This document shows positions 1-64,000 of a stretch of DNA of 64,000 bases, piece by piece. The stretch lies in contig NZ_CP031728.1 of the NCBI RefSeq assembly GCF_008806975.1, positions 5,621,501-5,685,500 of the forward strand, given 5' to 3'. Each line of letters begins with the position of its first letter. Position 1 is the first letter of the stretch. The position numbers were made by a program, and so were the translations under genes. Source of the DNA: Cellvibrio sp. KY-GH-1. Its GTDB lineage: Bacteria > Pseudomonadota > Gammaproteobacteria > Pseudomonadales > Cellvibrionaceae. The notes beneath the pieces are model-generated. The model was not told where the DNA came from. It saw only the letters and a program-made list of their open reading frames with translations, and ran no database searches.

Positions 1-621
1 GAAGAGCTGGGAGATTTACTGTTTCAAGTTGTCTTTTATAGCCAGCTCGGTAAAGAAGAAGACCGCTTTGAATTTGAGGGAGTTGTGTCGGATCTGGCGG
101 CTAAACTAATCCGCCGCCATCCTCATGTGTTTCCTGAGGGTACCTTGCAAAGCCGTGTCGATAATCGCAACACCTTGCCGGGCGATGTAAAAGCTCGCTG
201 GGAGGCTATCAAGCAACAGGAGCGTGAAGCCAAAGGGGTGCAAGGGTTGTTGGCCGATATTCCATTGAACCTGCCAGCGCTAAGTCGTGCGGCGAAACTT
301 CAAAAGCGGGCGGCTAGTGTAGGCTTTGATTGGGATGATGTTTACGGTCCCATTGCCAAGGTGCGGGAAGAATTACTGGAAGTTGAGGCAGAGTTGGACT
401 CGGGAGACCGGCAAGCTCTGGAGGAGGAGCTGGGTGATCTGTTGTTTGCGGCGGTGAATATAGCGCGTTATATGAAAATTGATCCGGAGCAGGCCTTGCG
501 CCTCGCCAATCAGAAGTTTGAGTATCGCTTTCATTTTATTGAAAAAAGTGTGGGCCAACCCCTGGAGGAAACCTCTATTCATGAAATGAACCGGCTATGG
601 GATTTGGCTAAAATCTCTTGA
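1..621 (+). CDS. mazG: Nucleoside triphosphate pyrophosphohydrolase MazG (5' end outside window)
   Basis: MazG hydrolyses nucleoside triphosphates to monophosphates and pyrophosphate, cleaning the nucleotide pool and lowering ppGpp under stress (family knowledge). The frame is open from base 1, so the N-terminus lies outside the window and 206 residues are visible. Two MazG-type helices can be read: EELGDLLF at the first visible residues and EEELGDLLFAA at about visible residues 141-151, whose acidic residues bind Mg2+. This two-domain layout matches the enterobacterial protein of about 263 residues. An in-frame GTG at base 85 is not the real start, because conserved sequence continues upstream of it. 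The gene ends with TGA and is followed by about 225 bp of AT-rich DNA without an obvious terminator. Confidence 0.93.
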   Translation, partial: EELGDLLFQVVFYSQLGKEEDRFEFEGVVSDLAAKLIRRHPHVFPEGTLQSRVDNRNTLPGDVKARWEAIKQQEREAKGVQGLLADIPLNLPALSRAAKLQKRAASVGFDWDDVYGPIAKVREELLEVEAELDSGDRQALEEELGDLLFAAVNIARYMKIDPEQALRLANQKFEYRFHFIEKSVGQPLEETSIHEMNRLWDLAKIS

Positions 622-846
622 TGTTTTTCCCTGTAAAAACCCATTTTTACACCAATTCATTAGTTGAATTGTTGTCGCTTAAGTTAGCATAAAGTAATAA
701 AACGTTTTTTTTTGATAGCTTTTTGTTTAATGTTAACGCTTTCAAAAGCAGCTATGATTCAACCATCGATGAGTGATTTACGCATCATTTCTTTCTTAAT
801 ATACGGCGCTCCGCAGTAATAATAACAACAGCAAAGTGAGGTTTCT

Positions 847-2106
847 TTGGATCGGCAAGAAGTAAAGCCGGGCTATGTGGATAAGCGTCTGAGTACTATC
901 AAAATCCACATCTCAGAGCTGAAAATAGGCATGTTTGTGTCCAGGCTTGATCGCGACTGGCAGGAAACACCGTTTCTGATGCAAGGCTTTATGATTGAAA
1001 GCCTGGATGATATAGACGCCGTAGCGGAATACTCTGAACATGTCTGGATAGATGCGGTGCGCGAAGAGTGGATTCCCCCGGAGGAGCGGGGTGTCGCTGG
1101 TCCTCCCATTCCGAAAGTTAAATCCTACATCAACAAAATCGACGCCCAAAAGGAGCATCAAGCTGCTTTAGGGGTTTTTCGCGAAGCTAAAAAGCTTACC
1201 AAATCCCTGCTAGATGATGCCCGCCTTGGAGGGGTGGTTAATACAGAACAAGCAAAGTCAACGGTTAAAGATTGTGTGGGTAGTATATTGCGGAACCCGG
1301 ACGCTCTTATCTGGATGTCGCGTATGCGCAATGAGGATGAATATACGTCCGAGCATTGCCTCAACGTGTGCATTCTCTCGATTGCTTTTGGCCGTCACTT
1401 AGGCATGAGTGAGTCGGAGCTGGAAAAATTAGGCTTGTGCGGGTTATTACACGACGTAGGCAAGATGCGTGTTCCCTCGAATGTGCTTAACAAGCGTGAA
1501 GAACTGACTGATAAAGAATTTAATATCATCAAGGCCCATACTGTGCATGGTCGCAACTTGTTGATGTCGTCACCGGGTATTCCCAATGCAACGGTAGACG
1601 TTGCCTACAGCCACCATGAACGTGTTGATGGTTCCGGCTATCCGCGAAAGCTGAAGGCTGCAGGTATTTCTGATTTTGCGCGAATTATCGCTATTGTTGA
1701 TGCTTATGATGCAATGACGGGGGATCGCTGTTATTCGCGTGCGATTCCAGGAACCGATGCGCTCAAACGAATTTTTGATGAACGCGGTAAGCATTTTGAT
1801 GAGCGTCTCGCTCTCGAGTTCATTAAATGCGTCGGCCTTTATCCTCCCGGTAGTATTGTTGAGCTCATCAATGGATTGGTGGGAATCGTTCTGGAAACCA
1901 ACTACCGCTATCGTCATTTGCCTAAAATTATTGTGGTTAAAGATTTGAATAAGCCGTTGGAAAAGGAATTGATCCTTAATCTTGTGGATGTCGAGCAAAA
2001 AACCCTTGATAAAACCCACTTAATTAAACGTGCATTGTGCGATGGGACTCATGGGATACGTCTACGCGATTACCGGGAGAAAGGCTTGACCTTTACTTAT
2101 GGTTAG
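847..2106 (+). CDS. HD-GYP domain cyclic-di-GMP phosphodiesterase with N-terminal DUF3391
   Basis: Predicted to hydrolyse cyclic-di-GMP, which controls the motile-to-sessile switch. The 419-residue protein has a DUF3391-like N-terminus (about residues 15-140) and a C-terminal HD-GYP domain. The catalytic HD pair is H202-D203 in LLHDVGK, the HHExxDGxGYP motif starts at H256, and IVDAYDAMTGDRCY follows, so the metal-binding set looks intact and an active enzyme is likely. The start is TTG at 847, preceded by GTGAGG at 836-841; the next ATG would remove part of the conserved DUF3391 region. There is no signal peptide or membrane segment, so it is cytoplasmic. It is a single gene. The input controlling it cannot be seen. 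Confidence 0.9.
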   Translation: MDRQEVKPGYVDKRLSTIKIHISELKIGMFVSRLDRDWQETPFLMQGFMIESLDDIDAVAEYSEHVWIDAVREEWIPPEERGVAGPPIPKVKSYINKIDAQKEHQAALGVFREAKKLTKSLLDDARLGGVVNTEQAKSTVKDCVGSILRNPDALIWMSRMRNEDEYTSEHCLNVCILSIAFGRHLGMSESELEKLGLCGLLHDVGKMRVPSNVLNKREELTDKEFNIIKAHTVHGRNLLMSSPGIPNATVDVAYSHHERVDGSGYPRKLKAAGISDFARIIAIVDAYDAMTGDRCYSRAIPGTDALKRIFDERGKHFDERLALEFIKCVGLYPPGSIVELINGLVGIVLETNYRYRHLPKIIVVKDLNKPLEKELILNLVDVEQKTLDKTHLIKRALCDGTHGIRLRDYREKGLTFTYG

Positions 2107-2130
2107 CTCACGTTAATTGGAGTTCATTTG

Positions 2131-2165
2131 AAAAAATTAGAGGCGCAATTGGCGCCTTTAATTTT
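2131..2165. terminator. Bidirectional terminator-like hairpin between HD-GYP gene and rluE
   Basis: The stem AGGCGC / GCGCCT (2141-2146 and 2152-2157) is flanked by an A-rich run on the left and TTTAATTTT on the right. It can therefore end transcripts from both convergent genes. Confidence 0.6.
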
Positions 2166-2191
2166 GGGGGGAGGAGATGCAGGTGTAAAAA

Positions 2192-3031
2192 TTACTTGGG
2201 GGTGAGTGTAATTTTTCGTTTTGGTTTTTGAATCACTAGTGTTTGGTTTGTTGTGTTAGGTGTTTTGGTTGGCGATTTAGCTTGTGTGTCCTTGGTTGCC
2301 ACCTTATTGCGCGCAGGAGTTGTTGCCGCTTGATTTTGCCCTCCTGATTTCTTGCTTCCCTGATTGTCAGTCATTTTTTGAGAGGCATTGATACCGCGGC
2401 CTGTGGACGCCCCTTTACTGATTTTATCTGCCTGCTTTTGCGACTGACTTTGTTTAGGACGAACGTGTTGAGTGGCTGATGTTTTAGGTAAATGAATGGT
2501 TTCGACTTTGTATTTACCTTGCTCAATACCTTCAAGTGTCCAGTTGCCGATTTTTACCCTTACAAGACGCAGGGTCGGGTGGCCTACGGCAGCAGTCATT
2601 CGGCGTACCTGGCGGTTACGTCCCTCCGTAATCACAACTTCCATCCACTGGGTGGGTATATTGGCTCGTTCACGAATGGGTGGGTTCCGCTCCCATAGTT
2701 TCGGCGGGGGAATCAAACGCACCTCGGCGGGTTGCGTCATTCCATCGTTGAGTTCCACGCCTTGGCGTAACTTGGTGAGTGCATAACTATTTGGGGCGCC
2801 CTCTACCTGAACCCAATAAGATTTAGGCAGTTTGTGTGCTGGATGAGCAATGTGATGTTGCAACTGACCGTCATCAGTTAAAAGTAATAATCCCTCTGAA
2901 TCGTGATCCAGGCGCCCCGCCGGGTATACATGGGGAATCTTGATATAGTCCTTCAACGTTGGGCGCCCCTCGCCATCGGTGAATTGGGAGAGCACGCCAA
3001 AAGGTTTATTGAACAGAATTAGTGAGGCCAT
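2192..3031 (-). CDS. rluE: 23S rRNA pseudouridine synthase RluE with long basic C-terminal tail
   Basis: RsuA-family pseudouridine synthase. RluE makes the pseudouridine in 23S rRNA helix 89 (position 2457 in E. coli). The first ~180 residues follow the RluE pattern closely: [14 protein letters not shown] near the N-terminus, the catalytic-aspartate motif [15 protein letters not shown] at about residues 38-52, [14 protein letters not shown], and [21 protein letters not shown]. The S4 domain found in RsuA is absent, as in RluE. The C-terminal ~90 residues are low-complexity, rich in K, Q, T, N and S, have no counterpart in E. coli RluE (217 residues), and are probably disordered and RNA-binding. 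ATG at 3029-3031 is the natural start. The gene is divergent from icd. Confidence 0.88.
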
Positions 3032-3262
3032 AACACACAGATACCAAAATCAGGGGCTAACAAAAGCGGGATTTTATCCGAGATTGGCCTTATCGCCAAA
3101 GCAACATAACCCATGCATAAACGCCGCCTTAGGTGTAGAATCGCCGACGCTCTGGCAAGGGGTAGTTGTTCCCTGTGGCGGGGCTCTTTTTCTAAATTTT
3201 CATACTCGTAAATGGTAGAGCTCACAAGGCCGAGCCGCATGAATTGATGGAGCCATCTTTAA

Positions 3263-5488
<2,226 letters not shown>

Positions 5489-5520
5489 GCAAAGTTCAGC
5501 CTTAGTCGGATTGCTCTACA

Positions 5521-5557
5521 AAAAGCCTCTGGTGGAAACACGAGAGGCTTTTTTTTG
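5521..5557 (+). terminator. Intrinsic terminator of icd
   Basis: A 10-bp perfect stem AAAAGCCTCT / AGAGGCTTTT (5522-5531 and 5544-5553) with a 12-nt loop ends in eight T residues. It lies 32 bp after the icd stop codon and can also act on the opposite strand behind cspD because of the leading A run. Confidence 0.93.
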
Positions 5558-5583
5558 CATATTAATTACGTTGAGGCGCTATT

Positions 5584-5835
5584 TCACGCAGGAATAGGGT
5601 TTGTTCGTTCGCTAAATTGCGGGCTGGCATTGGCTGGTGCAGAGATATTGACTGCGTGGAGCCCTTTATCCCCTTTAGTTATCTCGAAAGTTACCTGTTG
5701 GCCCGCCTTGAGGGTCTTATAACCCTCCATGGTTATGGCTGAATAGTGTGCAAATAAGTCCTCACCGCCTTCATCCGCAAGAATAAAGCCGTAACCTTTT
5801 GCGTTATTAAACCATTTGACTGTGCCTGTTGGCAT
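5584..5835 (-). CDS. cspD: Cold-shock domain protein CspD
   Basis: Small single-stranded nucleic-acid-binding protein; CspD in E. coli is a stationary-phase inhibitor of DNA replication. The 83-residue product starts MPTGTVKWFNNAKGYGFI and contains the RNP1-like motif KGYGFI and the RNP2-like motif DLFAHYS, together with TLKAGQQVTFEI. The ATG at 5833-5835 is chosen over a longer frame reaching 5880, because the cold-shock fold begins here and an AAGGA lies 9 bp upstream. Its place next to clpS and clpA is conserved across gammaproteobacteria, which supports cspD over other csp paralogues. Confidence 0.9.
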   Translation of the reverse strand: MPTGTVKWFNNAKGYGFILADEGGEDLFAHYSAITMEGYKTLKAGQQVTFEITKGDKGLHAVNISAPANASPQFSERTNPIPA

Positions 5836-6189
5836 GATTTGGAATCCTTCTGCCCGAGTGATGCCCTTGAAAAACATCACTGTCGTTATTATTGTCCCAA
5901 GTACTGCAATTGCTCGGGGTCATGGACGAGAGATTTACCTAGAGGGACTAGTGCATTTAACTTATGCTTTTAAGCGGCCAAGTATTTTATTGTTATTTGC
6001 GATAAGTGCCCCAATCTAAGCAAAGTGCCGTATTAATGTGCATCGGCGCTCTTTTTTTATCCAACAATTGACCCAAAGTCAAGCATTTATCCTGTATTTG
6101 CGTCGATTGGGATGGATTAGGGCTTGTTATGCCGATGGGTTACAATACGTTTAAACATCCAATCATTTTTTATTTTGTATTAAATCTCT
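5836..6189. other. 354-bp divergent intergenic region between cspD and clpS
   Basis: No convincing protein gene is present. It must hold the leftward cspD promoter and the rightward clpS promoter, but I could not assign -35/-10 boxes with confidence. A terminator-like hairpin on the + strand (6024-6058) splits the region. A 67-codon frame at 5816-6019 partly overlaps cspD antisense and has no recognisable features. Confidence 0.6.
6024..6058 (+). terminator. Terminator-like hairpin upstream of clpS
   Basis: AGTGCCG (6024-6030) pairs with CGGCGCT (6044-6050, one G-T pair), followed by C and seven T residues. No + strand gene precedes it, so it would end either an unannotated small transcript or a leader of clpS. 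Confidence 0.45.
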
Positions 6190-6561
6190 ATGGGCAATCT
6201 CCACAAGCTTCAACTAACCTTAGGTAAAGATGATGACAATTCTGCCGATGAATCGGATGGCGGTCTTGCTGTAGTAACATCAAAACCCAAGTTAAAGCGG
6301 CCACCTATGTACAAGGTGGTATTACTGAATGATGACTACACACCCATGGATTTCGTGGTGGAAATTTTGGAAGTGTTTTTTTCCATGTCGCGCGAAAAAG
6401 CTACCCATGTGATGTTAACGGTACATGTTCACGGCAAAGCAGTTTGTGGTATCTATACTCGTGATATTGCTGAAACTAAAGCGGCGCAAGTGAATCAATA
6501 TGCAAGAGAGAATCAACATCCGCTGTTATGTGAAATTGAAGCGGTTGAAGATGAGCAGTAA
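6190..6561 (+). CDS. clpS: ATP-dependent Clp protease adaptor ClpS
   Basis: ClpS is the N-recognin of the bacterial N-degron pathway. It binds proteins with N-terminal Leu, Phe, Trp or Tyr and delivers them to ClpA-ClpP. The 123-residue protein has a variable acidic N-terminal ~35 residues, which in this family enters the ClpA pore. The folded domain follows: [20 protein letters not shown] (the substrate-pocket segment), then [33 protein letters not shown]. Length and motifs are standard. It is followed after 44 bp by clpA, as in most gammaproteobacteria, so co-transcription is likely. Confidence 0.96.
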
Positions 6562-6605
6562 GTCGTAAAGAAGTTATTTTTGTTGGTTAGAAGAGGGTAG
6601 GCGCA

Positions 6606-8903
6606 ATGTTAAGTAAAGATCTGGAAGTAACCTTAAATCTTGCTTTCAAAGGTGCGCGCTCCAAGCGACACGAATTCATGACCGTTGAGCATTTGTTACT
6701 CGCGCTCATCGATAATGATTCGGCGGCAAATGTATTACGCGCTTGCGGTGCTGATTTAATTAGTTTACGCAAAGAATTAATCGAGTTTGTCGATTCCACC
6801 ACTCCACTTATCCCTGAAAATGACAGCGAGCGTGAAACCCAGCCAACACTCGGGTTCCAGCGCGTACTGCAACGCGCAGTATTCCATGTTCAATCTTCCG
6901 GCAAACAAGAAGTTACTGGTGCAAATGTATTGGTGGCTATCTTTAGTGAGCAAGAAAGCCAGGCCGTTTATTACCTGAAACAACAAAGCATTGCCCGAAT
7001 AGATGTGGTCAACTTCATCACTCACGGTATTCACAAAGTGGCTGGCAATAATGATCACAGCAGTGATCATCACCATAATTCGCAAGAAGGGCAGGACGAG
7101 GAATCTGCTACAGGCGAATCCGCCGCACAAAGTCCGTTGGAAAATTTTGCTACCAATCTCAATGAAGCAGCGATGCAAGGGCGGATCGATCCGTTAGTGG
7201 GGCGCGAGTTTGAGGTGGAGCGCGTTTGCCAGATTCTCTCTCGCCGCCGTAAAAACAACCCTTTGCTGGTTGGGGAGTCGGGTGTAGGAAAAACGGCGAT
7301 TGCAGAGGGGTTGGCCAAACGTATCGTTGATGGTGATGTTCCTGAATCCCTGGCAGACAGCATTGTATTTTCGTTGGATATGGGGGCTTTGTTAGCTGGG
7401 ACCAAGTATCGTGGCGACTTCGAAAAGCGTTTCAAAAGCTTGTTAAATGAACTGAAGAAGCAAAAAAATTCGATTTTATTTATCGATGAAATTCATACCA
7501 TTATTGGTGCCGGTGCTGCATCGGGCGGTGTGATGGATGCCTCTAACTTGTTGAAACCATTGCTATCATCCGGCGAAATTCGCTGTATGGGCTCCACGAC
7601 CTATCAGGAATTCCGCGGAATTTTTGATAAAGATCGTGCGCTCTCTCGCCGCTTCCAGAAGGTGGATGTGAATGAGCCAACAGTCGATGAAACCTATCAG
7701 ATTCTCAAAGGGCTTAAGAGCCGTTTTGAAAAGCATCACAACTTGCGTTACACCGATGCCGCTTTGCGTGCAGCCGCGGAACTGGCCGAGCGCTATATCA
7801 ATGACCGTTTCTTACCGGACAAGGCGATTGATGTAATTGATGAAGCAGGGGCGTACCAACAATTGCTTGCGCCAAGCAAACGTAAGAAAACGATTGGTGT
7901 TACTGATGTAGAAAATGTGGTTGCCAAAATTGCGCGCATACCTCCAAAAAGTGTGTCTTCTTCTGATAAAGAGCAATTGCGCAAACTTGATCAGAATTTG
8001 AAGATGACTGTGTTTGGCCAGGATGAGGCAATTGACACCTTGGCCACAGCCATCAAATTGTCACGAGCAGGGCTGGGTTCGGCAGAAAAGCCAATTGGCT
8101 CCTTCCTGTTTGCTGGTCCTACGGGCGTAGGTAAAACGGAAGTTTGTCGTCAACTTGCTAAATGCATGGGGATGGAGTTGGTACGCTTTGATATGTCTGA
8201 ATATATGGAGCGTCACACGGTATCGCGCTTGATTGGTGCGCCTCCTGGTTATGTGGGGTTTGATCAGGGTGGATTGTTAACGGATGCAATCACCAAGCAA
8301 CCGCACTGCGTTTTGTTGCTGGATGAGATTGAGAAGGCGCATCCAGAGGTTTTCAACTTGCTGTTGCAGGTTATGGATCACGGCACCCTTACTGACAACA
8401 ATGGGCGCAAGGCGGATTTCCGCAACGTAATTTTGATTATGACTACTAACGCCGGTGCGGAGGTGATGAGTCGTGCCTCGATAGGTTTCACTCATCAGGA
8501 TCACGCTACTGACGGTATGGAAGCTATCAAGAAAATGTTTACGCCTGAATTCCGCAACCGTCTGGATGCGATTGTGCAGTTTGCTTCTCTGACGTTGAAT
8601 ACCATTAAAACTGTGGTTGACAAGTTCCTGATGGAGTTACAGACCCAGCTGGATGATAAGCATGTCACTCTGGAAATTAGTGATGAAGCTCGTGAGTGGC
8701 TGGCGATTCATGGTTATGATGTGAAAATGGGAGCCCGCCCAATGGCTCGCTTAATTCAAGACAAGCTTAAAAAGCCCCTGGCGGAGGAGATCCTTTTCGG
8801 AACCTTATCTAGTGGTGGTGGAACAGTAGATGTAGATGTTGATCCGATAGAGGATAAAATCACTATCGAGGTCAAAGCCAAGCAGGCTGCGCAGCCAGCC
8901 TGA
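6606..8903 (+). CDS. clpA: ATP-dependent Clp protease ATP-binding subunit ClpA
   Basis: AAA+ unfoldase that pairs with the ClpP peptidase and degrades N-degron and ssrA-tagged proteins. The 765 residues contain an N-terminal Clp-N double repeat (about 1-145), an acidic and His-rich linker, a first AAA+ domain with Walker A GESGVGKT starting at G223, and a second AAA+ domain with Walker A GPTGVGKT starting at G504. SIGFTHQD near residue 625 matches the IGF/IGL loop that docks on ClpP. No large coiled-coil middle domain is present, which separates it from ClpB. The gene starts with ATG after GAGGGTAGGCGCA. clpP is not in this window. Confidence 0.96.
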   Translation: MLSKDLEVTLNLAFKGARSKRHEFMTVEHLLLALIDNDSAANVLRACGADLISLRKELIEFVDSTTPLIPENDSERETQPTLGFQRVLQRAVFHVQSSGKQEVTGANVLVAIFSEQESQAVYYLKQQSIARIDVVNFITHGIHKVAGNNDHSSDHHHNSQEGQDEESATGESAAQSPLENFATNLNEAAMQGRIDPLVGREFEVERVCQILSRRRKNNPLLVGESGVGKTAIAEGLAKRIVDGDVPESLADSIVFSLDMGALLAGTKYRGDFEKRFKSLLNELKKQKNSILFIDEIHTIIGAGAASGGVMDASNLLKPLLSSGEIRCMGSTTYQEFRGIFDKDRALSRRFQKVDVNEPTVDETYQILKGLKSRFEKHHNLRYTDAALRAAAELAERYINDRFLPDKAIDVIDEAGAYQQLLAPSKRKKTIGVTDVENVVAKIARIPPKSVSSSDKEQLRKLDQNLKMTVFGQDEAIDTLATAIKLSRAGLGSAEKPIGSFLFAGPTGVGKTEVCRQLAKCMGMELVRFDMSEYMERHTVSRLIGAPPGYVGFDQGGLLTDAITKQPHCVLLLDEIEKAHPEVFNLLLQVMDHGTLTDNNGRKADFRNVILIMTTNAGAEVMSRASIGFTHQDHATDGMEAIKKMFTPEFRNRLDAIVQFASLTLNTIKTVVDKFLMELQTQLDDKHVTLEISDEAREWLAIHGYDVKMGARPMARLIQDKLKKPLAEEILFGTLSSGGGTVDVDVDPIEDKITIEVKAKQAAQPA

Positions 8904-8929
8904 TTAAATTGTTGTCATTGTTAGAACGC

Positions 8930-8957
8930 AAAAGCCGCACGTGAGTGCGGCTTTTTG
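8930..8957 (+). terminator. Intrinsic terminator of clpA
   Basis: AAAAGCCGCAC / GTGCGGCTTTT with a GTGA loop is followed by T-rich sequence, 27 bp after the clpA stop. The A run at the left allows it to work for infA on the opposite strand. Confidence 0.92.
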
Positions 8958-8999
8958 TTTTTGCGTAACTGCTTTTTTGGAAGCGAGAAGTTCTGGGTA

Positions 9000-9218
9000 T
9001 TAGCGGGCGCGATAGGTAATTCGGCCTTTGGTCAGGTCATAGGGAGTCATCTCAACCTTGACCTTATCTCCTGTCAGAATGCGGATGTAGTTTTTGCGCA
9101 TCTTGCCAGAGATGTGGGCAATTACCACATGTCCATTTTCCAGTTTTACGCGAAAGGTGGTGTTGGGGAGGGTATCAACCACTTCACCGTCAAATTCAAT
9201 GCAATCGTCTTTTGCCAT
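9000..9218 (-). CDS. infA: Translation initiation factor IF-1
   Basis: IF-1 binds the ribosomal A site and helps IF-2 and IF-3 assemble the 30S initiation complex. The 72-residue protein is a single S1/OB-fold: [19 protein letters not shown], then [40 protein letters not shown] and the terminal KGRITYR. Length is exactly that of the family. It is convergent with clpA and separated by about 180 bp from bpt upstream, so it probably has its own promoter. The pairing with clpA, bpt and aat is a conserved gammaproteobacterial order. Confidence 0.97.
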
Positions 9219-9397
9219 GCGGCAGCTTCCTCAGGGTTTCAATAGTTCTTGTCTATCACGGCAAGGTAATAGAGGGGGGTAAAAAAATAGGCGTGAATTG
9301 TGCCTTAATTAACCAGAGCCGCCAAGTGGAATAAGGTAGAAAAGCGGGTTTTGCCGCTGCTTTCGGCCTGTATTGGTGAAAATGAGGATTTAATTGC

Positions 9398-10105
9398 TCA
9401 GTTAAGCCGCATCCAGCGACGGTTTACGAGCAGTTCCAGGGGGCGATACTGGGTTTTATAGTTCATCTTCTCACAATCCTTAATCCAGTATCCTAAATAG
9501 AGGTAATCCAGATCCATGGTTCGTGCTTTGTCTATCTGCGCCAGAATTGCGAACTTGCCCAGGCTGCGATGCTCTTCGGCGGGATCGTAAAAGGTATAGA
9601 CGGCTGATAAACCATCCCCCAATTGATCGCAAACAGAAAGACCTATCAACCTGCCTTCGTGACGCAGTTCTATGTATTGGGTAATGCCCCATTCGCTGGT
9701 GAGAAACGCTTTATATTGCTCCTCGGATGGAGGATACATATCGCCATCCTGATGGCGCCCTTCGATGTATCGCGCATAGAGGTTGTAATGCTCAACGGTA
9801 TTGATGTTATAGGTGATATGTAGCGCTAAATCGTTATTGCGCTGTAAACACCGACGTTGAGTGCGATTGGGTCTAAATAATTTAACGGGAATTCGGCAGG
9901 AAACACAGGCCTGGCAACGCAAGCACTGCGGACGATACAAGTGGGCTCCACTGCGACGAAATCCCAACTGTGATAATTGGGTGTAAAGCGATGGATCTAT
10001 TTTCGCATCCGGATCGACAAAAACCGTAGTGGCTTCCTGCCCATCCAGATAACTGCAGGGGTGTGGCTGAGTGGCAAATAATTTTAATGTTGATAAGTCG
10101 GACAT
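9398..10105 (-). CDS. bpt: Aspartate/glutamate leucyltransferase (N-degron pathway)
   Basis: Transfers leucine from Leu-tRNA to N-terminal Asp or Glu of proteins, making them ClpS substrates. The gene is also called ate and is related to eukaryotic arginyltransferase ATE1. The 235-residue product has the N-terminal cysteine cluster typical of the family: HPCSYL near residue 17, then [11 protein letters not shown] near residues 58-68, with RPNRTQRRC following. The C-terminal half carries [20 protein letters not shown] and YLYLGYWI. The start [10 protein letters not shown] at 10105 is preferred to a frame five codons longer, because the family begins there. It lies 21 bp after aat in the same direction and the two are probably one operon. 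Confidence 0.93.
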
Positions 10106-10126
10106 GACCGCCTCGCGCAAATCCGG

Positions 10127-10840
10127 TTATTCCCAAGGGGTAATTGCCAAAGTTGACCAGGGTTGGGAAGACACACTCGGCTGATGAACAAAGTTTACCA
10201 GTATTTTTTGAAACTCTTCACGGGGAATTTCGACTGCGCCCAAACTAAATAAGTGATCGTTGGCGACTTGACAATCGATCAGCTGGAAATCCCACTGGCG
10301 TAATTGCCTGACCAAATGAGCAAAACCGAATTTGGAAGCGTTGTCCGCACGACTAAACATGGACTCGCCGAAAAATACCCGCCCTAACGCCATCCCATAA
10401 AGTCCGCCAACTAATTGATTTTCCTGCCAGACTTCAACGGAGTGCGCAAAGCCGCGATGATGCAGGGCAGTGTAGCCAGCGATAATTTCCTCGCTAATCC
10501 AGGTTCCATCGGCGTAGTCGCGTGGTCCCGCGCAAGCGCGCATAACATTTTCAAAACAATTATCAAAGGTTACACGATAAATTTCTTTGCGCAGCAATTT
10601 GCGCAGACTTTTGGAAATATGGAGTTGTTCTGGATAAATCACTGTGCGCGGGCTGGGGCTCCACCACAAAATCGGATCACCCGGATTGAACCACGGAAAA
10701 ATTCCCTGGTGATAAGCCGCAAGTATCCGTTCCGGGGAAAGATCTCCACCAACAGCTAACAATCCATTGGGGTCTTCCAGTGCGTACACGGGAGGTGGAA
10801 ATTGCAGATTGTCAGTACTGAGCCAAGGGATAGAAATCAT
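10127..10840 (-). CDS. aat: Leucyl/phenylalanyl-tRNA--protein transferase
   Basis: Adds Leu or Phe from charged tRNA to proteins with N-terminal Arg or Lys, creating a ClpS degron. The 237-residue protein is of usual length and contains [21 protein letters not shown] near residue 14, [23 protein letters not shown] at about residues 43-65, and [27 protein letters not shown] around residues 145-170. All are hallmark stretches of Aat. It is transcribed before bpt. With bpt, clpS and clpA in one 4.7-kb block, nearly the whole bacterial N-degron pathway is encoded here apart from ClpP. Confidence 0.96.
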
Positions 10841-11128
10841 GAATTTATAAAACGTAAGCCTAAAGGCGTTTGGCCTCTGTGAATTTGATGATTACCCAGT
10901 GTAGCGCAAAAATTTACATAAATAGATGCATTACTTGGCGCGTTTTTTGAGTGTAAAAGCTTAACGAGAAATCAGTCAATTAATTGTTATTACTTTTAAT
11001 ACTTGAGAAATTTAGGGCTATGCTTAGGGATAACGAGCTACCGCATTTTCCAAAGTGGGAATAACTTGAATTAATTGCTGTCTTATTGATCTGTGCTTAC
11101 CGCTTTAATCGCTAACCCGAGGTAGATT

Positions 11129-13051
11129 ATGAGTATATTCAGTCATTATCGCGAACGTTTTGAAGCTACCCAGCAGGAAGAGTTAACGATTAAGGAGTAT
11201 CTCGAACTCTGCAAAAAAGACCCCAGTGTTTATGCCTCGGCTGCAGAACGTATGTTGATGGCCATTGGTGACCCGGAGTTGGTTGATACTTCTCAAGATC
11301 CTCGCCTCAGTAGAATTTTTTCCAATAAAATCATCAAACGGTACAAAGCGTTTGGCGAGTTTTATGGTATGGAAGAATCGATCCAGCAAATTGTGTCGTT
11401 TTTCAAACATGCTGCACAGGGACTGGAGGAAAAGAAACAAATTCTTTATCTCTTAGGGCCGGTAGGTGGCGGTAAATCATCACTGGCGGAGATGCTAAAA
11501 ACATTGATGGAAAAAATGCCGATCTATTGCATCAAAGGCTCACCGGTATTTGAATCGCCATTAGGGCTATTTAATCCGGAAGAAGATGGCAAAATCCTGC
11601 AGGAAGACTATGGCATTCCTCCCCGCTACATTAAATCTATCATGTCACCTTGGGCGGCAAAACGTTTACAAGAGTTTCGGGGTGATATTACCCAGTTCAA
11701 AGTGGTAAAGGTTTTTCCTTCCATACTGAACCAGATAGCGATTACCAAAACTGAACCGGGTGATGAAAATAATCAGGATATTTCCTCGCTAGTGGGTAAG
11801 GTTGATATTCGTCAATTGGAAGAGTTTCCACAAAACGACCCAGATGCTTATAGCTTTAGTGGTGGCCTGTGTCGCGCTAACCAGGGGTTAATGGAATTCG
11901 TAGAGATGTTCAAGGCTCCCATCAAGGTGTTGCACCCGTTGTTAACGGCAACGCAGGAGGGGAATTTCAATAGTACGGAAGGCTTGGGAGCAATTCCGTT
12001 CGACGGGATCATTCTTGCGCACTCTAACGAGTCTGAATGGCAAAACTTCCGCAACAACAAAAACAATGAAGCATTTATTGACCGTGTTTACATCGTCAAG
12101 GTGCCTTACTGTTTACGGGTTACCGAGGAAATGAAAATCTACGAAAAATTGCTGCAACACTCTTCCTTGTCCAAGGCACCTTGTGCGCCGGACACATTGC
12201 GAATGCTTGCGCAATTTTCCGTGTTATCGCGTATTAAAGAACCAGAAAACTCCAACATCTACTCTAAAATGCGTATCTATGATGGTGAAAACCTGAAAGA
12301 TACGGATCCACGTGCAAAGTCCTTGCAAGAATATAAAGATGCGGCTGGTGTGGATGAAGGAATGAATGGACTGTCAACGCGATTCTCGTTCAAAATTTTA
12401 TCCAAGGTATTTAACTTTGATCCAACTGAAATCGCCGCTAACCCCGTACACCTGATGTATGTGCTGGAACAACAAATCGAGCAGGAACAATTCCCCAAAG
12501 AGGTGCAGGATAAATACCTGAATGCCTTAAAAGAATTCATTTCGCCTAAATATGTGGACTTTATTGGTAAAGAAATCCAAACCGCGTATCTGGAATCCTA
12601 TGCAGAATATGGTCAAAACATTTTTGATCGCTACGTGACTTATGCGGATTTCTGGATTCAGGATCAGGAGTATCGCGATCCGGAAACGGGAGAAATACTC
12701 AATCGCTCTTCGCTCAATGATGAACTGGAGAAAATTGAGAAGCCGGCGGGTATTAGTAATCCCAAAGATTTTCGCAATGAGATTGTCAACTTTGTGTTGC
12801 GTGCCAAGGCGAGCAATGCGGGAAAAAATCCTGATTGGCGCGGCTATGAAAAATTGCGCATAGTGATTGAGAAGAAAATGTTCTCAAATACCGAGGACTT
12901 GTTGCCAGTGATATCGTTTAACGCCAAGGCGTCTGTACAAGACAAGAAAAAGCATCATGATTTTGTCCAGCGTATGGTGGAGCGTGGGTACACTGAAAAG
13001 CAAGTGCGCTTGCTTTCTGAATGGTATTTGAGGGTAAGAAAATCCCAGTAA
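11129..13051 (+). CDS. prkA: PrkA/YeaG family AAA+ serine protein kinase
   Basis: Stress-related protein of the PrkA/YeaG family. E. coli YeaG is induced by nitrogen starvation and stationary phase, and kinase or AAA+ protease-like activity has been described for relatives. The 640 residues begin with the PrkA AAA domain: Walker A GPVGGGKS at residues 110-117 and KGSPVFESPLGLF shortly after. The C-terminal PrkA-specific domain follows at about residues 390-640. Length agrees with YeaG (644). It starts at ATG with an upstream GAGGTAG and heads a prkA-yeaH-spoVR cluster. The 288 bp upstream contain GGCTATGCTT, resembling a sigma-S -10 element, but I could not find a matching -35 and do not call it. 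Confidence 0.93.
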   Translation: MSIFSHYRERFEATQQEELTIKEYLELCKKDPSVYASAAERMLMAIGDPELVDTSQDPRLSRIFSNKIIKRYKAFGEFYGMEESIQQIVSFFKHAAQGLEEKKQILYLLGPVGGGKSSLAEMLKTLMEKMPIYCIKGSPVFESPLGLFNPEEDGKILQEDYGIPPRYIKSIMSPWAAKRLQEFRGDITQFKVVKVFPSILNQIAITKTEPGDENNQDISSLVGKVDIRQLEEFPQNDPDAYSFSGGLCRANQGLMEFVEMFKAPIKVLHPLLTATQEGNFNSTEGLGAIPFDGIILAHSNESEWQNFRNNKNNEAFIDRVYIVKVPYCLRVTEEMKIYEKLLQHSSLSKAPCAPDTLRMLAQFSVLSRIKEPENSNIYSKMRIYDGENLKDTDPRAKSLQEYKDAAGVDEGMNGLSTRFSFKILSKVFNFDPTEIAANPVHLMYVLEQQIEQEQFPKEVQDKYLNALKEFISPKYVDFIGKEIQTAYLESYAEYGQNIFDRYVTYADFWIQDQEYRDPETGEILNRSSLNDELEKIEKPAGISNPKDFRNEIVNFVLRAKASNAGKNPDWRGYEKLRIVIEKKMFSNTEDLLPVISFNAKASVQDKKKHHDFVQRMVERGYTEKQVRLLSEWYLRVRKSQ

Positions 13052-13168
13052 ACGATGAATTAACCTGAGAGGGCTTAGCGAAAAAACGCAAAACGTTTAA
13101 GTGAAAGGTAAGGGCAGTACAAAGGTAACCTGAAACACTATTGCTTTATAAAAAGTTAAGGTTGGGTT

Positions 13169-14443
13169 ATGAGTTACATAATTGATCGACGTCTCAATGC
13201 CAAAAACAAAAGCGCTGTAAACCGCCAGCGCTTTTTGCGGCGTTATCGCCACCAAATTCAGAAAGCGGTATCCGATGCGGTTAATGAACGCTCAATTACC
13301 GACATTGATAAAGGTGGTAAGGTCAGTATTCCCGGGCGTGATATTAGTGAACCTATTATTCATCACGGTCAGGGGGGGCTTAATGAGCGCGTGCTGCCGG
13401 GTAACAAGCATTTCTCGGAAGGCGATAAAATAGCGCGGCCACAAGGTGGCGAGGGGCAGGGCGGCGGCGGTAAAGCCAGTGATTCCGGTGAAGGAATGGA
13501 TGACTTTTCATTCACACTTTCACAAGAAGAATTTTTGGACTTTATGTTCGATGGGCTTGAACTACCCAATTTGATCAAGCGCCAATTGTCGGGTTTGGAA
13601 GAGTTTAAAACCGTGCGCGGTGGTATTGCCAACGAGGGGCAGCCGGGTCGAATTAATATTGTGCGCTCCTTACGTTCTGCCAATATGCGGCGCTTGGCGT
13701 TGACCGGTGGCAAACGTAGACAATTACAGGCCTTGCAAGAAGAGTTAGCTGAGTTGGAAAAATCTCCGGAGGCAAAGCGCGATTCGGCACGTTACAACGA
13801 ATTGCTTGCGGCGATCGCCAAGCTGGAGCGTTCCATCAGTAAAGTGCCATGGTTGGACACTTTCGATCTCAAATACAATTTGATGATCAAGCAACCAGTG
13901 CCGCGCTCTAAGGCCGTCATGTTTTGCATTATGGATGTTTCCGGTTCAATGGACCAGGCCACCAAAGACATCGCCAAACGCTTTTTCATCCTTCTTTATT
14001 TATTCCTGCAACGCAATTACGAAAAAACAGAAATCGTATTTATTCGTCATCACACCAGTGCGAAAGAAGTGGATGAAGATGAGTTTTTCCATTCGCGCGA
14101 GACTGGCGGTACGGTGGTATCCAGTGCGTTGCGCTTGATGCAAGAAATTATCAAAGATCGCTATTCGCCAGAGCAATGGAATATCTATGGCGCCCAGGCT
14201 TCCGACGGTGATAACTGGGGTGAAGACTCTGATGTGTGCCGCGATATTTTAGTGGATGAGCTCCTGCCTAGTTGCCAGTATTTTTCTTATATAGAAATTA
14301 CCAACAATGAGCATCAGGCATTGTGGAGCGTTTACGAAACGATTCAAGAGCAATTTCCCGAGAGTTTTGCACTACAGCATATTCGCGGTGTGGGCGATAT
14401 TTATCCGGTATTCCGTGAGCTATTCCATAAGAAGGTCGCATGA
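13169..14443 (+). CDS. yeaH: YeaH/YhbH family protein (DUF444, VWA-like)
   Basis: Partner of PrkA in the conserved stress cluster; molecular function is not established. The 424-residue protein starts [20 protein letters not shown], as in E. coli YeaH (427 residues). It has a Gly-rich segment (about residues 92-108) and a von Willebrand A-like region with a metal-site motif DVSGSM beginning at D256. [20 protein letters not shown] and [10 protein letters not shown] lie in the C-terminal part. It follows prkA after 117 bp and overlaps spoVR by 4 bp (ATGA), so yeaH and spoVR are translationally coupled. Confidence 0.92.
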
Positions 14444-15936
14444 AAAATCCACTGTTTACCACCTCTGAATGGAACTTTGATTTGATTCGCGAAGTGGATC
14501 AAGTTCTTGCTGGTTTGGCGGAAGAGTTTGGTTTGGATACCTACCCCAATCAAATTGAAGTGATTAGTTCCGAGCAAATGATGGATGCCTATTCATCGGT
14601 GGGAATGCCTATAGGTTATAGTCATTGGTCGTACGGGAAACAGTTGCTGAGTACTGAGCATTCCTACAAACGCGGGCAAATGGGGTTGGCATATGAAATT
14701 GTAATCAACTCCAACCCCTGTATTGCGTATTTAATGGAAGAAAATACCATGACCATGCAAACGCTGGTCATCGCTCATGCGTGCTATGGGCATAACTCGT
14801 TTTTTAAAGGTAATTATTTATTCCGCACCTGGACGGATGCAAGTTCGATTATCGATTATCTGGTGTTCGCGAAAAACTATATCAGTAAATGCGAAGAACG
14901 TTACGGCATTAGCGCGGTTGAAGATATTTTGGATTCCTGTCACGCGTTAATGAATTACGGCGTGGATAGATACAAACGTCCTTATCCTATTTCTGCTCAG
15001 GAAGAAGAGCGGCGCCAGAGTGAGCGAGAGGAGTATTTGCGCAAACATGTAAATGATCTGTGGCGAACTATTCCTAAGTCGGCCAACGCCGATGCACATA
15101 AAAATGAACCCCGTTTCCCTCAAGAGCCGCAGGAAAACATTCTCTATTTCCTGGAAAAAAATTCACCCCTTTTGGAACCATGGCAGCGGGAAGTAATCCG
15201 TATTGTGCGCAAAATTGCCCAGTATTTTTATCCGCAGCGCCAAACCCAGGTGATGAATGAAGGTTGGGCAACTTTTTGGCATTACACGCTACTGAATGAG
15301 CTGCATGCGCGCGGTTATGTGACGGATGGCTTTATCATGGAGTTTTTGCAGTCGCACACCGGCGTCATTGCTCAACCTGCTTATGATCACCCTTATTTTA
15401 GCGGTATTAACCCTTACACCTTGGGTTTTTCGATCATGAGTGACATTCGTCGGATGTGTGAAAATCCTACCGATGAAGACCGTACCTGGTTTCCAGAAAT
15501 TGCTGGCTCTAATTGGAAAGAAACGCTGCAGTTCGCGATGAAAAACTTTAAAGATGAAAGTTTTATCCTGCAGTTTTTGTCCCCTAAAGTTATGCGCGAT
15601 TTAAAACTGTTCAGCATAGTTGATGACGATCAGCAGGAAAAAATTCGTGTCGATGCAATCCACAATGAACGCGGCTTTCGCAAACTGCGTGAAAATCTGG
15701 CTGGTCAATATAACCTGGGGAATCGCGAACCCAATATTCAAGTCTACAAAGTAGAGGTGCGCGGAGATCGCTCGTTGACTCTGCATCACTACATGCACAA
15801 TCGCCGTCCGCTGGGTGAATCCACCGAGGAAGTCTTAAAACACTTGCACCGTTTATGGGGCTTTGATGTTCATTTGCATTCGGTGGATGGTGACGAGATT
15901 AAACAAAGCTACCATTGTCCGCCCAAGCACCCCTGA
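14440..15936 (+). CDS. spoVR: SpoVR family protein (YcgB)
   Basis: SpoVR/YcgB proteins accompany PrkA and YeaH in many bacteria. In Bacillus SpoVR takes part in spore cortex formation, and in non-spore-formers the role is unknown. The 498-residue protein fits the family length and contains [45 protein letters not shown] and [12 protein letters not shown]. The conserved H and E residues in HACYGHNSF and NEGWATFWH suggest a metal site (inference). The start codon lies inside the yeaH stop (ATGA). A long hairpin terminator follows, closing the three-gene unit. Confidence 0.93.
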
Positions 15937-15967
15937 TTGCATCTATTAAAAGATAGTGAACTATACC

Positions 15968-16014
15968 ACGGGAGTAATGTCAGCTTATTGCTGTAACATG
16001 CTCCCGTTTTCTTT
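15968..16014 (+). terminator. Terminator of the prkA-yeaH-spoVR operon
   Basis: ACGGGAG (15968-15974) pairs with CTCCCGT (16001-16007), with further internal pairing ATGT/ACAT, and is followed by TTTCTTTT. Confidence 0.8.
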
Positions 16015-16060
16015 TGGGTTATTGCCTGAAGGATGGATCGTATAATAATCAGGAAGTTGT

Positions 16061-16981
16061 ATGAAGATTGTAATTGTTCGTTTTTTAATCTTGCTGAGTG
16101 CCGTTATTTCATCGATTTGTTTTGCCCGCGAAATCTCGCTAACCTTTGACGATGCTCCGACGCCTGATTCAGTGTTAATGACGGGTGCGGAGCGTACACA
16201 GAAGTTAATTGCAGCTCTGAAGCTCGCCGATGTGCCCGATGCATTATTCTTTGTTAAAGCCGATTATATAAACCCGCAAACAGCAGGGCGTCTAACGCAG
16301 TACACTGATGCGGGCTTCCATTTGGCGAGCCATAGCTTTACCCATCAGTCTGCCAATCAACTAGGCGTAAATGCCTATGCGCAGGATGCCTATAAAGCGC
16401 ATCTGGCTTTGAAACCCTTTGCTAATGTCCTGAATTACCATCGATTTCCCTTTCTTCATTACGGTAAAGATCTTACTGAGATTAATCAGTTGCAAAATTT
16501 ACTTAGGGAGTTGGGGTACAAAGATGGCTACGTGACTATCGATAATTTTGATTGGTATATCAGCTCGCTAATTACCAAAGCGGCGGAAGAAAAGAAAACC
16601 ATAAATTATGAAAAGGCGCGGGACTTTTATGTAAAAAGTCTGTATGAATCGATTGAATTTTACGATGCAATTGCAAAAAAATCCTTAAAACGATCACCAC
16701 GGCATGTATTGCTGCTGCATGAAAATGATGCGGCTGCTCTATTCGTTGGCGATTTGATTCAACATTTGCGCAGCAAAGGCTGGAAGATTATTTCCCCGCA
16801 ACAAGCTTACAAAGACCCTATTGCGAAAAGCTTTCCTGCGGTTGCCTTTCATAAGCAGGGCAGGGTAGCGGCAATTGCTAATAGTAAAGGTGTTCCCGAA
16901 GCAGAATTGCGCCATCCTTCAGAAAATGAAACTTATCTCAATCAGGCGTTTATCTCTGCCGGAATTATAGAAAATAAATAA
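16061..16981 (+). CDS. Secreted polysaccharide deacetylase (NodB homology, CE4-like)
   Basis: Predicted exported de-N-acetylase or de-O-acetylase acting on a polysaccharide such as chitin oligomers, xylan or peptidoglycan; the substrate cannot be read from sequence. A signal peptide ending ICFA (residue 22) is followed at once by motif 1, SLTFDDAPTP, with D30 as the likely base and D31 as a metal ligand. Motif 2 is ASHSFTHQ, with the two metal histidines. LLLHENDAAALF near residue 223 fits the C-terminal histidine motif. Mature size is about 284 residues. The next gene, an esterase, starts 18 bp downstream and probably forms an operon with it. Confidence 0.85.
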   Translation: MKIVIVRFLILLSAVISSICFAREISLTFDDAPTPDSVLMTGAERTQKLIAALKLADVPDALFFVKADYINPQTAGRLTQYTDAGFHLASHSFTHQSANQLGVNAYAQDAYKAHLALKPFANVLNYHRFPFLHYGKDLTEINQLQNLLRELGYKDGYVTIDNFDWYISSLITKAAEEKKTINYEKARDFYVKSLYESIEFYDAIAKKSLKRSPRHVLLLHENDAAALFVGDLIQHLRSKGWKIISPQQAYKDPIAKSFPAVAFHKQGRVAAIANSKGVPEAELRHPSENETYLNQAFISAGIIENK

Positions 16982-16999
16982 TCGTAATAAGGGAATTAA

Positions 17000-17869
17000 A
17001 TGTTCTTAAGAATAGATTATGTCTTGCCGCTTTTCATGAGCGTAGTTGGATTTACGAGTCAAGTAATCGCAGCAGAGCTTCCTCCATTTGGATATCCCAA
17101 ATTTGAAACTCTGAGTGTTCATGCGAATAGTAACAATAAAGATTACGAGCTTTATGTTCAAGTTCCACAGTCTTATGCCGATTCAAAAACTAATTACCCC
17201 TTAATTTTGGTTAACGATTCGCGTTTCGCATTTCCAGTCACAACTGGTGCAATGGCGTTAATGGGCGGTGCTGTAGTACAGGAAGCGGTAGTAGTGGGTA
17301 TATCTTACGCAAAAGGTGAAGATCGCAGCATTAGTCGCACACGTGACTATACCCCTACCTATTCGCCGATAGAAAAAAGCGGATATTCCAGTGCTAGTCG
17401 ATTAGCATCTGGTCACGCCAAGGAGTATGTGGATTTTATTGAGACTCAGGTCATTCCGTTGGTGCAGCAAAAATATCGTATCGATACTAAAAAGAAAGTG
17501 TTCGTAGGGCATTCATTTGGTGGTTTGTTAGGTGCCTATATCCTTTTTACAAAACCGGAGCTCTTTACTGATTACATCATTGGTAGTCCTTCGTTGTGGT
17601 ACGACAATCGGGTGATGTTCAGCATGGAAAAGGAGTACGCGAAATTCCATACGCAACTACCGGTAAATGTCTCCATGTTTGTCGGTGAGCTGGAAAACGA
17701 TTATTACCCTATGGTAAAGGACTTGCACGATATGGAAAAGCAATTGCGCTTACGTAACTATAAAGGATTGAACTTGAAGGTTGAGGTTTTAGCCAATGAG
17801 AATCACCACAGCGTGTTTCCCGGTTTATTATCCAAGGGCCTTGTGGCTACGATCCCGTTAAAAAAATAG
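17000..17869 (+). CDS. Secreted alpha/beta-hydrolase, esterase-D/IroE-like
   Basis: Serine esterase of the PF00756 type, predicted to cleave a small ester such as feruloyl or acetyl groups on plant polysaccharide, or a siderophore ester. The 289-residue protein has a signal peptide ending QVIAA (about residue 26). The nucleophile elbow GHSFGG has S172 as the predicted nucleophile, preceded by KKKVFV. PLILVNDSRFAFP and YIIGSPSLWYDN are typical of the esterase family. The catalytic His is probably in NENHHSVFPGLL near the C-terminus. It follows the deacetylase by 18 bp, which suggests a joint role in removing side groups from a polymer (inference). Confidence 0.83.
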   Translation: MFLRIDYVLPLFMSVVGFTSQVIAAELPPFGYPKFETLSVHANSNNKDYELYVQVPQSYADSKTNYPLILVNDSRFAFPVTTGAMALMGGAVVQEAVVVGISYAKGEDRSISRTRDYTPTYSPIEKSGYSSASRLASGHAKEYVDFIETQVIPLVQQKYRIDTKKKVFVGHSFGGLLGAYILFTKPELFTDYIIGSPSLWYDNRVMFSMEKEYAKFHTQLPVNVSMFVGELENDYYPMVKDLHDMEKQLRLRNYKGLNLKVEVLANENHHSVFPGLLSKGLVATIPLKK

Positions 17870-17886
17870 ATGGTTTTTGTTGTGCG

Positions 17887-17931
17887 CAGGTGCAAGGTAT
17901 GTGTATGCATCACATATACATGCCTTGCCTG
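17887..17931. terminator. Long inverted repeat between convergent esterase and blaR1-like genes
   Basis: CAGGTGCAAGGTATGT and ACATGCCTTGCCTG form an imperfect stem of about 18 bp with a short AT-rich loop. There is no clear T run, but its place between two convergent stop codons fits a bidirectional terminator. Confidence 0.6.
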
Positions 17932-17935
17932 TGGT

Positions 17936-19144
17936 TTACAGCGATTCTGGGGCACCTGCGGCAAAGTCCTTCAATAGCTTAATTGCATCCTTGCAGCTTA
18001 TATCTTCCAGTACAAGTGTTATTTCATCGTTATCTGCTTTTGCGAGCACTTCAGCGGTGCCGCATTTCTTATTAACTTCTTTCATCACCTCATGTGCAGA
18101 AATTTTGGCAACATCAAGGGAGATGATTTTATTATCGATTTTGTCTGGTGTTGCATTGGCACAAATGGCGATTAATAGCCCGCTGAGTAAAATGGCGAGA
18201 CCAGTTGTCGAACCTGCTTTCATGGCGGATTCGTTTTTTTGTGTTTTAAACAGGCGAGTAACACGCTGCAGCAGTAAATTTTTGTGATTGATATTCATTG
18301 CAATTTTTTTATTGGTATTCATTTCAGCAAGCTCCTTCAGTGTATTGGCAAACAACATGGGGTTTTGATTTATGGTTACAGCAATATCGTCACAGGCATG
18401 TTCACGTTCCTTATCGATTTGAGAAGAAATCCATAGTAAAAAGGGATTGAAAAAGAAGAGGGTTTTTATCAGTGTTTGTATTATTCCCAGCAGGTAATCC
18501 TGGCGGCGGATATGGGCAAGTTCATGCAACAAAATCGCTTCTATTTGTTCTTGGCTCATGCATAACAGTAGTTTCATAGGGAGTAGTACCACAGGTTTGA
18601 TGTGGCCGATAACGCAAGGGGAAATGGTAATCAATGAAATGCGAAGTTCAATTGAGCGTGAGATGCCAATCGTTCTTGCAAGCCCCATGAATATTGAGTT
18701 CCATTTTTCTGGTGTTGTTGTCAGGTTGTCGTTTTTTAAGTATTGGCTGTAGCGATAATCGACTAGTATCTTAATTCCAATGGCAGCAACAACCAGCATC
18801 CAAATAAAGGCAATGTTGTTAATGTAAGTGTTAATAAAATCAACGAACCCCCAGTGTAGGGAGTTTTCAATTTGAGATAATGGCTCATCGGCCAGGGTTG
18901 GGTGAATTACAATGTTGGTGCTGTTTTTTTGGTAGCTGTAAAAAGTAGTTGCGCTGGTAAATAACGCTAGCAGTAGGCTTGCCAATGCAGCCAGATAACG
19001 AGTATTTGCACTCGCGTGCCGGTAGCAGGCTAGTATTAGTGCGCAAGATAAAGCGATTAGGGCGTGTTGCCATAGAGAGTGCAATAGCATCCAGCCAAGC
19101 GAGTTAATCCAATCTTGCTGCATGAATTGCACAACGTTTTCCAT
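17936..19144 (-). CDS. BlaR1-type M56 membrane metallopeptidase with STN-like C-terminal domain
   Basis: Membrane sensor-protease of the BlaR1/MecR1 family. On sensing a signal it is expected to trigger removal of the BlaI-type repressor encoded just upstream. The 402-residue protein has several N-terminal membrane helices, the zinc motif HELAH (H207-E208, H211) in LLHELAHIRRQDYLLG, EREHACDDIAV downstream with a third-ligand glutamate, and a last helix near residues 318-335. Instead of the penicillin-binding sensor of BlaR1 it ends in about 65 residues that look like a secretin/TonB short N-terminal (STN) domain: ISLDVAKISAHEVMKEV, then EITLVLEDISCKDAIKLL. The signal is therefore probably not a beta-lactam. 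It starts 2 bp after the repressor stop codon. Confidence 0.85.
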   Translation of the reverse strand: MENVVQFMQQDWINSLGWMLLHSLWQHALIALSCALILACYRHASANTRYLAALASLLLALFTSATTFYSYQKNSTNIVIHPTLADEPLSQIENSLHWGFVDFINTYINNIAFIWMLVVAAIGIKILVDYRYSQYLKNDNLTTTPEKWNSIFMGLARTIGISRSIELRISLITISPCVIGHIKPVVLLPMKLLLCMSQEQIEAILLHELAHIRRQDYLLGIIQTLIKTLFFFNPFLLWISSQIDKEREHACDDIAVTINQNPMLFANTLKELAEMNTNKKIAMNINHKNLLLQRVTRLFKTQKNESAMKAGSTTGLAILLSGLLIAICANATPDKIDNKIISLDVAKISAHEVMKEVNKKCGTAEVLAKADNDEITLVLEDISCKDAIKLLKDFAAGAPESL

Positions 19145-19146
19145 GG

Positions 19147-19515
19147 CTATTTATCCATATTATCCAGAAATGCTTTTATTTCATTAAGCTCTTTTTTGGA
19201 TACCTTTTTATTGCCAAGCAAATGCATTACCAATTGCGATTTGGAACCGCCAAATGCACTTTGCAACAATTTTTCCAGCATGGAGCTTTGTGTGTCGGCC
19301 TGTGCTATTAACGGAAAATAAATGTGGCTTTTGCCATCCTTCTCGCGCCCTAATAAACCTTTCTGTTCCATTATCTGCATGGTTTTTAGGGTGGTTGTAT
19401 AACCAACAGGTTTGATTTCACTCAGTTTATCGTTGACCGTCTGTACTTTGGCTTCTTGTAATAGCCAAAGTACTTGCAATATTTCCAATTCAGCCGGGGT
19501 GGGGGTTATTGACAT
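19147..19515 (-). CDS. BlaI/MecI/CopY-family transcriptional repressor
   Basis: Winged-helix repressor that dimerises on palindromic operators and is inactivated by proteolysis through the partner metallopeptidase. The 122-residue protein contains TPAELEILQVLW at the N-terminus, the recognition region VGYTTTLKTMQIMEQKGLLGREKDGKSHIYFPL (about residues 37-69, given in family order), and a C-terminal dimerisation segment. The ATG at 19513-19515 is chosen over an in-frame TTG four codons earlier, because GGAAG sits 6 bp before it. The stop is 2 bp from the blaR1-like start, so they form one operon. A palindrome cluster just upstream is the likely autoregulatory site. Confidence 0.9.
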   Translation of the reverse strand: MSITPTPAELEILQVLWLLQEAKVQTVNDKLSEIKPVGYTTTLKTMQIMEQKGLLGREKDGKSHIYFPLIAQADTQSSMLEKLLQSAFGGSKSQLVMHLLGNKKVSKKELNEIKAFLDNMDK

Positions 19516-19545
19516 ATTTTCTTCCAAAAAAGAGTAATACCCATT

Positions 19546-19589
19546 ACTACGTAGTTCTTCGTAATAACTTATACGAAGTGTTTCGTAGT
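19546..19589. promoter_or_regulatory. Predicted BlaI-type operator: nested palindromes
   Basis: Three overlapping dyads lie 31-74 bp before the repressor ATG: ACTACGTAGT (19546-19555), CTTCGTA with TACGAAG (19557-19563 and 19572-19578), and TACGAA-GTGT-TTCGTA (19572-19587). They share the half-site ACTACG/TACGAA. Known BlaI and MecI operators are TACTACA/TGTAGTA-like dyads, so this is a plausible variant (inference). Confidence 0.7.
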
Positions 19590-19709
19590 TTCAAGTGGGT
19601 AGTGAAAATAGTTCATATGTGCGCCGCATTCTAGTTGGGTGTTGAAGAGTTAATCCGGTTTCCTATATCCTGCCGCTTCGGAATTTACTATCAGGTTTAG
19701 GAAGGCGAA

Positions 19710-20522
19710 ATGGATTTAAAAAAGTCGAGATTGGTATTTTTAGGTTGTTTTGCAGTGGTGGCAGGCGGTTGTAGTTGGGGAGGCAATTCTCGCAGTGTCC
19801 AGGATTTGGATATTTACGAAAATCCAACCGACACTCGAGTACTGCAGCTAAATCATCATCATAAATCAGGGCGTAGTGCCACCCAATTGGAAATCCTGCA
19901 CGTGAATGTTGACGATAAGCTCTTTGTCAGCTCGGCAGTTGGGGAGCAGGGGAATGGGGAAGCGAGAATTCGAAACACTAGGCTTCCTGATAAGCCTGAG
20001 TATCAAATGATAGGTGTGGGCGAGGTTGCTGCTTCCTACGATATTCGTCGGTCTTCATTGCGTCATGTATTCAAGTTGGATGCTAACGGACGCATGCAAA
20101 TTGATTTTTCTCCCGAGTTGTCATTGATCCAGTTGGATAGCGAGTACCGCTCTGCTCATAAAGCATTGGACATAGATTTTGATAAATTGGGTGCGGGTGC
20201 GAGCTTTAATTTTCGCTGGGTTATGTTTAGCCGTTTAAGTTTGAATGCGAGTAGTGCGCGTACTTTTTATGATGGCAGCACAGATTCAGCTAGTCATATG
20301 GTGTATTTACGTTTCTACCCGACTAAAAATTTGTATTTAGATATTGGTAGGCAAACCAACTATTTTGATTTTGGCGATGACACCAAGGTTTCCTTCGAGC
20401 AGCGCGTACGAGAGGGCGGCATTTGTGAGTCCAGTTGCAATTATGTTTATGACGGAACAAAAAATTCTAATTTGGTTGTTCAAAATATCGGTTACCGGTT
20501 TGCGGTCGGTTACGATTTCTAA
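19710..20522 (+). CDS. Putative outer-membrane lipoprotein with beta-barrel-like sequence
   Basis: I do not recognise the family. The 270-residue product begins with a short positive N-terminus, a hydrophobic stretch and a lipobox-like VVAGGC with the cysteine at about residue 21, so lipidation is predicted. The remainder is rich in alternating polar and aromatic residues, such as FRWVMFSRLSLNASSARTFY, MVYLRFYPTKNLYLDIG and VVQNIGYRFAVGYDF. It ends in a terminal phenylalanine, a common signal of outer-membrane barrels. Two cysteines lie close together in GICESSCNYVYDG. It is a single gene, oriented away from the BlaI operator region. Whether it responds to that regulator is unknown. Function not assigned. 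Confidence 0.6.
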   Translation: MDLKKSRLVFLGCFAVVAGGCSWGGNSRSVQDLDIYENPTDTRVLQLNHHHKSGRSATQLEILHVNVDDKLFVSSAVGEQGNGEARIRNTRLPDKPEYQMIGVGEVAASYDIRRSSLRHVFKLDANGRMQIDFSPELSLIQLDSEYRSAHKALDIDFDKLGAGASFNFRWVMFSRLSLNASSARTFYDGSTDSASHMVYLRFYPTKNLYLDIGRQTNYFDFGDDTKVSFEQRVREGGICESSCNYVYDGTKNSNLVVQNIGYRFAVGYDF

Positions 20523-20586
20523 CCTGGTTTGATCTATACACTAACGTTGTATTCGCTGGTGTATGTCGAGTTCGGCCTTTATCCGC

Positions 20587-21309
20587 TTAGCGCATCAATT
20601 CGTAAACACACATGTTCACTGCGGAAGCCAGGTTTAGGGATTCAATGGCTCCGCATCCACTAATCGTAAAGGCTTGTGCCTCCATTTTTTGCAGTTCTTC
20701 GCGCGGAACACCGCGCGCTTCGTTGCCAAACACATAGCAATCACAATTTTTAAAACTGGCATCACTGAGTGGTTTTCCATTCATATCCAGACTACCAATG
20801 GTTTTAAATTGTTGCGCTAATACCGCTAATGGAACATCCAACTCCATAGGTACGTGAAAAATCGCACCCATGCTGGAGCGCACTACCTTGGGGTTGTAAG
20901 GGTCAACAGAACCCGGGCTGAGGAGGCAGCGAAAATTTCCAAACCATCCGAGGCTGCGCAGAATGGTGCCCAGGTTGCCTGGGTCTTGAACTTCGTAAAG
21001 GTAAATCGTTTTTTGATTGCCGATTTGCGTTGGCACTTTGGGCAAAATCGGAACGACAGCAACTATCCCCTGGGGTGTTTTTGTGTCTGACATCTGCGCC
21101 ATCTGCTTTTCGCTGACTAGGTGTGTTTTAAAAGGGCTGGGAAAGTTGTGAAAGTTTTCGGTAGCGTATATTTCACTCTTTGCTAACAGAGGATTGCTCG
21201 TCGCTGCTTTCTCTAGCTCCAGTATTAAATGTTCACCTTCCACCAGAAAATGCCCGAACTCTGAACGGTATTTTTTTTGGTGAAGTTTTTTTATGTCGTC
21301 GATTTTCAT
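20587..21309 (-). CDS. TrmH/SpoU-family RNA 2'-O-methyltransferase
   Basis: SPOUT-class methyltransferase that uses S-adenosylmethionine to methylate a ribose in rRNA or tRNA; the exact target is not clear. The 240 residues comprise an N-terminal L30e-like substrate-binding part (KKYRSEFGHFLVEGEHLILE) and the SpoU domain with motif 1 EVQDPGNLGTILRSLGWFG, VVRSSMGAIFHVP, motif 2 GNEARGVPREEL and motif 3 ESLNLASAVNMCVYEL. The chosen start, MKIDDIKKLHQKKYR, is where the family usually begins. A frame open to 21390 would start inside the preceding xylanase terminator and is less likely. It is separated from the xylanase gene by that strong terminator. Confidence 0.85.
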   Translation of the reverse strand: MKIDDIKKLHQKKYRSEFGHFLVEGEHLILELEKAATSNPLLAKSEIYATENFHNFPSPFKTHLVSEKQMAQMSDTKTPQGIVAVVPILPKVPTQIGNQKTIYLYEVQDPGNLGTILRSLGWFGNFRCLLSPGSVDPYNPKVVRSSMGAIFHVPMELDVPLAVLAQQFKTIGSLDMNGKPLSDASFKNCDCYVFGNEARGVPREELQKMEAQAFTISGCGAIESLNLASAVNMCVYELMR

Positions 21310-21385
21310 GGCGGCCTGGGATCTTGCGGGTGAATGCGGCGGGTGTGTAAATTGAGTGGTGTATTCTAGCATCGGTGCGCCCATA

Positions 21386-21430
21386 AACAAAAAACCCGGT
21401 GGAATTTCACTTCCACCGGGTTTTTTGTTC
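21386..21430 (-). terminator. Very strong terminator behind the xylanase gene
   Basis: A perfect 19-bp stem (21386-21404 and 21411-21429) with a 6-nt loop has ACCCGGTGGAA/TTCCACCGGGT as its GC-rich part, and runs of six A and six T residues at the sides. It works in either direction and lies 14 bp past the xylanase stop codon. Confidence 0.95.
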
Positions 21431-21443
21431 GGGTGTCGAACAA

Positions 21444-24323
21444 CTATTTAGCAGTAACCACTACGTCGTCGATAAACATATTAATGCCGCCAGCAGGGCC
21501 TTCGGCGTAAATCAGAAAGTCATTGATCACACAGTCAGCAGGAATCACCAAATCGCCGGTCAGGGTTGTCCATGCGCCTTCAGTAACTGCACCCGTGTTG
21601 GCGACCCAACTGTACGTGGTATTGCTACCGCAAGTGAGTTTGCGAGTGATATTCACCGGTGCAGTTGCTGCACCTTGAATACTTACGGCCATGCTGACTG
21701 AATAGGTTTTACCGGCTTCCAGCAAGGGTTTCAAATTGTTGTATGCCGCTGGGCCGTTGCCACTGCGATTACTCAATTTCAAACTGTAGGTGCCGGATTT
21801 TACAAATTCGGTGCTTGCCGCGACGGTTCCATTCCAGGAAGACCATCCGCTCACATTGCCCGCTTCAAAGCCGCCGTTGCTTACCAAATTGCTGCTCACA
21901 TATTGGCGCACTGATACATCGTCCAGATAAATATCAATGCCACCGGCAGGGCCTTCGGCAAAAATCAACACGTCTGTCAGCGCACAGTTGGGCACATTCA
22001 AGTCGCCGGACAACTCGACCCATTGACCATTGTTGACAGTTACCGGGCTTACCAACCAGCTGTAAGTGTCAGTACCTGCACAACCAATTTTGCTGGTGAC
22101 GTTGATATTGGCCGATGCGGCGCCGGCGATACTGGCCCAGAGTTTCACTGAATATTTATTCCCTGCGCTAACCAGCGAGGTCAAACTGTAAGCGGCTGGA
22201 CCGTTGCCGTTACGGTTACTCAGTTTCAGTGCGTAGCTGCCGTTATGAGCCAGCGCGGTATCGGCGGTGATGGTGCCATTCCAGCTAAACCAACCGCTGG
22301 CGCTGCCGCTTTCAAAATTGCCGTTGGGGATCAGGTTCGGGCCAAAACCATTGCCGGCTAGTGGAGCGTGGAATTTCACTGCATCCAGGTTGGCTACGCC
22401 GTAGACATTATTAAATTTAATGTAAACGTCGTGTTGGCCACTCACTGCTGGCCATGGCATGGTCAGGGTTTTCGCAGTGCCCCATCCGCCGCTGGATTCC
22501 AATTCTTTTTCTACTAAGGGCGCTGCATCCAAACTATCCAAATGGAACGAGACTGAACCCACGTCTGCGTTACCTTTCAGATAGGTGATGCTGAGTTGAT
22601 CCCAAGCGCTTTGGAAATTCACTTTTTTGAAGGCAATCCAGTCGCCTTTATCGGTGTAGGAAACTGTGTCGCCCGAAGCGATTATGCCTTGGCCCTCATC
22701 ATATTCTTCGGCTTGCAAGGTGATGCCGCTCGCATCGCCGCTCCAACCGGCTGGAACATAGTAAGGCACGGCGCAATTGGTGCCACCGGCAACATAGCAG
22801 AGCATCCATTCAAAACCGGGACGCAGGGTTTTATTGGTGCGAATCAAATAAGCATTTTCTCGCCACATGTAACCTTGTAAATGGCCCCAGTGGGTAACGC
22901 CAACCACCGATGGGTTATCCCAGAAGATGGTGAACAGATCGCGCACGCGATTTGCGTGTTGCGCATCATTTTTGAAATTCAAATCGAATTCAGAAATGTA
23001 AATTGGCAAACCTGTCGCGGCGAGTGTTTCCAGATTTTTCTTCACCACGCTATTTTCAGCGCGCTCAAGGAAGTGAGATTGCAAACCTATGCCGTCGATC
23101 AGATCGCGCTCTTGTAGCACTTTAATGATTTTCAAATAGTCCTGAGTGAAAGATTCCATAATCAGGATTTGATAATCGTTCAACAGCAACTGCGAATTGG
23201 GGAAATGCTTGCGGGCCATTTCAAAGGATTTAATGACCCAATCCCAGCCGGTGACACCTGCGCCACCCAGCGCATTGCGATAACCGGCCGGTGCGTGGAG
23301 TGGCTCGTTTACAACGTCGATCATATCCAAGTCCGGATAACGCGCAGCCACTTCCGCCATCCACTCGTCAATTTCGGCGAGTTGTTCTTCGGCCGGTAAA
23401 CTGGTAATCCATGCGGGCGCTTGTTGGCCCCAAATCAAGGTGTGCATTTTGAAGCGCATACCGTTGGTTTTGGCAAAGTTATAGGCCTTGTCCAACTCTT
23501 CCCATTTCATTACATCACGTGTGGCTTCTACGCTGCCCCATTTGCCGGCGTTGCCCGGAGTAAGTTGATCGAAATAGAACGGGAGGTCATCGAACTCTGC
23601 GGCTTTGTCCACGGCGGAGCCCAAGAAGCGGTTGCCAATGGCGGTAAATACGCGCACCGAATTAGAGGCGGTTTTGTTGCCGCTGGGGTCATAGGCCGTG
23701 GCGGTATAAACCTGGCGCCCATTGTCAGTGCTCGTGACCGGAATGCTCAGGGTGAAGGGCGCTTTGGTAACCTGGCCGATTACTTTGCCATTGACTTCAA
23801 ACACGACTTTGCGTACCGCAACGTTATCGTTTGCTTGTGCGTCGAGTGTGATGTTGGCGTTGCTGGTAAATAATTTTTTGTTTGCACTCAAACTGATGGT
23901 GGGCGCATCGGTATCACAGGCTTTGCCGTTGATCGCAATCACATAACCGGTTGCTCCCGTATAGGTACCTGTGCCTATGTAACCAAATTTGTATTCTTTG
24001 CCCGAGCGAATAGTTTGGTATTGCAGATATGAAGGCGAGTTAACCAGATAACCGCCCTCAGTGGGACTGTACTCGGCTTGATAGCCATCGCGAATACTGG
24101 TGTTGCCTACATCCAGTAATATCTGGAAGCTTTTGGCAACTTCGCCAGTTTTGTTCGCCACGGCGGACCAGCCCTGATAGGACGTTGGGTTGGGCCAGGT
24201 AGCGTAAAGTCCGGAATTTACGGTGTAGCCGCAATTGCCGGGGTTAGTGGTTTGTGCAGCGAGGCCTGAGCTAAAAGCGAGCAGGCCCACCGCGTATCCG
24301 AGCGGGAGCAATTTGTTGGACAT
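21444..24323 (-). CDS. Secreted multi-domain GH10 endo-beta-1,4-xylanase
   Basis: Predicted extracellular xylanase cleaving beta-1,4-xylan. The 959 residues are, in order: signal peptide to about A23; a CBM2-like module with flanking cysteines (about 28-135, ending AINGKACD); a bacterial Ig-like domain (about 137-225); the GH10 barrel (about 228-530) with acid/base E340 in DVVNEPLH and nucleophile E445 in YISEFDLNF; a CBM6-like module (ITLQAEEYDEGQG onward, about 550-670); and two similar CBM4/9- or CBM22-like modules of about 135 residues, each starting NL(I/V)(P/S)NG(N/G)FE and containing SNR(N/S)GNGPAAY. The spacing of the catalytic residues is typical for GH10. Many-module xylanases like this are characteristic of Cellvibrio. 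It is monocistronic and ends at a strong terminator. Confidence 0.93.
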   Translation of the reverse strand: MSNKLLPLGYAVGLLAFSSGLAAQTTNPGNCGYTVNSGLYATWPNPTSYQGWSAVANKTGEVAKSFQILLDVGNTSIRDGYQAEYSPTEGGYLVNSPSYLQYQTIRSGKEYKFGYIGTGTYTGATGYVIAINGKACDTDAPTISLSANKKLFTSNANITLDAQANDNVAVRKVVFEVNGKVIGQVTKAPFTLSIPVTSTDNGRQVYTATAYDPSGNKTASNSVRVFTAIGNRFLGSAVDKAAEFDDLPFYFDQLTPGNAGKWGSVEATRDVMKWEELDKAYNFAKTNGMRFKMHTLIWGQQAPAWITSLPAEEQLAEIDEWMAEVAARYPDLDMIDVVNEPLHAPAGYRNALGGAGVTGWDWVIKSFEMARKHFPNSQLLLNDYQILIMESFTQDYLKIIKVLQERDLIDGIGLQSHFLERAENSVVKKNLETLAATGLPIYISEFDLNFKNDAQHANRVRDLFTIFWDNPSVVGVTHWGHLQGYMWRENAYLIRTNKTLRPGFEWMLCYVAGGTNCAVPYYVPAGWSGDASGITLQAEEYDEGQGIIASGDTVSYTDKGDWIAFKKVNFQSAWDQLSITYLKGNADVGSVSFHLDSLDAAPLVEKELESSGGWGTAKTLTMPWPAVSGQHDVYIKFNNVYGVANLDAVKFHAPLAGNGFGPNLIPNGNFESGSASGWFSWNGTITADTALAHNGSYALKLSNRNGNGPAAYSLTSLVSAGNKYSVKLWASIAGAASANINVTSKIGCAGTDTYSWLVSPVTVNNGQWVELSGDLNVPNCALTDVLIFAEGPAGGIDIYLDDVSVRQYVSSNLVSNGGFEAGNVSGWSSWNGTVAASTEFVKSGTYSLKLSNRSGNGPAAYNNLKPLLEAGKTYSVSMAVSIQGAATAPVNITRKLTCGSNTTYSWVANTGAVTEGAWTTLTGDLVIPADCVINDFLIYAEGPAGGINMFIDDVVVTAK

Positions 24324-24463
24324 GTCAGTCTCCGAATTTTATTAATTATTGGGTAGAGCCAGGGTTATTTCCTTTGACCGTACGGGGGAGCAGCGAGAAA
24401 GCCAGGAGCGGTAGCACGGGAAAGACAGCACAAATAACCTTATGGTCATTCATACTAGTAGGC

Positions 24464-24489
24464 AAGTGCTATTGAAATCAATAGCACTT
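24464..24489. repeat. Perfect 12-bp inverted repeat between FAD-dehydrogenase gene and xylanase gene
   Basis: AAGTGCTATTGA-AA-TCAATAGCACTT lies 52 bp after the stop of the upstream minus-strand gene and 141 bp before the xylanase ATG. There is no T run. It could be an operator for the xylanase or the end of the upstream transcript. Confidence 0.75.
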
Positions 24490-24540
24490 ATAGTACTTGT
24501 AGGATTAAATATTTAGGTGACAGGTTATAAGGGCGGAAAA

Positions 24541-26160
24541 TTAGCCGCCCAAGTCCGCCAGCATTGCCTTGGCCAAGGCTTCAGCGACTTTGATCCCATC
24601 TACACCCGCTGACAAAATGCCGCCTGCGTAACCCGCACCTTCGCCAGCCGGGTAGAGGCCGCGAGTGTTGAGGCTTTGCAGTGTCTCGTAGTCGCGCGTA
24701 ATGCGCACGGGCGATGAGGTACGGGTTTCGATACCGGTTAACACCGCGTCTTTGCGATCGAATCCGCGAATTTGTTTGCCGAATTCCGGCAGGGCTTCGC
24801 GAATGGCTTCAATTGCGTAATCGGGGAGGGAAGGCGCAAGATCGCCGAGTTTTACCCCTGGCTTGTAAGAGGGCTCCACTTCGCCGAATTCCTTGGAAGG
24901 TTTGCCGCGAATAAAATCGCCGACAAGTTGTCCCGGTGCGCAGTAATCTTTACCGCCTAACTCATACGCGCGCGATTCCAGTTTTTCCTGCAGCTCGACA
25001 CCGGCGAGGGGGCCGCCGGGGAAATCTTTTTCTGGATCAATGCCCACGACAATGCCCGCGTTCGCATTGCGCTCGTTGCGTGAGTATTGGCTCATACCAT
25101 TGGTGACTACGCGTTCCGGTTCCGATGTCGCCGCAACCACAGTACCGCCCGGGCACATACAAAAACTATAAACCGCGCGACCATTTTTCGCGTGATAAAC
25201 CAGTTTGTAATCCGCCGCGCCTAGCTCCGGGTGACCTGCGTATTTACCCAAGCGCGCGTGATCAATTAATGATTGCGGGTGTTCGATGCGAAAGCCCACC
25301 GCGAAGGGTTTTGCTTCCACAAAAACGCCGCGTTCATGTAATTTGCGAAAAGTATCGCGCGAGCTGTGGCCCAGTGCCAGCACGACATAGCGGCTGCGAA
25401 GTTCGCTACCGTCAGCGAGGCAAACGCCCTGAATACGTCCGTCCTCGATAATAAAATCACTGACCTTGTTTTCAAAACGCACTTCACCACCGAGCGCTTT
25501 AATTTCTTCGCGCATGGTGGACACTACGCCGGTTAAGCGAAAGGTACCAATATGCGGTTTGCTCACATACATAATTTCTTCCGGCGCACCAGCGCGTACA
25601 AATTCGTACATCACTTTGCGACCGTAAAATTTCGGGTCTTTGATTTGGCTGTAAAGTTTTCCATCGGAAAATAAACCCGCACCACCTTCCCCAAATTGCA
25701 CGTTGGATTCCGGTGTTAATACTTTGTTGCGCCATAAGGCCCAGGTATCTTTGGTGCGGCGGCGAACATCTTTACCGCGTTCTAATACAATGGGTTTAAA
25801 GCCCATTTGCGCGAGCGTCAGTGCAGCAAATAAACCGCAGGGACCAAAGCCGATTACTAGTGGGCGTTCGGTTAAATTGTCTGGTGCCTGAGCAACCGGG
25901 TAGTAATTAGTATCGGGAGCGGGGCGGATATTTTTATCATCGGCAAAACGCTGCAGAATTTTTTCTTCATTATTTACTTGCAGGTCGATGATATAAACAA
26001 AAGTGATTTCACTGTTTTTTTTGCGCGCATCGTAGCTGCGTTTAAACACGGTGAATTCGAGCAGATCGGAATCTTTAATTTTCAAGCGCTGGACTATGGC
26101 TTTACGCAGGTCGTCAGCGGGGTGATCCAGCGGCAGCTGGAGTTCGTTAATGCGGATCAT
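24541..26160 (-). CDS. FAD-dependent dehydrogenase (COG2509 family)
   Basis: Predicted flavoprotein oxidoreductase; substrate unknown. The 539-residue protein begins MIRINELQLPLDHPADDLRKAI, a small N-terminal domain seen in this family. A Rossmann FAD-binding fingerprint follows, VIGFGPCGLFAALTLAQMG ending in E of VLERG at about residues 98-123. FGEGGAGLFSDGKLYSQIKD and YSFCMCPGGTVVAA are family signatures. The C-terminal FAD motif is GLYPAGEGAGYAGGILSAGVDG. The start at 26160 is chosen because AGGAGC lies 5 bp upstream; a frame ten codons longer lacks this. It appears monocistronic. Confidence 0.87.
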   Translation of the reverse strand: MIRINELQLPLDHPADDLRKAIVQRLKIKDSDLLEFTVFKRSYDARKKNSEITFVYIIDLQVNNEEKILQRFADDKNIRPAPDTNYYPVAQAPDNLTERPLVIGFGPCGLFAALTLAQMGFKPIVLERGKDVRRRTKDTWALWRNKVLTPESNVQFGEGGAGLFSDGKLYSQIKDPKFYGRKVMYEFVRAGAPEEIMYVSKPHIGTFRLTGVVSTMREEIKALGGEVRFENKVSDFIIEDGRIQGVCLADGSELRSRYVVLALGHSSRDTFRKLHERGVFVEAKPFAVGFRIEHPQSLIDHARLGKYAGHPELGAADYKLVYHAKNGRAVYSFCMCPGGTVVAATSEPERVVTNGMSQYSRNERNANAGIVVGIDPEKDFPGGPLAGVELQEKLESRAYELGGKDYCAPGQLVGDFIRGKPSKEFGEVEPSYKPGVKLGDLAPSLPDYAIEAIREALPEFGKQIRGFDRKDAVLTGIETRTSSPVRITRDYETLQSLNTRGLYPAGEGAGYAGGILSAGVDGIKVAEALAKAMLADLGG

Positions 26161-26281
26161 ATTAGCTCCTGGCCGGTGACTTTCCGGCAAAGGGGGTTGG
26201 AAGCCCGCGCATTTTACGCGGGATTACGCAGGTGATCCACTCTGTTTTATCGGGAGGTATTCTTAATCGTGAGGGGCATAA

Positions 26282-27262
26282 CTATTGGTTGTCTAATGTC
26301 TGGATGTACTTGAAAACACCATAAACTACCCGGGCCATTTGCTCATAATCAAGCTTTTCATAAGTGTCGCTGGCGTGATGATAGTGACTATTTCTATAGA
26401 AAGAGGTATCGGTCACCATGACTGCCGGGTAGCCATGAAACCAATAATTCCTATGGTCTGAGAAATCTATACCAGTGACCTGGCTGGGAGCATTAATAGA
26501 ATAGGCATCCAGATCGGTGTATTTATTGATAGCCGCTTTTAACGGAGTAGCCTGGTTAGCCAATAATTGATCCACTATGGCAATAAAATTTCCCCTGTTG
26601 GGATAAAACAAATTCAGCAGAGGAATGGGAAATGATTGGGAGTTTGGTTGCTCTGAAAAGTAGCCAATCATTTCTAACGAAATCATTAGTTTTACGTTCA
26701 GGTTATTTTTACGCAGCGATGCTGCATGCACAAAACTACCCATGAATTCGGAATCAAAATAAGGTGGCTCTTCCAGTGTGTAGGCAACCAACTGAACTTT
26801 GTGTGTTAGATTTGCTCCTTGCAATAATTTCCCCAGTTCAATTAAGCCTGCCACACCGCTGGCATTATCATCGGCAGCGGGGTGTTCGCCGTAGGCATCG
26901 TAGTGAGCACCAATAACAATTACTTCCGTTGTATTAGGGCCAAATTCTGCAATAACATTTTTGAAGTCTGTGTTCTCTACCTGATAGGTTTGATAGTTGA
27001 CGCTGGTTGAGTATTGTTCAAGTTGGGTCTTTATATACTCAGCCGTTGCGTTTAAATTGTTTGGGTTTTCACTATCCCGTGGAATAGCATTTTGGCTAAG
27101 AAAAATAACCCTACGCTTAAGGTCTTCAGGGTTTATAAATGAGAGAGTTTCATCTGTAGTGGATTTCGTAAAAGCGGGACGGGCAATTGCCAGCCAAAGT
27201 AAAAAAATTATTGCCCCGAGAACTAATAAAATTCGTAACAAAGATTTAGCGAGCCTAACCAT
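26282..27262 (-). CDS. Membrane-anchored M28-family zinc aminopeptidase
   Basis: Peptidase of the M28 family, using two zinc ions to remove N-terminal residues from peptides. The 326 residues start with one hydrophobic anchor (LLRILLVLGAIIFLLWLAIA, about residues 8-27). The catalytic domain follows with VIGAHYDAYGEHPAADDNASG (zinc H and D), the catalytic Glu pair in YTLEEPPYF, LEMIGYF and, near the C-terminus, FSDHRNYWFHGYPAVMVTDT with the last zinc histidine. The set of ligands looks complete. It is probably exposed to the periplasm. It is divergent from the following lipoprotein gene, with 180 bp between the two start codons. Confidence 0.87.
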   Translation of the reverse strand: MVRLAKSLLRILLVLGAIIFLLWLAIARPAFTKSTTDETLSFINPEDLKRRVIFLSQNAIPRDSENPNNLNATAEYIKTQLEQYSTSVNYQTYQVENTDFKNVIAEFGPNTTEVIVIGAHYDAYGEHPAADDNASGVAGLIELGKLLQGANLTHKVQLVAYTLEEPPYFDSEFMGSFVHAASLRKNNLNVKLMISLEMIGYFSEQPNSQSFPIPLLNLFYPNRGNFIAIVDQLLANQATPLKAAINKYTDLDAYSINAPSQVTGIDFSDHRNYWFHGYPAVMVTDTSFYRNSHYHHASDTYEKLDYEQMARVVYGVFKYIQTLDNQ

Positions 27263-27442
27263 TATTTCTCCGTTGTAATAAAGCTGTATTTTGTTGGTCT
27301 TAACTAAGCATCAAGTCCACCTGCTGCTAAATGGCCATGGATTGTCATCAAAGCTTCATCCAATAGCAATCTTCCCGTCACAAATCGTCACCATCCTTGC
27401 GGGCTTCTGTCTTCGTAATCAACCTTTTTGAAGGACAAACCC

Positions 27443-29944
27443 ATGCAATTTACACGAAAACTATTGCCACTGATGCTAGTGGCGAGCTTGCCAATATTGA
27501 TGACCGCCTGTGGTGGTGACGATGGTAAAAATGGCACCAATGGTACTAACGGCACTAATGGCAGCAATGGCGCTAATGGTTCTAACGGTGCAAAAAGTTT
27601 ACTGAGTCAAACGGTACTTGCCGCCGGCAATGCCCAGTGTTTTAAAGGTGGAGTGAAAATTGAAAGTGGTGTGGATGCCAACAACGACAATACTCTGCAA
27701 TCTACTGAAGTTTCCCAAACCACGTACCAGTGCGATAAAAGTGTAATCAATACGCAGATGAATTTTAATCGCGTGGCGACTCTGCCCAGTTGTATGCAAA
27801 TTAATGCAACTTGTAATACCAATGATGTTACCGCGGCAGAAATTGTAGCGGCAAGTACCGATGGTATGACTCTGGTGTATACCGATAGCCCTAAAAACCA
27901 AATCGGTTTTGTTAATATCGCCAACCCCGCGCAACCCAAAGCAACTGGTGTGCTCGCGATGGGTGGCGAGCCAACGTCTATTGCTGTGAAAGGTGCGAAT
28001 GCTCTGGTTGCCGTAAATACCTCAGCGGATTTCGTTAACGTATCTGGCAAATTGGCAATTGTTGATATAGCAACCAAGACTCTGGTTCATAGCATTAATC
28101 TTGGTGGTCAACCGGATTCTGTAGCAGTCAGCCCCGATGGGAAATATGCGTTGGTTGTGATCGAAAACGAACGCGATGAAAGTTTAAATGGCGGTGTTCC
28201 TCCACAATTGCCAGCGGGCAAATTAGTGATCGTGGATTTGACCGCAGCAGCGCCAAGCGCATGGACCACGCGCGACGTAAATTTAACGGGAATTGCTGCA
28301 CTTTATCCGTCTGACCCGGAGCCGGAATATGTCGACATCAACGCTGACAATATTGCGGTGGTAACGCTGCAGGAAAATAATCACATTGCGTTAATCAATC
28401 TAGCGACTGGTGAAGTCATTCGTCACTTCAGTGCCGGTAGTGTCGACCTCGTCAATGTGGATTTAACTGATGATCGCCCGGCAGTTATTAAACCAGTGGA
28501 AGTACAGAAAGCGCGCTTGCGTGAGCCGGACGGCGTGAGTTGGATTAACACTGATTATTTTGCGACTGCCAACGAAGGCGATTTGAATGGTGGTACACGT
28601 GGGTTCACGGTATTTAACAAAATGGGCGAGGTGGTTTGGGATTCAGGTTCCGAATTGGATGACCTGGCAATTCGCTTTGGCCACTATCAAGATCGTCGTT
28701 CCGATGCTAAAGGCAACGAGCCGGAAAATATTGAGTTGGGCGTGTTTGGTAACGAACGTTTCCTGTTTGTAAATTCCGAGCGTTCCAGCTTGATTTTTGT
28801 GTACGACTTGGCTGATCCGAAAAAACCTGTGTTTAAGCAAGCCTTACCAGCTACTGCAGCACCAGAAGGTGGTTTGGCAATTCCTGCGCGCAATTTGTTA
28901 GTGGTTGCGTCTGAGAGCGATTTGCGCAACGTCGCCATTCGCGCCGGCATTAATATTTATTCGTACAACACGCAAGCGCAGAAATATCCAACGGTGCAAT
29001 CTATTAATCGCCCGGATGGCAACCCAATTCCCTGGAGCGCGCTCTCGGCGTTGTCGGTGGATGCTTACAATACCAACACGCTTTATTCCATCGAAGACAG
29101 TTTCTTTGGTCAGAATCGAATTTTCACACTGGACGTTAGCAGTAAGCCCGCGTTGATTGTGGGCGAAACAAAAATTTGGGATAGCAACAACGTTTTTGCA
29201 AATTCAGGAATTAATGCGGGTTTACCAAGCTTTTCCAATGCGGAATTAGCAGCAATGATCAATGCGGATAAATCGGTAAACCTTGACCCTGAAGGTTTGG
29301 CGAAAGCGAGTGATGGCGGCTTTTGGATTGCATCGGAAGGCTCTGGCGCGGCGGCGGACGCAAAATCCAGCAACCTGATTTTTAAAACCGATGCGTTCGG
29401 AGTAATTCAATCAGTTATTGGGTTGCCAACCACCGTAAATGCGTTGCAAACCAATAATGGTTTTGAAGGTATTGCCGAATACAACAACAGTTTGTATCTC
29501 GCCTTCCAACGCGCCTGGGGTGCTGAAACCAATCCGCGCATTGGTATTTATGACCTGGCCAGCAAAACCTGGAAGTTTGTGTTTTATCCGCTGGATGCCT
29601 ATAACTCGCAATATGCGGGTGGTTGGGTAGGTCTGTCGGAAATCACTTCATTGGGCAATGGTGAATTTATGGTGCTGGAGCGCGATAACCGCGGCGGCCC
29701 GGATGCATCCATCAAGCGCCTGTACAAAATTAATTTGCAGGCGGTGACCGACGGTCAAACCATTACCAAAACCCTGATCAAAGACATTAAACCAGTGTTG
29801 GGCGGCACTACCGGTCCGCTGTTGGAAAAAGTAGAAGGCACCGCGGTTATGGCAAATGGCTATGTCTACATAGTGACCGACAACGACGGCGTGAATGACC
29901 ACAGCGGTGAAACCCAGCTGATTAATCTGGGTAAGTTGTTCTAA
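27443..29944 (+). CDS. Lipoprotein with collagen-like G-x-N repeats and phytase-esterase-like beta-propeller
   Basis: Predicted cell-surface or periplasmic lipoprotein of 833 residues. A signal peptide ends in the lipobox LMTAC (Cys23). Directly after comes a run of GTN, GSN and GAN triplets (about residues 24-50), collagen-like in spacing. An EF-hand-like loop DANNDNTLQSTEV follows. The main body is a beta-propeller: repeated LVIVD and ALINLATGEVIRHF blades in the first half, then an esterase-like-activity-of-phytase region (PF13449) marked by LDPEGLAKASDGGFWIASEGSG, NGFEGIAEYN and FMVLERDNRGG. The substrate is unknown; phosphate-ester hydrolysis is the usual family guess. The ATG at 27443 follows AAGGA with 8 bp spacing, and an earlier in-frame TTG is rejected. 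A terminator follows. Confidence 0.83.
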   Translation: MQFTRKLLPLMLVASLPILMTACGGDDGKNGTNGTNGTNGSNGANGSNGAKSLLSQTVLAAGNAQCFKGGVKIESGVDANNDNTLQSTEVSQTTYQCDKSVINTQMNFNRVATLPSCMQINATCNTNDVTAAEIVAASTDGMTLVYTDSPKNQIGFVNIANPAQPKATGVLAMGGEPTSIAVKGANALVAVNTSADFVNVSGKLAIVDIATKTLVHSINLGGQPDSVAVSPDGKYALVVIENERDESLNGGVPPQLPAGKLVIVDLTAAAPSAWTTRDVNLTGIAALYPSDPEPEYVDINADNIAVVTLQENNHIALINLATGEVIRHFSAGSVDLVNVDLTDDRPAVIKPVEVQKARLREPDGVSWINTDYFATANEGDLNGGTRGFTVFNKMGEVVWDSGSELDDLAIRFGHYQDRRSDAKGNEPENIELGVFGNERFLFVNSERSSLIFVYDLADPKKPVFKQALPATAAPEGGLAIPARNLLVVASESDLRNVAIRAGINIYSYNTQAQKYPTVQSINRPDGNPIPWSALSALSVDAYNTNTLYSIEDSFFGQNRIFTLDVSSKPALIVGETKIWDSNNVFANSGINAGLPSFSNAELAAMINADKSVNLDPEGLAKASDGGFWIASEGSGAAADAKSSNLIFKTDAFGVIQSVIGLPTTVNALQTNNGFEGIAEYNNSLYLAFQRAWGAETNPRIGIYDLASKTWKFVFYPLDAYNSQYAGGWVGLSEITSLGNGEFMVLERDNRGGPDASIKRLYKINLQAVTDGQTITKTLIKDIKPVLGGTTGPLLEKVEGTAVMANGYVYIVTDNDGVNDHSGETQLINLGKLF

Positions 29945-29968
29945 TAACAGTTTGTGTTGCGTGAGTTA

Positions 29969-29994
29969 GGGGGAGCTTCGGCTCCCCTTTTTTA
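29969..29994 (+). terminator. Intrinsic terminator of the phytase-like lipoprotein gene
   Basis: GGGGAGC-TTCG-GCTCCCC (29970-29976 and 29981-29987) with a stable UUCG-type tetraloop, followed by TTTTTTATT. Confidence 0.95.
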
Positions 29995-30095
29995 TTGGAT
30001 TCGGAAAATATGGTTATAACGCGATGCTTTTTGTTTTATCGCTATCAACCCCTTACAATGCTGTGGTTTTCCGCTTCTCTATTGAGTTTTACTCC

Positions 30096-30716
30096 ATGGC
30101 CAGATCCAAAAGTAGTAACCGTTGGTTGGACGAACACGTCAATGATCCTTATGTTAAAAAAGCGCAGATTGACGGCTATCGCGCGCGCGCGGCGTATAAG
30201 CTGATCGAGCTGAACGATAAGGATAAATTGATTCGCCCCGGTGCATTGGTCGTGGATCTGGGTTCGGCGCCGGGCAGTTGGTCGCAAATTGCCGGGCGTT
30301 TGGTGGGGGTAAAGGGCAGGGTAGTCGCCTCGGATATTCTGCCGATGGATTCGTTGGAGCACGTGGATTTTATTCAGGGTGATTTCACCGAAGAAGCTGT
30401 ATTCGACCAGATTATGGAAAAACTCGGTGAGCGCAAAGCGGATGTAGTTATCTCTGATATGGCTCCGAATATCAGCGGCGTAGATGCGGTCGATCAAGCC
30501 TCGTCTATGTACCTTGTTGAACTCGCCCTCGACATGGCACGTCGCGTGTTAAAGCCCAAAGGCGATTTCGTTGCCAAGGTATTTCAGGGTGAAGGCAGCG
30601 ATGAATACATCAAAGAGGTAAAAACGTCTTTTGAAAAAGTATTAATTCGCAAGCCTGCCGCGTCACGCCCGCGCTCGCGTGAGGTTTATGTGGTGGGCAA
30701 AGGCTTTAAGCAATAA
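30096..30716 (+). CDS. rlmE: 23S rRNA 2'-O-methyltransferase RlmE (RrmJ/FtsJ)
   Basis: Heat-shock methyltransferase that modifies the ribose of U2552 in 23S rRNA during late 50S assembly. The 206-residue protein starts [21 protein letters not shown], the standard family N-terminus, so the ATG at 30096 is preferred to an open frame 24 codons longer. The SAM-binding motif is [16 protein letters not shown]. The K-D-K-E catalytic set is visible: K in RARAAYKL, D in [10 protein letters not shown] in [10 protein letters not shown] and E in [13 protein letters not shown]. In many bacteria ftsH follows rlmE, but here the neighbour is a convergent AraC gene, so the usual rlmE-ftsH pairing is broken. 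Confidence 0.95.
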
Positions 30717-30730
30717 AAAATTACACTAAT

Positions 30731-31783
30731 TTATTGTTCTTGCTGTTGCTTGCGGTATTCACTGGGTGAAACACCAGTGACCCGCTGAAACTCTTTGTTG
30801 AAGTTGGATTTGGTGCTGAATCCCGCTTCCAGCATAAGTGTGGTGATGGGCATTTGTTCCGCTTCGATTAATAATTTCTGCGCCGCTTTCACTCTGCAAT
30901 CATTGAGGTATTGAGAGAAGCTGCCGCCATAGATGCGGTTAATCGCCTGGGATATTTGACGGGCGGGAATCACCAGGATTCGACCCGCCTGATCCAGCGT
31001 AATACCACCTTCCTGTTTATAGAGTTGTCGTTCCATAACGACACGCTCCCAACGTTCGAAAATGGCTTTGGCTTCATCCTCCCCCAGATTTTTTACTTTG
31101 CTAGAGCGCAGGTCTTGCAATGCGTGCATCCATTCCAATAATGGGGCACGAATAATCACCATTAACAGGGTGACGATATGGAAAAGTAAAAAAATCGACG
31201 AGCCAATTAAAACAGAAATAGAGTTGGAGGGATTAGTACCATGGCGTATTTCCACATATGCGCTAACTTCCACAACCAGATTAATAGCGATCAATACCCC
31301 AAGTACAAACAACCACCGATAGGCGGAATCGGCCAATTGTCCGAGTGGGGCCAAGCGAACCCTGGCACCTATTAGCAAACGAATCACCACGACCAGGTAG
31401 AGTGTGAAACTGCCAATAATGAAATAATCAATTGTCCAAAGCAGGGGCGCTTTCGATAACCAGAGCACAAGTACAAAGAGTGCGGGCAAAAAATGCAGGA
31501 TGCGGATTTTTGCTGAACGCATTTCGCCCACCAGGCTCGCGTAATAAAAGTAAATCGCCGGACCCAGAGCCATGGCGATGGTGGCCCTTAAAAGTATCGC
31601 CAGCTCCCATCCAAAACTCAGGATCAGCACCGCCAAAAAATTCTGCAATGCATAAAGTCCGTAGTTAATACCCAGCAAACGGGAGGGCCGGGTTTGCAAT
31701 TTGGGTGAAATTAAAAAACCCAGGGCCAACAACAAACACAGAATCGCGGCCGATAAATAAATGTGTATAAGGCTTTCTTGCAT
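30731..31783 (-). CDS. AraC-family regulator with N-terminal membrane domain
   Basis: Transcription factor of 350 residues. About seven hydrophobic segments fill residues 1-230, for example IYLSAAILCLLLALGFLIS and FLVVV-type helices later, so the protein is an integral membrane regulator. The C-terminal ~100 residues are an AraC DNA-binding domain: GRILVIPARQISQAINRIYG, then FSQYLNDCRVKAAQKLLIEA and the second helix-turn-helix TTLMLEAGFSTKSNFNKEF, ending GVSPSEYRKQ. The start at 31783 is the first codon of the hydrophobic domain; six codons more are possible. It is divergent from the amidohydrolase gene with 146 bp between the starts and is the likely regulator of that gene (inference). Confidence 0.85.
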   Translation of the reverse strand: MQESLIHIYLSAAILCLLLALGFLISPKLQTRPSRLLGINYGLYALQNFLAVLILSFGWELAILLRATIAMALGPAIYFYYASLVGEMRSAKIRILHFLPALFVLVLWLSKAPLLWTIDYFIIGSFTLYLVVVIRLLIGARVRLAPLGQLADSAYRWLFVLGVLIAINLVVEVSAYVEIRHGTNPSNSISVLIGSSIFLLFHIVTLLMVIIRAPLLEWMHALQDLRSSKVKNLGEDEAKAIFERWERVVMERQLYKQEGGITLDQAGRILVIPARQISQAINRIYGGSFSQYLNDCRVKAAQKLLIEAEQMPITTLMLEAGFSTKSNFNKEFQRVTGVSPSEYRKQQQEQ

Positions 31784-31929
31784 GCCGATTCCCAAGCACA
31801 AGGTAGTTTTTTGGTGGATTTGAGTCGATTTTACCTATTTTCGGGTCCTCAATCGCGTTTCAGGTCGTTATCCCTAGGGTTTATTACCAAAATCCGCATC
31901 AACATTGTGTTTAATTGATGGAGCCGGAA

Positions 31930-33462
31930 ATGACGAAACTGAAAAGCAGTCACCTCGTTTTACTTGTTTGCAGTCTGATTAATCTCTTCTCTGTGAGGGC
32001 GCAAGCCAATAACCATGATTCTGAATCGCTCGTTATTCGTGCTGTCACTCTGGTGAATGCCGACGCAACACTGAGCAAAAAACCACAGAACGTATTGATC
32101 CGTCACGGCAAAATTCAAGCGATTGGAACCCGGGAGTTTACGGCTGATAAGGTAATCGATGGGCACGGGCAGTATTTGATTCCCGGCTTGATTGATAGCC
32201 ATGTTCACTTGCGCGGCGTGCCGGGGGTTCCTGATGGTGAGTTAGCGCATTCGGATTTTTATCAGGAGGCGTTGGCACAAATCCCAAAAAGTTACCTTTA
32301 TGCCGGGTTTACCACGCTGCTGGATCTAGTAAATACCAAAGCGTTTATCGACAGCTGGAACCAGCAGCCCCTCGCTCCTCGTGCTCATTATTGTGCGCCG
32401 GTGCCCATTCCCAAGGGTTATCCTATAGCAGTAATTCCTGAAGAGGCGTTACAAAAGGTGGATGTGGCGCGTTATTTTTTACATGACCGCCATGCGCATC
32501 CTTCGACGGAGTTGGCAGACCCAGCTGCGCACACGCCTGCCCATCTAATCGAAGCCATGCAAAAGGACGGCGCGCGCTGCGCGAAAATTTTTTATGAAAA
32601 AGGCTTTGGCAAGGTCAGAAACTTACCCGTTCCCAGTGAAGCCATAGTGCGTGAGCTGGTGGCTGAAGCGCATAAAAAGCAGCTACCAGTTTTTCTGCAC
32701 GGCAATTCGCTGGAGTCTTACGAGTTTGCTTTGGCAACCGGCGTGGATATGTTGGTGCATGGTTTATGGAATGCGCAACCAGCGACAACGCCGGGTGAGT
32801 TGCAACGGATTGCACAGCGCTTGATTGACGCAAAGATTGCCGTGCAGCCTTCAGTGCAGGTTATTTACGGGGAGCAGGAGTTGTTGAACCCCGCTTTTTT
32901 TCACCAGCCCAGCCTGCGCCATTATATGCCCGGGAAATTAATTGACTGGTATCAAACGCCAGCGGGGCAGTGGATGAAAAATGAGATTGGCAGTTACCTG
33001 GGTGAAACCGCGTCACTGACAGACGAACAAAAATACCAGCAAATAAAAACGGTTTATCAACCACTACTAACCCGTGTCCAGCAAGTAAGCCAGCCGCTAA
33101 ACCAACATGCGTTATTGATATTCGGCAGCGACACCCCAAGCGGTCCAATTTATACCCAGTTTCCTGGTTTGAATGGTCGAATGGAAATGGATCGGTGGCA
33201 AGCAATGGGAATCCCGCTAGTGGATTTGTTTAAAGCATTGACTATTGGCAACGCTAAACGTTTGGGCCTGGAGCGGGAGATTGGCAGCATAGCGACGCAC
33301 AAGCAGGCAGATTTATTACTGCTTGGTAAAAATCCCCTGCAAGATATTACTGCTTACGATGCGATTAACTGGGTCATTTTGCGCGGCGAACCTATTTCGC
33401 GCGAAAGCTTGTCGGCGCAAAACTTGAAATTTATCAAGGTGCATACAACACCAGAGTCGTGA
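31930..33462 (+). CDS. Secreted amidohydrolase (imidazolonepropionase-like)
   Basis: Metal-dependent hydrolase of the amidohydrolase superfamily; candidate substrates are cyclic imides, dipeptides or similar amides. The 510-residue protein has a signal peptide (LVLLVCSLINLFSVRAQA, ending about residue 28). Visible metal-binding motifs are IDSHVHLRG (HxH), ARCAKIFYEKG with a lysine that may be carbamylated, HGNSLES and MLVHGLWN histidines, and FGSDTPSG with the catalytic aspartate. IGSIATHKQADLLLLGKNPL is the usual C-terminal signature. The ATG at 31930 is preferred, because GGAG lies about 8 bp before it and the signal peptide starts here. It converges on the TonB-dependent receptor gene. Confidence 0.85.
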   Translation: MTKLKSSHLVLLVCSLINLFSVRAQANNHDSESLVIRAVTLVNADATLSKKPQNVLIRHGKIQAIGTREFTADKVIDGHGQYLIPGLIDSHVHLRGVPGVPDGELAHSDFYQEALAQIPKSYLYAGFTTLLDLVNTKAFIDSWNQQPLAPRAHYCAPVPIPKGYPIAVIPEEALQKVDVARYFLHDRHAHPSTELADPAAHTPAHLIEAMQKDGARCAKIFYEKGFGKVRNLPVPSEAIVRELVAEAHKKQLPVFLHGNSLESYEFALATGVDMLVHGLWNAQPATTPGELQRIAQRLIDAKIAVQPSVQVIYGEQELLNPAFFHQPSLRHYMPGKLIDWYQTPAGQWMKNEIGSYLGETASLTDEQKYQQIKTVYQPLLTRVQQVSQPLNQHALLIFGSDTPSGPIYTQFPGLNGRMEMDRWQAMGIPLVDLFKALTIGNAKRLGLEREIGSIATHKQADLLLLGKNPLQDITAYDAINWVILRGEPISRESLSAQNLKFIKVHTTPES

Positions 33463-33471
33463 AGACTCTGG
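33451..33471. terminator. Hairpin over the stop codon of the amidohydrolase gene
   Basis: CCAGAGTC-GTGAA-GACTCTGG is a perfect 8-bp stem; the stop TGA lies in the loop. It sits between convergent genes and has no strong T run, so its termination strength is uncertain. Confidence 0.55.
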
Positions 33472-33484
33472 CATAGTTTGGTAG

Positions 33485-35581
33485 TTAGAACTTGTAATTT
33501 GCACCAATGGCAAAATTTGCTGGTGCACTGTAGTAGCCGACGTTGTACAGCGAGGTCAGATATTTTTCATCGGTGATGTTATTGGCATTAAGCTGGATAT
33601 CAAATGCATCAGTAACATCCCACGCGGCGAATAAATTAATAGTGGTGTAACTGGATTGTTTAAGCAGGGTGCCGTCTTTCTGGATATCGGATTGGTAGCG
33701 AATACCGGCACCTAATCGCCATGCAGGAAAACTCGGTAGTTGTGACGAGTAAGTGATATTCGCCGTCTCGCGCGGTACCCATTTATAAATGTCTTGTCCG
33801 CTTTCGCCTTCAAGATCGAGCGACGTTAAACCTAAAACTAACTGGTCATATTCGGTGAAACTGCCAATCAATTCCAGCTCGGTACCTTCAGAATAAACAT
33901 CTACACCCGCGTAATAATATTGACCTTTGTCGTTGAGCCCAGCGTAAGTGCCCAGGTCTTTTTGATCGGCTTTAAAGCGCGCGAGTGTTGCCATCAGGTT
34001 TTCAGTCAGTTCCCAGCGCACGCCAACTTCGTAATTAACGCCTTGCGAAGGGGCCAGATATTGCTCATTAAAATCTTTTTGATCTTGTGGCTGGTAAATA
34101 TCCGAGTAACTTGCGTAAACCAATACACTGTCGGTAATGTCGTACGTCAGCCCAACATACGGACTAAGTTCGCGCTCTGTTTGATCAAAAGGTGCGCCAT
34201 AGCTTTGTCCGTCACGCGAATATTCCGCTTGGTTAAAGCCCAATATACCGGTGAGCGAATCAGTGAGGCTTAATTTAACTGAACCATAAACACGTTCCAG
34301 ATTTTGGAAGGTTGCGCCTTGCAATATTTTAGCGCCCCACTGAGGTTCCGGGATTGCGTCCCAGTCATAGGGAAATACTGGCAATGGCCCGGCAGCGGGT
34401 TCGGTTGCCGCGTGGGGGCGTTGCGACGAATAGTATTCGCTATCGCTGTAGCTATAACCTAAAACCAGTTGATGTTCGCGCCCGCCTAAATCGAAGGTAC
34501 CATTTAAAGCGAGATCAACCAGATCTTCTTTATTTTCATCTGGCCAATTACCTGGCCAACCCATTAAGCCCAAGCCGGTTTCTTTATCGATAGATCCAAT
34601 CACATAAAATAATTTGTCCATGCTTTCGGATTCGCGGTAGTTATAAGTGGCTTTTGCATTCCAGCTGTTGGAGAAATTGTAAACATACTCTACAAATGCA
34701 CTGTCATTGCGTGTGTCCCACATAGTCCAGCTTTGCGCCGTTGAACTGTCGCGCGGGAATTCTGCCTGGGTGCCATCGGTGTAGGTCAATACCAACGCGC
34801 CCCACATATTACCCTTGGATTCATTTTTCTGATGGGAAAAGCCGGTCGTCAAGGTAGAGTTTTCCGTGAGCTGCCCATCGACAACACCGTACAAAAAGAC
34901 GCGGTCATTTTCGTAGCCGCGCAACCAGGAATCTTTATCTTCGGCGGCAACGACTACCCGGCCTGCCCATTCACCAGATTCGGTAAATGGTGTTGAGTAA
35001 TCCGCTTGTACGCGACGGAAATCAAATGAACCTGCACTCACGCCAAGGCTGCCTTCCTGTTCATTGGTGGGGCGCTTGCGTACATAATTGATGGTGCCGG
35101 ATGAATTGCCGACGCCGGTTAATAAACCGTTAGCGCCGCGAATAACTTCCAGCTTTTCGTAGGCGAAGGTATCCATTTCGCCAGTGACGATACCCCAGCT
35201 GTTGGGCATGCCTACGCCGTCGATCTGAGTGTTCTTAATTTCAAAACCGCGCGACATGTAATTGGTACGGTTGGTTTCCCAGGCTTCCACCTGAATACCG
35301 GTAGCAAGCTTCAACGCATCATTTAGGTTGTTAACACCGAAATCATTCATTAATTCGCGCGAGATGACGCTGATGGACTGCGGTGTTTCTTTGAGTGTGA
35401 GATCCAAGCCAGTGGCGCCCTTGCTGGTGCGATTGTCGCGCACACCGGTGATAAATACTTCTTCAACGGCGTATTCCGCTTTTTTTGCTGCTGGTTTCTT
35501 TTTTGCGGCGCTATCCTGTGCTTGGGTTGCCACACTAATGGCAAGGCACAGTGGTGCCAGGGCAAATGCTTTGAATTGCAT
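33485..35581 (-). CDS. TonB-dependent siderophore receptor (FhuE/FpvA-like)
   Basis: Outer-membrane 22-strand barrel that imports ferric siderophores with energy from TonB-ExbB-ExbD. The 698 residues have a signal peptide ending TQAQ, a TonB-box-like segment EEVFITG near residue 42, a plug domain (LKETPQSISVISRELM through GTINYVRKRPT) and a barrel ending in the terminal Phe of AIGANYKF. There is no N-terminal STN signalling domain, so it is a pure transporter. PQSISVI and MSRGF are marks of the siderophore subfamily. It is last in a three-gene leftward operon with a PepSY protein and a small membrane protein, behind a Fur box. Confidence 0.92.
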   Translation of the reverse strand: MQFKAFALAPLCLAISVATQAQDSAAKKKPAAKKAEYAVEEVFITGVRDNRTSKGATGLDLTLKETPQSISVISRELMNDFGVNNLNDALKLATGIQVEAWETNRTNYMSRGFEIKNTQIDGVGMPNSWGIVTGEMDTFAYEKLEVIRGANGLLTGVGNSSGTINYVRKRPTNEQEGSLGVSAGSFDFRRVQADYSTPFTESGEWAGRVVVAAEDKDSWLRGYENDRVFLYGVVDGQLTENSTLTTGFSHQKNESKGNMWGALVLTYTDGTQAEFPRDSSTAQSWTMWDTRNDSAFVEYVYNFSNSWNAKATYNYRESESMDKLFYVIGSIDKETGLGLMGWPGNWPDENKEDLVDLALNGTFDLGGREHQLVLGYSYSDSEYYSSQRPHAATEPAAGPLPVFPYDWDAIPEPQWGAKILQGATFQNLERVYGSVKLSLTDSLTGILGFNQAEYSRDGQSYGAPFDQTERELSPYVGLTYDITDSVLVYASYSDIYQPQDQKDFNEQYLAPSQGVNYEVGVRWELTENLMATLARFKADQKDLGTYAGLNDKGQYYYAGVDVYSEGTELELIGSFTEYDQLVLGLTSLDLEGESGQDIYKWVPRETANITYSSQLPSFPAWRLGAGIRYQSDIQKDGTLLKQSSYTTINLFAAWDVTDAFDIQLNANNITDEKYLTSLYNVGYYSAPANFAIGANYKF

Positions 35582-35639
35582 AATGAGTCTCTAAACAGTG
35601 GTTTTTAAGGGGGGTTAATTGCAACAATAAATCGGAGGC

Positions 35640-37175
35640 TTAATCCGCAACGGAAGGCATTTCAGTCACTGCGTTTTCTTGTTCCTTTGATAATGAACGG
35701 CGATTTAACGTCGATCCCAGTCCTAGCCCCAATCCCAGCAGTGCTACGGCAATAACAAATAAAATATTGATCAATAAACTGGCGTCACTGAATGAATTGC
35801 TGCCAAATTTAATAACGTGGATAACCAGGATCAGCACGATGCTCGCGATAAGCGCAAGGCGTAAACTTATCGAAAGTATTTGGCGATTAGTGATGGCTAA
35901 CGCTGCAATAAAAATGAGTAAACTGCTGCCCCAGAAAACGGCGACCAATTGCGTTGACCACCAGACGTCCACCAGTAAACTGATCGCAATGGCTAACGGG
36001 AATCCCCACACAACAGCGAGCCAGCTTCGTTCCAATTTCGGATAGGTATTGCCTGCTTGTTGCTGACGACGAAACCAGATATTCATACCGGTCGCACACA
36101 TAAAACACATGCCTAGGCCTAGAATGGCGTACAACATTTTTACCGGTAAGCCGCCGAAATGGCCGAAATGAAGGCGATAGGTGGATGCATAAATTTGCAT
36201 GCCGATATCGCCATCGGGCCAGTTGAGGTGTTTTATTTGTTCGCCGTGCAGATTAAATTGAAACGCGTCGTACCAAACTAAGCGGTCGGGCAAATAAGCG
36301 CCCAGCTCCACCGTTTGGGCGGTAGTTTCGGGAAAATGAATGCTGAAATAGTAGGGCAGTAAATCGGGATGTTCGCGCGTAAATTTTTCCAAAATTGGCG
36401 CCACATTCATAAACGGCGCGGCAACATTAGTTGCTTCGGGGTGAGGTAAATACAGTTCGCTGGTAATTTTTGTCGTGTCACCTTTAAAAAAGCTGCTGGC
36501 GAAAACGAATAAAATAATTTGCGACAAACCAATCAGTGCACCGGTAATGGCGATGGCCAACATAAAGGGTGTACTCCACACGCCTATACGGTTATGCAAA
36601 TCTACTTGCTGTTGGCGCTGGCCACGATTAATACGCAAGGAAAAAGCATTCTTGAAAATAGTTGGATGCGCAGCAATTCCGCTGATAATCATGCCGACCA
36701 GAACCATCCCGATTACACCAACCACTACCATGCCCCAAATGCCGGGAATGGTGAGGGCGTAATGGAGTTTCACTAAAAAGTGAGTCCATTCGTGATCTAC
36801 TTTTTCACCGAGTGTGCCATCGGTATTCACAAAAAACTGCGCTTCAATCACGTCGATATGGCCGCCGACACTAAAACGTGGCATTTCAACAGTGGGGAGT
36901 CCAACCCAAATATCTTCAAAGGGTTTTGCATCCGGATTATGTTGTTTATGCCAGTCGAGCAAATTCTCCAATCCCTTCTGAATTGCGATTGGATCTGCGT
37001 GTGTTGTCTCGTGAATCTGCGGCTGTTCCCAGCGCTCAAAATCGGGATAAAAAACGGATATAACGCCGGTTATACAGACTAAATAAAGTAACGCCGCAAT
37101 AAACAATCCCAATCCTGAGTGTGCGTTAAGACTAGCGCGTACAGTGTTAGCAGATAACTTAAATAACTTTGACAC
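35640..37175 (-). CDS. PepSY-associated membrane protein (PiuB-like, iron uptake)
   Basis: Inner-membrane protein of the PepSY_TM family, often linked to siderophore receptors and thought to reduce or release iron in the periplasm. The 511-residue protein has a first helix GLGLFIAALLYLVCITGVISVF at about residues 21-42, a PepSY-like periplasmic stretch, three more helices in the middle (WGMVVVGVIGMVLVGMIISG among them) and four to five helices at the C-terminus. Conserved WTHFLVKLHYAL and YRLHFGHFGG contain histidines that could hold heme or metal (inference). It lies 58 bp before the receptor gene in the same direction. Confidence 0.85.
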   Translation of the reverse strand: MSKLFKLSANTVRASLNAHSGLGLFIAALLYLVCITGVISVFYPDFERWEQPQIHETTHADPIAIQKGLENLLDWHKQHNPDAKPFEDIWVGLPTVEMPRFSVGGHIDVIEAQFFVNTDGTLGEKVDHEWTHFLVKLHYALTIPGIWGMVVVGVIGMVLVGMIISGIAAHPTIFKNAFSLRINRGQRQQQVDLHNRIGVWSTPFMLAIAITGALIGLSQIILFVFASSFFKGDTTKITSELYLPHPEATNVAAPFMNVAPILEKFTREHPDLLPYYFSIHFPETTAQTVELGAYLPDRLVWYDAFQFNLHGEQIKHLNWPDGDIGMQIYASTYRLHFGHFGGLPVKMLYAILGLGMCFMCATGMNIWFRRQQQAGNTYPKLERSWLAVVWGFPLAIAISLLVDVWWSTQLVAVFWGSSLLIFIAALAITNRQILSISLRLALIASIVLILVIHVIKFGSNSFSDASLLINILFVIAVALLGLGLGLGSTLNRRSLSKEQENAVTEMPSVAD

Positions 37176-37258
37176 AGTTGCTTTCTCTCGAAATATTGTT
37201 TAGCCGGCCGTGCGCTAATTTTTTGTTTACTAATGGCAATTGATTCACTGCCTGCCAA

Positions 37259-37867
37259 TCAGCGGGTTAAAAAAAATACCGGTGTAAATAACAATCCACC
37301 CAAGGTAATTCCTGCAAAATACATGGCGGGCTTGAGCAGTGAGTCGTTGGCTTTGCTCCACACCATCAACGCAGGCCAAAGCACCATTACCAGCAGGGCT
37401 GCAAACACAGTGCGATTGATCACACTGCCTTCGAGTAAAGAAAAAAGGGCGAGAGCGACACCAATGGCTGCAGCGAATGACAGCAATCCCACGACGAGTA
37501 TCTGTAATAGCACCTGACCGGTTTGATTGACCCGGGTGCTGGCAGGCACTGCAGGTGAATTGGCTGTGCGTACCGGCTTTTGGCGCCCCTGAATATTCCA
37601 GTCACGCCATGGTGTAGTCATGGCAATCCAGAGTAGGGCGATAAAACCCGGCAAAATGGCAGCTATTGCCCAACCGCGATCCAGACTTAGCGCTATGCCC
37701 AATGGCCAATGCACCAGTAACAGGGCAATCCAGCCCAAGCTAATCAATGACCAGTTGCGCGCGGGCTTTTGCCAAGCGCGGTAGAGCAATGCGATGCCAA
37801 TTATCATGACTGCCAGCCCCAGGATTAAGGGCCAAGGGTTGAGGTTGGATAAGAACCAGGAGCTCAT
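37259..37867 (-). CDS. Small polytopic membrane protein of the iron-uptake operon
   Basis: Unrecognised 202-residue membrane protein. Six hydrophobic segments are visible: PLILGLAVMIIGIALLY, LISLGWIALLLVHWPLGIAL, WAIAAILPGFIALLWIAM, LLQILVVGLLSFAAAIGVALAL, VFAALLVMVLWPALMVW and AMYFAGITLGGLLFTPVFFL. A polar loop lies between the third and fourth. It is the first gene of the leftward unit with the PepSY protein (83 bp apart) and the siderophore receptor, and the Fur box lies 54 bp before its start. Membrane proteins of similar size accompany PepSY genes in other proteobacteria, so a role in iron import is inferred from context only. Confidence 0.7.
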   Translation of the reverse strand: MSSWFLSNLNPWPLILGLAVMIIGIALLYRAWQKPARNWSLISLGWIALLLVHWPLGIALSLDRGWAIAAILPGFIALLWIAMTTPWRDWNIQGRQKPVRTANSPAVPASTRVNQTGQVLLQILVVGLLSFAAAIGVALALFSLLEGSVINRTVFAALLVMVLWPALMVWSKANDSLLKPAMYFAGITLGGLLFTPVFFLTR

Positions 37868-37920
37868 GGGCAGATCCTCTCGGGTTGGTTGTAAGTCATT
37901 TTACGAGTGAAATAATCATT

Positions 37921-37935
37921 TGATAGTAATTATCA
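37921..37935. promoter_or_regulatory. Fur box of the siderophore-receptor operon
   Basis: TGATAGTAATTATCA matches the 7-1-7 Fur consensus TGATAATNATTATCA at all specified positions but one. It lies upstream of the leftward three-gene iron operon, so iron repression by Fur is predicted. Confidence 0.82.
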
Positions 37936-38123
37936 TTTGTATGTCTGTGCTAGTCAATGAAAAACACTATCCAATGAGAATATTTCTTATATTAAAAAAG
38001 ATGGGGGGCAGCTTGGTTATTGCGTGGAGTCTTGCTATGGCGCTCAACTATTTTTAATCCCGGCCGATAAACGATAGTTATTAGCAGTGAAACGCTGGAT
38101 GAAATAGGCCACGGAGATTTGAT

Positions 38124-39653
38124 ATGCAAGTTACTGCGACCCCTACCTTTGTTGCACCCGCTTCTGCACAATCGACCTCTGTGAAGCCCGCGGACGCGAA
38201 TGAGGCAGGCATTACTGCTACCATTACACCAGCCGCGAATGATCAGATCAGCTTCCAGGCGCGAGAAATGCCAGTCACTTATGATCAGGCTCCGGTATTT
38301 ATCAGTGGGCTGCGTGACAATAAAGCCAAAGGGCAAGCAGCCTTATCTCTTTCAAACAATCTACTGAGTTCGCTCAACGCGGCCAGTGCGAAAAAGGCCA
38401 CGCTATCCATCAGTAGTGTTTTTGGTCAGATAGCTGCACTGAGTCGTGAAACAACAGAATTCCGCAATGAAGCGCGGCGCTTGCAGGTAACGCAAGAACA
38501 GGCAGTAAAGAGTTCTTCCCCGAATTTTGGCTTACAGCCAACATCGGATAATCAGTCTGTGCGCTTGAGTGTTAAGACTAAAGACGGCGATCAAATTCAC
38601 ATTGAGTTGTTGCGTAGAAATATTGGCGTTATTGGCAGTACATTGGAGTTTTCGTTTAAGGTGGATGGTTCACTGAGAGATGCTGAACAAAAGGCCCTTG
38701 GGGAACTCGCGGAAAAATTGGGGCAAATGGGCGATGAATTTTTTCGGACGGATACCACGCAACTGCGCAATTTGAAAGACATAGATACCAGCGTCATTAG
38801 CAGTTTTAGCTTTACACTGAAGCGCCCGGCACCCAGGGATACTTTTGTCGAGCATAGCTACGAATTCAAAGTAAACGAGCAGACACAAACGCAAACCTTG
38901 AGCGCGAGTGATGTGCGTGGTTATAAGGTGGATATTACTACCGACCTGCATACATTGGCGGAGAGCAGTAACGCAAATGCCAATGCGCTTGAGCCTTACC
39001 TTGAGATCATTCGCCAGGCAACGGATGATGCCAATATGGACAATAAATCGCGGCGTTTTATTTTGGATGCATTTTCGTCCATGTTTGATCAATTCCTTTA
39101 CGTCCCTAAAACGTTGGAAACGGATACTGCGATTGACGCGACTCGCGCCTCGTTCGATTCAGGCTTGCCTGATTTTACCGCGAGTATTAGTTCGAAGGTT
39201 GTTCATAATCACGAATTCTACGCGCAAGCCGCTATGCTGAAGTTAACGCTGGAACAGCAAACACGTGTGGAGTCTTATGCTGATACGACCTTGATCAAAC
39301 AGGAATCCAGTTTTGAATTAGTAAATAATCGCTTTGAAGGCATCTTTGACATTGAAAATCGCGAGATCAGTAACCCTGATTATCGTTACATCACTGAACA
39401 TCGCTCTGGAAATGTTACACGCACCCTGTCCATGACAGAGGACAGGGTTAACAACTTGCTGCTGGAACAGAATTTGGAGGCGAGCAAAACAGTGAGTGTG
39501 TTTCACAATTATAAGTTAGTCGATACGGACACTGACGAATTCTCTGATCACAAATTAAAGCATTTTACTGAGGAGTTGTTGGCGTTAAACGCCAACAAAC
39601 AATTTATTGCGATTAATGAATTGCTGGCGGATACAAAAAATATTTCATTTTAA
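38124..39653 (+). CDS. Unknown 509-residue protein
   Basis: I do not recognise this protein. It has no signal peptide and no membrane helix. The first ~50 residues are Ala/Thr/Pro-rich (MQVTATPTFVAPASAQST) and probably disordered. A central part has mixed beta-type sequence, such as QSVRLSVKTKDGDQIHIELLRR and LEFSFKVDGSLRDAEQKALGEL. Two later segments resemble each other: SYEFKVNEQTQTQTLSASDVRGYKV and ESSFELVNNRFEGIFDIENREI. It contains no cysteine. The low-complexity N-terminus followed by beta-rich sequence recalls secreted or flagellar-type proteins, but this is only an impression. It stands alone with its own RBS-like GGAGAT and faces a convergent cupin gene 4 bp away. No terminator is visible between them. 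Confidence 0.75.
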   Translation: MQVTATPTFVAPASAQSTSVKPADANEAGITATITPAANDQISFQAREMPVTYDQAPVFISGLRDNKAKGQAALSLSNNLLSSLNAASAKKATLSISSVFGQIAALSRETTEFRNEARRLQVTQEQAVKSSSPNFGLQPTSDNQSVRLSVKTKDGDQIHIELLRRNIGVIGSTLEFSFKVDGSLRDAEQKALGELAEKLGQMGDEFFRTDTTQLRNLKDIDTSVISSFSFTLKRPAPRDTFVEHSYEFKVNEQTQTQTLSASDVRGYKVDITTDLHTLAESSNANANALEPYLEIIRQATDDANMDNKSRRFILDAFSSMFDQFLYVPKTLETDTAIDATRASFDSGLPDFTASISSKVVHNHEFYAQAAMLKLTLEQQTRVESYADTTLIKQESSFELVNNRFEGIFDIENREISNPDYRYITEHRSGNVTRTLSMTEDRVNNLLLEQNLEASKTVSVFHNYKLVDTDTDEFSDHKLKHFTEELLALNANKQFIAINELLADTKNISF

Positions 39654-39657
39654 GATG

Positions 39658-40074
39658 TTAGCGTCCGGTATCACCAGGAGGGTGCTCATTAAACCAGGCA
39701 ACAATTTGCGGCATATGTTGTTCAAAATTTCCGGGCGCTGAAAAATTCAGTACACCGGCACGTACCGGGCCTCGATTTTCAAAGTCGTGTGTTATTCCTC
39801 CGGGGGCAATTACAAAAGAACCCTTGGGCGCATCTACCCATTTATCGCCGAGCAAAAAACTCATAGTTCCTTCCAGCACATAAAACACATCATCCTCGCT
39901 ATGGGCGTGTGCGCCGGGGCCAGTGGTGTAAGCTTCCAGCCACCACTCTGAAATTGAGTAAGCGCCCGCCGTTTCATCGCCATCGGCTTTGAACGATGCG
40001 AATATTCTTCCCATGTTATAAGCGCGCCCGGCGCCCGGCGCCAACACCACGGGGGTGCGATTTTCGGAAGACAT
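39658..40074 (-). CDS. Cupin-domain protein
   Basis: Single-domain cupin of 138 residues, probably a metal-binding enzyme or small-molecule sensor. Motif 1 is GPGAHAHSEDDVFYVLEGTM, with two histidines and a glutamate as metal ligands. Motif 2 is APGGITHDFENRG, with the last histidine. The remaining sequence has the expected beta-sandwich pattern. No partner gene is near: the convergent neighbour is the unknown 509-residue protein and the upstream neighbour is a separately terminated deacetylase. Substrate not assigned. Confidence 0.85.
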   Translation of the reverse strand: MSSENRTPVVLAPGAGRAYNMGRIFASFKADGDETAGAYSISEWWLEAYTTGPGAHAHSEDDVFYVLEGTMSFLLGDKWVDAPKGSFVIAPGGITHDFENRGPVRAGVLNFSAPGNFEQHMPQIVAWFNEHPPGDTGR

Positions 40075-40207
40075 AGTTATTCCCTCAGGTTGTTTGTTCT
40101 CAATCGTTGATGTTAGTTAATCAACTACCACCGTCAATGTATATGAAAATATTGGATGGTGATTGTTGATTATCTAGCCACAAGGCTATGACAGAAAATA
40201 TGCGGCG

Positions 40208-40240
40208 CAAAAAATAGCCCGGTCACTGCCGGGCTATTTG
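40208..40240 (-). terminator. Terminator behind the second polysaccharide deacetylase
   Basis: AAATAGCCCGG / CCGGGCTATTT (40212-40222 and 40229-40239) is a perfect 11-bp stem with a 6-nt loop. On the minus strand it is followed by T residues (TATTTTTTGCG). Confidence 0.92.
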
Positions 40241-40262
40241 GTGGTTAACGTTTTTTGCGCTG

Positions 40263-41072
40263 TTATTTTTTGGCTTGTTGCTCTTTTACATATTTCATGA
40301 TGTTGACGAACGTGTCGGTCCAGTAGATATCTTTATTGTCAGCAAGATATTTCAGCAGTTCGTCGTGCGCTTCTTTGGAAGTGACCAGGTGATCTCCGCC
40401 AACGCCGTGGAAGGTGAAGTTCGCCATAGTGCCTTTGGCGGCGGCGTCCTTAACTATTGCAATTAACTGCGCACCGGTAACGTTATTTGGGAAGTCTACG
40501 CCTACGCGATATGGATCCAGTGTTTTCATATCCGGGGTGACGCCACCGCCCATGGCTTTAAAAGCAACAAATTCACTTTTTAAACCATCAACGTAGTTAG
40601 CACCGCCGGCATTCAAATCTATGCAGGGTGGGGTATAGGTGCGCTCGGTTTTGCCGTCTATTGCATGTAAAAACGAGTTGGTCACTTTTACCTGATCTTG
40701 CATTTGAGTGACGCTGACTTTATCCAAATCGCGGTCTGCTGCTACCCAGTCGCGCCCCGGGCTGCTTTTAGAGCATTGGTGGAAAATGCTGTGGTTGCCC
40801 AATTCATGCCCTTCTTTAGCGGCTTTGCGCCATTCTTCCAAGCGGGTATTCAGCGTGGGGCTGACCACGTTCAGGTAAAAAGTACCTTTGAGCTTGTATT
40901 TGTTCAGCGTCGGGATAGCGTTATCCAGTTGGCTGTCCAGTGCATCGTCATAGGCCAGGTTTACCGCTGCTTTGGCACCGTTGGGCCATTTGAAAGCGGT
41001 ATCGGCCGCATTGACTTGGGTGCTTAGTCCAAACATCAGGCCCATCGCCAGGGAGAGAGTTTTTAGCTTCAT
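40263..41072 (-). CDS. Secreted polysaccharide deacetylase (CE4-like)
   Basis: Exported NodB-homology enzyme of 269 residues, expected to remove acetyl groups from a polysaccharide; acetyl-xylan or chitin oligomers are possible. A signal peptide ends QVNA (about residue 22). Motif 1 is VNLAYDDALDSQL with the Asp pair. Motif 2 is GHELGNHSIFHQC with the two metal histidines. Near the C-terminus NFTFHGVGGDHLV carries a histidine fitting the final motif. The start at 41072 is chosen because the signal peptide begins there; a frame open to 41159 overlaps the neighbouring gene. It differs clearly from the deacetylase at 16.1 kb, so these are two separate family members. Confidence 0.85.
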   Translation of the reverse strand: MKLKTLSLAMGLMFGLSTQVNAADTAFKWPNGAKAAVNLAYDDALDSQLDNAIPTLNKYKLKGTFYLNVVSPTLNTRLEEWRKAAKEGHELGNHSIFHQCSKSSPGRDWVAADRDLDKVSVTQMQDQVKVTNSFLHAIDGKTERTYTPPCIDLNAGGANYVDGLKSEFVAFKAMGGGVTPDMKTLDPYRVGVDFPNNVTGAQLIAIVKDAAAKGTMANFTFHGVGGDHLVTSKEAHDELLKYLADNKDIYWTDTFVNIMKYVKEQQAKK

Positions 41073-41155
41073 AGGGGTTAACTCGGCAGTTAAGGTTATT
41101 GTGATTTTTGGTTCTAGGATACTAGTCAACCCGATAACACCCGGCCAGCGTATTT

Positions 41156-41524
41156 TCAAAAATTAAATAAACTCTTTTCGGTGTGGCCCAGTAGCTCACC
41201 TCCGCAGTACATACATTTTTTGTGGTTGATGGAGTTTTGCATCTTGCACTTTACGCAGGTGAGCTTGCTCTCCTCGCGGGTGCGGCGCGTTTGTATAACC
41301 TCCTGGATGCTGGCTGCCAGGTCTTCATTGGTCAACTTGGTGCGCTTGTTCAGCAGTGTCCAGAGGGCTTCGGTGACTAGCGATAGGTTGGTGAGTTTGC
41401 TTTCCAGCTTGCGGATGCGCTCACTGTTATCGTCGGATTCCGTATGGGTGTCACGGATTAGCTTGCGTGTTTCGTTATCCAGGTCAGTAATACCTATATT
41501 ACCCAGATCTAAGTTGTCATTCAT
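41156..41524 (-). CDS. Small protein with C-terminal zinc ribbon
   Basis: Unrecognised 122-residue cytoplasmic protein. The first ~80 residues are charged and helical, with a heptad-like stretch NSERIRKLESKLTNLSLVTEALWTLLNK that suggests a coiled coil. The C-terminus holds a CxxC-x10-CxxC zinc ribbon: CVKCKMQNSINHKKCMYC. This arrangement is common in small nucleic-acid or protein-binding adaptors. It is 47 bp downstream of a 48-residue membrane protein gene in the same direction, with a hairpin between them. Function not assigned. Confidence 0.7.
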   Translation of the reverse strand: MNDNLDLGNIGITDLDNETRKLIRDTHTESDDNSERIRKLESKLTNLSLVTEALWTLLNKRTKLTNEDLAASIQEVIQTRRTREESKLTCVKCKMQNSINHKKCMYCGGELLGHTEKSLFNF

Positions 41525-41532
41525 AGTTGGTC

Positions 41533-41553
41533 TTCCCGAGTCAAAACTCGGGA
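41533..41553 (-). other. Hairpin between the small membrane protein and the zinc-ribbon gene
   Basis: CCCGAGT-CAAA-ACTCGGG is a perfect 7-bp stem ending 11 bp before the zinc-ribbon start. There is no T run on the minus strand, so it may be a partial terminator or may act on translation of the downstream gene. Confidence 0.5.
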
Positions 41554-41571
41554 GACTATAACGGTTGTGTG

Positions 41572-41718
41572 TTAGATCGAAAAGTAGTTTGCAGAATTGA
41601 GTAGTGCGATGGAAACACTCAGCGACAGGGCCGTGATTGCGTAGACCAAAATCCAGGATGCGGTGTCTGAGTCTGCCAAGAGTCTCAGTTGGTTGGAAAG
41701 GCGTTGTAAAACGTTCAT
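41572..41718 (-). CDS. Small single-span membrane protein (48 residues)
   Basis: Short gene supported by a good ribosome-binding site: AGGAG with CGAGACT spacing before the ATG at 41716-41718. The product begins MNVLQRLSNQLRLL, an amphipathic start, followed by one membrane helix SWILVYAITALSLSVSIALL. An open frame extends 39 codons further upstream, but that part looks non-coding and lacks an RBS. Function unknown. It may be co-transcribed with the zinc-ribbon protein gene downstream. Confidence 0.55.
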   Translation of the reverse strand: MNVLQRLSNQLRLLADSDTASWILVYAITALSLSVSIALLNSANYFSI

Positions 41719-41969
41719 AGTCTCGCTCCTTGTGGTTACTACAACCTGTTCTCCCATTTCCATCGATGGCGTGATTGGGGAATGTTCATTCAGTATAAGT
41801 ATCCAGATTTGGCAAGGCTGTACGCAGTCGCACATAAAACGTGTGAGATATTCCCCTGACTTTTGGTGGCAACGGCAACGCTATTCATGGGTGGAGTAAT
41901 TGTTGCTAACTATCTTAATAATTCGAGCATATTATTTCTGTCTATGATGACACTGATGATGGAGTGAGT

Positions 41970-42986
41970 ATGGCCAATCCGTTTGCGAATTATGGTACCG
42001 ATCAGCATGGAGTAATTTGTGGATTCCTGATAACACCGGACGGGCCGGCGCGAGAATTGGATAGTAATCAGGCGCGTGATTGGCTAAGTCTCACTGACGT
42101 AGAGAGGGGTGCAGGTTTCTTGTGGCTTCATTTCAATCTCGCGCATACGGGCTCACTTAAATGGATGCACGCACATGGCAATTTGCCGGATGAGTTTTTT
42201 GACACCTTGCACGAGGACTCACACTCCACTCGCATTGAATTGGTTGAGTCATCACTACTGGCAGTAATCAACGATTTTCATTACGACTTTTCCCTCGAGG
42301 CGTCCGAAATTGCCACCCTTTGGTTGAGTGTTCATCCGCGCCTGGTTATTTCCGCGCGCGCCAAGCCCCTGCGCTCAATTGACGCTTTGCGTGAAGCGGT
42401 AAAGCACGGGCAGATCATCCGTTCACCTATCGAATTATTAGTGCGATTGTTGCATCAACAAGAGAGTGTGCTGGTGGATATATTGCGCAGTGTTACCCAG
42501 CGAGTTGATCAGGGCGAGGACCGTTTGCTCTTGGGTAAGCTTGGTGTTACTCGCGCAGAGCTGGGTGGTTTGCGGCGTTTGCTGGTGCGACTGCAGCGAT
42601 TTCTTGCTCCGGAACCTGCATCCTTGTTTCGTATGTTACAGCTTCCTCCGGCGTGGATAGATGACGTGGATCGGCAAGAATTACGCCAGTCTACGGAGGA
42701 ATTCACCGTGGTGTTGCGCGATATGAACGCACTACAAGAGCGAATTAAATTATTGCAGGAAGAATTGGCGGCGCATGTAAATGAACAAAACAATCGCAGC
42801 CTTTACGTGTTAACCATCGTGACTGTGTTGGCCTTGCCCATCAATATTACAGCTGGCTTGATGGGAATGAATGTGGGTGGAATTCCACTGGCTGAATCGG
42901 CACACGGGTTTTGGCTAGTGGCGGGCTTGATATTAAGTGGCACCAGTTTTGCCGCCTGGTTGGTATTTAAAAAGCGCAATTCCTAA
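41970..42986 (+). CDS. zntB: CorA-family divalent-cation transporter, ZntB-like
   Basis: Inner-membrane pentameric channel or transporter of the CorA superfamily. ZntB moves zinc, often together with protons. The 338-residue protein has a long cytoplasmic N-terminal funnel (FLWLHFNLAHTGSLKWMHAH, then LLAVINDFHYDF) and a helical stalk. Two C-terminal membrane helices flank the signature loop: NITAGLMGMNVGGIPLAES holds the GMN motif. The start at 41970 follows GGAG by 5 bp; a GTG two codons earlier is possible. ZntB and CorA are hard to separate by eye. VGGIP after GMN is typical of ZntB and favours this name. Confidence 0.8.
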   Translation: MANPFANYGTDQHGVICGFLITPDGPARELDSNQARDWLSLTDVERGAGFLWLHFNLAHTGSLKWMHAHGNLPDEFFDTLHEDSHSTRIELVESSLLAVINDFHYDFSLEASEIATLWLSVHPRLVISARAKPLRSIDALREAVKHGQIIRSPIELLVRLLHQQESVLVDILRSVTQRVDQGEDRLLLGKLGVTRAELGGLRRLLVRLQRFLAPEPASLFRMLQLPPAWIDDVDRQELRQSTEEFTVVLRDMNALQERIKLLQEELAAHVNEQNNRSLYVLTIVTVLALPINITAGLMGMNVGGIPLAESAHGFWLVAGLILSGTSFAAWLVFKKRNS

Positions 42987-43151
42987 GCTGTAGTTGATAA
43001 GTTCATAACAATGACGCAGCGTGAGTTTGTGCGTTATATAAAATCAATTGCGAATCACATTTTTATAATTCTCAACCCATTTTTAGCACGCCGTTGGGAA
43101 ATGTTTGGCTACACTGAAACCGAAGGGTGAGTTAATCATGTCGAGGTGATT

Positions 43152-43481
43152 ATGTATTTAAAACAATTGGTTGAGCATTGGGAAAACCATGCGCATGGTA
43201 ATTTAACCAAAGAGACTTACCATGTCCGTTTGACAGTGGAGGACGCATCAAAATTGGATGCCTTGGCGGAAATGTATCCAAAGCGTTCCAAAGAACAAAT
43301 CATTAGCGAATTATTGTCCGCTGCACTGGGTCAATTGGAGGCTAGCTTTCCTTATATCCAGGGCACTAAAGTGGTCGCAACAGATGAGCTGGGCGATGCA
43401 ATTTATGAAGATGTTGGCCCCACACCGCGCTACCTGACATTGGCTAAAAAGTATTTGGCACAGCATAAATTAACCAATTAA
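43152..43481 (+). CDS. Small conserved protein, ribbon-helix-helix-like
   Basis: The 109-residue protein carries YHVRLTVEDASKLDALAEMY followed by PKRSKEQIISELLSAALGQLE, the strand-helix-helix pattern of MetJ/Arc-type DNA-binding proteins. The C-terminal part, KVVATDELGDAIYEDVGPTPRYL, is well conserved in similar short proteins of Pseudomonas, which to my memory have been labelled type 1 pilus tip or pilin-assembly proteins without firm evidence. The start at 43152 follows AGGTG. Its last codon overlaps the end of the convergent MATE gene by 4 bp. Role unassigned. Confidence 0.7.
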   Translation: MYLKQLVEHWENHAHGNLTKETYHVRLTVEDASKLDALAEMYPKRSKEQIISELLSAALGQLEASFPYIQGTKVVATDELGDAIYEDVGPTPRYLTLAKKYLAQHKLTN

Positions 43482-44794
43482 TCTAATTGCCGGCGCAACC
43501 CGGCGTAGTAATAAGCCAGGGTTGCCGCCCGTGCGACGACGTAAACGATAAAGGCGATCCATAATCCGTGATTGCCCCAGAGTCGGCTCATCCCCAAAGC
43601 GCACGCAATAAAAATTAGCAATGAGAAAAATGATGCATTACGCATCTCCCTGCTGCGCATAGCGCCAATAAAAATTCCATCCAGTTGAAACGCCGCAAAT
43701 GAAACCAGCACATAAATAGCTGCATAGGGTAGGTAAGTGCTGGCGGTTGTGTGTATCGCGCTAATGCTGGTTAAATTGCTGATTGCCGCAGTACCACCAA
43801 ATGCAATTAGCAACATTAAGCATAATGCGGTGCAGGCGGCTATTTGACTGGATACGGTGATCGCGCGATTGAAAAATGGTTGATTGCGCGCGCCTATCGC
43901 TTTTCCTACCAGCGACTCCAGTGCGAATGCAAAACCATCCAGAAAAAATGCAGAGAAAGCGATAAATTGCAGCAGAATATGGTTGGCGGCGAGCGTGGTA
44001 TCACCAAAGCCTGCGCCCTGATTGGCAAAATAGGCAAACCCGCTCAATAAAAACAGGGTACGCCACATAATATCGGCATTGGTGCTGAGCGTTTTCATCA
44101 AGGCCGCGCGATTTAATACTGATGACCAATTCCAGACTGGCTCATTGGGTTTACTCAATAGAGTAAATACCATAAATAAACCGGCAATGGCACAGCTCCA
44201 TTCGGCGACGAGTGTTCCCCAGGCAATTCCACGGACACCCCAATCAAAACCTACTACAAACAAAACATCCAGCAGCAAATTTATGCCGTTTAAAAAAAGC
44301 TGCAACCAGAGTAACTGTCTGGTTTTTCCCAGTCCAATCAAGGTGCCCATTATGGCATAGGTGGCGAGTGTGGCTGGTGCGGCCCAGATGCGAATATCCC
44401 AATAGATTTTTACTTGGCTTTCCACCGCATCGCTGCCATTCAGTAGCCAGAGGGCCGTGTGAATTAGCGGAACTTGCAGCGCTATTAGTAGCAGGCCGAT
44501 GCATCCGCCCGTCAATAATGCCCGACCAAACACGGCAGTAACCTCCCGGTGATTTCCCGCACCGGCAGCCTGTGCGGTAAAACCCGTAGTGCTCATGCGC
44601 AAAAAGCCAAAGGCCCAATACACGAAATTAAATACCAGTGAACCTAATGCAATTGCCCCCAGGTTACTGGTATCGCCGGTGTGGCCGATGACAGCGGTAT
44701 CTACTAACCCCAACAGCGGCACCGCCATATTGGCAAGAATTATCGGCACGGCCAGGCGTATCATGCCCCTGTGTGTAATTGTCGACTCGTTCAT
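43478..44794 (-). CDS. MATE-family efflux transporter, DinF-like
   Basis: Multidrug and toxin exporter with twelve membrane helices, driven by sodium or protons. The 438-residue protein starts HRGMIRLAVPIILANMAVPLLGLVDTAVIGH (helix 1 with the MATE-typical P and DTA). It contains FGFLRMSTTGFTAQAAG, a hallmark of the DinF subgroup, in place of the NorM pattern. The internal repeat begins again near WRTLFLLSGFAYFANQGAG. The TetR gene immediately upstream in the same direction (20 bp apart) suggests autoregulated export of a toxic compound. Confidence 0.88.
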   Translation of the reverse strand: MNESTITHRGMIRLAVPIILANMAVPLLGLVDTAVIGHTGDTSNLGAIALGSLVFNFVYWAFGFLRMSTTGFTAQAAGAGNHREVTAVFGRALLTGGCIGLLLIALQVPLIHTALWLLNGSDAVESQVKIYWDIRIWAAPATLATYAIMGTLIGLGKTRQLLWLQLFLNGINLLLDVLFVVGFDWGVRGIAWGTLVAEWSCAIAGLFMVFTLLSKPNEPVWNWSSVLNRAALMKTLSTNADIMWRTLFLLSGFAYFANQGAGFGDTTLAANHILLQFIAFSAFFLDGFAFALESLVGKAIGARNQPFFNRAITVSSQIAACTALCLMLLIAFGGTAAISNLTSISAIHTTASTYLPYAAIYVLVSFAAFQLDGIFIGAMRSREMRNASFFSLLIFIACALGMSRLWGNHGLWIAFIVYVVARAATLAYYYAGLRRQLD

Positions 44795-44814
44795 GAATTA
44801 GATTTGTCAGTTGT

Positions 44815-45363
44815 TTATTGTGCGTGAATTGTCTTTGCCGCTCGTCCGCTGAGGTGCAGAATTTTTTTGGCGAGAGTTTGGTCTGTCAAGCTGCGCGCCA
44901 ACGCCAGGCCGCCAATCATTAACACGGATTGCAACAGAACAGTGTTGGGGTCGCTGCGATCTTTTTTGTTCAGGTGATGTGTAAAGCCTTTAAACAGGCG
45001 AGTATAGATTTGCTTGACCCGTTCATCGTCGTGCGCGACATCACTGACCAAACACGCGAGTGGACAGCGAATGTCGGGAGAATGCAGGTGCGCTTCACTC
45101 AAATAGCTATCGACAATGTGATCCAGATGATTGGTATCTTCACTAAAGCGCTGTGCAGCGGCTATGCCTGCACTCAATATAGCTTCTTCATATAACTCAA
45201 TTTTTGAATTGAAATGCGCGTAGAAAGCGCCGCGTGTCATGCCGGCAGCGAGCATTACTTCATCTATTCCAACTTGATTAAACCCTTTTCGAGTAAATAA
45301 TTCAGCAGCAGCGGCCAGTATGCGTTGACGCGATTCGAGCTTATGGGATTCTTTCCAAGCCAT
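44815..45363 (-). CDS. TetR-family transcriptional repressor
   Basis: Regulator of 182 residues. The N-terminal helix-turn-helix is standard: RQRILAAAAELFTRKGFNQ, then VGIDEVMLAAGMTRGAFYAHFNSK. The C-terminal ligand-binding domain includes CPLACLVSDVAHDDERVKQIY, close to the YcdC/AcrR-like group that often senses electrophiles or aromatic compounds. It is transcribed towards the MATE gene and is divergent from the glutathione-transferase gene (132 bp between starts). It may control both: a detoxification enzyme on one side and an exporter on the other (inference). Confidence 0.9.
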   Translation of the reverse strand: MAWKESHKLESRQRILAAAAELFTRKGFNQVGIDEVMLAAGMTRGAFYAHFNSKIELYEEAILSAGIAAAQRFSEDTNHLDHIVDSYLSEAHLHSPDIRCPLACLVSDVAHDDERVKQIYTRLFKGFTHHLNKKDRSDPNTVLLQSVLMIGGLALARSLTDQTLAKKILHLSGRAAKTIHAQ

Positions 45364-45495
45364 AGTGTCGCCTCTCCACGAGCGATAACAATAATCAAAA
45401 TATGTTCTTGATCATATTATAGCGGGGGCAGATGATTGCCAAGGCTGGCCAGGCATTCTTACGTGAATTACCAAGGAGCTTAATAGGAGCTATTT

Positions 45496-46161
45496 ATGAA
45501 TCAGCTACAGATGAATCATTCACTGCATATTGTTGGTGTGCAGTTCAGTGCGTTTACTCGCGTAGTGCAATTTTGTTGTGAAGAAATTGGCCTGAATTAC
45601 ACCTTGGGTCCGGTGGTAAATGGTCAGGAATACCGAATGGGTAGCCAGGCGATAAAACCCTTGAATCCATTTATGAAAATGCCGGTATTGTTAGACGATG
45701 GGCGAGTGCTTTACGAAACCCAAAGTATTTGTCGCTATTTGGATAACACCTACAATCAGGCGCGTTTGCAAACGTCAGACCCCTGGCAAAAAGCACAAGT
45801 GGATCAGTGGTGTGCAGCTATCACCGCCTATGTCGATAAAGTCATCGTACGCGATTATTTGTTGGAATTTTTATTTCCCAAAGGTGAAAACAACAGCGTG
45901 CGTATGGATGTAGTGACTGCGTCAATCCCCGCTGTACTTAACCTTGTTGACGTTCTTGAGCGGCAATTAGGTGAGCGAGAATTTTTGGTTGGGGGCCAAT
46001 TTACCCTGGCCGATATAATGCTGGCACCGGCCCTGACGTATCTTATTGGTGGGCCAAACAATGCTGATTTGGTAAAAAATGGAAGTGTGTTGCGCAATTA
46101 TGCGGCGCAAATTCTGGCGCGCCCGACGGCAAAAAATGTATTCATCCCAATCGTTCGTTAA
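45496..46161 (+). CDS. Glutathione S-transferase family protein
   Basis: The 221-residue protein has an N-terminal thioredoxin-like domain (LHIVGVQFSAFTRVVQFCCEE, with MKMPVLLDDGRVLYETQSICRYL carrying the cis-proline and glutathione-binding E-S). An all-helical C-terminal domain follows, ending with FTLADIMLAPALTYL, the N-capping box. The first active-site residue is not a clear Ser, Tyr or Cys: SAFTR in the usual position offers S or T. AGGAG sits 6 bp upstream of the ATG. Divergent from the TetR gene, it probably conjugates an electrophile that the TetR protein senses. Confidence 0.87.
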   Translation: MNQLQMNHSLHIVGVQFSAFTRVVQFCCEEIGLNYTLGPVVNGQEYRMGSQAIKPLNPFMKMPVLLDDGRVLYETQSICRYLDNTYNQARLQTSDPWQKAQVDQWCAAITAYVDKVIVRDYLLEFLFPKGENNSVRMDVVTASIPAVLNLVDVLERQLGEREFLVGGQFTLADIMLAPALTYLIGGPNNADLVKNGSVLRNYAAQILARPTAKNVFIPIVR

Positions 46162-46200
46162 GGTGAACATTAGTGCAGATATGCGAGTTCTGAAAAACAC

Positions 46201-46221
46201 AACCCGGCTAGTTACCGGGTT
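46201..46221. terminator. Bidirectional terminator overlapping the exbD stop codon
   Basis: AACCCGG-CTAGTTA-CCGGGTT is a perfect 7-bp stem; the loop contains the exbD stop (TAG on the minus strand). It lies between convergent GST and exbD genes. Confidence 0.75.
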
Positions 46222-46621
46222 CTGTTACAAAGCCTAATTTTAAAATTCCGGCTCGCTGGACCGCAGCCATGGTTTTTATCACGTGTTCATAGGCAGCCGC
46301 TTTATCGCCGCGAATATGCACTTCCGGTTGCGGTTTTTTACCCGCTTCAGCGCTGAGGCGAGCTTCCAACTCTTCGTAAGCGATTTGTGTGTCGTTCCAA
46401 AAAATAGTGCCTTCAGCATTGACTGCTAAATTTACGGTTTCCGGTTTGATTTCATTTGGCGTGTTGTCTTCACGCGGCAAATCCACTTTTACCGAATGGG
46501 TTAACACCGGTACGGTAATAATAAAAATAATCAGTAATACCAACATAACATCCACCAGGGGCGTCATGTTAATTTCATTCATGACTTCGGTATCGTCGTC
46601 GAGTCCACCACCAAACGCCAT
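46208..46621 (-). CDS. exbD: Biopolymer transport protein ExbD
   Basis: Part of the TonB-ExbB-ExbD motor that powers outer-membrane receptors with the proton gradient. The 137-residue protein has a short cytoplasmic N-terminus and one membrane helix with the conserved aspartate: NMTPLVDVMLVLLIIFIIT. A periplasmic domain with DGxx-type sequence follows (VHIRGDKAAAYEHVIKTMAAVQRAG). The ATG lies 3 bp past the exbB stop, and its RBS GAGGG is in the end of exbB, so translation is coupled. It is the last gene of a leftward tonB-exbB-exbD operon. Confidence 0.93.
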   Translation of the reverse strand: MAFGGGLDDDTEVMNEINMTPLVDVMLVLLIIFIITVPVLTHSVKVDLPREDNTPNEIKPETVNLAVNAEGTIFWNDTQIAYEELEARLSAEAGKKPQPEVHIRGDKAAAYEHVIKTMAAVQRAGILKLGFVTEPGN

Positions 46622-46624
46622 GGC

Positions 46625-47341
46625 TTAACCCTCTTTACGCGGAGTGAGTTTGGTAATGGTATTTTTATTTTGCAGTGGGCTGCCGGTAATAAAGTAGGCA
46701 TGCAATTGATGCGCAAAACGGTTCAACTTATTGAGTACGCCCTTGTTGGTACGCGTGAGGGCGTTGTAACCCAACACGGCGGGAATGGCTACCGCTAAAC
46801 CAAACGCCGTCATGATTAAGGCTTCACCCACCGGGCCGGCAACTTTATCAATACTGGCTTGGCCGCTTACGCCAATACCAACCAGCGCGTGATAAATCCC
46901 CCATACAGTACCGAACAAACCGACGAAGGGTGCAGTAGACCCAACGGAGGCAAGAATAGCGAGTCCACGCTGCAAGCGTTCGGCGCTTTCGTCGATAGAG
47001 CCGCGCAAACACGCCGTTAACCATTCGCCCAGTGGCAGGTGACCGTGCAAATCTGTTTTGTGATTACTGTGGTGATCCAGCGCCGCTTGACCTTCTTCTG
47101 CTAAGTGGCGGAAAGGTGTCGCGCGATCTTCGCCCAGTGTCCGCAAGCCTTCTGCAAAGCTTTGTGCGTGCCAGAAATCATTTAAACCCTGTGCAGATTT
47201 ACGCAAACGCAACAAGCCCCAGGCGCGCACGACTATCACCCACCAACTGGCGATGGACATAGCTAACAAGATAACAGCCACGCCTTTAATTAAGGCATCG
47301 CCTTGTGCCCAGAGGGCGGTAATTCCGTAGGGTGAATCCAT
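46625..47341 (-). CDS. exbB: Biopolymer transport protein ExbB
   Basis: Pentameric proton channel of the TonB system. The 238 residues include a first membrane helix (KGVAVILLAMSIASWWVIVV), a cytoplasmic region, and two C-terminal helices: GLAILASVGSTAPFVGLFGTVWGIYHALV, the MotA/TolQ/ExbB signature, and GEALIMTAFGLAVAIPAVLGYN. It lies between tonB (50 bp) and exbD (3 bp). GAGG precedes the ATG. The operon probably serves the siderophore receptor at 33.5 kb and others in the genome. Confidence 0.93.
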   Translation of the reverse strand: MDSPYGITALWAQGDALIKGVAVILLAMSIASWWVIVVRAWGLLRLRKSAQGLNDFWHAQSFAEGLRTLGEDRATPFRHLAEEGQAALDHHSNHKTDLHGHLPLGEWLTACLRGSIDESAERLQRGLAILASVGSTAPFVGLFGTVWGIYHALVGIGVSGQASIDKVAGPVGEALIMTAFGLAVAIPAVLGYNALTRTNKGVLNKLNRFAHQLHAYFITGSPLQNKNTITKLTPRKEG

Positions 47342-47391
47342 AACAACCTCGTTGTTTTGTTGTTCAGTGAAATAGTTGTTGTAGCGATAAT

Positions 47392-48030
47392 TTATTTGGG
47401 CGGGCGAATGCCGAACTCAAAGGGAATTTCGTACCGGTAGTCGATGGCGATTCCTGCCTGGCTGGCAGGGATAAATCGCCAGCGTTTTATGGCATTAACG
47501 GCAGCCATGTCCAATCGCTTGAAGCCGCTTGATTCCTTGATTTTTACCTCACCGACGCTGCCATCGGCTTTTACCAGTATCTCCAGGGTCACAGTCCCTT
47601 TTTCACCTAATCGGCGGGATATGTCGGGATATCCGGGGGCCGGGTTGTTGAGTTCGCTAGCATCCGCATTCGGTGGTAATACCGGTGCTGGCCGTGGCTC
47701 AGCGGGCTTTTGTGGTTCGGCCGGTGTTTCAACGGGCGGCGGCGGTGGCGGCTCGGGTGCTTTTACGGCGCGCTCGGATGGCGGTGCCTTAGGTAAGGGT
47801 TTAGGCTTCGGCACCGGCTTTGGTTCCGGCGGGGGTGGTGGCGGAGGCTCAGGCGGTGGAGGTGGTGATGGTTCTTCAGGTGCGGCCATAACAATGGCCC
47901 CTTGAATAGTAGGCACTACCACTTCAATCGGTTTTGGCTCGGTGCGCGCCATAACCACGGCGGCAAGAATGCCGGCATGCAGACCTATCACAAGCAGAAG
48001 TGAGGAGAGAGACGCGTTTTTGGATAGCAT
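47392..48030 (-). CDS. tonB: Energy transducer TonB
   Basis: Links the ExbB-ExbD motor in the inner membrane to outer-membrane receptors. The 212-residue protein has an N-terminal signal-anchor helix (SLLLVIGLHAGILAAVVMA) with the conserved histidine for ExbD contact. A long proline-rich spacer (about residues 50-122) has PPPPPEP and KPVPKPKP repeats, and the C-terminal TonB domain contains NPAPGYPDISRRLGEKGTVTLEI, VKIKESSGFKRLD and AVNAIKRWRFIPA. It is the first gene of tonB-exbB-exbD. The spacer's G/C-rich repetitive DNA creates a false glycine-rich frame on the opposite strand. Confidence 0.93.
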   Translation of the reverse strand: MLSKNASLSSLLLVIGLHAGILAAVVMARTEPKPIEVVVPTIQGAIVMAAPEEPSPPPPPEPPPPPPPEPKPVPKPKPLPKAPPSERAVKAPEPPPPPPVETPAEPQKPAEPRPAPVLPPNADASELNNPAPGYPDISRRLGEKGTVTLEILVKADGSVGEVKIKESSGFKRLDMAAVNAIKRWRFIPASQAGIAIDYRYEIPFEFGIRPPK

Positions 48031-48083
48031 GCTGGGTAAGGAAAAGCCGGAAGTGTGAAATAATGTTGAAAATTTCTCTAATA

Positions 48084-48102
48084 GTAATTCCTCTCATTAT
48101 CA
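48084..48102. promoter_or_regulatory. Possible Fur site upstream of tonB
   Basis: On the minus strand TGATAATGAGAGGAATTAC keeps one good Fur half-site (GATAATGA) and about 12 of 19 consensus positions. It lies 54-72 bp before the tonB start. It is weaker than the site at 37921. Confidence 0.4.
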
Positions 48103-48136
48103 AATGCAATCAAGATTCCGTTGGTATTCGCTCTTT

Positions 48137-48961
48137 TCACGCAGGCGGATAAAAAAGCGCGTTCTGGATAATCCCCAGCAGTTTGCGGTAGCCGGGTGAT
48201 AGGCCGGGTTTAATCTGACGTGAGTCTATGTAATAGGGCGCGCGCTTTCCGTGGTATTCGATTACCGGCCCTATGGGTTGAAAGTAGATGCCGACAAAAC
48301 TCAGGCTGCGAGCCAGGCGTGGCTCCATCATCACAAACACATGGAAACGGCGTGTTCGATAAGTCATAGCAATGGCGGACATGTACAAGCTAATTGCGAT
48401 ATAAGGAAAGAAGCGCAGTTCCTGAGCGGAAAAACTGGCTTCATTGATTGCACCGGTGGCACCGCCCTCAAATTGGTCGACCTGACGTTTACGAAAGCTT
48501 GCGGGTACTGCCAGACGGGAGATTTCGCAGATTTCCCGCGGTAAGAACCGATCCGGGTGCAGGTCGCTGTTCGTTAGCGCCTGGCCGCAAAATTGTTGGA
48601 TTGGTAACTGCTCGGTAAGCGAATTGCTAGTAATCAGGCGCAGTGTCCCCGCCAGGTTTTGCGAGCTGAGGTGACGAATACAGCAGTGAATCGCGCGCTC
48701 ATCGAATTCATCCGTTTCTATCTGATCCGGTTTTTCCTCTTCAAAGTGCAATTCCTCGCAATAGACCTGATGACGGAGTGCGTAGACCTCACGTTTCAAA
48801 TGGTAGTTGGTCGCGATGCTCGGCTGCAGATATTGGGCAAAGTGATTGGCGATGAGCAGTGCTTCGTCGCTGGCGAGCTGGAAGCGGCTAGCGGTATTGG
48901 TTGCCAGCGGTTCGCTGCTGGCAGACTGGGGGCGTTGGTCTGGCGTGCGAAGTGCTTTCAT
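48137..48961 (-). CDS. PEP-CTERM/exosortase-system-type acyltransferase (N-acyl amino acid synthase-like)
   Basis: The 274-residue protein fits the GNAT-like family related to LuxI autoinducer synthases and found near exosortase loci. The hallmark region YALRHQVYCEELHFEEEKPD (about residues 66-85), ETDEFDERAIHCCIRHL and LAGTLRLI match that family. EICEISRLAVPASFRKR follows the LuxI-like SR(F/L) motif. Such enzymes join a fatty acyl chain to an amino acid or similar amine. No exosortase or PEP-CTERM protein gene is in this window, so the usual partner is missing locally. It is divergent from the CNNM gene. Confidence 0.75.
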   Translation of the reverse strand: MKALRTPDQRPQSASSEPLATNTASRFQLASDEALLIANHFAQYLQPSIATNYHLKREVYALRHQVYCEELHFEEEKPDQIETDEFDERAIHCCIRHLSSQNLAGTLRLITSNSLTEQLPIQQFCGQALTNSDLHPDRFLPREICEISRLAVPASFRKRQVDQFEGGATGAINEASFSAQELRFFPYIAISLYMSAIAMTYRTRRFHVFVMMEPRLARSLSFVGIYFQPIGPVIEYHGKRAPYYIDSRQIKPGLSPGYRKLLGIIQNALFYPPA

Positions 48962-49175
48962 AAATCCCTCGTCCTATTAATCCTTGGGGATGGTAAAGAT
49001 TTGTCTTTTAAACACACCTCTAGAGTCTAGTCGGGGCTTACCAATGCTGGCGGATCATTTATTTCTATCAAAAGTTCGCCTTATTCAGGCTGTCGCTTAA
49101 GAGCACCAGGGTCTTTGCCTGTCACATCAAGATGTTATACTCGGCGTCCCTTGTTGATGAAGTCCCCAGGAATTC

Positions 49176-50459
49176 ATGGAAATTTTTATATTGTTGGGTT
49201 TGATTCTGCTCAATGGCTTGTTTGCCATGTCGGAAATCGCCATTGTTACTGCCAAAAAATCCCGTCTCCAAATTCTTGCGGATAAAGGCAGCAACTCGGC
49301 GCAAATCGCGCTAAAGCTCGCTGAAGACCCCACGCAATTTCTTTCCACTGTACAAATTGGCATTACGTCAATAAGTCTTTTGAATGGTATTTACGGAGAA
49401 AAAATTCTCGCTGAACCTTTCTCTATTTGGTTACAAAGTATTGGAGTTCCCCCCCATCTTAGCGATAACTTCGCTACTGTTTTGGTTGTTGTAGTAGTGA
49501 CGTATTTGTCGATAGTGGTGGGTGAACTGGTCCCTAAGCGAATTGGCCAGCTGAGTGCGGAGCGTATTGCATGCATTATGGCAAAACCGATGCAATTGCT
49601 TGCGCTCGCGACTAAACCGTTTGTTCGTTTATTGTCTGGATCGACGCGTGCGCTCATGCGGGTATTGGGTTTTCACCACAATCAAAACCAGCAGGTTACA
49701 GAAGAGGATATCCACGCGATTCTCGATGAAGGCTCCAGCACCGGAATTCTGGAGCAGCAAGAACACACTATGGTGAAAAACGTGTTGCGCCTGGAAGATC
49801 GCAACATAGTGTCGTTGATGGTGCCGCGCTCCGATATGGTGTATCTGGACACTGCGCTGACGGTTGAAGAGAACTATCAACGTGTAATGCAATCACCGCA
49901 CTCACGTTTTCCGGTGTGCACGAAACAAAACGACAATTTAATCGGCGTAATTAACGCAAAAGAATTATTGGCGGCGGCTATTCGTGGTGACAAAGTGAAT
50001 CTCGCTGAACTTGCCAAGCCATGTCAGGCGGTGCCTGAGAGCCTCACCGCCATGGAGCTACTGGATTTTTTTCGACGCTCGCGGACCCAAATGGTTTTCG
50101 TCGTCGATGAGTATGGCGAGTTGCGTGGCTTGGTGACGTTGCAAGATTTATTGGAGGCGTTGACGGGCGAATTTATTGGCGAGGAAGGTGAGGACGCCTA
50201 TATCGTACGTCGCGATGATGGCTCGCTGCTGCTGGATGGTATGCTCTCTATTGTCGATTTTAAAGATTGCTTGCACATTGATGATTTGCCGGAAGAGAGT
50301 AGTTATCAAACGCTCAATGGTTTAATGATGTTGATCATGGGGCGTGTGCCGGCAACGGGCGACAAAATCCAATTAAAAGGTTGGGAATTCGAAATTGTGG
50401 ATATGGATGGTCGTCGCGTAGATAAAGTTCTAGCTAGCCAACTTTCAGAAGAAGAATAA
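49176..50459 (+). CDS. CNNM/CorC-family membrane protein (DUF21-CBS-CorC)
   Basis: Hemolysin-C-like membrane protein, now usually considered a magnesium exporter or regulator. The 427 residues begin with a DUF21 domain of three to four helices (IFILLGLILLNGLFAMSEIAIV, then LSDNFATVLVVVVVTYLSIVVGELVPKR, with the conserved E-L-V-P-K motif). Two CBS domains follow at about residues 200-330 (LMVPRSDMVYLD and FVVDEYGELRGLVTLQDLLEAL), then a C-terminal CorC/HlyC domain (DGSLLLDGMLSIVDF). AGGA precedes the ATG. It appears monocistronic. Confidence 0.9.
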   Translation: MEIFILLGLILLNGLFAMSEIAIVTAKKSRLQILADKGSNSAQIALKLAEDPTQFLSTVQIGITSISLLNGIYGEKILAEPFSIWLQSIGVPPHLSDNFATVLVVVVVTYLSIVVGELVPKRIGQLSAERIACIMAKPMQLLALATKPFVRLLSGSTRALMRVLGFHHNQNQQVTEEDIHAILDEGSSTGILEQQEHTMVKNVLRLEDRNIVSLMVPRSDMVYLDTALTVEENYQRVMQSPHSRFPVCTKQNDNLIGVINAKELLAAAIRGDKVNLAELAKPCQAVPESLTAMELLDFFRRSRTQMVFVVDEYGELRGLVTLQDLLEALTGEFIGEEGEDAYIVRRDDGSLLLDGMLSIVDFKDCLHIDDLPEESSYQTLNGLMMLIMGRVPATGDKIQLKGWEFEIVDMDGRRVDKVLASQLSEEE

Positions 50460-50648
50460 AAAAATCACTTTTTTCACTTGCGAGCGTCATTGTGAAATGC
50501 ATTGGCGCTTAATTCACCTGTGATATTGGTCACGTCGCTGAATATTAGTTTCTAGCTCGTCCCTCATCGGGAGTTTTTTGTTCTTCGTTAGCCATGGTTT
50601 GTTGAATCAGCTGCTAGAATTCCCCTAACTATATCGGGGGAATCAGGC

Positions 50649-52508
50649 GTGGGGCCATTAGAAACATTATTGTGGGTTTACCCGCTGTTACTACTACTCA
50701 ACGGTTTTGTGGCCGTCGCTTTGTGGGTTATTTATCGCAAGGCAATTTTTGGTCTATTGGTAGGGGTTTGGTGCAGTACGCTTTTGAATATTGCGGCGCA
50801 AGGGGCGTTGTTAAATTCCACACTCGGTACCGTCCTGGCTTTTTCTTCGTACATTATTACTACTTGGTTTTTATGTCGCATTCTTGCCTTGGTTGCTCAT
50901 CAGCCTTTTTCGTTTCGTAGCTATTGGTTCATTTTTGGTCTTGCGCTCATAGTCACGCTTGCAATTTATGTTGCCGGGGGAAGTTTTGCGCAGCTCGCAT
51001 TGGCCACTGCGATTGCAGTGGCGGCGCCGCAAATCAGCTATGCGCTGCAAATACTGAAAAATAAACAAGCCAATACACTGGTGCGTGTTTTTGCCATAGT
51101 CCTGTTAATCAATGGCTTACATTTTATTGATTATCCATTTTTACGCCCGATTCCCGAAGCTGCGGTATTTGGTTACACCCTGGTTATTGCGACTAGCATG
51201 TTATTTGGCGTGCTATTGCCGTGCATCATCAATAATTTCCTGGCAGATGAATTAACGCGCCAGTTGCGTGATGAGGTTGCCAGCCATCAAAAAACAGCCC
51301 ATGAACTGGAGCAGGCGTTGGTGATTACCGAGCAATCGTCGCGTGCTAAAACGGTTTTTCTGGCGAACGTCAGCCATCATTTTCGCACGCCGATTAATGG
51401 AATCATGGGGTTGAACGATTTATTACTGGGGACGGAGCTTACTGCCAATCAGGAGGAGCTCGCTCGTCATGTGCGCAGCTCCAGCAACGAGCTGTTGAAT
51501 ATGGTCGACAACGTGTTGACCATATCCCAATTGGAATCTGGGAAAGTAAAGCTCTACCCCAAAGCGATTTCTATCCAGCAACTGATTAACGATTTATTCG
51601 ATCATTACGCGTCCGCCGGTGTGGGGAATGTGCGTCTAATAAATCAGTACCATGAGAGTCATCAGCAATGGATTTACGTTGATGCGCTCAAAGTGCGCCA
51701 AATTTGTTTAAACATTATTGATAATGCCTTAAAGCACAGTGAAGGCCACTCAGTAACGATTGGCCTGCATCTAGATTCCGTGACATCCCGGTTGCGCATC
51801 GAAGTGACTGATGACGGCGTGGGTATGTCCGCTGATTGTTTAGAAACCTTGATGCAATCCTTTAAACGCGATGCGCAATCCATTCATTGCGGTATGGGCT
51901 TGGGGTTAAGCATTGTAAGTGAATTGATTACGTTGATGTCCGGTCAAATTCATTTAGCGTCCTCGCCGGGTCGGGGAATGCGTGTTGAATGTGAAATTCC
52001 GGTGGGCATCGTTAGTGGAAAATATGTCACACCGTCGATTGCTGCAGAAAATGCGCGGCGAGATGATCCGTCGAAAAAAGGGAGCTTGCCTCAACCAGCA
52101 GTTGTAGATATCGACGATGAGATAAATCGTGCCGGACCCTTGGTATTGGTCGTGGAAGACAACCCGGTTAATCGCATGGTTATTAGCGGGATGTTAAAAA
52201 AGCTGGGAGTTGATTTTTGCATGGCAGAGGATGGTGCCCAGGCAATGACACTGTATCAACGCTATAAAAATAATCTGACGTGTATCCTGATGGATGTGCA
52301 GCTTCCTGATGCTAACGGTCTCGAGTTGGTAGAAAAAATTCGCAAGGGCGGCGACAAGGTTCCGGTATTGGTTATTAGTGCATTTACCTTTGGCGATGAT
52401 GAAGCCAAAGCGATGCGCGTGGGGGCTGATGCCTATTTGCGTAAGCCTTATCACTTTGATGAATTTAAAAATGCATTGGGTGATTTGGGGGTTGCGGCGA
52501 ATGCATAA
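50649..52508 (+). CDS. Hybrid sensor histidine kinase/response regulator, membrane-bound
   Basis: Signal-transduction protein of 619 residues. The N-terminal ~200 residues contain about seven hydrophobic segments, a 7TM-like input domain without recognisable ligand motifs. A coiled-coil linker (residues ~200-235) leads to a HisKA domain with the phosphorylated H243 in NVSHHFRTPINGIMGL. The HATPase domain has the N box QICLNIIDNALKHS and G boxes DDGVGMS and GMGLGLSIV. The C-terminal receiver begins VVEDNPVNRMV and has phospho-acceptor D549 in LMDVQLPD. The residue after H243 is His rather than the usual Glu. The GTG start follows GGGGGAATC. No cognate response regulator is adjacent. Confidence 0.9.
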   Translation: MGPLETLLWVYPLLLLLNGFVAVALWVIYRKAIFGLLVGVWCSTLLNIAAQGALLNSTLGTVLAFSSYIITTWFLCRILALVAHQPFSFRSYWFIFGLALIVTLAIYVAGGSFAQLALATAIAVAAPQISYALQILKNKQANTLVRVFAIVLLINGLHFIDYPFLRPIPEAAVFGYTLVIATSMLFGVLLPCIINNFLADELTRQLRDEVASHQKTAHELEQALVITEQSSRAKTVFLANVSHHFRTPINGIMGLNDLLLGTELTANQEELARHVRSSSNELLNMVDNVLTISQLESGKVKLYPKAISIQQLINDLFDHYASAGVGNVRLINQYHESHQQWIYVDALKVRQICLNIIDNALKHSEGHSVTIGLHLDSVTSRLRIEVTDDGVGMSADCLETLMQSFKRDAQSIHCGMGLGLSIVSELITLMSGQIHLASSPGRGMRVECEIPVGIVSGKYVTPSIAAENARRDDPSKKGSLPQPAVVDIDDEINRAGPLVLVVEDNPVNRMVISGMLKKLGVDFCMAEDGAQAMTLYQRYKNNLTCILMDVQLPDANGLELVEKIRKGGDKVPVLVISAFTFGDDEAKAMRVGADAYLRKPYHFDEFKNALGDLGVAANA

Positions 52509-52623
52509 ACTTTTTTACAAATTTAATCGATAAGTTGGAAAGAGTCTTGCAGTTAGGGACTTGTGGGTTGATTTTTGTTCAAAAAATTGACGCACTTTCA
52601 ATAACTAATAAGGAGTCATTCCA

Positions 52624-53361
52624 ATGAATAAAGTATTTGCTGCTATTGAACAACATAAAAACCATTTGGCTGAGCATTCTTTTTGTCAGCATCTACGCAA
52701 CTCCGAATATCCTGATAAATCCATTTTTTCATTTGTGCCGCTCATGAGCTTTTTCGTGTTGGGTTTCAGGGATTTGTTGGAGTATTTGCGCGTTCCCTTT
52801 CCCAGTAATCAAACCGAATTTCTGCTGAACGAACATTGCACCGAAGATAGCGACCATTGGTTGTGGTTTTTGCATGATTTGGAGACTCTGGAATTGCCGG
52901 ATAGCGCCTGGGGAGGAGAAAAATTTTCTGATAGCTTGCATTTAATATGGGCACCACAGAATGCGGCGATTCGTCGTCAAATCTACGACATTATTGTGCT
53001 GATAAACAACTGCAAAAATGCGCAAGAAAAACTGGTAATTATCGAGTGCCTGGAAGCCGCATTTGCCGCGTTTATTGAAAGCTTGAATGTACTGACCAAG
53101 CGTATGGGTGTCTATCAACAGTTGGTGTATTTTGGGGAGCATCATTACGACAAAGAATCTGAGCACACTATGGGTAGCTGGCTGGACTCCGCGGAGCCGA
53201 AGACAAAAAAAGCAGCGCGAGCGGAAGGCACTATACGTAGTTCGCAAATGGAGCAGATGATTGATGATATTTTTCAGGGGTTCGAAGCTATGTTTAGCTG
53301 TTGGGAAAAAGGTATTGAAACTTCACAGCAAGACTCAGTGCGCGTGGCCTGGTTGCAATAA
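52624..53361 (+). CDS. Heme-oxygenase-like / iron-containing redox enzyme family protein
   Basis: The 245-residue protein looks all-helical and resembles the heme-oxygenase-like diiron oxidase superfamily. Possible metal-ligand motifs are NEHCTEDSDHWLWFLHDLE (about residues 69-87), CLEAAFAAFIE in the middle, and GEHHYDKESEHTMGSW near residue 171-186. Together they give the H/E/D pattern expected in the three-helix metal site. Members oxidise amino acids or fatty acids, or have unknown roles. It has a strong RBS (AAGGAG) and a following terminator, so it is a single-gene unit. The substrate is unknown, and assignment to the superfamily is inferred from motifs only. Confidence 0.6.
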   Translation: MNKVFAAIEQHKNHLAEHSFCQHLRNSEYPDKSIFSFVPLMSFFVLGFRDLLEYLRVPFPSNQTEFLLNEHCTEDSDHWLWFLHDLETLELPDSAWGGEKFSDSLHLIWAPQNAAIRRQIYDIIVLINNCKNAQEKLVIIECLEAAFAAFIESLNVLTKRMGVYQQLVYFGEHHYDKESEHTMGSWLDSAEPKTKKAARAEGTIRSSQMEQMIDDIFQGFEAMFSCWEKGIETSQQDSVRVAWLQ

Positions 53362-53436
53362 GCCGCATTATAAGGACGAGGCTGGTAAGGGATTTGTGAA
53401 AATTTTGTGGAGTAAGTGATTGTGTATACCAAAAGC

Positions 53437-53469
53437 AGCCGTGGCTGGAAAACCAGTCACGGCTTTTTT
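53437..53469 (+). terminator. Intrinsic terminator behind the heme-oxygenase-like gene
   Basis: AGCCGTGGCTGG-AAAA-CCAGTCACGGCT has a 12-bp stem with one mismatch, preceded by A residues and followed by TTTTTTA. Confidence 0.92.
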
Positions 53470-53685
53470 ATTGGTCGCGGTATTTTATTGCAGGCGTCGG
53501 ACCCACCGTCATCCTATTAATGTCTTGGGGAGGTGCAGGCTGTCCAGAGTGTCCAAACGTATGGGGCCCGCGCTACAAAAACTGACTTGCAGGGGCCGGC
53601 TGTGTTACCTATCATCCACGGCCAGTTGAGTCCCTGTTATAGCGCTGGATCAATGTTTGGTATCGGCGCAGCAAGTCGAGTTGAT

Positions 53686-56600
53686 ATGTCTAATCCCTGG
53701 TCAAGTTACAAGCAATCCGTTACCCAGGTAATGGGGCGCGATTATCACAAGTTGGTTCGCCGATTAAGCGAGATCGAAAAGCTCGCGCGTGCCGAGAAGC
53801 CTTTTGATCAAGCGCTGGAAAAATGGCAACAACAGCTTGCGCATTCGCAAGCCGAAGTTATGCGCCGTCAAGAGCTTGTTCCTGCTGATATTGAATTCCC
53901 TGCGTTACCGGTGTGCGAAAAGCGTGAAGAGATTGCGCAAATTATTGCCGCTAATCAGGTGGTAGTGCTCGCCGGTGAAACCGGTTCCGGTAAAACGACC
54001 CAGATTCCGAAAATTTGTTTAAGTATTGGTCGCGGTGTTAAGGGCTTGATCGGTCACACCCAGCCGCGCCGAATTGCCGCCAATACTGTTGCCAATCGCA
54101 TCGCCGAAGAATTAAAAACCACACTCGGTGAAAAGGTGGGTTATCAGGTCAGGTTCAGTGATCAATCCAATGAAAACACCCTGATCAAGGTGATGACCGA
54201 TGGTATTTTGTTGGCAGAAATCCAGCATGATCCGTTTTTAAATAAGTACGATACGCTGATTATCGACGAAGCCCATGAGCGCAGTCTGAATATCGATTTT
54301 CTACTCGGCTATTTAAAGCAGCTGTTGGCCAAGCGCCCGGATTTAAAATTAATTATCACCTCGGCCACTATCGATCTGGAGCGCTTCTCGCAGCATTTTA
54401 ACAATGCGCCGATTATCGAAGTCTCCGGTCGCACCTATCCGGTGGATGTCTGGTATCGCCCGCTCTACGAATTTGAAAACAGTGAGGGTGAAGATGCCGA
54501 GCCGGATCAATATGCGGCGATTGTCGATGCGGTGCGCGAAATCGAGCTGCATGAAAAAACCGGTTCGGGTGTGCGCGGTGGCGATATCCTGGTGTTTTTA
54601 AGTGGTGAGCGCGAAATTCGCGAAGCCGCCGATGCGTTGCGCAAAGCCCAATTTGCCCATATGGAAGTCATTCCGTTTTACGCGCGTCTGAGTTTGGCGG
54701 AGCAACAAAAAGTGTTTGCGCCTCACACCGGCCGCCGTATTGTATTGGCTACCAACGTAGCCGAAACCTCGATCACCGTACCGGGTATTCGCTATGTCAT
54801 TGACCCGGGGTTTGCGCGTATCAGTCGCTACTCCTATCGCACTAAAGTGCAGCGCTTGCCGATAGAGCCGGTTTCGCAGGCGAGCGCGAATCAGCGCAAG
54901 GGTCGCTGCGGGCGTGTGGCGGAAGGTATTTGTATTCGCTTGTACAGCGAGGACGATTTTAAGTCCCGCCCTGAGTTTACCGATGCTGAAATTCTGCGCA
55001 CCAACCTTGCCGCCGTAATTTTACAAATGCTGCAATTGCGCATGGGCGATATTCATAAATTCCCATTTATTGATGCACCTGATCATCGCCTGATTAGCGA
55101 TGGGTTTAAATTGCTGGAAGAGCTGCACGCGGTTAACAGCAAAAACCAGTTAACGCCGGTGGGCCAGCAGTTGGCCAAACTGCCGTTGGACCCGCGCCTG
55201 GCGCGCATGATGTTGGCGGCGCAGGAGCAATCCTGTATTCGCGAGCTATTAATCATTGTTAGCGCGTTGTCGGTGCAGGACCCGCGCGAACGGCCGGTGG
55301 AAAAGCAACAGGCCGCTGATCAAATGCATCGCCGTTTTTGGTCCGAGCATTCGGATTTCCTTGGTTATGTCAGCCTGTGGGATTATTTTGAAACCCAGCG
55401 TCAGGAACTCTCACAAAATCAGCTGCGCAAACTCTGCAAAAAAGAATTTCTATCTTACTTGCGTTTGCGCGAATGGCGCGATGTGCACCACCAGTTGTGC
55501 GTGGCGATAAAGGATTTGGGTTTTCGCATTAATAGCGAGCCTGCGAATTACGAATCTATTCATAAAGCGCTTCTGACCGGCTTGTTGGGAAATTTGGGAT
55601 TCAATCACGAAGAGCGTGAATATTTAGGGGCGCGTAATCGCAAATTTGCGATTTTCCCCGGCTCGTCGCTAGCGAAGAAAACGCCCAAGTGGATGATGGC
55701 GGCAGAGTTAATTGAAACCTCCAAATTATTTGCGCACACAGTAGCGAAAATTGAACCTGAGTGGGTGATTGGTGCAGCAGAGCATTTGATCAAGCGGCAA
55801 CATTTCGAACCTCATTATGACTCGCGCGCAGGCCAGGTAATGGCCTACGAAAAAATTACGCTTTATGGTTTAACGATTGTTGAGAAAAAATCGGTTAACT
55901 ACAGCCATATAGATGCAGCGCAAGCGCGAGAAGTATTTATTCGCGCAGCCTTGGTGGAAGGCCAGTACGCGCAGCACCCCAAGCGCAAACATTTGCAGCA
56001 GCAAGCAGGCTTCACGGATTTTTATACGCATCAACAGCAATTGTTACTGCAGTTGGAAGCGTTGGAAGCAAAGTCTCGCCGGCGCGATATAGTGGTGGAT
56101 GAACAGGTTATTTTTGATTTTTATAACGATCGAATTCCATCTGATGTGGTAAATCTCGCCGGGTTTGAATCCTGGCGAAAAAAAGCGGAGCAAACCAACC
56201 CGCAATTGCTGTATATCACGCGAGAAACATTAATGCGGCACGGTGCGGGTGAGATCACCGAAGCGCAATTCCCCAATGAGCTGGAATGGCGTGGCATGGT
56301 GTTTCCGCTGAGTTATCATTTTGAACCCAAGCATGCATTTGATGGTGTGAGTATCCACGTACCTATGAGCGTCCTCCATCAAGTGCCCGAGCAGCGGCTC
56401 GAATGGTTAGTACCGGGTATGTTGCGCGATAAATGCATCGGCTTGATTAAATCCCTGCCTAAAAACCTGCGCAAACATTTTGTACCTGTGCCGGATTTGG
56501 TGGATAAATTGTTGGCTGTAATTACGCCTGACAATAAACCGCTCAGCGAAGCCATGGGGGTACAATTAAAACGCCTTACGGGCGTGGATATTCCGAAAGA

Positions 56601-57648
56601 AGCCTGGTTGGAAACCAATGTGGATGATTACTATCGCTTTAATATCCATGTAGTAGATGACAAAGGCAAAGTAATTGCGAGTGGCCGCGAGTTGAATCCG
56701 CTACGCGAAAAGTATCGTGAAAAAGTGCAGCAAAATATCCAGTCGGCAGCAACCGATATTGAACGCGATGGTATTACTGCCTGGGATTTTGATGAACTGC
56801 CACAGGCTATACAGTTGCCACGTGGTGGAATCAGTATTCGTGCTTATCCCGCACTGGTGGATAAAAATTCCAGTGTGGCCTTGCAGGTGCTGGATAATCC
56901 TTTGCAAGCCTTGGATTTTACTCAACGCGGCTTAACACGCTTAACGTATTTATCCCTTGGGCAAACTGTTAAATATTTACACAAAGAATTATTAAAAGGG
57001 CAGGAGGTTGCGCTGACCTTGGCAGGAATTGGCAGCCGTGATCAGGTGGTTGATGATTTAATTATGGCAGCTATCAAACAACTAGCTTTTGCCGATCAAC
57101 AGCAATTGCCGCGCGAAAAATCGTTGTTTGAGTCTTTATTGCAAACGATCAAAGATAAATTAATTTCCCACGCGCAAGAGCTGGCGAATCAATTAATTAC
57201 CAGTTTGAAACTGTTGGTCGAGATTAAAAAGCAGCTTAAACAACAAAAAAATATGTTGGTGCTCGCGTATACCATTGGTGACATCAATCAACAGCTGGCG
57301 CAGCTCTATTACCCTGGTTTGGTATACAAGACACCGTCGCAATGGTTGCAGCAGTATCCCAAATATATGCGCGGCATCCAGCAACGGCTGGAGAAGGCGG
57401 CGTTAAATTCCCAGAAAGATAAGTTGCAGCTGGCAGAGGTCGCACCGCATTGGCAGCGCCTCGCAGATTATCTGGCGAAGGAAGGTGATTATCGCCTTGG
57501 GCAGTTGTCGGAGCTGATGGAATACCGTTGGTGGGTGGAAGAACTGCGCATCTCCTTATTCGCCCAGACCTTGAAGACCCAGGTGCCAGTATCCGACAAA
57601 CGCTTGGATAAGCAGTGGGAGCAAGCTCTTTTACAAGCCCAAGGGTAG
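53686..57648 (+). CDS. hrpA: ATP-dependent RNA helicase HrpA
   Basis: DEAH-box helicase that rescues stalled or collided ribosomes and affects mRNA processing in E. coli. The 1320-residue protein has Walker A GETGSGKTT from G97, then HTQPRRIAA, the DEAH box DEAHERS from D194, SATID and the helicase motif QRKGRCGRV. The HA2/OB-fold region and the long HrpA-specific C-terminal domain (about residues 670-1320) complete it. Length compares well with E. coli HrpA (1300). The frame is open 51 codons further upstream, but the match to the family starts near MSNPWSSYKQSV at 53686, which I take as the start, though its RBS is weak. Confidence 0.93.
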   Translation: MSNPWSSYKQSVTQVMGRDYHKLVRRLSEIEKLARAEKPFDQALEKWQQQLAHSQAEVMRRQELVPADIEFPALPVCEKREEIAQIIAANQVVVLAGETGSGKTTQIPKICLSIGRGVKGLIGHTQPRRIAANTVANRIAEELKTTLGEKVGYQVRFSDQSNENTLIKVMTDGILLAEIQHDPFLNKYDTLIIDEAHERSLNIDFLLGYLKQLLAKRPDLKLIITSATIDLERFSQHFNNAPIIEVSGRTYPVDVWYRPLYEFENSEGEDAEPDQYAAIVDAVREIELHEKTGSGVRGGDILVFLSGEREIREAADALRKAQFAHMEVIPFYARLSLAEQQKVFAPHTGRRIVLATNVAETSITVPGIRYVIDPGFARISRYSYRTKVQRLPIEPVSQASANQRKGRCGRVAEGICIRLYSEDDFKSRPEFTDAEILRTNLAAVILQMLQLRMGDIHKFPFIDAPDHRLISDGFKLLEELHAVNSKNQLTPVGQQLAKLPLDPRLARMMLAAQEQSCIRELLIIVSALSVQDPRERPVEKQQAADQMHRRFWSEHSDFLGYVSLWDYFETQRQELSQNQLRKLCKKEFLSYLRLREWRDVHHQLCVAIKDLGFRINSEPANYESIHKALLTGLLGNLGFNHEEREYLGARNRKFAIFPGSSLAKKTPKWMMAAELIETSKLFAHTVAKIEPEWVIGAAEHLIKRQHFEPHYDSRAGQVMAYEKITLYGLTIVEKKSVNYSHIDAAQAREVFIRAALVEGQYAQHPKRKHLQQQAGFTDFYTHQQQLLLQLEALEAKSRRRDIVVDEQVIFDFYNDRIPSDVVNLAGFESWRKKAEQTNPQLLYITRETLMRHGAGEITEAQFPNELEWRGMVFPLSYHFEPKHAFDGVSIHVPMSVLHQVPEQRLEWLVPGMLRDKCIGLIKSLPKNLRKHFVPVPDLVDKLLAVITPDNKPLSEAMGVQLKRLTGVDIPKEAWLETNVDDYYRFNIHVVDDKGKVIASGRELNPLREKYREKVQQNIQSAATDIERDGITAWDFDELPQAIQLPRGGISIRAYPALVDKNSSVALQVLDNPLQALDFTQRGLTRLTYLSLGQTVKYLHKELLKGQEVALTLAGIGSRDQVVDDLIMAAIKQLAFADQQQLPREKSLFESLLQTIKDKLISHAQELANQLITSLKLLVEIKKQLKQQKNMLVLAYTIGDINQQLAQLYYPGLVYKTPSQWLQQYPKYMRGIQQRLEKAALNSQKDKLQLAEVAPHWQRLADYLAKEGDYRLGQLSELMEYRWWVEELRISLFAQTLKTQVPVSDKRLDKQWEQALLQAQG

Positions 57649-57706
57649 CCAATAGCCGGCGAAAAATTAGGCTGAGATAAATAATAGGGTAAATATGTGT
57701 TGGTGT

Positions 57707-57737
57707 TGTAACAAAGTCAAATGAGGCTAGTCTATAA
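57707..57737 (+). promoter_or_regulatory. Candidate ECF-sigma-type promoter of the hvf operon
   Basis: TGTAAC (57707-57712) is spaced by 17 bp from GTCTATAA (57730-57737). This resembles ECF-sigma promoters (TGTAAC / GTCTA type). It lies about 160 bp before the hvfA-like gene. No ECF sigma gene is in the window. Confidence 0.35.
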
Positions 57738-57897
57738 GTCACCAACAGCGAACTGGGCGAGGGTAGGTGTGGCAAGCTTGTGAGCAAGGCCCAGCTATTT
57801 AGTAGGTAATGCGGTTAATATCAGTTTGCTTTAGTGGTACAAAAATCCGATGACATTTTCTATCACCCTGTAACTATTGAACGAAAGGAGTTTTTCC

Positions 57898-58260
57898 ATG
57901 AATAATAAAATTTCTAACCTGTCCGCAATGATTGGTGCTGCGTTCGTTGCTTCCGCCGCCTTGGCTCCGGTAGCGTCCGCTGCAGATACCACCTTTAGCG
58001 CAACTCAACTGCAAGCAGGTTACACCTTGGCTGATAACAGCGCGACTAAAACTGAAGGCGAACACAAGTGCGGTGAAGCAAAATGCGGCTCCGACAAAAA
58101 AGCTGATGGTGAGCATAAGTGCGGCGAAGCCAAGTGCGGCGCTGATAAAAAAGCTGAAGGTGAACACAAGTGCGGCGCTGATAAAAAGGCAGAAGGCGAG
58201 CATAAGTGTGGTGAAGCTAAATGCGGCGCCGATAAAAAAGAAGAGAAAAAAGCTGAGTAA
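57898..58260 (+). CDS. hvfA: HvfA-type RiPP precursor with seven E-x-K-C-G motifs
   Basis: Secreted precursor peptide of 120 residues, predicted substrate of the downstream MNIO enzyme. A signal peptide (ISNLSAMIGAAFVASAALAPVASA, cut near residue 29) is followed by a cysteine-free linker and a Lys/Glu-rich region of four repeats. All seven cysteines lie in EHKCG or EAKCG, variants of the EGKCG motif that HvfB of Haemophilus influenzae converts to oxazolone-thioamide pairs binding copper (family knowledge). The third repeat lacks five residues and has one motif only. AAAGGAG lies 7 bp before the ATG. The stop is 5 bp from hvfB. An unmodified metallothionein-like role is the alternative. Confidence 0.85.
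   Translation: MNNKISNLSAMIGAAFVASAALAPVASAADTTFSATQLQAGYTLADNSATKTEGEHKCGEAKCGSDKKADGEHKCGEAKCGADKKAEGEHKCGADKKAEGEHKCGEAKCGADKKEEKKAE
58063..58239 (+). repeat. Tandem 51-bp repeats in the precursor gene
   Basis: Four units begin at 58063, 58114, 58165 and 58201. Units 1 and 2 are 51 bp (17 codons), unit 3 is 36 bp with an in-frame 15-bp loss, and unit 4 is partial (39 bp). Each starts CA(C/T)AAGTG and encodes HKCG. Synonymous differences between units show that the repeat is not brand new. Confidence 0.92.
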
Positions 58261-58265
58261 TCTTT

Positions 58266-59105
58266 ATGGCTGATGCAGCTGGCAATTATTCAGCAGCTGT
58301 TTCCGGTGCAGGCCTTGGCTTGCGCCGGACGCTAATGAAAACCTTGGCAGATTTGAACACTAGCGATATTCAGTTTATGGAGGTTGCTCCAGAAAACTGG
58401 ATTCAGGTTGGCGGCCGTTTAGCAAAACAGTTGCGGGCCTACACAGAGCGTTTTCCTTTTGTCTGCCATGGATTATCCCTTTCTATCGGTTCCCCCGCAC
58501 CCTTAAACACTGACCTCTTGCATTCGATCAAACAATTAATGCGTGAGCACGGTATTCGCTATTACAGTGAGCATCTGAGCTATTGCAGTGATCAGGGCCA
58601 GTTATACGATTTGTTGCCTATTCCCTTTACTGAAGAAGCCGTTGAATATGTGGCTGAACGCATTTTGCGGGCGCAGGACATTTTAGGGCAGCGCATTGCT
58701 ATCGAAAACTCTTCCTACTATTACGCTCCACAGCAGGAAATGAGTGAAAGCGAATTCATTAATGCCGTGGTGAAAAAGGCCGATTGTGCGCTCTTGCTGG
58801 ATGTAAATAATATTTACGTTAACAGCATCAACCACAAGTATGATCCCTATGAGTTTCTTGCCAGTCTTCCCGGTGAGCGCACGGCTTACGTACATATCGC
58901 CGGGCATTATGAAGAGGCGGAAGATTTGCGCGTAGACACTCACGGTGCACCGGTGATTCATCCGGTGTGGCAATTGTTGGAAAAAACCTACGACTTATTT
59001 GGCGTGAAACCAACACTGTTGGAGCGCGATTTTAATATCCCGCCGCTGCCTGAATTGTTGGCAGAACTCAATGAAATTAAAATTCGCCAGCAGAGTGTCT
59101 TATGA
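58266..59105 (+). CDS. hvfB: MNIO-family (DUF692) multinuclear iron oxidase, HvfB-like
   Basis: Multinuclear non-heme iron-dependent oxidative enzyme, in the family of MbnB, TglH and BufB, which use iron and O2 to modify cysteine residues in peptides. The 279-residue TIM-barrel protein shows the expected ligand set: H68 in FVCHGLSLS, E102 and H103 in YYSEHLSYC, E147 and N148 in IAIENSSYY, D179 and N181-N182 in LLDVNNIYVNS, H210 and H214 in VHIAGHY, D224 and H226 in VDTHGAPVIH, and E253 in LLERDFN. GLGLRR near the N-terminus is typical. It begins 5 bp after hvfA and overlaps hvfC by 4 bp, so the three are one operon. It acts in the cytoplasm before export of the precursor (inference). Confidence 0.92.
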   Translation: MADAAGNYSAAVSGAGLGLRRTLMKTLADLNTSDIQFMEVAPENWIQVGGRLAKQLRAYTERFPFVCHGLSLSIGSPAPLNTDLLHSIKQLMREHGIRYYSEHLSYCSDQGQLYDLLPIPFTEEAVEYVAERILRAQDILGQRIAIENSSYYYAPQQEMSESEFINAVVKKADCALLLDVNNIYVNSINHKYDPYEFLASLPGERTAYVHIAGHYEEAEDLRVDTHGAPVIHPVWQLLEKTYDLFGVKPTLLERDFNIPPLPELLAELNEIKIRQQSVL

Positions 59106-59842
59106 AAAGTTTCCAACACACTCAACTGGAGCTCGCGCGTTATTTGCGATCACCGGAAGCGAGCCCGGCGCCCATGCAAGTGGAAGAACGTCGTTTGCAT
59201 ATTTATCGCGATTTGATTTACAACAATATTGAGAATTTTATTGCTAATGTATTTCCTGTTACTCGCTCAATTCTAACGGATGATGCATGGCACAGATTAA
59301 TCCGCAGCTTTATCGCACATCACTATTGCCAGACTCCCTATTTTTTACAGCTCAGTGACGAGTTTGTGCAATATTTGCTGCAGGAGCGTGGACTGCAGGA
59401 AGGCGACCCTGAGTATTTACTGGAGTTGGTACATTACGAATGGATTGAGCTGGCATTGGATGTAAGTACTGAGGTCATTCCCGAGGCGGGTGTCTGGCCA
59501 AAGGATCTTGATGACTCTCGCCCGCGAGTCTCACCAGTGGCGGTCTGCCTCAGTTACCAAAACCCGGTACAGAAAGTCTCTGCGACCCACGCCAATTTGA
59601 CGCCGGAAGTAACACATTTGTTGGTTTACCGTAATCGCAATGACAAGGTTTGTTTTGTTGCAGCTAATCCACTGACAGCGCGCTTGTTGTTTTTATTGCA
59701 ATCGGTTGATCAACCTTTAATCGCTCAACTGCAAACCATTGCCCGAGAGTTACAGCATTCCGATTTTGATTTGCTTAAAAAACAGGCAGTTTTGTTGTTG
59801 GAAGGTCTTTATAAAGATAGCGTTATCAGTCATTTTGAGTAA
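59102..59842 (+). CDS. hvfC: DUF2063 partner protein, HvfC-like
   Basis: Partner of the MNIO enzyme, thought to bring the precursor peptide to it. The 246-residue protein begins with a DUF2063 domain (FQHTQLELARYLR, then RRLHIYRDLIYNNIENFIANVFPV and HRLIRSFIAHHYCQTPYFLQLSDEF). The C-terminal half is a less conserved mixed domain, with TPEVTHLLVYRNRNDKVCFV. The start ATG overlaps the hvfB stop (ATGA), so translation is coupled. In other species a DoxX-like gene (hvfD) follows; here the next gene is an unrelated porin, 298 bp away, with inverted repeats between. Confidence 0.9.
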   Translation: MKSFQHTQLELARYLRSPEASPAPMQVEERRLHIYRDLIYNNIENFIANVFPVTRSILTDDAWHRLIRSFIAHHYCQTPYFLQLSDEFVQYLLQERGLQEGDPEYLLELVHYEWIELALDVSTEVIPEAGVWPKDLDDSRPRVSPVAVCLSYQNPVQKVSATHANLTPEVTHLLVYRNRNDKVCFVAANPLTARLLFLLQSVDQPLIAQLQTIARELQHSDFDLLKKQAVLLLEGLYKDSVISHFE

Positions 59843-59854
59843 TATGTATCCTCA

Positions 59855-59917
59855 TTTGCACTTTTATGGATGATATAAGTGCCTTAAATACGATTTAAGG
59901 CGCAAAAATAGTGCAAA
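59855..59917. repeat. Nested inverted repeats between hvfC and the porin gene
   Basis: The inner hairpin GCCTTAAAT-ACG-ATTTAAGGC (59881-59901) is perfect. An outer pair TTTGCACT (59855-59862) / AGTGCAAA (59910-59917) flanks it. It may end the hvf transcript, although no strong T run follows, or bind a regulator of the porin. The rest of the 298-bp gap shows nothing else that I can support. Confidence 0.65.
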
Positions 59918-60140
59918 AAGTGTGAATTTTTGATTTAAAGCTAGGATTTATCACAGTACAGCCATTCATTTCTTTATATAATCTTGCCCCGTCAATAAGA
60001 CACTCCGGTTGTCATATTTCTGTAATCATCCAGTCACACAATGGCAACCCGAAAGACACATAAATGTAATCTTTAAATTCGAAACACCTGACTCACCGAT
60101 GCTCTATGCATCACACACACACAATCAAGGAGACAACTCC

Positions 60141-61130
60141 ATGAAAAAAACATTATTAGCCGTGACCCTCGCTTCTCTGTTCCCGCTGGCAGCTGTTGCT
60201 GACGTAGTCGTATACGGTAAAGCCAACGTTTCCCTGCAAAGCACCGACGAAGCTAGTTATTCAACTGCTAACGGCAATCAGGCTGATGGCAGCAAAGTAG
60301 AGTTACTGAGCAACGCTTCGCGCATCGGTGTAAAGGGTGGTGAAGAAGTTAATTCGAAGTTGAAAGTGATTTACCAGTTTGAATACCAAACTGAAGTGGA
60401 TGACGGTACCAACGGTTCACAAACTTTCGGCCAACGTAATATTTTTCTGGGTCTGCAAGGTGTAGCTGGTACCATTATGGGCGGTCACTTTGATACCCCA
60501 ACTAAAGTTGCTCAGGAAAAAATTGACCTGTTCAATGATCTGGAAGGCGATATTACCAACATCTTCAAAGGTGAAAACCGCGTAAGCAACATCGTGCAAT
60601 ACGTAACCCCAACTTTCGGCGGTTTCGCAATTGCTGCTGCCTACACCTCTGAAGAAAACGACGGTACCTTCAAACAAGCGGGTACTCCAACCAATGGCGC
60701 GTCTGTATCTTTCAGCTATACCAGCCCGGTATTCTACGGGGCTATCGCAACTGATCAGGACGTAGAAGCTGATGGTATTAGCCTGGTTCGCGCTGTCGCT
60801 CGTTTGACTTTGGGCCCTGTGCAATTAGGTGCGTTGGCTGAGCAATACGAAAACGACAATACCGGCTACGATGAAGACGGTGCGTTGGTTTCTATCCTCT
60901 GGAACCTGACCGACAAGTGGGCCGTAAAAGGTCAATTTGGTGACTCTGACGTAAGATGGATCGATGGCGAAGCCGCGAGCGTTGGTGTGGATTACAAAAT
61001 GACCAAAAATGCCACTTTGTACGGTTACTTCACTTCAGTTGAAAATGGCATGAATGACGCTACTGAACCAACTGTTGACACCTATCGTGATGATACTTAC
61101 GGTGGTGTTGGTGTGGATTTCAAATTCTAA
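60141..61130 (+). CDS. General outer-membrane porin (OmpC/gram-negative porin type)
   Basis: Trimeric 16-strand diffusion porin. The 329-residue protein has a signal peptide (MKKTLLAVTLASLFPLAAVA, cut before DVVVYGKANVSL). The alternating beta pattern runs throughout, with SRIGVKGGEEVNSKLKVIYQFEYQ and RNIFLGLQGVAGTIMGGHFDTP typical of the family's first strands and loop L3 (DLFNDLEGD). It ends in the terminal Phe of GVGVDFKF. AAGGAG lies 8 bp before the ATG. The length and even codon choice suggest high expression. Substrate selectivity cannot be inferred. It may or may not be read with the preceding hvf operon. Confidence 0.92.
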   Translation: MKKTLLAVTLASLFPLAAVADVVVYGKANVSLQSTDEASYSTANGNQADGSKVELLSNASRIGVKGGEEVNSKLKVIYQFEYQTEVDDGTNGSQTFGQRNIFLGLQGVAGTIMGGHFDTPTKVAQEKIDLFNDLEGDITNIFKGENRVSNIVQYVTPTFGGFAIAAAYTSEENDGTFKQAGTPTNGASVSFSYTSPVFYGAIATDQDVEADGISLVRAVARLTLGPVQLGALAEQYENDNTGYDEDGALVSILWNLTDKWAVKGQFGDSDVRWIDGEAASVGVDYKMTKNATLYGYFTSVENGMNDATEPTVDTYRDDTYGGVGVDFKF

Positions 61131-61158
61131 TTCGTGACTGCGAATTGCAATTTGTAAG

Positions 61159-61182
61159 CAAAGGGTGCGTAAGCACCCTTTG
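61159..61182 (+). terminator. Hairpin behind the porin gene
   Basis: CAAAGGGTGC-GTAA-GCACCCTTTG is a perfect 10-bp stem followed by TTATTTTG, a moderate T tract. Confidence 0.8.
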
Positions 61183-61231
61183 TTATTTTGGGAAATGATA
61201 TTTTATTGTTAACGATATTCAGGAGTGATCC

Positions 61232-61714
61232 ATGAAATCTCTTGCGTTTTGCCTGTTGTTGGTAGCATTTTCAGTAGAAGCCAGTGAAGCAGCTAAAAAA
61301 AACTGTGAAGCAGCTGTGGATGCAGCCGACTCGATGAATGTGAACCAGCAAGATTGCGATTATTCCAACGAAGGACTGAACGGGTTTTTGCAGAAAGCGT
61401 TTAAAAAAGGAGAAGAGGGTGCTGTACTGGAGACTACTGGTGCAGAAAAAAATACTACCGCTCCAACCACACAAGATGCGCCTGCAACACAAGAAGCTTC
61501 TGCACAAGGCTTGCGCACATCTAAACAGAAAGTTGAACAGAATTTTATGTTGCGCGTAGAAGTAGATCAGTGGGCTAATCTGCCCGTGGCGCGTGCACAA
61601 TTATTACCAAAGGCGTTGGAAAAGTGTGGTAATGGTTTTGCGATTATTGGTGAGCATTACCGTGGTTTGGCGATGGGACGAATCGAATTGGCATTAACCT
61701 TTCGCTGTGACTAG
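61232..61714 (+). CDS. Small secreted protein of unknown function
   Basis: I do not recognise this 160-residue protein. A signal peptide (MKSLAFCLLLVAFSVEASEA) is followed by a short segment with two cysteines (NCEAAVDAADSMNVNQQDC), a Thr/Ala/Gln-rich linker around residues 70-95, and a C-terminal domain with two more cysteines: LRVEVDQWANLPVARAQLLPKALEKCGNGFAII and LALTFRCD at the very end. Two disulfides are plausible, which fits a periplasmic or outer-membrane location. GGAG precedes the ATG. It sits between two terminators as an independent gene. Confidence 0.75.
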   Translation: MKSLAFCLLLVAFSVEASEAAKKNCEAAVDAADSMNVNQQDCDYSNEGLNGFLQKAFKKGEEGAVLETTGAEKNTTAPTTQDAPATQEASAQGLRTSKQKVEQNFMLRVEVDQWANLPVARAQLLPKALEKCGNGFAIIGEHYRGLAMGRIELALTFRCD

Positions 61715-61742
61715 CCCTTAGTCTGAATAAATTGTATAAATA

Positions 61743-61771
61743 AAAACGCCGCTATAAAGCGGCGTTTTTTT
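61743..61771. terminator. Strong bidirectional terminator between the secreted-protein gene and the DUF934 gene
   Basis: AAAACGCCGCT-ATAA-AGCGGCGTTTT is a perfect 11-bp stem with a T run on the right and an A run on the left. Confidence 0.95.
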
Positions 61772-61789
61772 TTATTTCTGTGTTGGCTA

Positions 61790-62293
61790 TCAAGCCCGAC
61801 GCCTAAAGAGCGGCAGTGGTTGATCTACAGCAGCTTGATAATATTCCTGCAGGTCTTGCAATGATTTTGCCGCTTCATCCAGATTTATTTCAGGATTGGC
61901 AAAGGCAAACGCATTAACACCGCAGCGGCGCAAGTAGCAAAGTTGGTCGCGGATAAAATTGCCAACGGCACGCAGTTCGCCAGTGAAGCCATAGCGCTCG
62001 CGCAGCAGGCGCGCGCTGGAAAAAGCGCGGCCATCCATAAACAGCGGAAAGTTAACGCCGATCACCGGGAAGCGATTCGCCTCTGCACCTATTAACTCGG
62101 CGCTTTCATCGCTGTCCAGCCATACACCAATATCAGTGCGTGTTTGCAGTGTTTCCTTTTGGGCGAGCCAAACACTAACGGGAATAATGACCTGACCCGC
62201 AGGAACTTCTGCAGCAGCGGCTTCGCCTTCTGGTTTAGCGATCAATGTCCAGGTGTTTTCGACAATCAAGCCGTCTTTAATTAGCTTTGGCAT
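61790..62293 (-). CDS. DUF934 protein, partner of sulfite reductase
   Basis: DUF934 (COG3749) proteins are almost always encoded right after cysI in gammaproteobacteria and are presumed to assist sulfite reduction; biochemical function is not established. The 167 residues include GVWLDSDESAELIG, FPVIGVNFPLFMDGRAFSSARLLRERYGF and GELRAVGNFIRDQLCYLRRCGVNAF, which are the conserved core. The start overlaps the end of cysI by 17 bp, so the two are translated together. The role is inferred from this context. Confidence 0.87.
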   Translation of the reverse strand: MPKLIKDGLIVENTWTLIAKPEGEAAAAEVPAGQVIIPVSVWLAQKETLQTRTDIGVWLDSDESAELIGAEANRFPVIGVNFPLFMDGRAFSSARLLRERYGFTGELRAVGNFIRDQLCYLRRCGVNAFAFANPEINLDEAAKSLQDLQEYYQAAVDQPLPLFRRRA

Positions 62294-63941
62294 AAACTTT
62301 CTCCTTGAAGGGAGCTGCGCCTATACGGCGGTAGGTATCGATAAATAATTCTTCAGCGGTGCGGTTGGCGAGATATACATCTACCAATTTCTGGATAACG
62401 GTTGGCATATCTTCCGCACTGAATGATGGGCCAAGTACATCGCCCAGCGAAGCGTCGTTACTGGCGTTACCGCCTAACTGCACTTGATAAAACTCTTTAC
62501 CCGCTTTATCCACGCCCAAAATACCAATGTGGCCGACATGGTGATGGCCACAGGCATTCATACAACCGGAAATATTCAGGTCGATATCGCCCAGGTCATA
62601 AACATAATCCAGGTCTTCAAATTGACGTTGAATGGCTTCAGCAATTGGAATGGATTTCGCGTTAGCCAGTGAGCAGAAGTCACCGCCGGGACAGCAAATA
62701 ATATCGGTAATGGTGCCGATATTGGGCGTTGCAAAACCGGCCGCTTTGGCTTTTTGCCAGAGTGTAAATAATTCAGTTTTCTTCACGTCAGCCAGCACGA
62801 TATTTTGTTCATGCGTAGTGCGTGCTTCACCAAAGCTGAATTCATCAGCCAGGTTGGCGATGATTTCCAACTGGGAATCAGTAATATCGCCAGGCGCAAC
62901 ACCAGTTGGTTTCAGCGATAAAGTCACCGCAGCATATCCGGGAACTTTGTGCTCGCGCACGTTGCGTTGTAGCCACTTGCCGAACGCAACGCTCTCACTC
63001 GCTTGTGCGTTTACCGCAGCTTGTGCCGCAGCATTATCAATAGTGTCGTAGGCGGGTGCAGTGAAGAAGCCTTTGGCACGCTCGATTTCATCGCGAGTTA
63101 ATTTGTTGTAGCCATCTTTCAAGTATTGCCATTCAGCTTCAACTTTTTGTGCGAAGACTTCCGGCGTCAGTGCGCGCACCAGAATTTTAATACGGGCTTT
63201 GTATTTGTTATCGCGGCGACCGTAGAGGTTGTATACGCGCAGGATAGCTTCCAGGTAAGACAATAAATCTTCTTCTGGCAAGAAATCGCGAATGGCGGAG
63301 CCAATACAAGGAGTGCGGCCCAGGCCGCCACCGACATAAACTTGAAAACCGACTTCGCCTTTTTCATTCAGCAATATTTGCAGGCCGATATCATGCACTT
63401 GCACCGCAGCGCGATCTTGTGTCGAACCTGTTACTGCAATTTTGAATTTACGTGGCAGGAAGGCAAACTCCGGGTGGAAGCTGGACCACTGGCGAATAAT
63501 TTCGCAGTAGGGGCGTGGGTCCACAATTTCATCGGGTGCTGTGCCGGCAAATTGGTCAGAGGTAGTATTGCGGATACAGTTACCGCTGGACTGGGTACCG
63601 TGCATGCCGACATCCGCAAGCTCTGAAAGAATATCAGGCACTTCGGTCAGATCTGGCCAGTTGTACTGGATGTTCTGACGGGTACTAACGTGGCAATAGC
63701 CTTTGTCGTAGTGACGGGCAATATGGGCCAGCTTACGGATTTGGGTGGAGTTAATCATGCCGTAGGGCACGTTAATTCGCAGCATGGGGGCCAGGCGTTG
63801 AACATAAAGGCCATTCTGTAAACGCAGTGGCAGGAATTGTTCGGGCGGTAATTCCCCGGCCAGAAAGCGCTCGGTTTGGCCGCGGAATTGAGCAACGCGC
63901 TGACGCAGGATGCTATTGTCGTACTCGTCGTAGATATACAT
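62277..63941 (-). CDS. cysI: Sulfite reductase hemoprotein (CysI-type nitrite/sulfite reductase)
   Basis: Siroheme and 4Fe-4S enzyme that reduces sulfite to sulfide in cysteine biosynthesis. The 554-residue protein has the two-repeat ferredoxin-like layout. N-terminal signatures include LRINVPYGMINSTQIRKLA and YCHVSTRQNIQYNWP with RNTTSDQFAGTAPDE. The cluster ligands are visible in CCPGGDFCSLANAKSIP and GCMNACGHHHVGHIGI (C-x3-C). No frameshift is found. The ATG is at 63939-63941. No flavoprotein cysJ is in view, so the electron donor (ferredoxin or NADPH flavoprotein) is unknown. It forms an operon with DUF934, probably under CysB, but no site was found in the 59 bp upstream that are visible. 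Confidence 0.92.
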   Translation of the reverse strand: MYIYDEYDNSILRQRVAQFRGQTERFLAGELPPEQFLPLRLQNGLYVQRLAPMLRINVPYGMINSTQIRKLAHIARHYDKGYCHVSTRQNIQYNWPDLTEVPDILSELADVGMHGTQSSGNCIRNTTSDQFAGTAPDEIVDPRPYCEIIRQWSSFHPEFAFLPRKFKIAVTGSTQDRAAVQVHDIGLQILLNEKGEVGFQVYVGGGLGRTPCIGSAIRDFLPEEDLLSYLEAILRVYNLYGRRDNKYKARIKILVRALTPEVFAQKVEAEWQYLKDGYNKLTRDEIERAKGFFTAPAYDTIDNAAAQAAVNAQASESVAFGKWLQRNVREHKVPGYAAVTLSLKPTGVAPGDITDSQLEIIANLADEFSFGEARTTHEQNIVLADVKKTELFTLWQKAKAAGFATPNIGTITDIICCPGGDFCSLANAKSIPIAEAIQRQFEDLDYVYDLGDIDLNISGCMNACGHHHVGHIGILGVDKAGKEFYQVQLGGNASNDASLGDVLGPSFSAEDMPTVIQKLVDVYLANRTAEELFIDTYRRIGAAPFKEKVYAKAN

Positions 63942-64000
63942 GGAGCTAGATACCTATCTATAAGAAAAAGGCCATCACGGAATGGCGCAGTAGGCTGGAA

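Follow-up and report, generated by a model that had tools for sequence, protein, structure and literature searches.

What does a three-gene operon do that joins a secreted precursor with seven cysteines to an MNIO oxidase and a DUF2063 partner, and does it work alone? In this work, we have addressed both questions for Cellvibrio sp. KY-GH-1, where the operon occupies the forward strand of the window, by which we mean the whole 64,000-nucleotide stretch of DNA analysed and to which coordinates refer unless a contig is named. The best explanation, to which we give a probability of roughly 0.8, is that the operon would be an hvfABC copper-peptide system served by HvfX, a sigma factor and an anti-sigma factor encoded in trans, under one promoter, in a chromosomal slot that can be swapped with a BufA2 operon.

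The operon and its precursor

The first gene, hvfA (57898..58260), codes for a secreted precursor of 120 aa with seven E[H/A]KCG motifs, hvfB (58266..59105) for an MNIO (DUF692) peptide-modifying oxidase of 279 aa, and hvfC (59102..59842) for a DUF2063 partner (PME type 1) of 246 aa. The initial annotation, made from the letters alone, had reported this tight packing, and its coordinates, the 5-bp gap between hvfA and hvfB and the 4-bp overlap between hvfB and hvfC are confirmed. It had also named the locus an HvfABC/bufferin-type RiPP operon, with a DUF692 oxidase, a DUF2063 partner and an HvfA-like precursor. The first half of that name stands, since all three proteins score above their NCBIfam cut-offs: the precursor on NF050137, the model of the repeated KCG-E-x-KCG (75.3 bits, cut-off 19.5), the oxidase on the HvfB-family model NF003818 (437.4 bits, cut-off 360) and the partner on the HvfC/PME type 1 model NF050145 (252.9 bits, cut-off 142). 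The oxidase also matches PF05114 (350 bits) and the partner PF09836 and PF22106; no Pfam match of the precursor was found, and the narrower HvfA equivalog NF050188 was not reached (34.8 of 95 bits). The second half of the name does not stand: HvfB scores 271.3 bits on the BufB model NF050167 (cut-off 310), and the operon falls in the EGKCG/oxazolin branch, outside the bufferins proper. Relatives of HvfA with 64-83% identity are present in 13 of the 20 other genomes of the genus.

The nearest PDB entries are 3BWW for HvfB (E 5e-75) and 3DEE for HvfC (E 5e-14). Aligned by eye, the conserved His, Glu and Asp blocks of HvfB match those of 3BWW and MbnB, and R20-R21 and D255-F256 correspond, by motif only, to Arg15-Arg16 and Asp249-Phe250 of FonB, of which the arginines are described as reading the Glu at position 1 and Asp249 as the proposed catalytic base (PMC13097082).

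The precursor starts with a Sec-type signal peptide (57898..57981; inspection of the translation, with an AxA near residue 28 judged by eye), which would double as the leader by analogy with HvfA (PMC13419390). All seven cysteines had been placed in E-x-K-C-G motifs, and so they are: the core (58060..58227) consists of EHKCG-EAKCG twice, EHKCG alone and EHKCG-EAKCG once more, in the order HA, HA, H, HA. The extra His pointed out at the first Cys of a pair precedes it in each of the three pairs, and the unpaired fifth motif has a His before its Cys as well. Shuffling the core 20,000 times gave at most two E-x-KCG per sequence, versus the seven observed. The codons used for His (CAC/CAT) and Gly (GGT/GGC) vary from repeat to repeat, which are therefore not identical copies of recent origin.

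Which modification would these cysteines carry? The oxazolone/thioamide pairs suggested at the outset have been superseded, as 5-thiooxazole is the present assignment for the product of Haemophilus (PMC13097082, PMC13419390). By analogy with the characterised relatives, the seven HvfA cysteines are predicted to become 5-thiooxazoles, a conversion that costs 4 Da per Cys (captophorin literature, PMC13097082, PMC13419390). The number of sites has a precedent, as fontiphorin has seven also (PMC13097082). Oxazolin, fontiphorin and bulbicupramide belong to this known family, the 'captophorins' (PMC13097082, PMC12538549, PMC13419390), and the captophorin literature counts about 2,000 EGKCG proteins. 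Judged from its sequence, the operon is the Cellvibrio form of this known EGKCG/oxazolin-type captophorin system, and an ordinary member by predicted chemistry.

The histidine of the first motif

EHKCG is no peculiarity of this locus: EHKCGE[AG]KC[GA] occurs in 53 stretches of our genome collection (some from one and the same genome), 45 of them outside Cellvibrio. Among the 53 are 8 from Cellvibrio, 30 from Bacteroidota, 13 from other Proteobacteria and 1 from Melainabacteria. We rejected uniqueness on these grounds, and the recurrence in other species and phyla makes EHKCG a recurring sub-variant. The fetched stretch contains an MNIO at 37 of the 53 loci, several stretches ending early; among the other 16, a few resemble unrelated lipoproteins. 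At these loci His occupies 84 of the 144 motifs that come first or stand singly and 3 of the 150 second motifs, the first-position His being required by the search pattern itself. Precursors were matched in 33 of 57 genomes; among the 30 that were fetched, the first motif is EHKCG in 12 of 14 from Cellvibrio (the exceptions being L016 and L017) and in 0 of 16 from outside it. The string 'EHKCG' was not found in the literature searched, which lay largely outside subscription journals.

Could this histidine define a distinct metal-binding variant, its imidazole, placed two residues ahead of the first thiooxazole of each cassette, completing a site of mixed N/S type and altering metal choice? The proposal draws on the best 120 of 1237 homologues, 50 of which have His at position 2 of a motif, with a distribution of 80/296 in first-of-pair, 0/328 in second and 12/137 in single motifs, and on the presence of the cassette also in Bacteroidota and other Gammaproteobacteria. 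Since among the homologues listed His stands before the first or lone Cys and never the second, a role in HvfA metal binding is possible. Against a distinct variant, these homologues were picked by likeness to a query that itself bears His at the first position, so the bias is partly one of ascertainment; FonBC accepted every tested non-Pro residue at position 2 (PMC13097082), which indicates that the enzyme needs no special residue there; and L016 and L017, precursors of the same genus and the same slot, do without EHKCG. On balance we consider the distinct variant doubtful. In the precursors P0110 and P0052 the His is found in DHKCG or EHNCG motifs, so its position tolerates different neighbours.

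HvfX and its putative regulators in trans

The DoxX-like fourth gene had been reported as missing. This holds for the window, with all three DoxX genes of the genome outside it, and HvfX does not adjoin hvfABC as in a four-gene hvfABCX operon. It does not hold for the genome, which codes for a true HvfX at G000:C1:465260-465772 (NF050144, 241.9 bits, cut-off 80), about 0.55 Mb from hvfABC if the chromosome is circular, and we dropped the claim of absence on this score and on the promoter pattern common to hvfA and hvfX (see below). The other two DoxX genes score 57 and 74 bits on the same model; the one with 57 of the 80 bits belongs to a bufferin operon (L037) and was rejected as the hvf partner.

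Downstream of hvfX come an ECF sigma gene and then a zinc-finger anti-sigma gene (NF052368, PF13490), whose product, with Cys4 and His30-x3-Cys34-x2-Cys37, has the residues of a ZAS anti-sigma factor; Neisseria MseR has Cys and His at the same positions (PMC2893595). The sigma gene adjoins HvfX in all 8 Cellvibrio loci read, and the coordinates place the two side by side in each of the 12 Cellvibrio genomes where HvfX exceeds its cut-off; BLAST detected the anti-sigma gene in 6 of the 8 loci read. In other genera HvfX can directly follow hvfC (L111, L112, L114, L121, L122), stand solitary (L123, L126, L127) or lie behind a bufferin-type MNIO (L124). One cluster, L113 (G045:C5:55000-64000), contains hvfA, hvfB, an ECF sigma gene, an anti-sigma gene and a divergent HvfX, and is a possible intermediate between the linked and the split arrangements.

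HvfB and HvfX occur together across 57 genomes (both in 27, HvfB only in 7, HvfX only in 2, neither in 21; Fisher p 9e-8, relatedness not corrected), and inside the genus p is 0.006. The two HvfX-only genomes, G027 and G056, both carry hvfA; HvfB had no match in the former and matched only in three separate pieces in the latter. The sigma factor (E at most 1e-40) is present in 18 of 21 Cellvibrio genomes. The three that lack it (G014, G015 and G018) have hvfABC without sigma, HvfX or promoter, which means that the operon can live without these. The slot precursor of one of them, G015 (L167, 6705-7079, minus strand), is divergent, with CAEGRCAEGKC-type repeats.

A predicted promoter common to hvfA and hvfX

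When the regions upstream of hvfA from 14 Cellvibrio loci were aligned, one conserved element, TGTAACAAA plus TCTA at a fixed spacing, stood out from otherwise variable sequence in 12 of them; it is absent from G014 and G018. In KY-GH-1 this element is the predicted ECF-type promoter of hvfABC (57707..57736, forward strand), with TGTAACAAA as the -35 and GTCTATA as the -10, a prediction that draws on conservation and on whole-genome pattern searches. The pattern TGTAACRA-N16-TCTAY, built from the hvfA upstream regions alone, has exactly two matches in the 5.76-Mb genome, one at hvfA (window 57707) and one about 40 bp upstream of hvfX, versus 0 for the reversed pattern used as a control. Across the 21 Cellvibrio genomes there are 31 matches, namely 12 at hvfA, 11 at hvfX, 4 at bufA2, 1 at a sigma gene, 1 at a secreted MsrAB and 2 unexplained (G017:C149 and G006:C237), versus 8 for the reversed control. 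The hvfX promoter of G012 matches only with one mismatch.

Promoter and sigma factor go together. A strict match is found in 16 of the 18 genomes with the sigma factor and in 0 of the 3 without it (p 0.0075), and in the 15 genomes with hvfABC in the slot the figures are 12/12 and 0/3. In G003 and G020, which have the sigma factor and no strict match, near matches lie at bufA2, with the strict last base differing. Upstream of precursors in other genera the promoter was found at 0 of 18 loci, L026 having it with one base more spacing, and in this form it seems limited to Cellvibrio. No hvf-type promoter was found at the other two MNIO loci of KY-GH-1, and a search of the 5΄ leader (57600-58000) for RNA elements gave no Rfam match at E up to 1. 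In one genome the promoter seen at hvfA also precedes the gene of a secreted fusion of MsrA, thioredoxin and MsrB (L201, G010:C98, 191-1456, minus strand); in Neisseria and Haemophilus, MsrAB is known as the other target (PMC2893595, PMC7907618).

Does the three-gene operon nevertheless work alone, like mmrABC of Microbulbifer, the distant HvfX-sigma operon being unrelated? That mmrA becomes modified in E. coli when mmrB and mmrC are expressed alongside it (PMC12538549) would agree with this, as would the three hvfABC genomes without HvfX and sigma. We nonetheless regard it as improbable, because the whole-genome promoter search matched only at hvfA and hvfX, HvfB and HvfX co-occur within the genus, and the promoter is gone exactly where the sigma factor is gone.

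An exchangeable slot beside hrpA

The operon is bordered on the left by a gene that, from its sequence, we take to be an hrpA-like helicase (53533..57648, forward strand), and on the right by a porin (60141..61130, forward strand; PF13609, 114 bits), neither being part of the system. The helicase gene flanks the slot in every one of the 21 Cellvibrio genomes and the porin in 18; in G003 an MlaA-like gene stands in for the porin, and in G012 and G015 the right border is different. Fifteen genomes have hvfABC in the slot and six (G003, G005, G006, G009, G017 and G020) an inverted bufC-doxX-bufB-bufA2. BLAST missed the hvfA of G012, G014 and G015 and the bufA2 of G017 in this survey, and all four precursors were identified separately. 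Each of the six buf-slot genomes has a BufA2 above the 60-bit cut-off (86.1, 79.6, 84.5, 89.2, 82.9 and 86.2), and the slot MNIO of G005 is a BufB (384.5 bits, cut-off 310). All six retain the sigma factor, which is therefore not exclusive to hvf, and HvfX is above cut-off in none. One of them, G009, has an extra hvfB-like gene elsewhere, without the promoter.

Which occupant came first? The hvf genes adjoin hrpA also in the 5 other genera read (L052-L056), which suggests that hvf is probably the ancestral content. In the HrpA tree the five bufA2 genomes included group together (fork support 89/88, not starred); G003 and G002 are not in this tree, as the stretches fetched from them yielded no HrpA frame longer than 1200 aa. 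We lean towards a scheme in which one sigma factor and one promoter would drive a single interchangeable slot. Its ancestral content would be an EGKCG captophorin, with HvfX encoded elsewhere in the genome, and one lineage would have BufA2 there together with its own DoxX. The two kinds of peptide, oxazolin-type and bufferin, would then have equivalent functions in one and the same stress response.

KY-GH-1 itself has two more MNIO loci. One (L037, G000:C1:2353000-2366000, 6004-8458) is a complete DUF2282 bufferin operon with precursor, MNIO, partner and DoxX, without the hvf-type promoter. The other (L038, G000:C1:4934000-4946500, 5208-7322, minus strand) codes for an MNIO and a putative precursor of 127 aa that bears a signal of the twin-arginine type (TIGR01409, 19.2 bits); the partner encoded there is 215 aa long and has no NCBIfam or Pfam match. 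Export through the Tat route would be unusual for the substrate of an MNIO. The length of this partner equals that of the Cellvibrio sp. KY-GH-1 type-2 partner (PMC12452194).

Discussion

We propose that the di-iron MNIO HvfB would be presented with the precursor by HvfC, an RRE-type partner, and would convert up to seven E-x-K-Cys-G cysteines to 5-thiooxazoles prior to Sec export, and that the mature HvfA peptide would sequester Cu(I) in the periplasm under oxidative or metal stress of the envelope. That the precursor is instead an unmodified, unstructured metal- or acid-responsive repeat protein is very improbable, since its weak Asr acid-shock match (16.8 bits, cut-off 50) is set against a tight operon with MNIO and partner kept across the genus, and catalytic and substrate-reading residues kept by motif. 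In the copper-peptide reading that we prefer, the regulon would be split: the second operon, about 0.55 Mb away, would supply HvfX, the ECF sigma factor and its zinc-type anti-sigma factor, and the sigma factor would fire both operons through the common promoter TGTAACAA-N16-TCTA. One Cellvibrio lineage would have had its slot refilled by a BufA2 operon with its own DoxX, losing hvfX and keeping sigma and promoter. The inducer is uncertain, as the mmr proteins of Microbulbifer were undetected even with CuSO4 (PMC12538549) and neither peroxide nor diamide nor singlet oxygen elicited a response of sigma-E in meningococci (PMC2893595).

The captophorin family, the 5-thiooxazole assignment, the seven sites and three-gene operons are known already. 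What is new, as far as genome sequences tell, is the split, swappable architecture with HvfX in trans and a shared promoter; it was not found in the literature searched, which took in few of the subscription journals, and the available text of PMC12452194 names a Cellvibrio partner protein and not the split arrangement. With an oxazolin-type operon naturally exchanged for a bufferin operon at a single address and behind one promoter, whether both do the same job can be tested directly by cross-complementation. If they do, oxazolin-type peptides and bufferins would be equivalents in one stress response and not separate systems. Surveys confined to neighbouring genes will also report HvfX or its sigma factor as 'missing' where these are encoded in trans.

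How does the Cellvibrio system compare with those already known? Microbulbifer mmrABC, which makes bulbicupramide, likewise has three genes and five to eight cysteines in EGKCG-type units (PMC12538549); its motif is EGKCG, whereas Cellvibrio has EHKCG/EAKCG, and the available text reports neither a trans-encoded HvfX nor a shared promoter. Fontimonas fonABC, the fontiphorin operon, is alike in its seven sites, its EAKCG and EGKCG motifs and an MNIO with paired Arg and Asp-Phe; unlike Cellvibrio HvfA, the fontiphorin fragment SGEAKCGEGKCGEK, which is a fragment of FonA only, has no His (PMC13097082).

The predicted regulation has its counterparts in Neisseria and Haemophilus. The Neisseria sigma-E promoter, GTMAGBWTT and CGTCTAAH, resembles that of Cellvibrio, and the sigma-E regulon includes msrAB, which in Cellvibrio we see behind the promoter in one genome; NMB2140-2145, with sigma-E and MseR, form one operon, whereas Cellvibrio has two (PMC2893595). 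By gene numbers, the gonococcal counterpart of NMB2140-2145 would be the gonophorin operon. In H. influenzae, msrAB and a DoxX/COG3767/COG3220/DUF2063 cluster are under the control of RpoE2 during exposure to hypochlorite (PMC7907618), and from its gene content we infer that this cluster is the hvf operon. The hvfABCX system of this species, which makes oxazolin, shares with Cellvibrio an HvfA-type precursor, HvfB and HvfC (PMC13419390, PMC7907618), although the Cellvibrio precursor lies under the HvfA equivalog cut-off. HvfX is inside the operon in Haemophilus and in trans in Cellvibrio, and the control of the cluster by an ECF sigma factor and a ZAS-related anti-sigma factor described there (PMC7907618) is predicted here. 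A further comparison is within the genus: the BufA2 (Cys-Lys) bufferin operons of six Cellvibrio genomes differ in their precursor (NF050166), their MNIO subfamily (BufB, as scored in G005) and a DoxX within the operon, and they sit in the same slot behind the same promoter, strict in four genomes and with the last base off in two.
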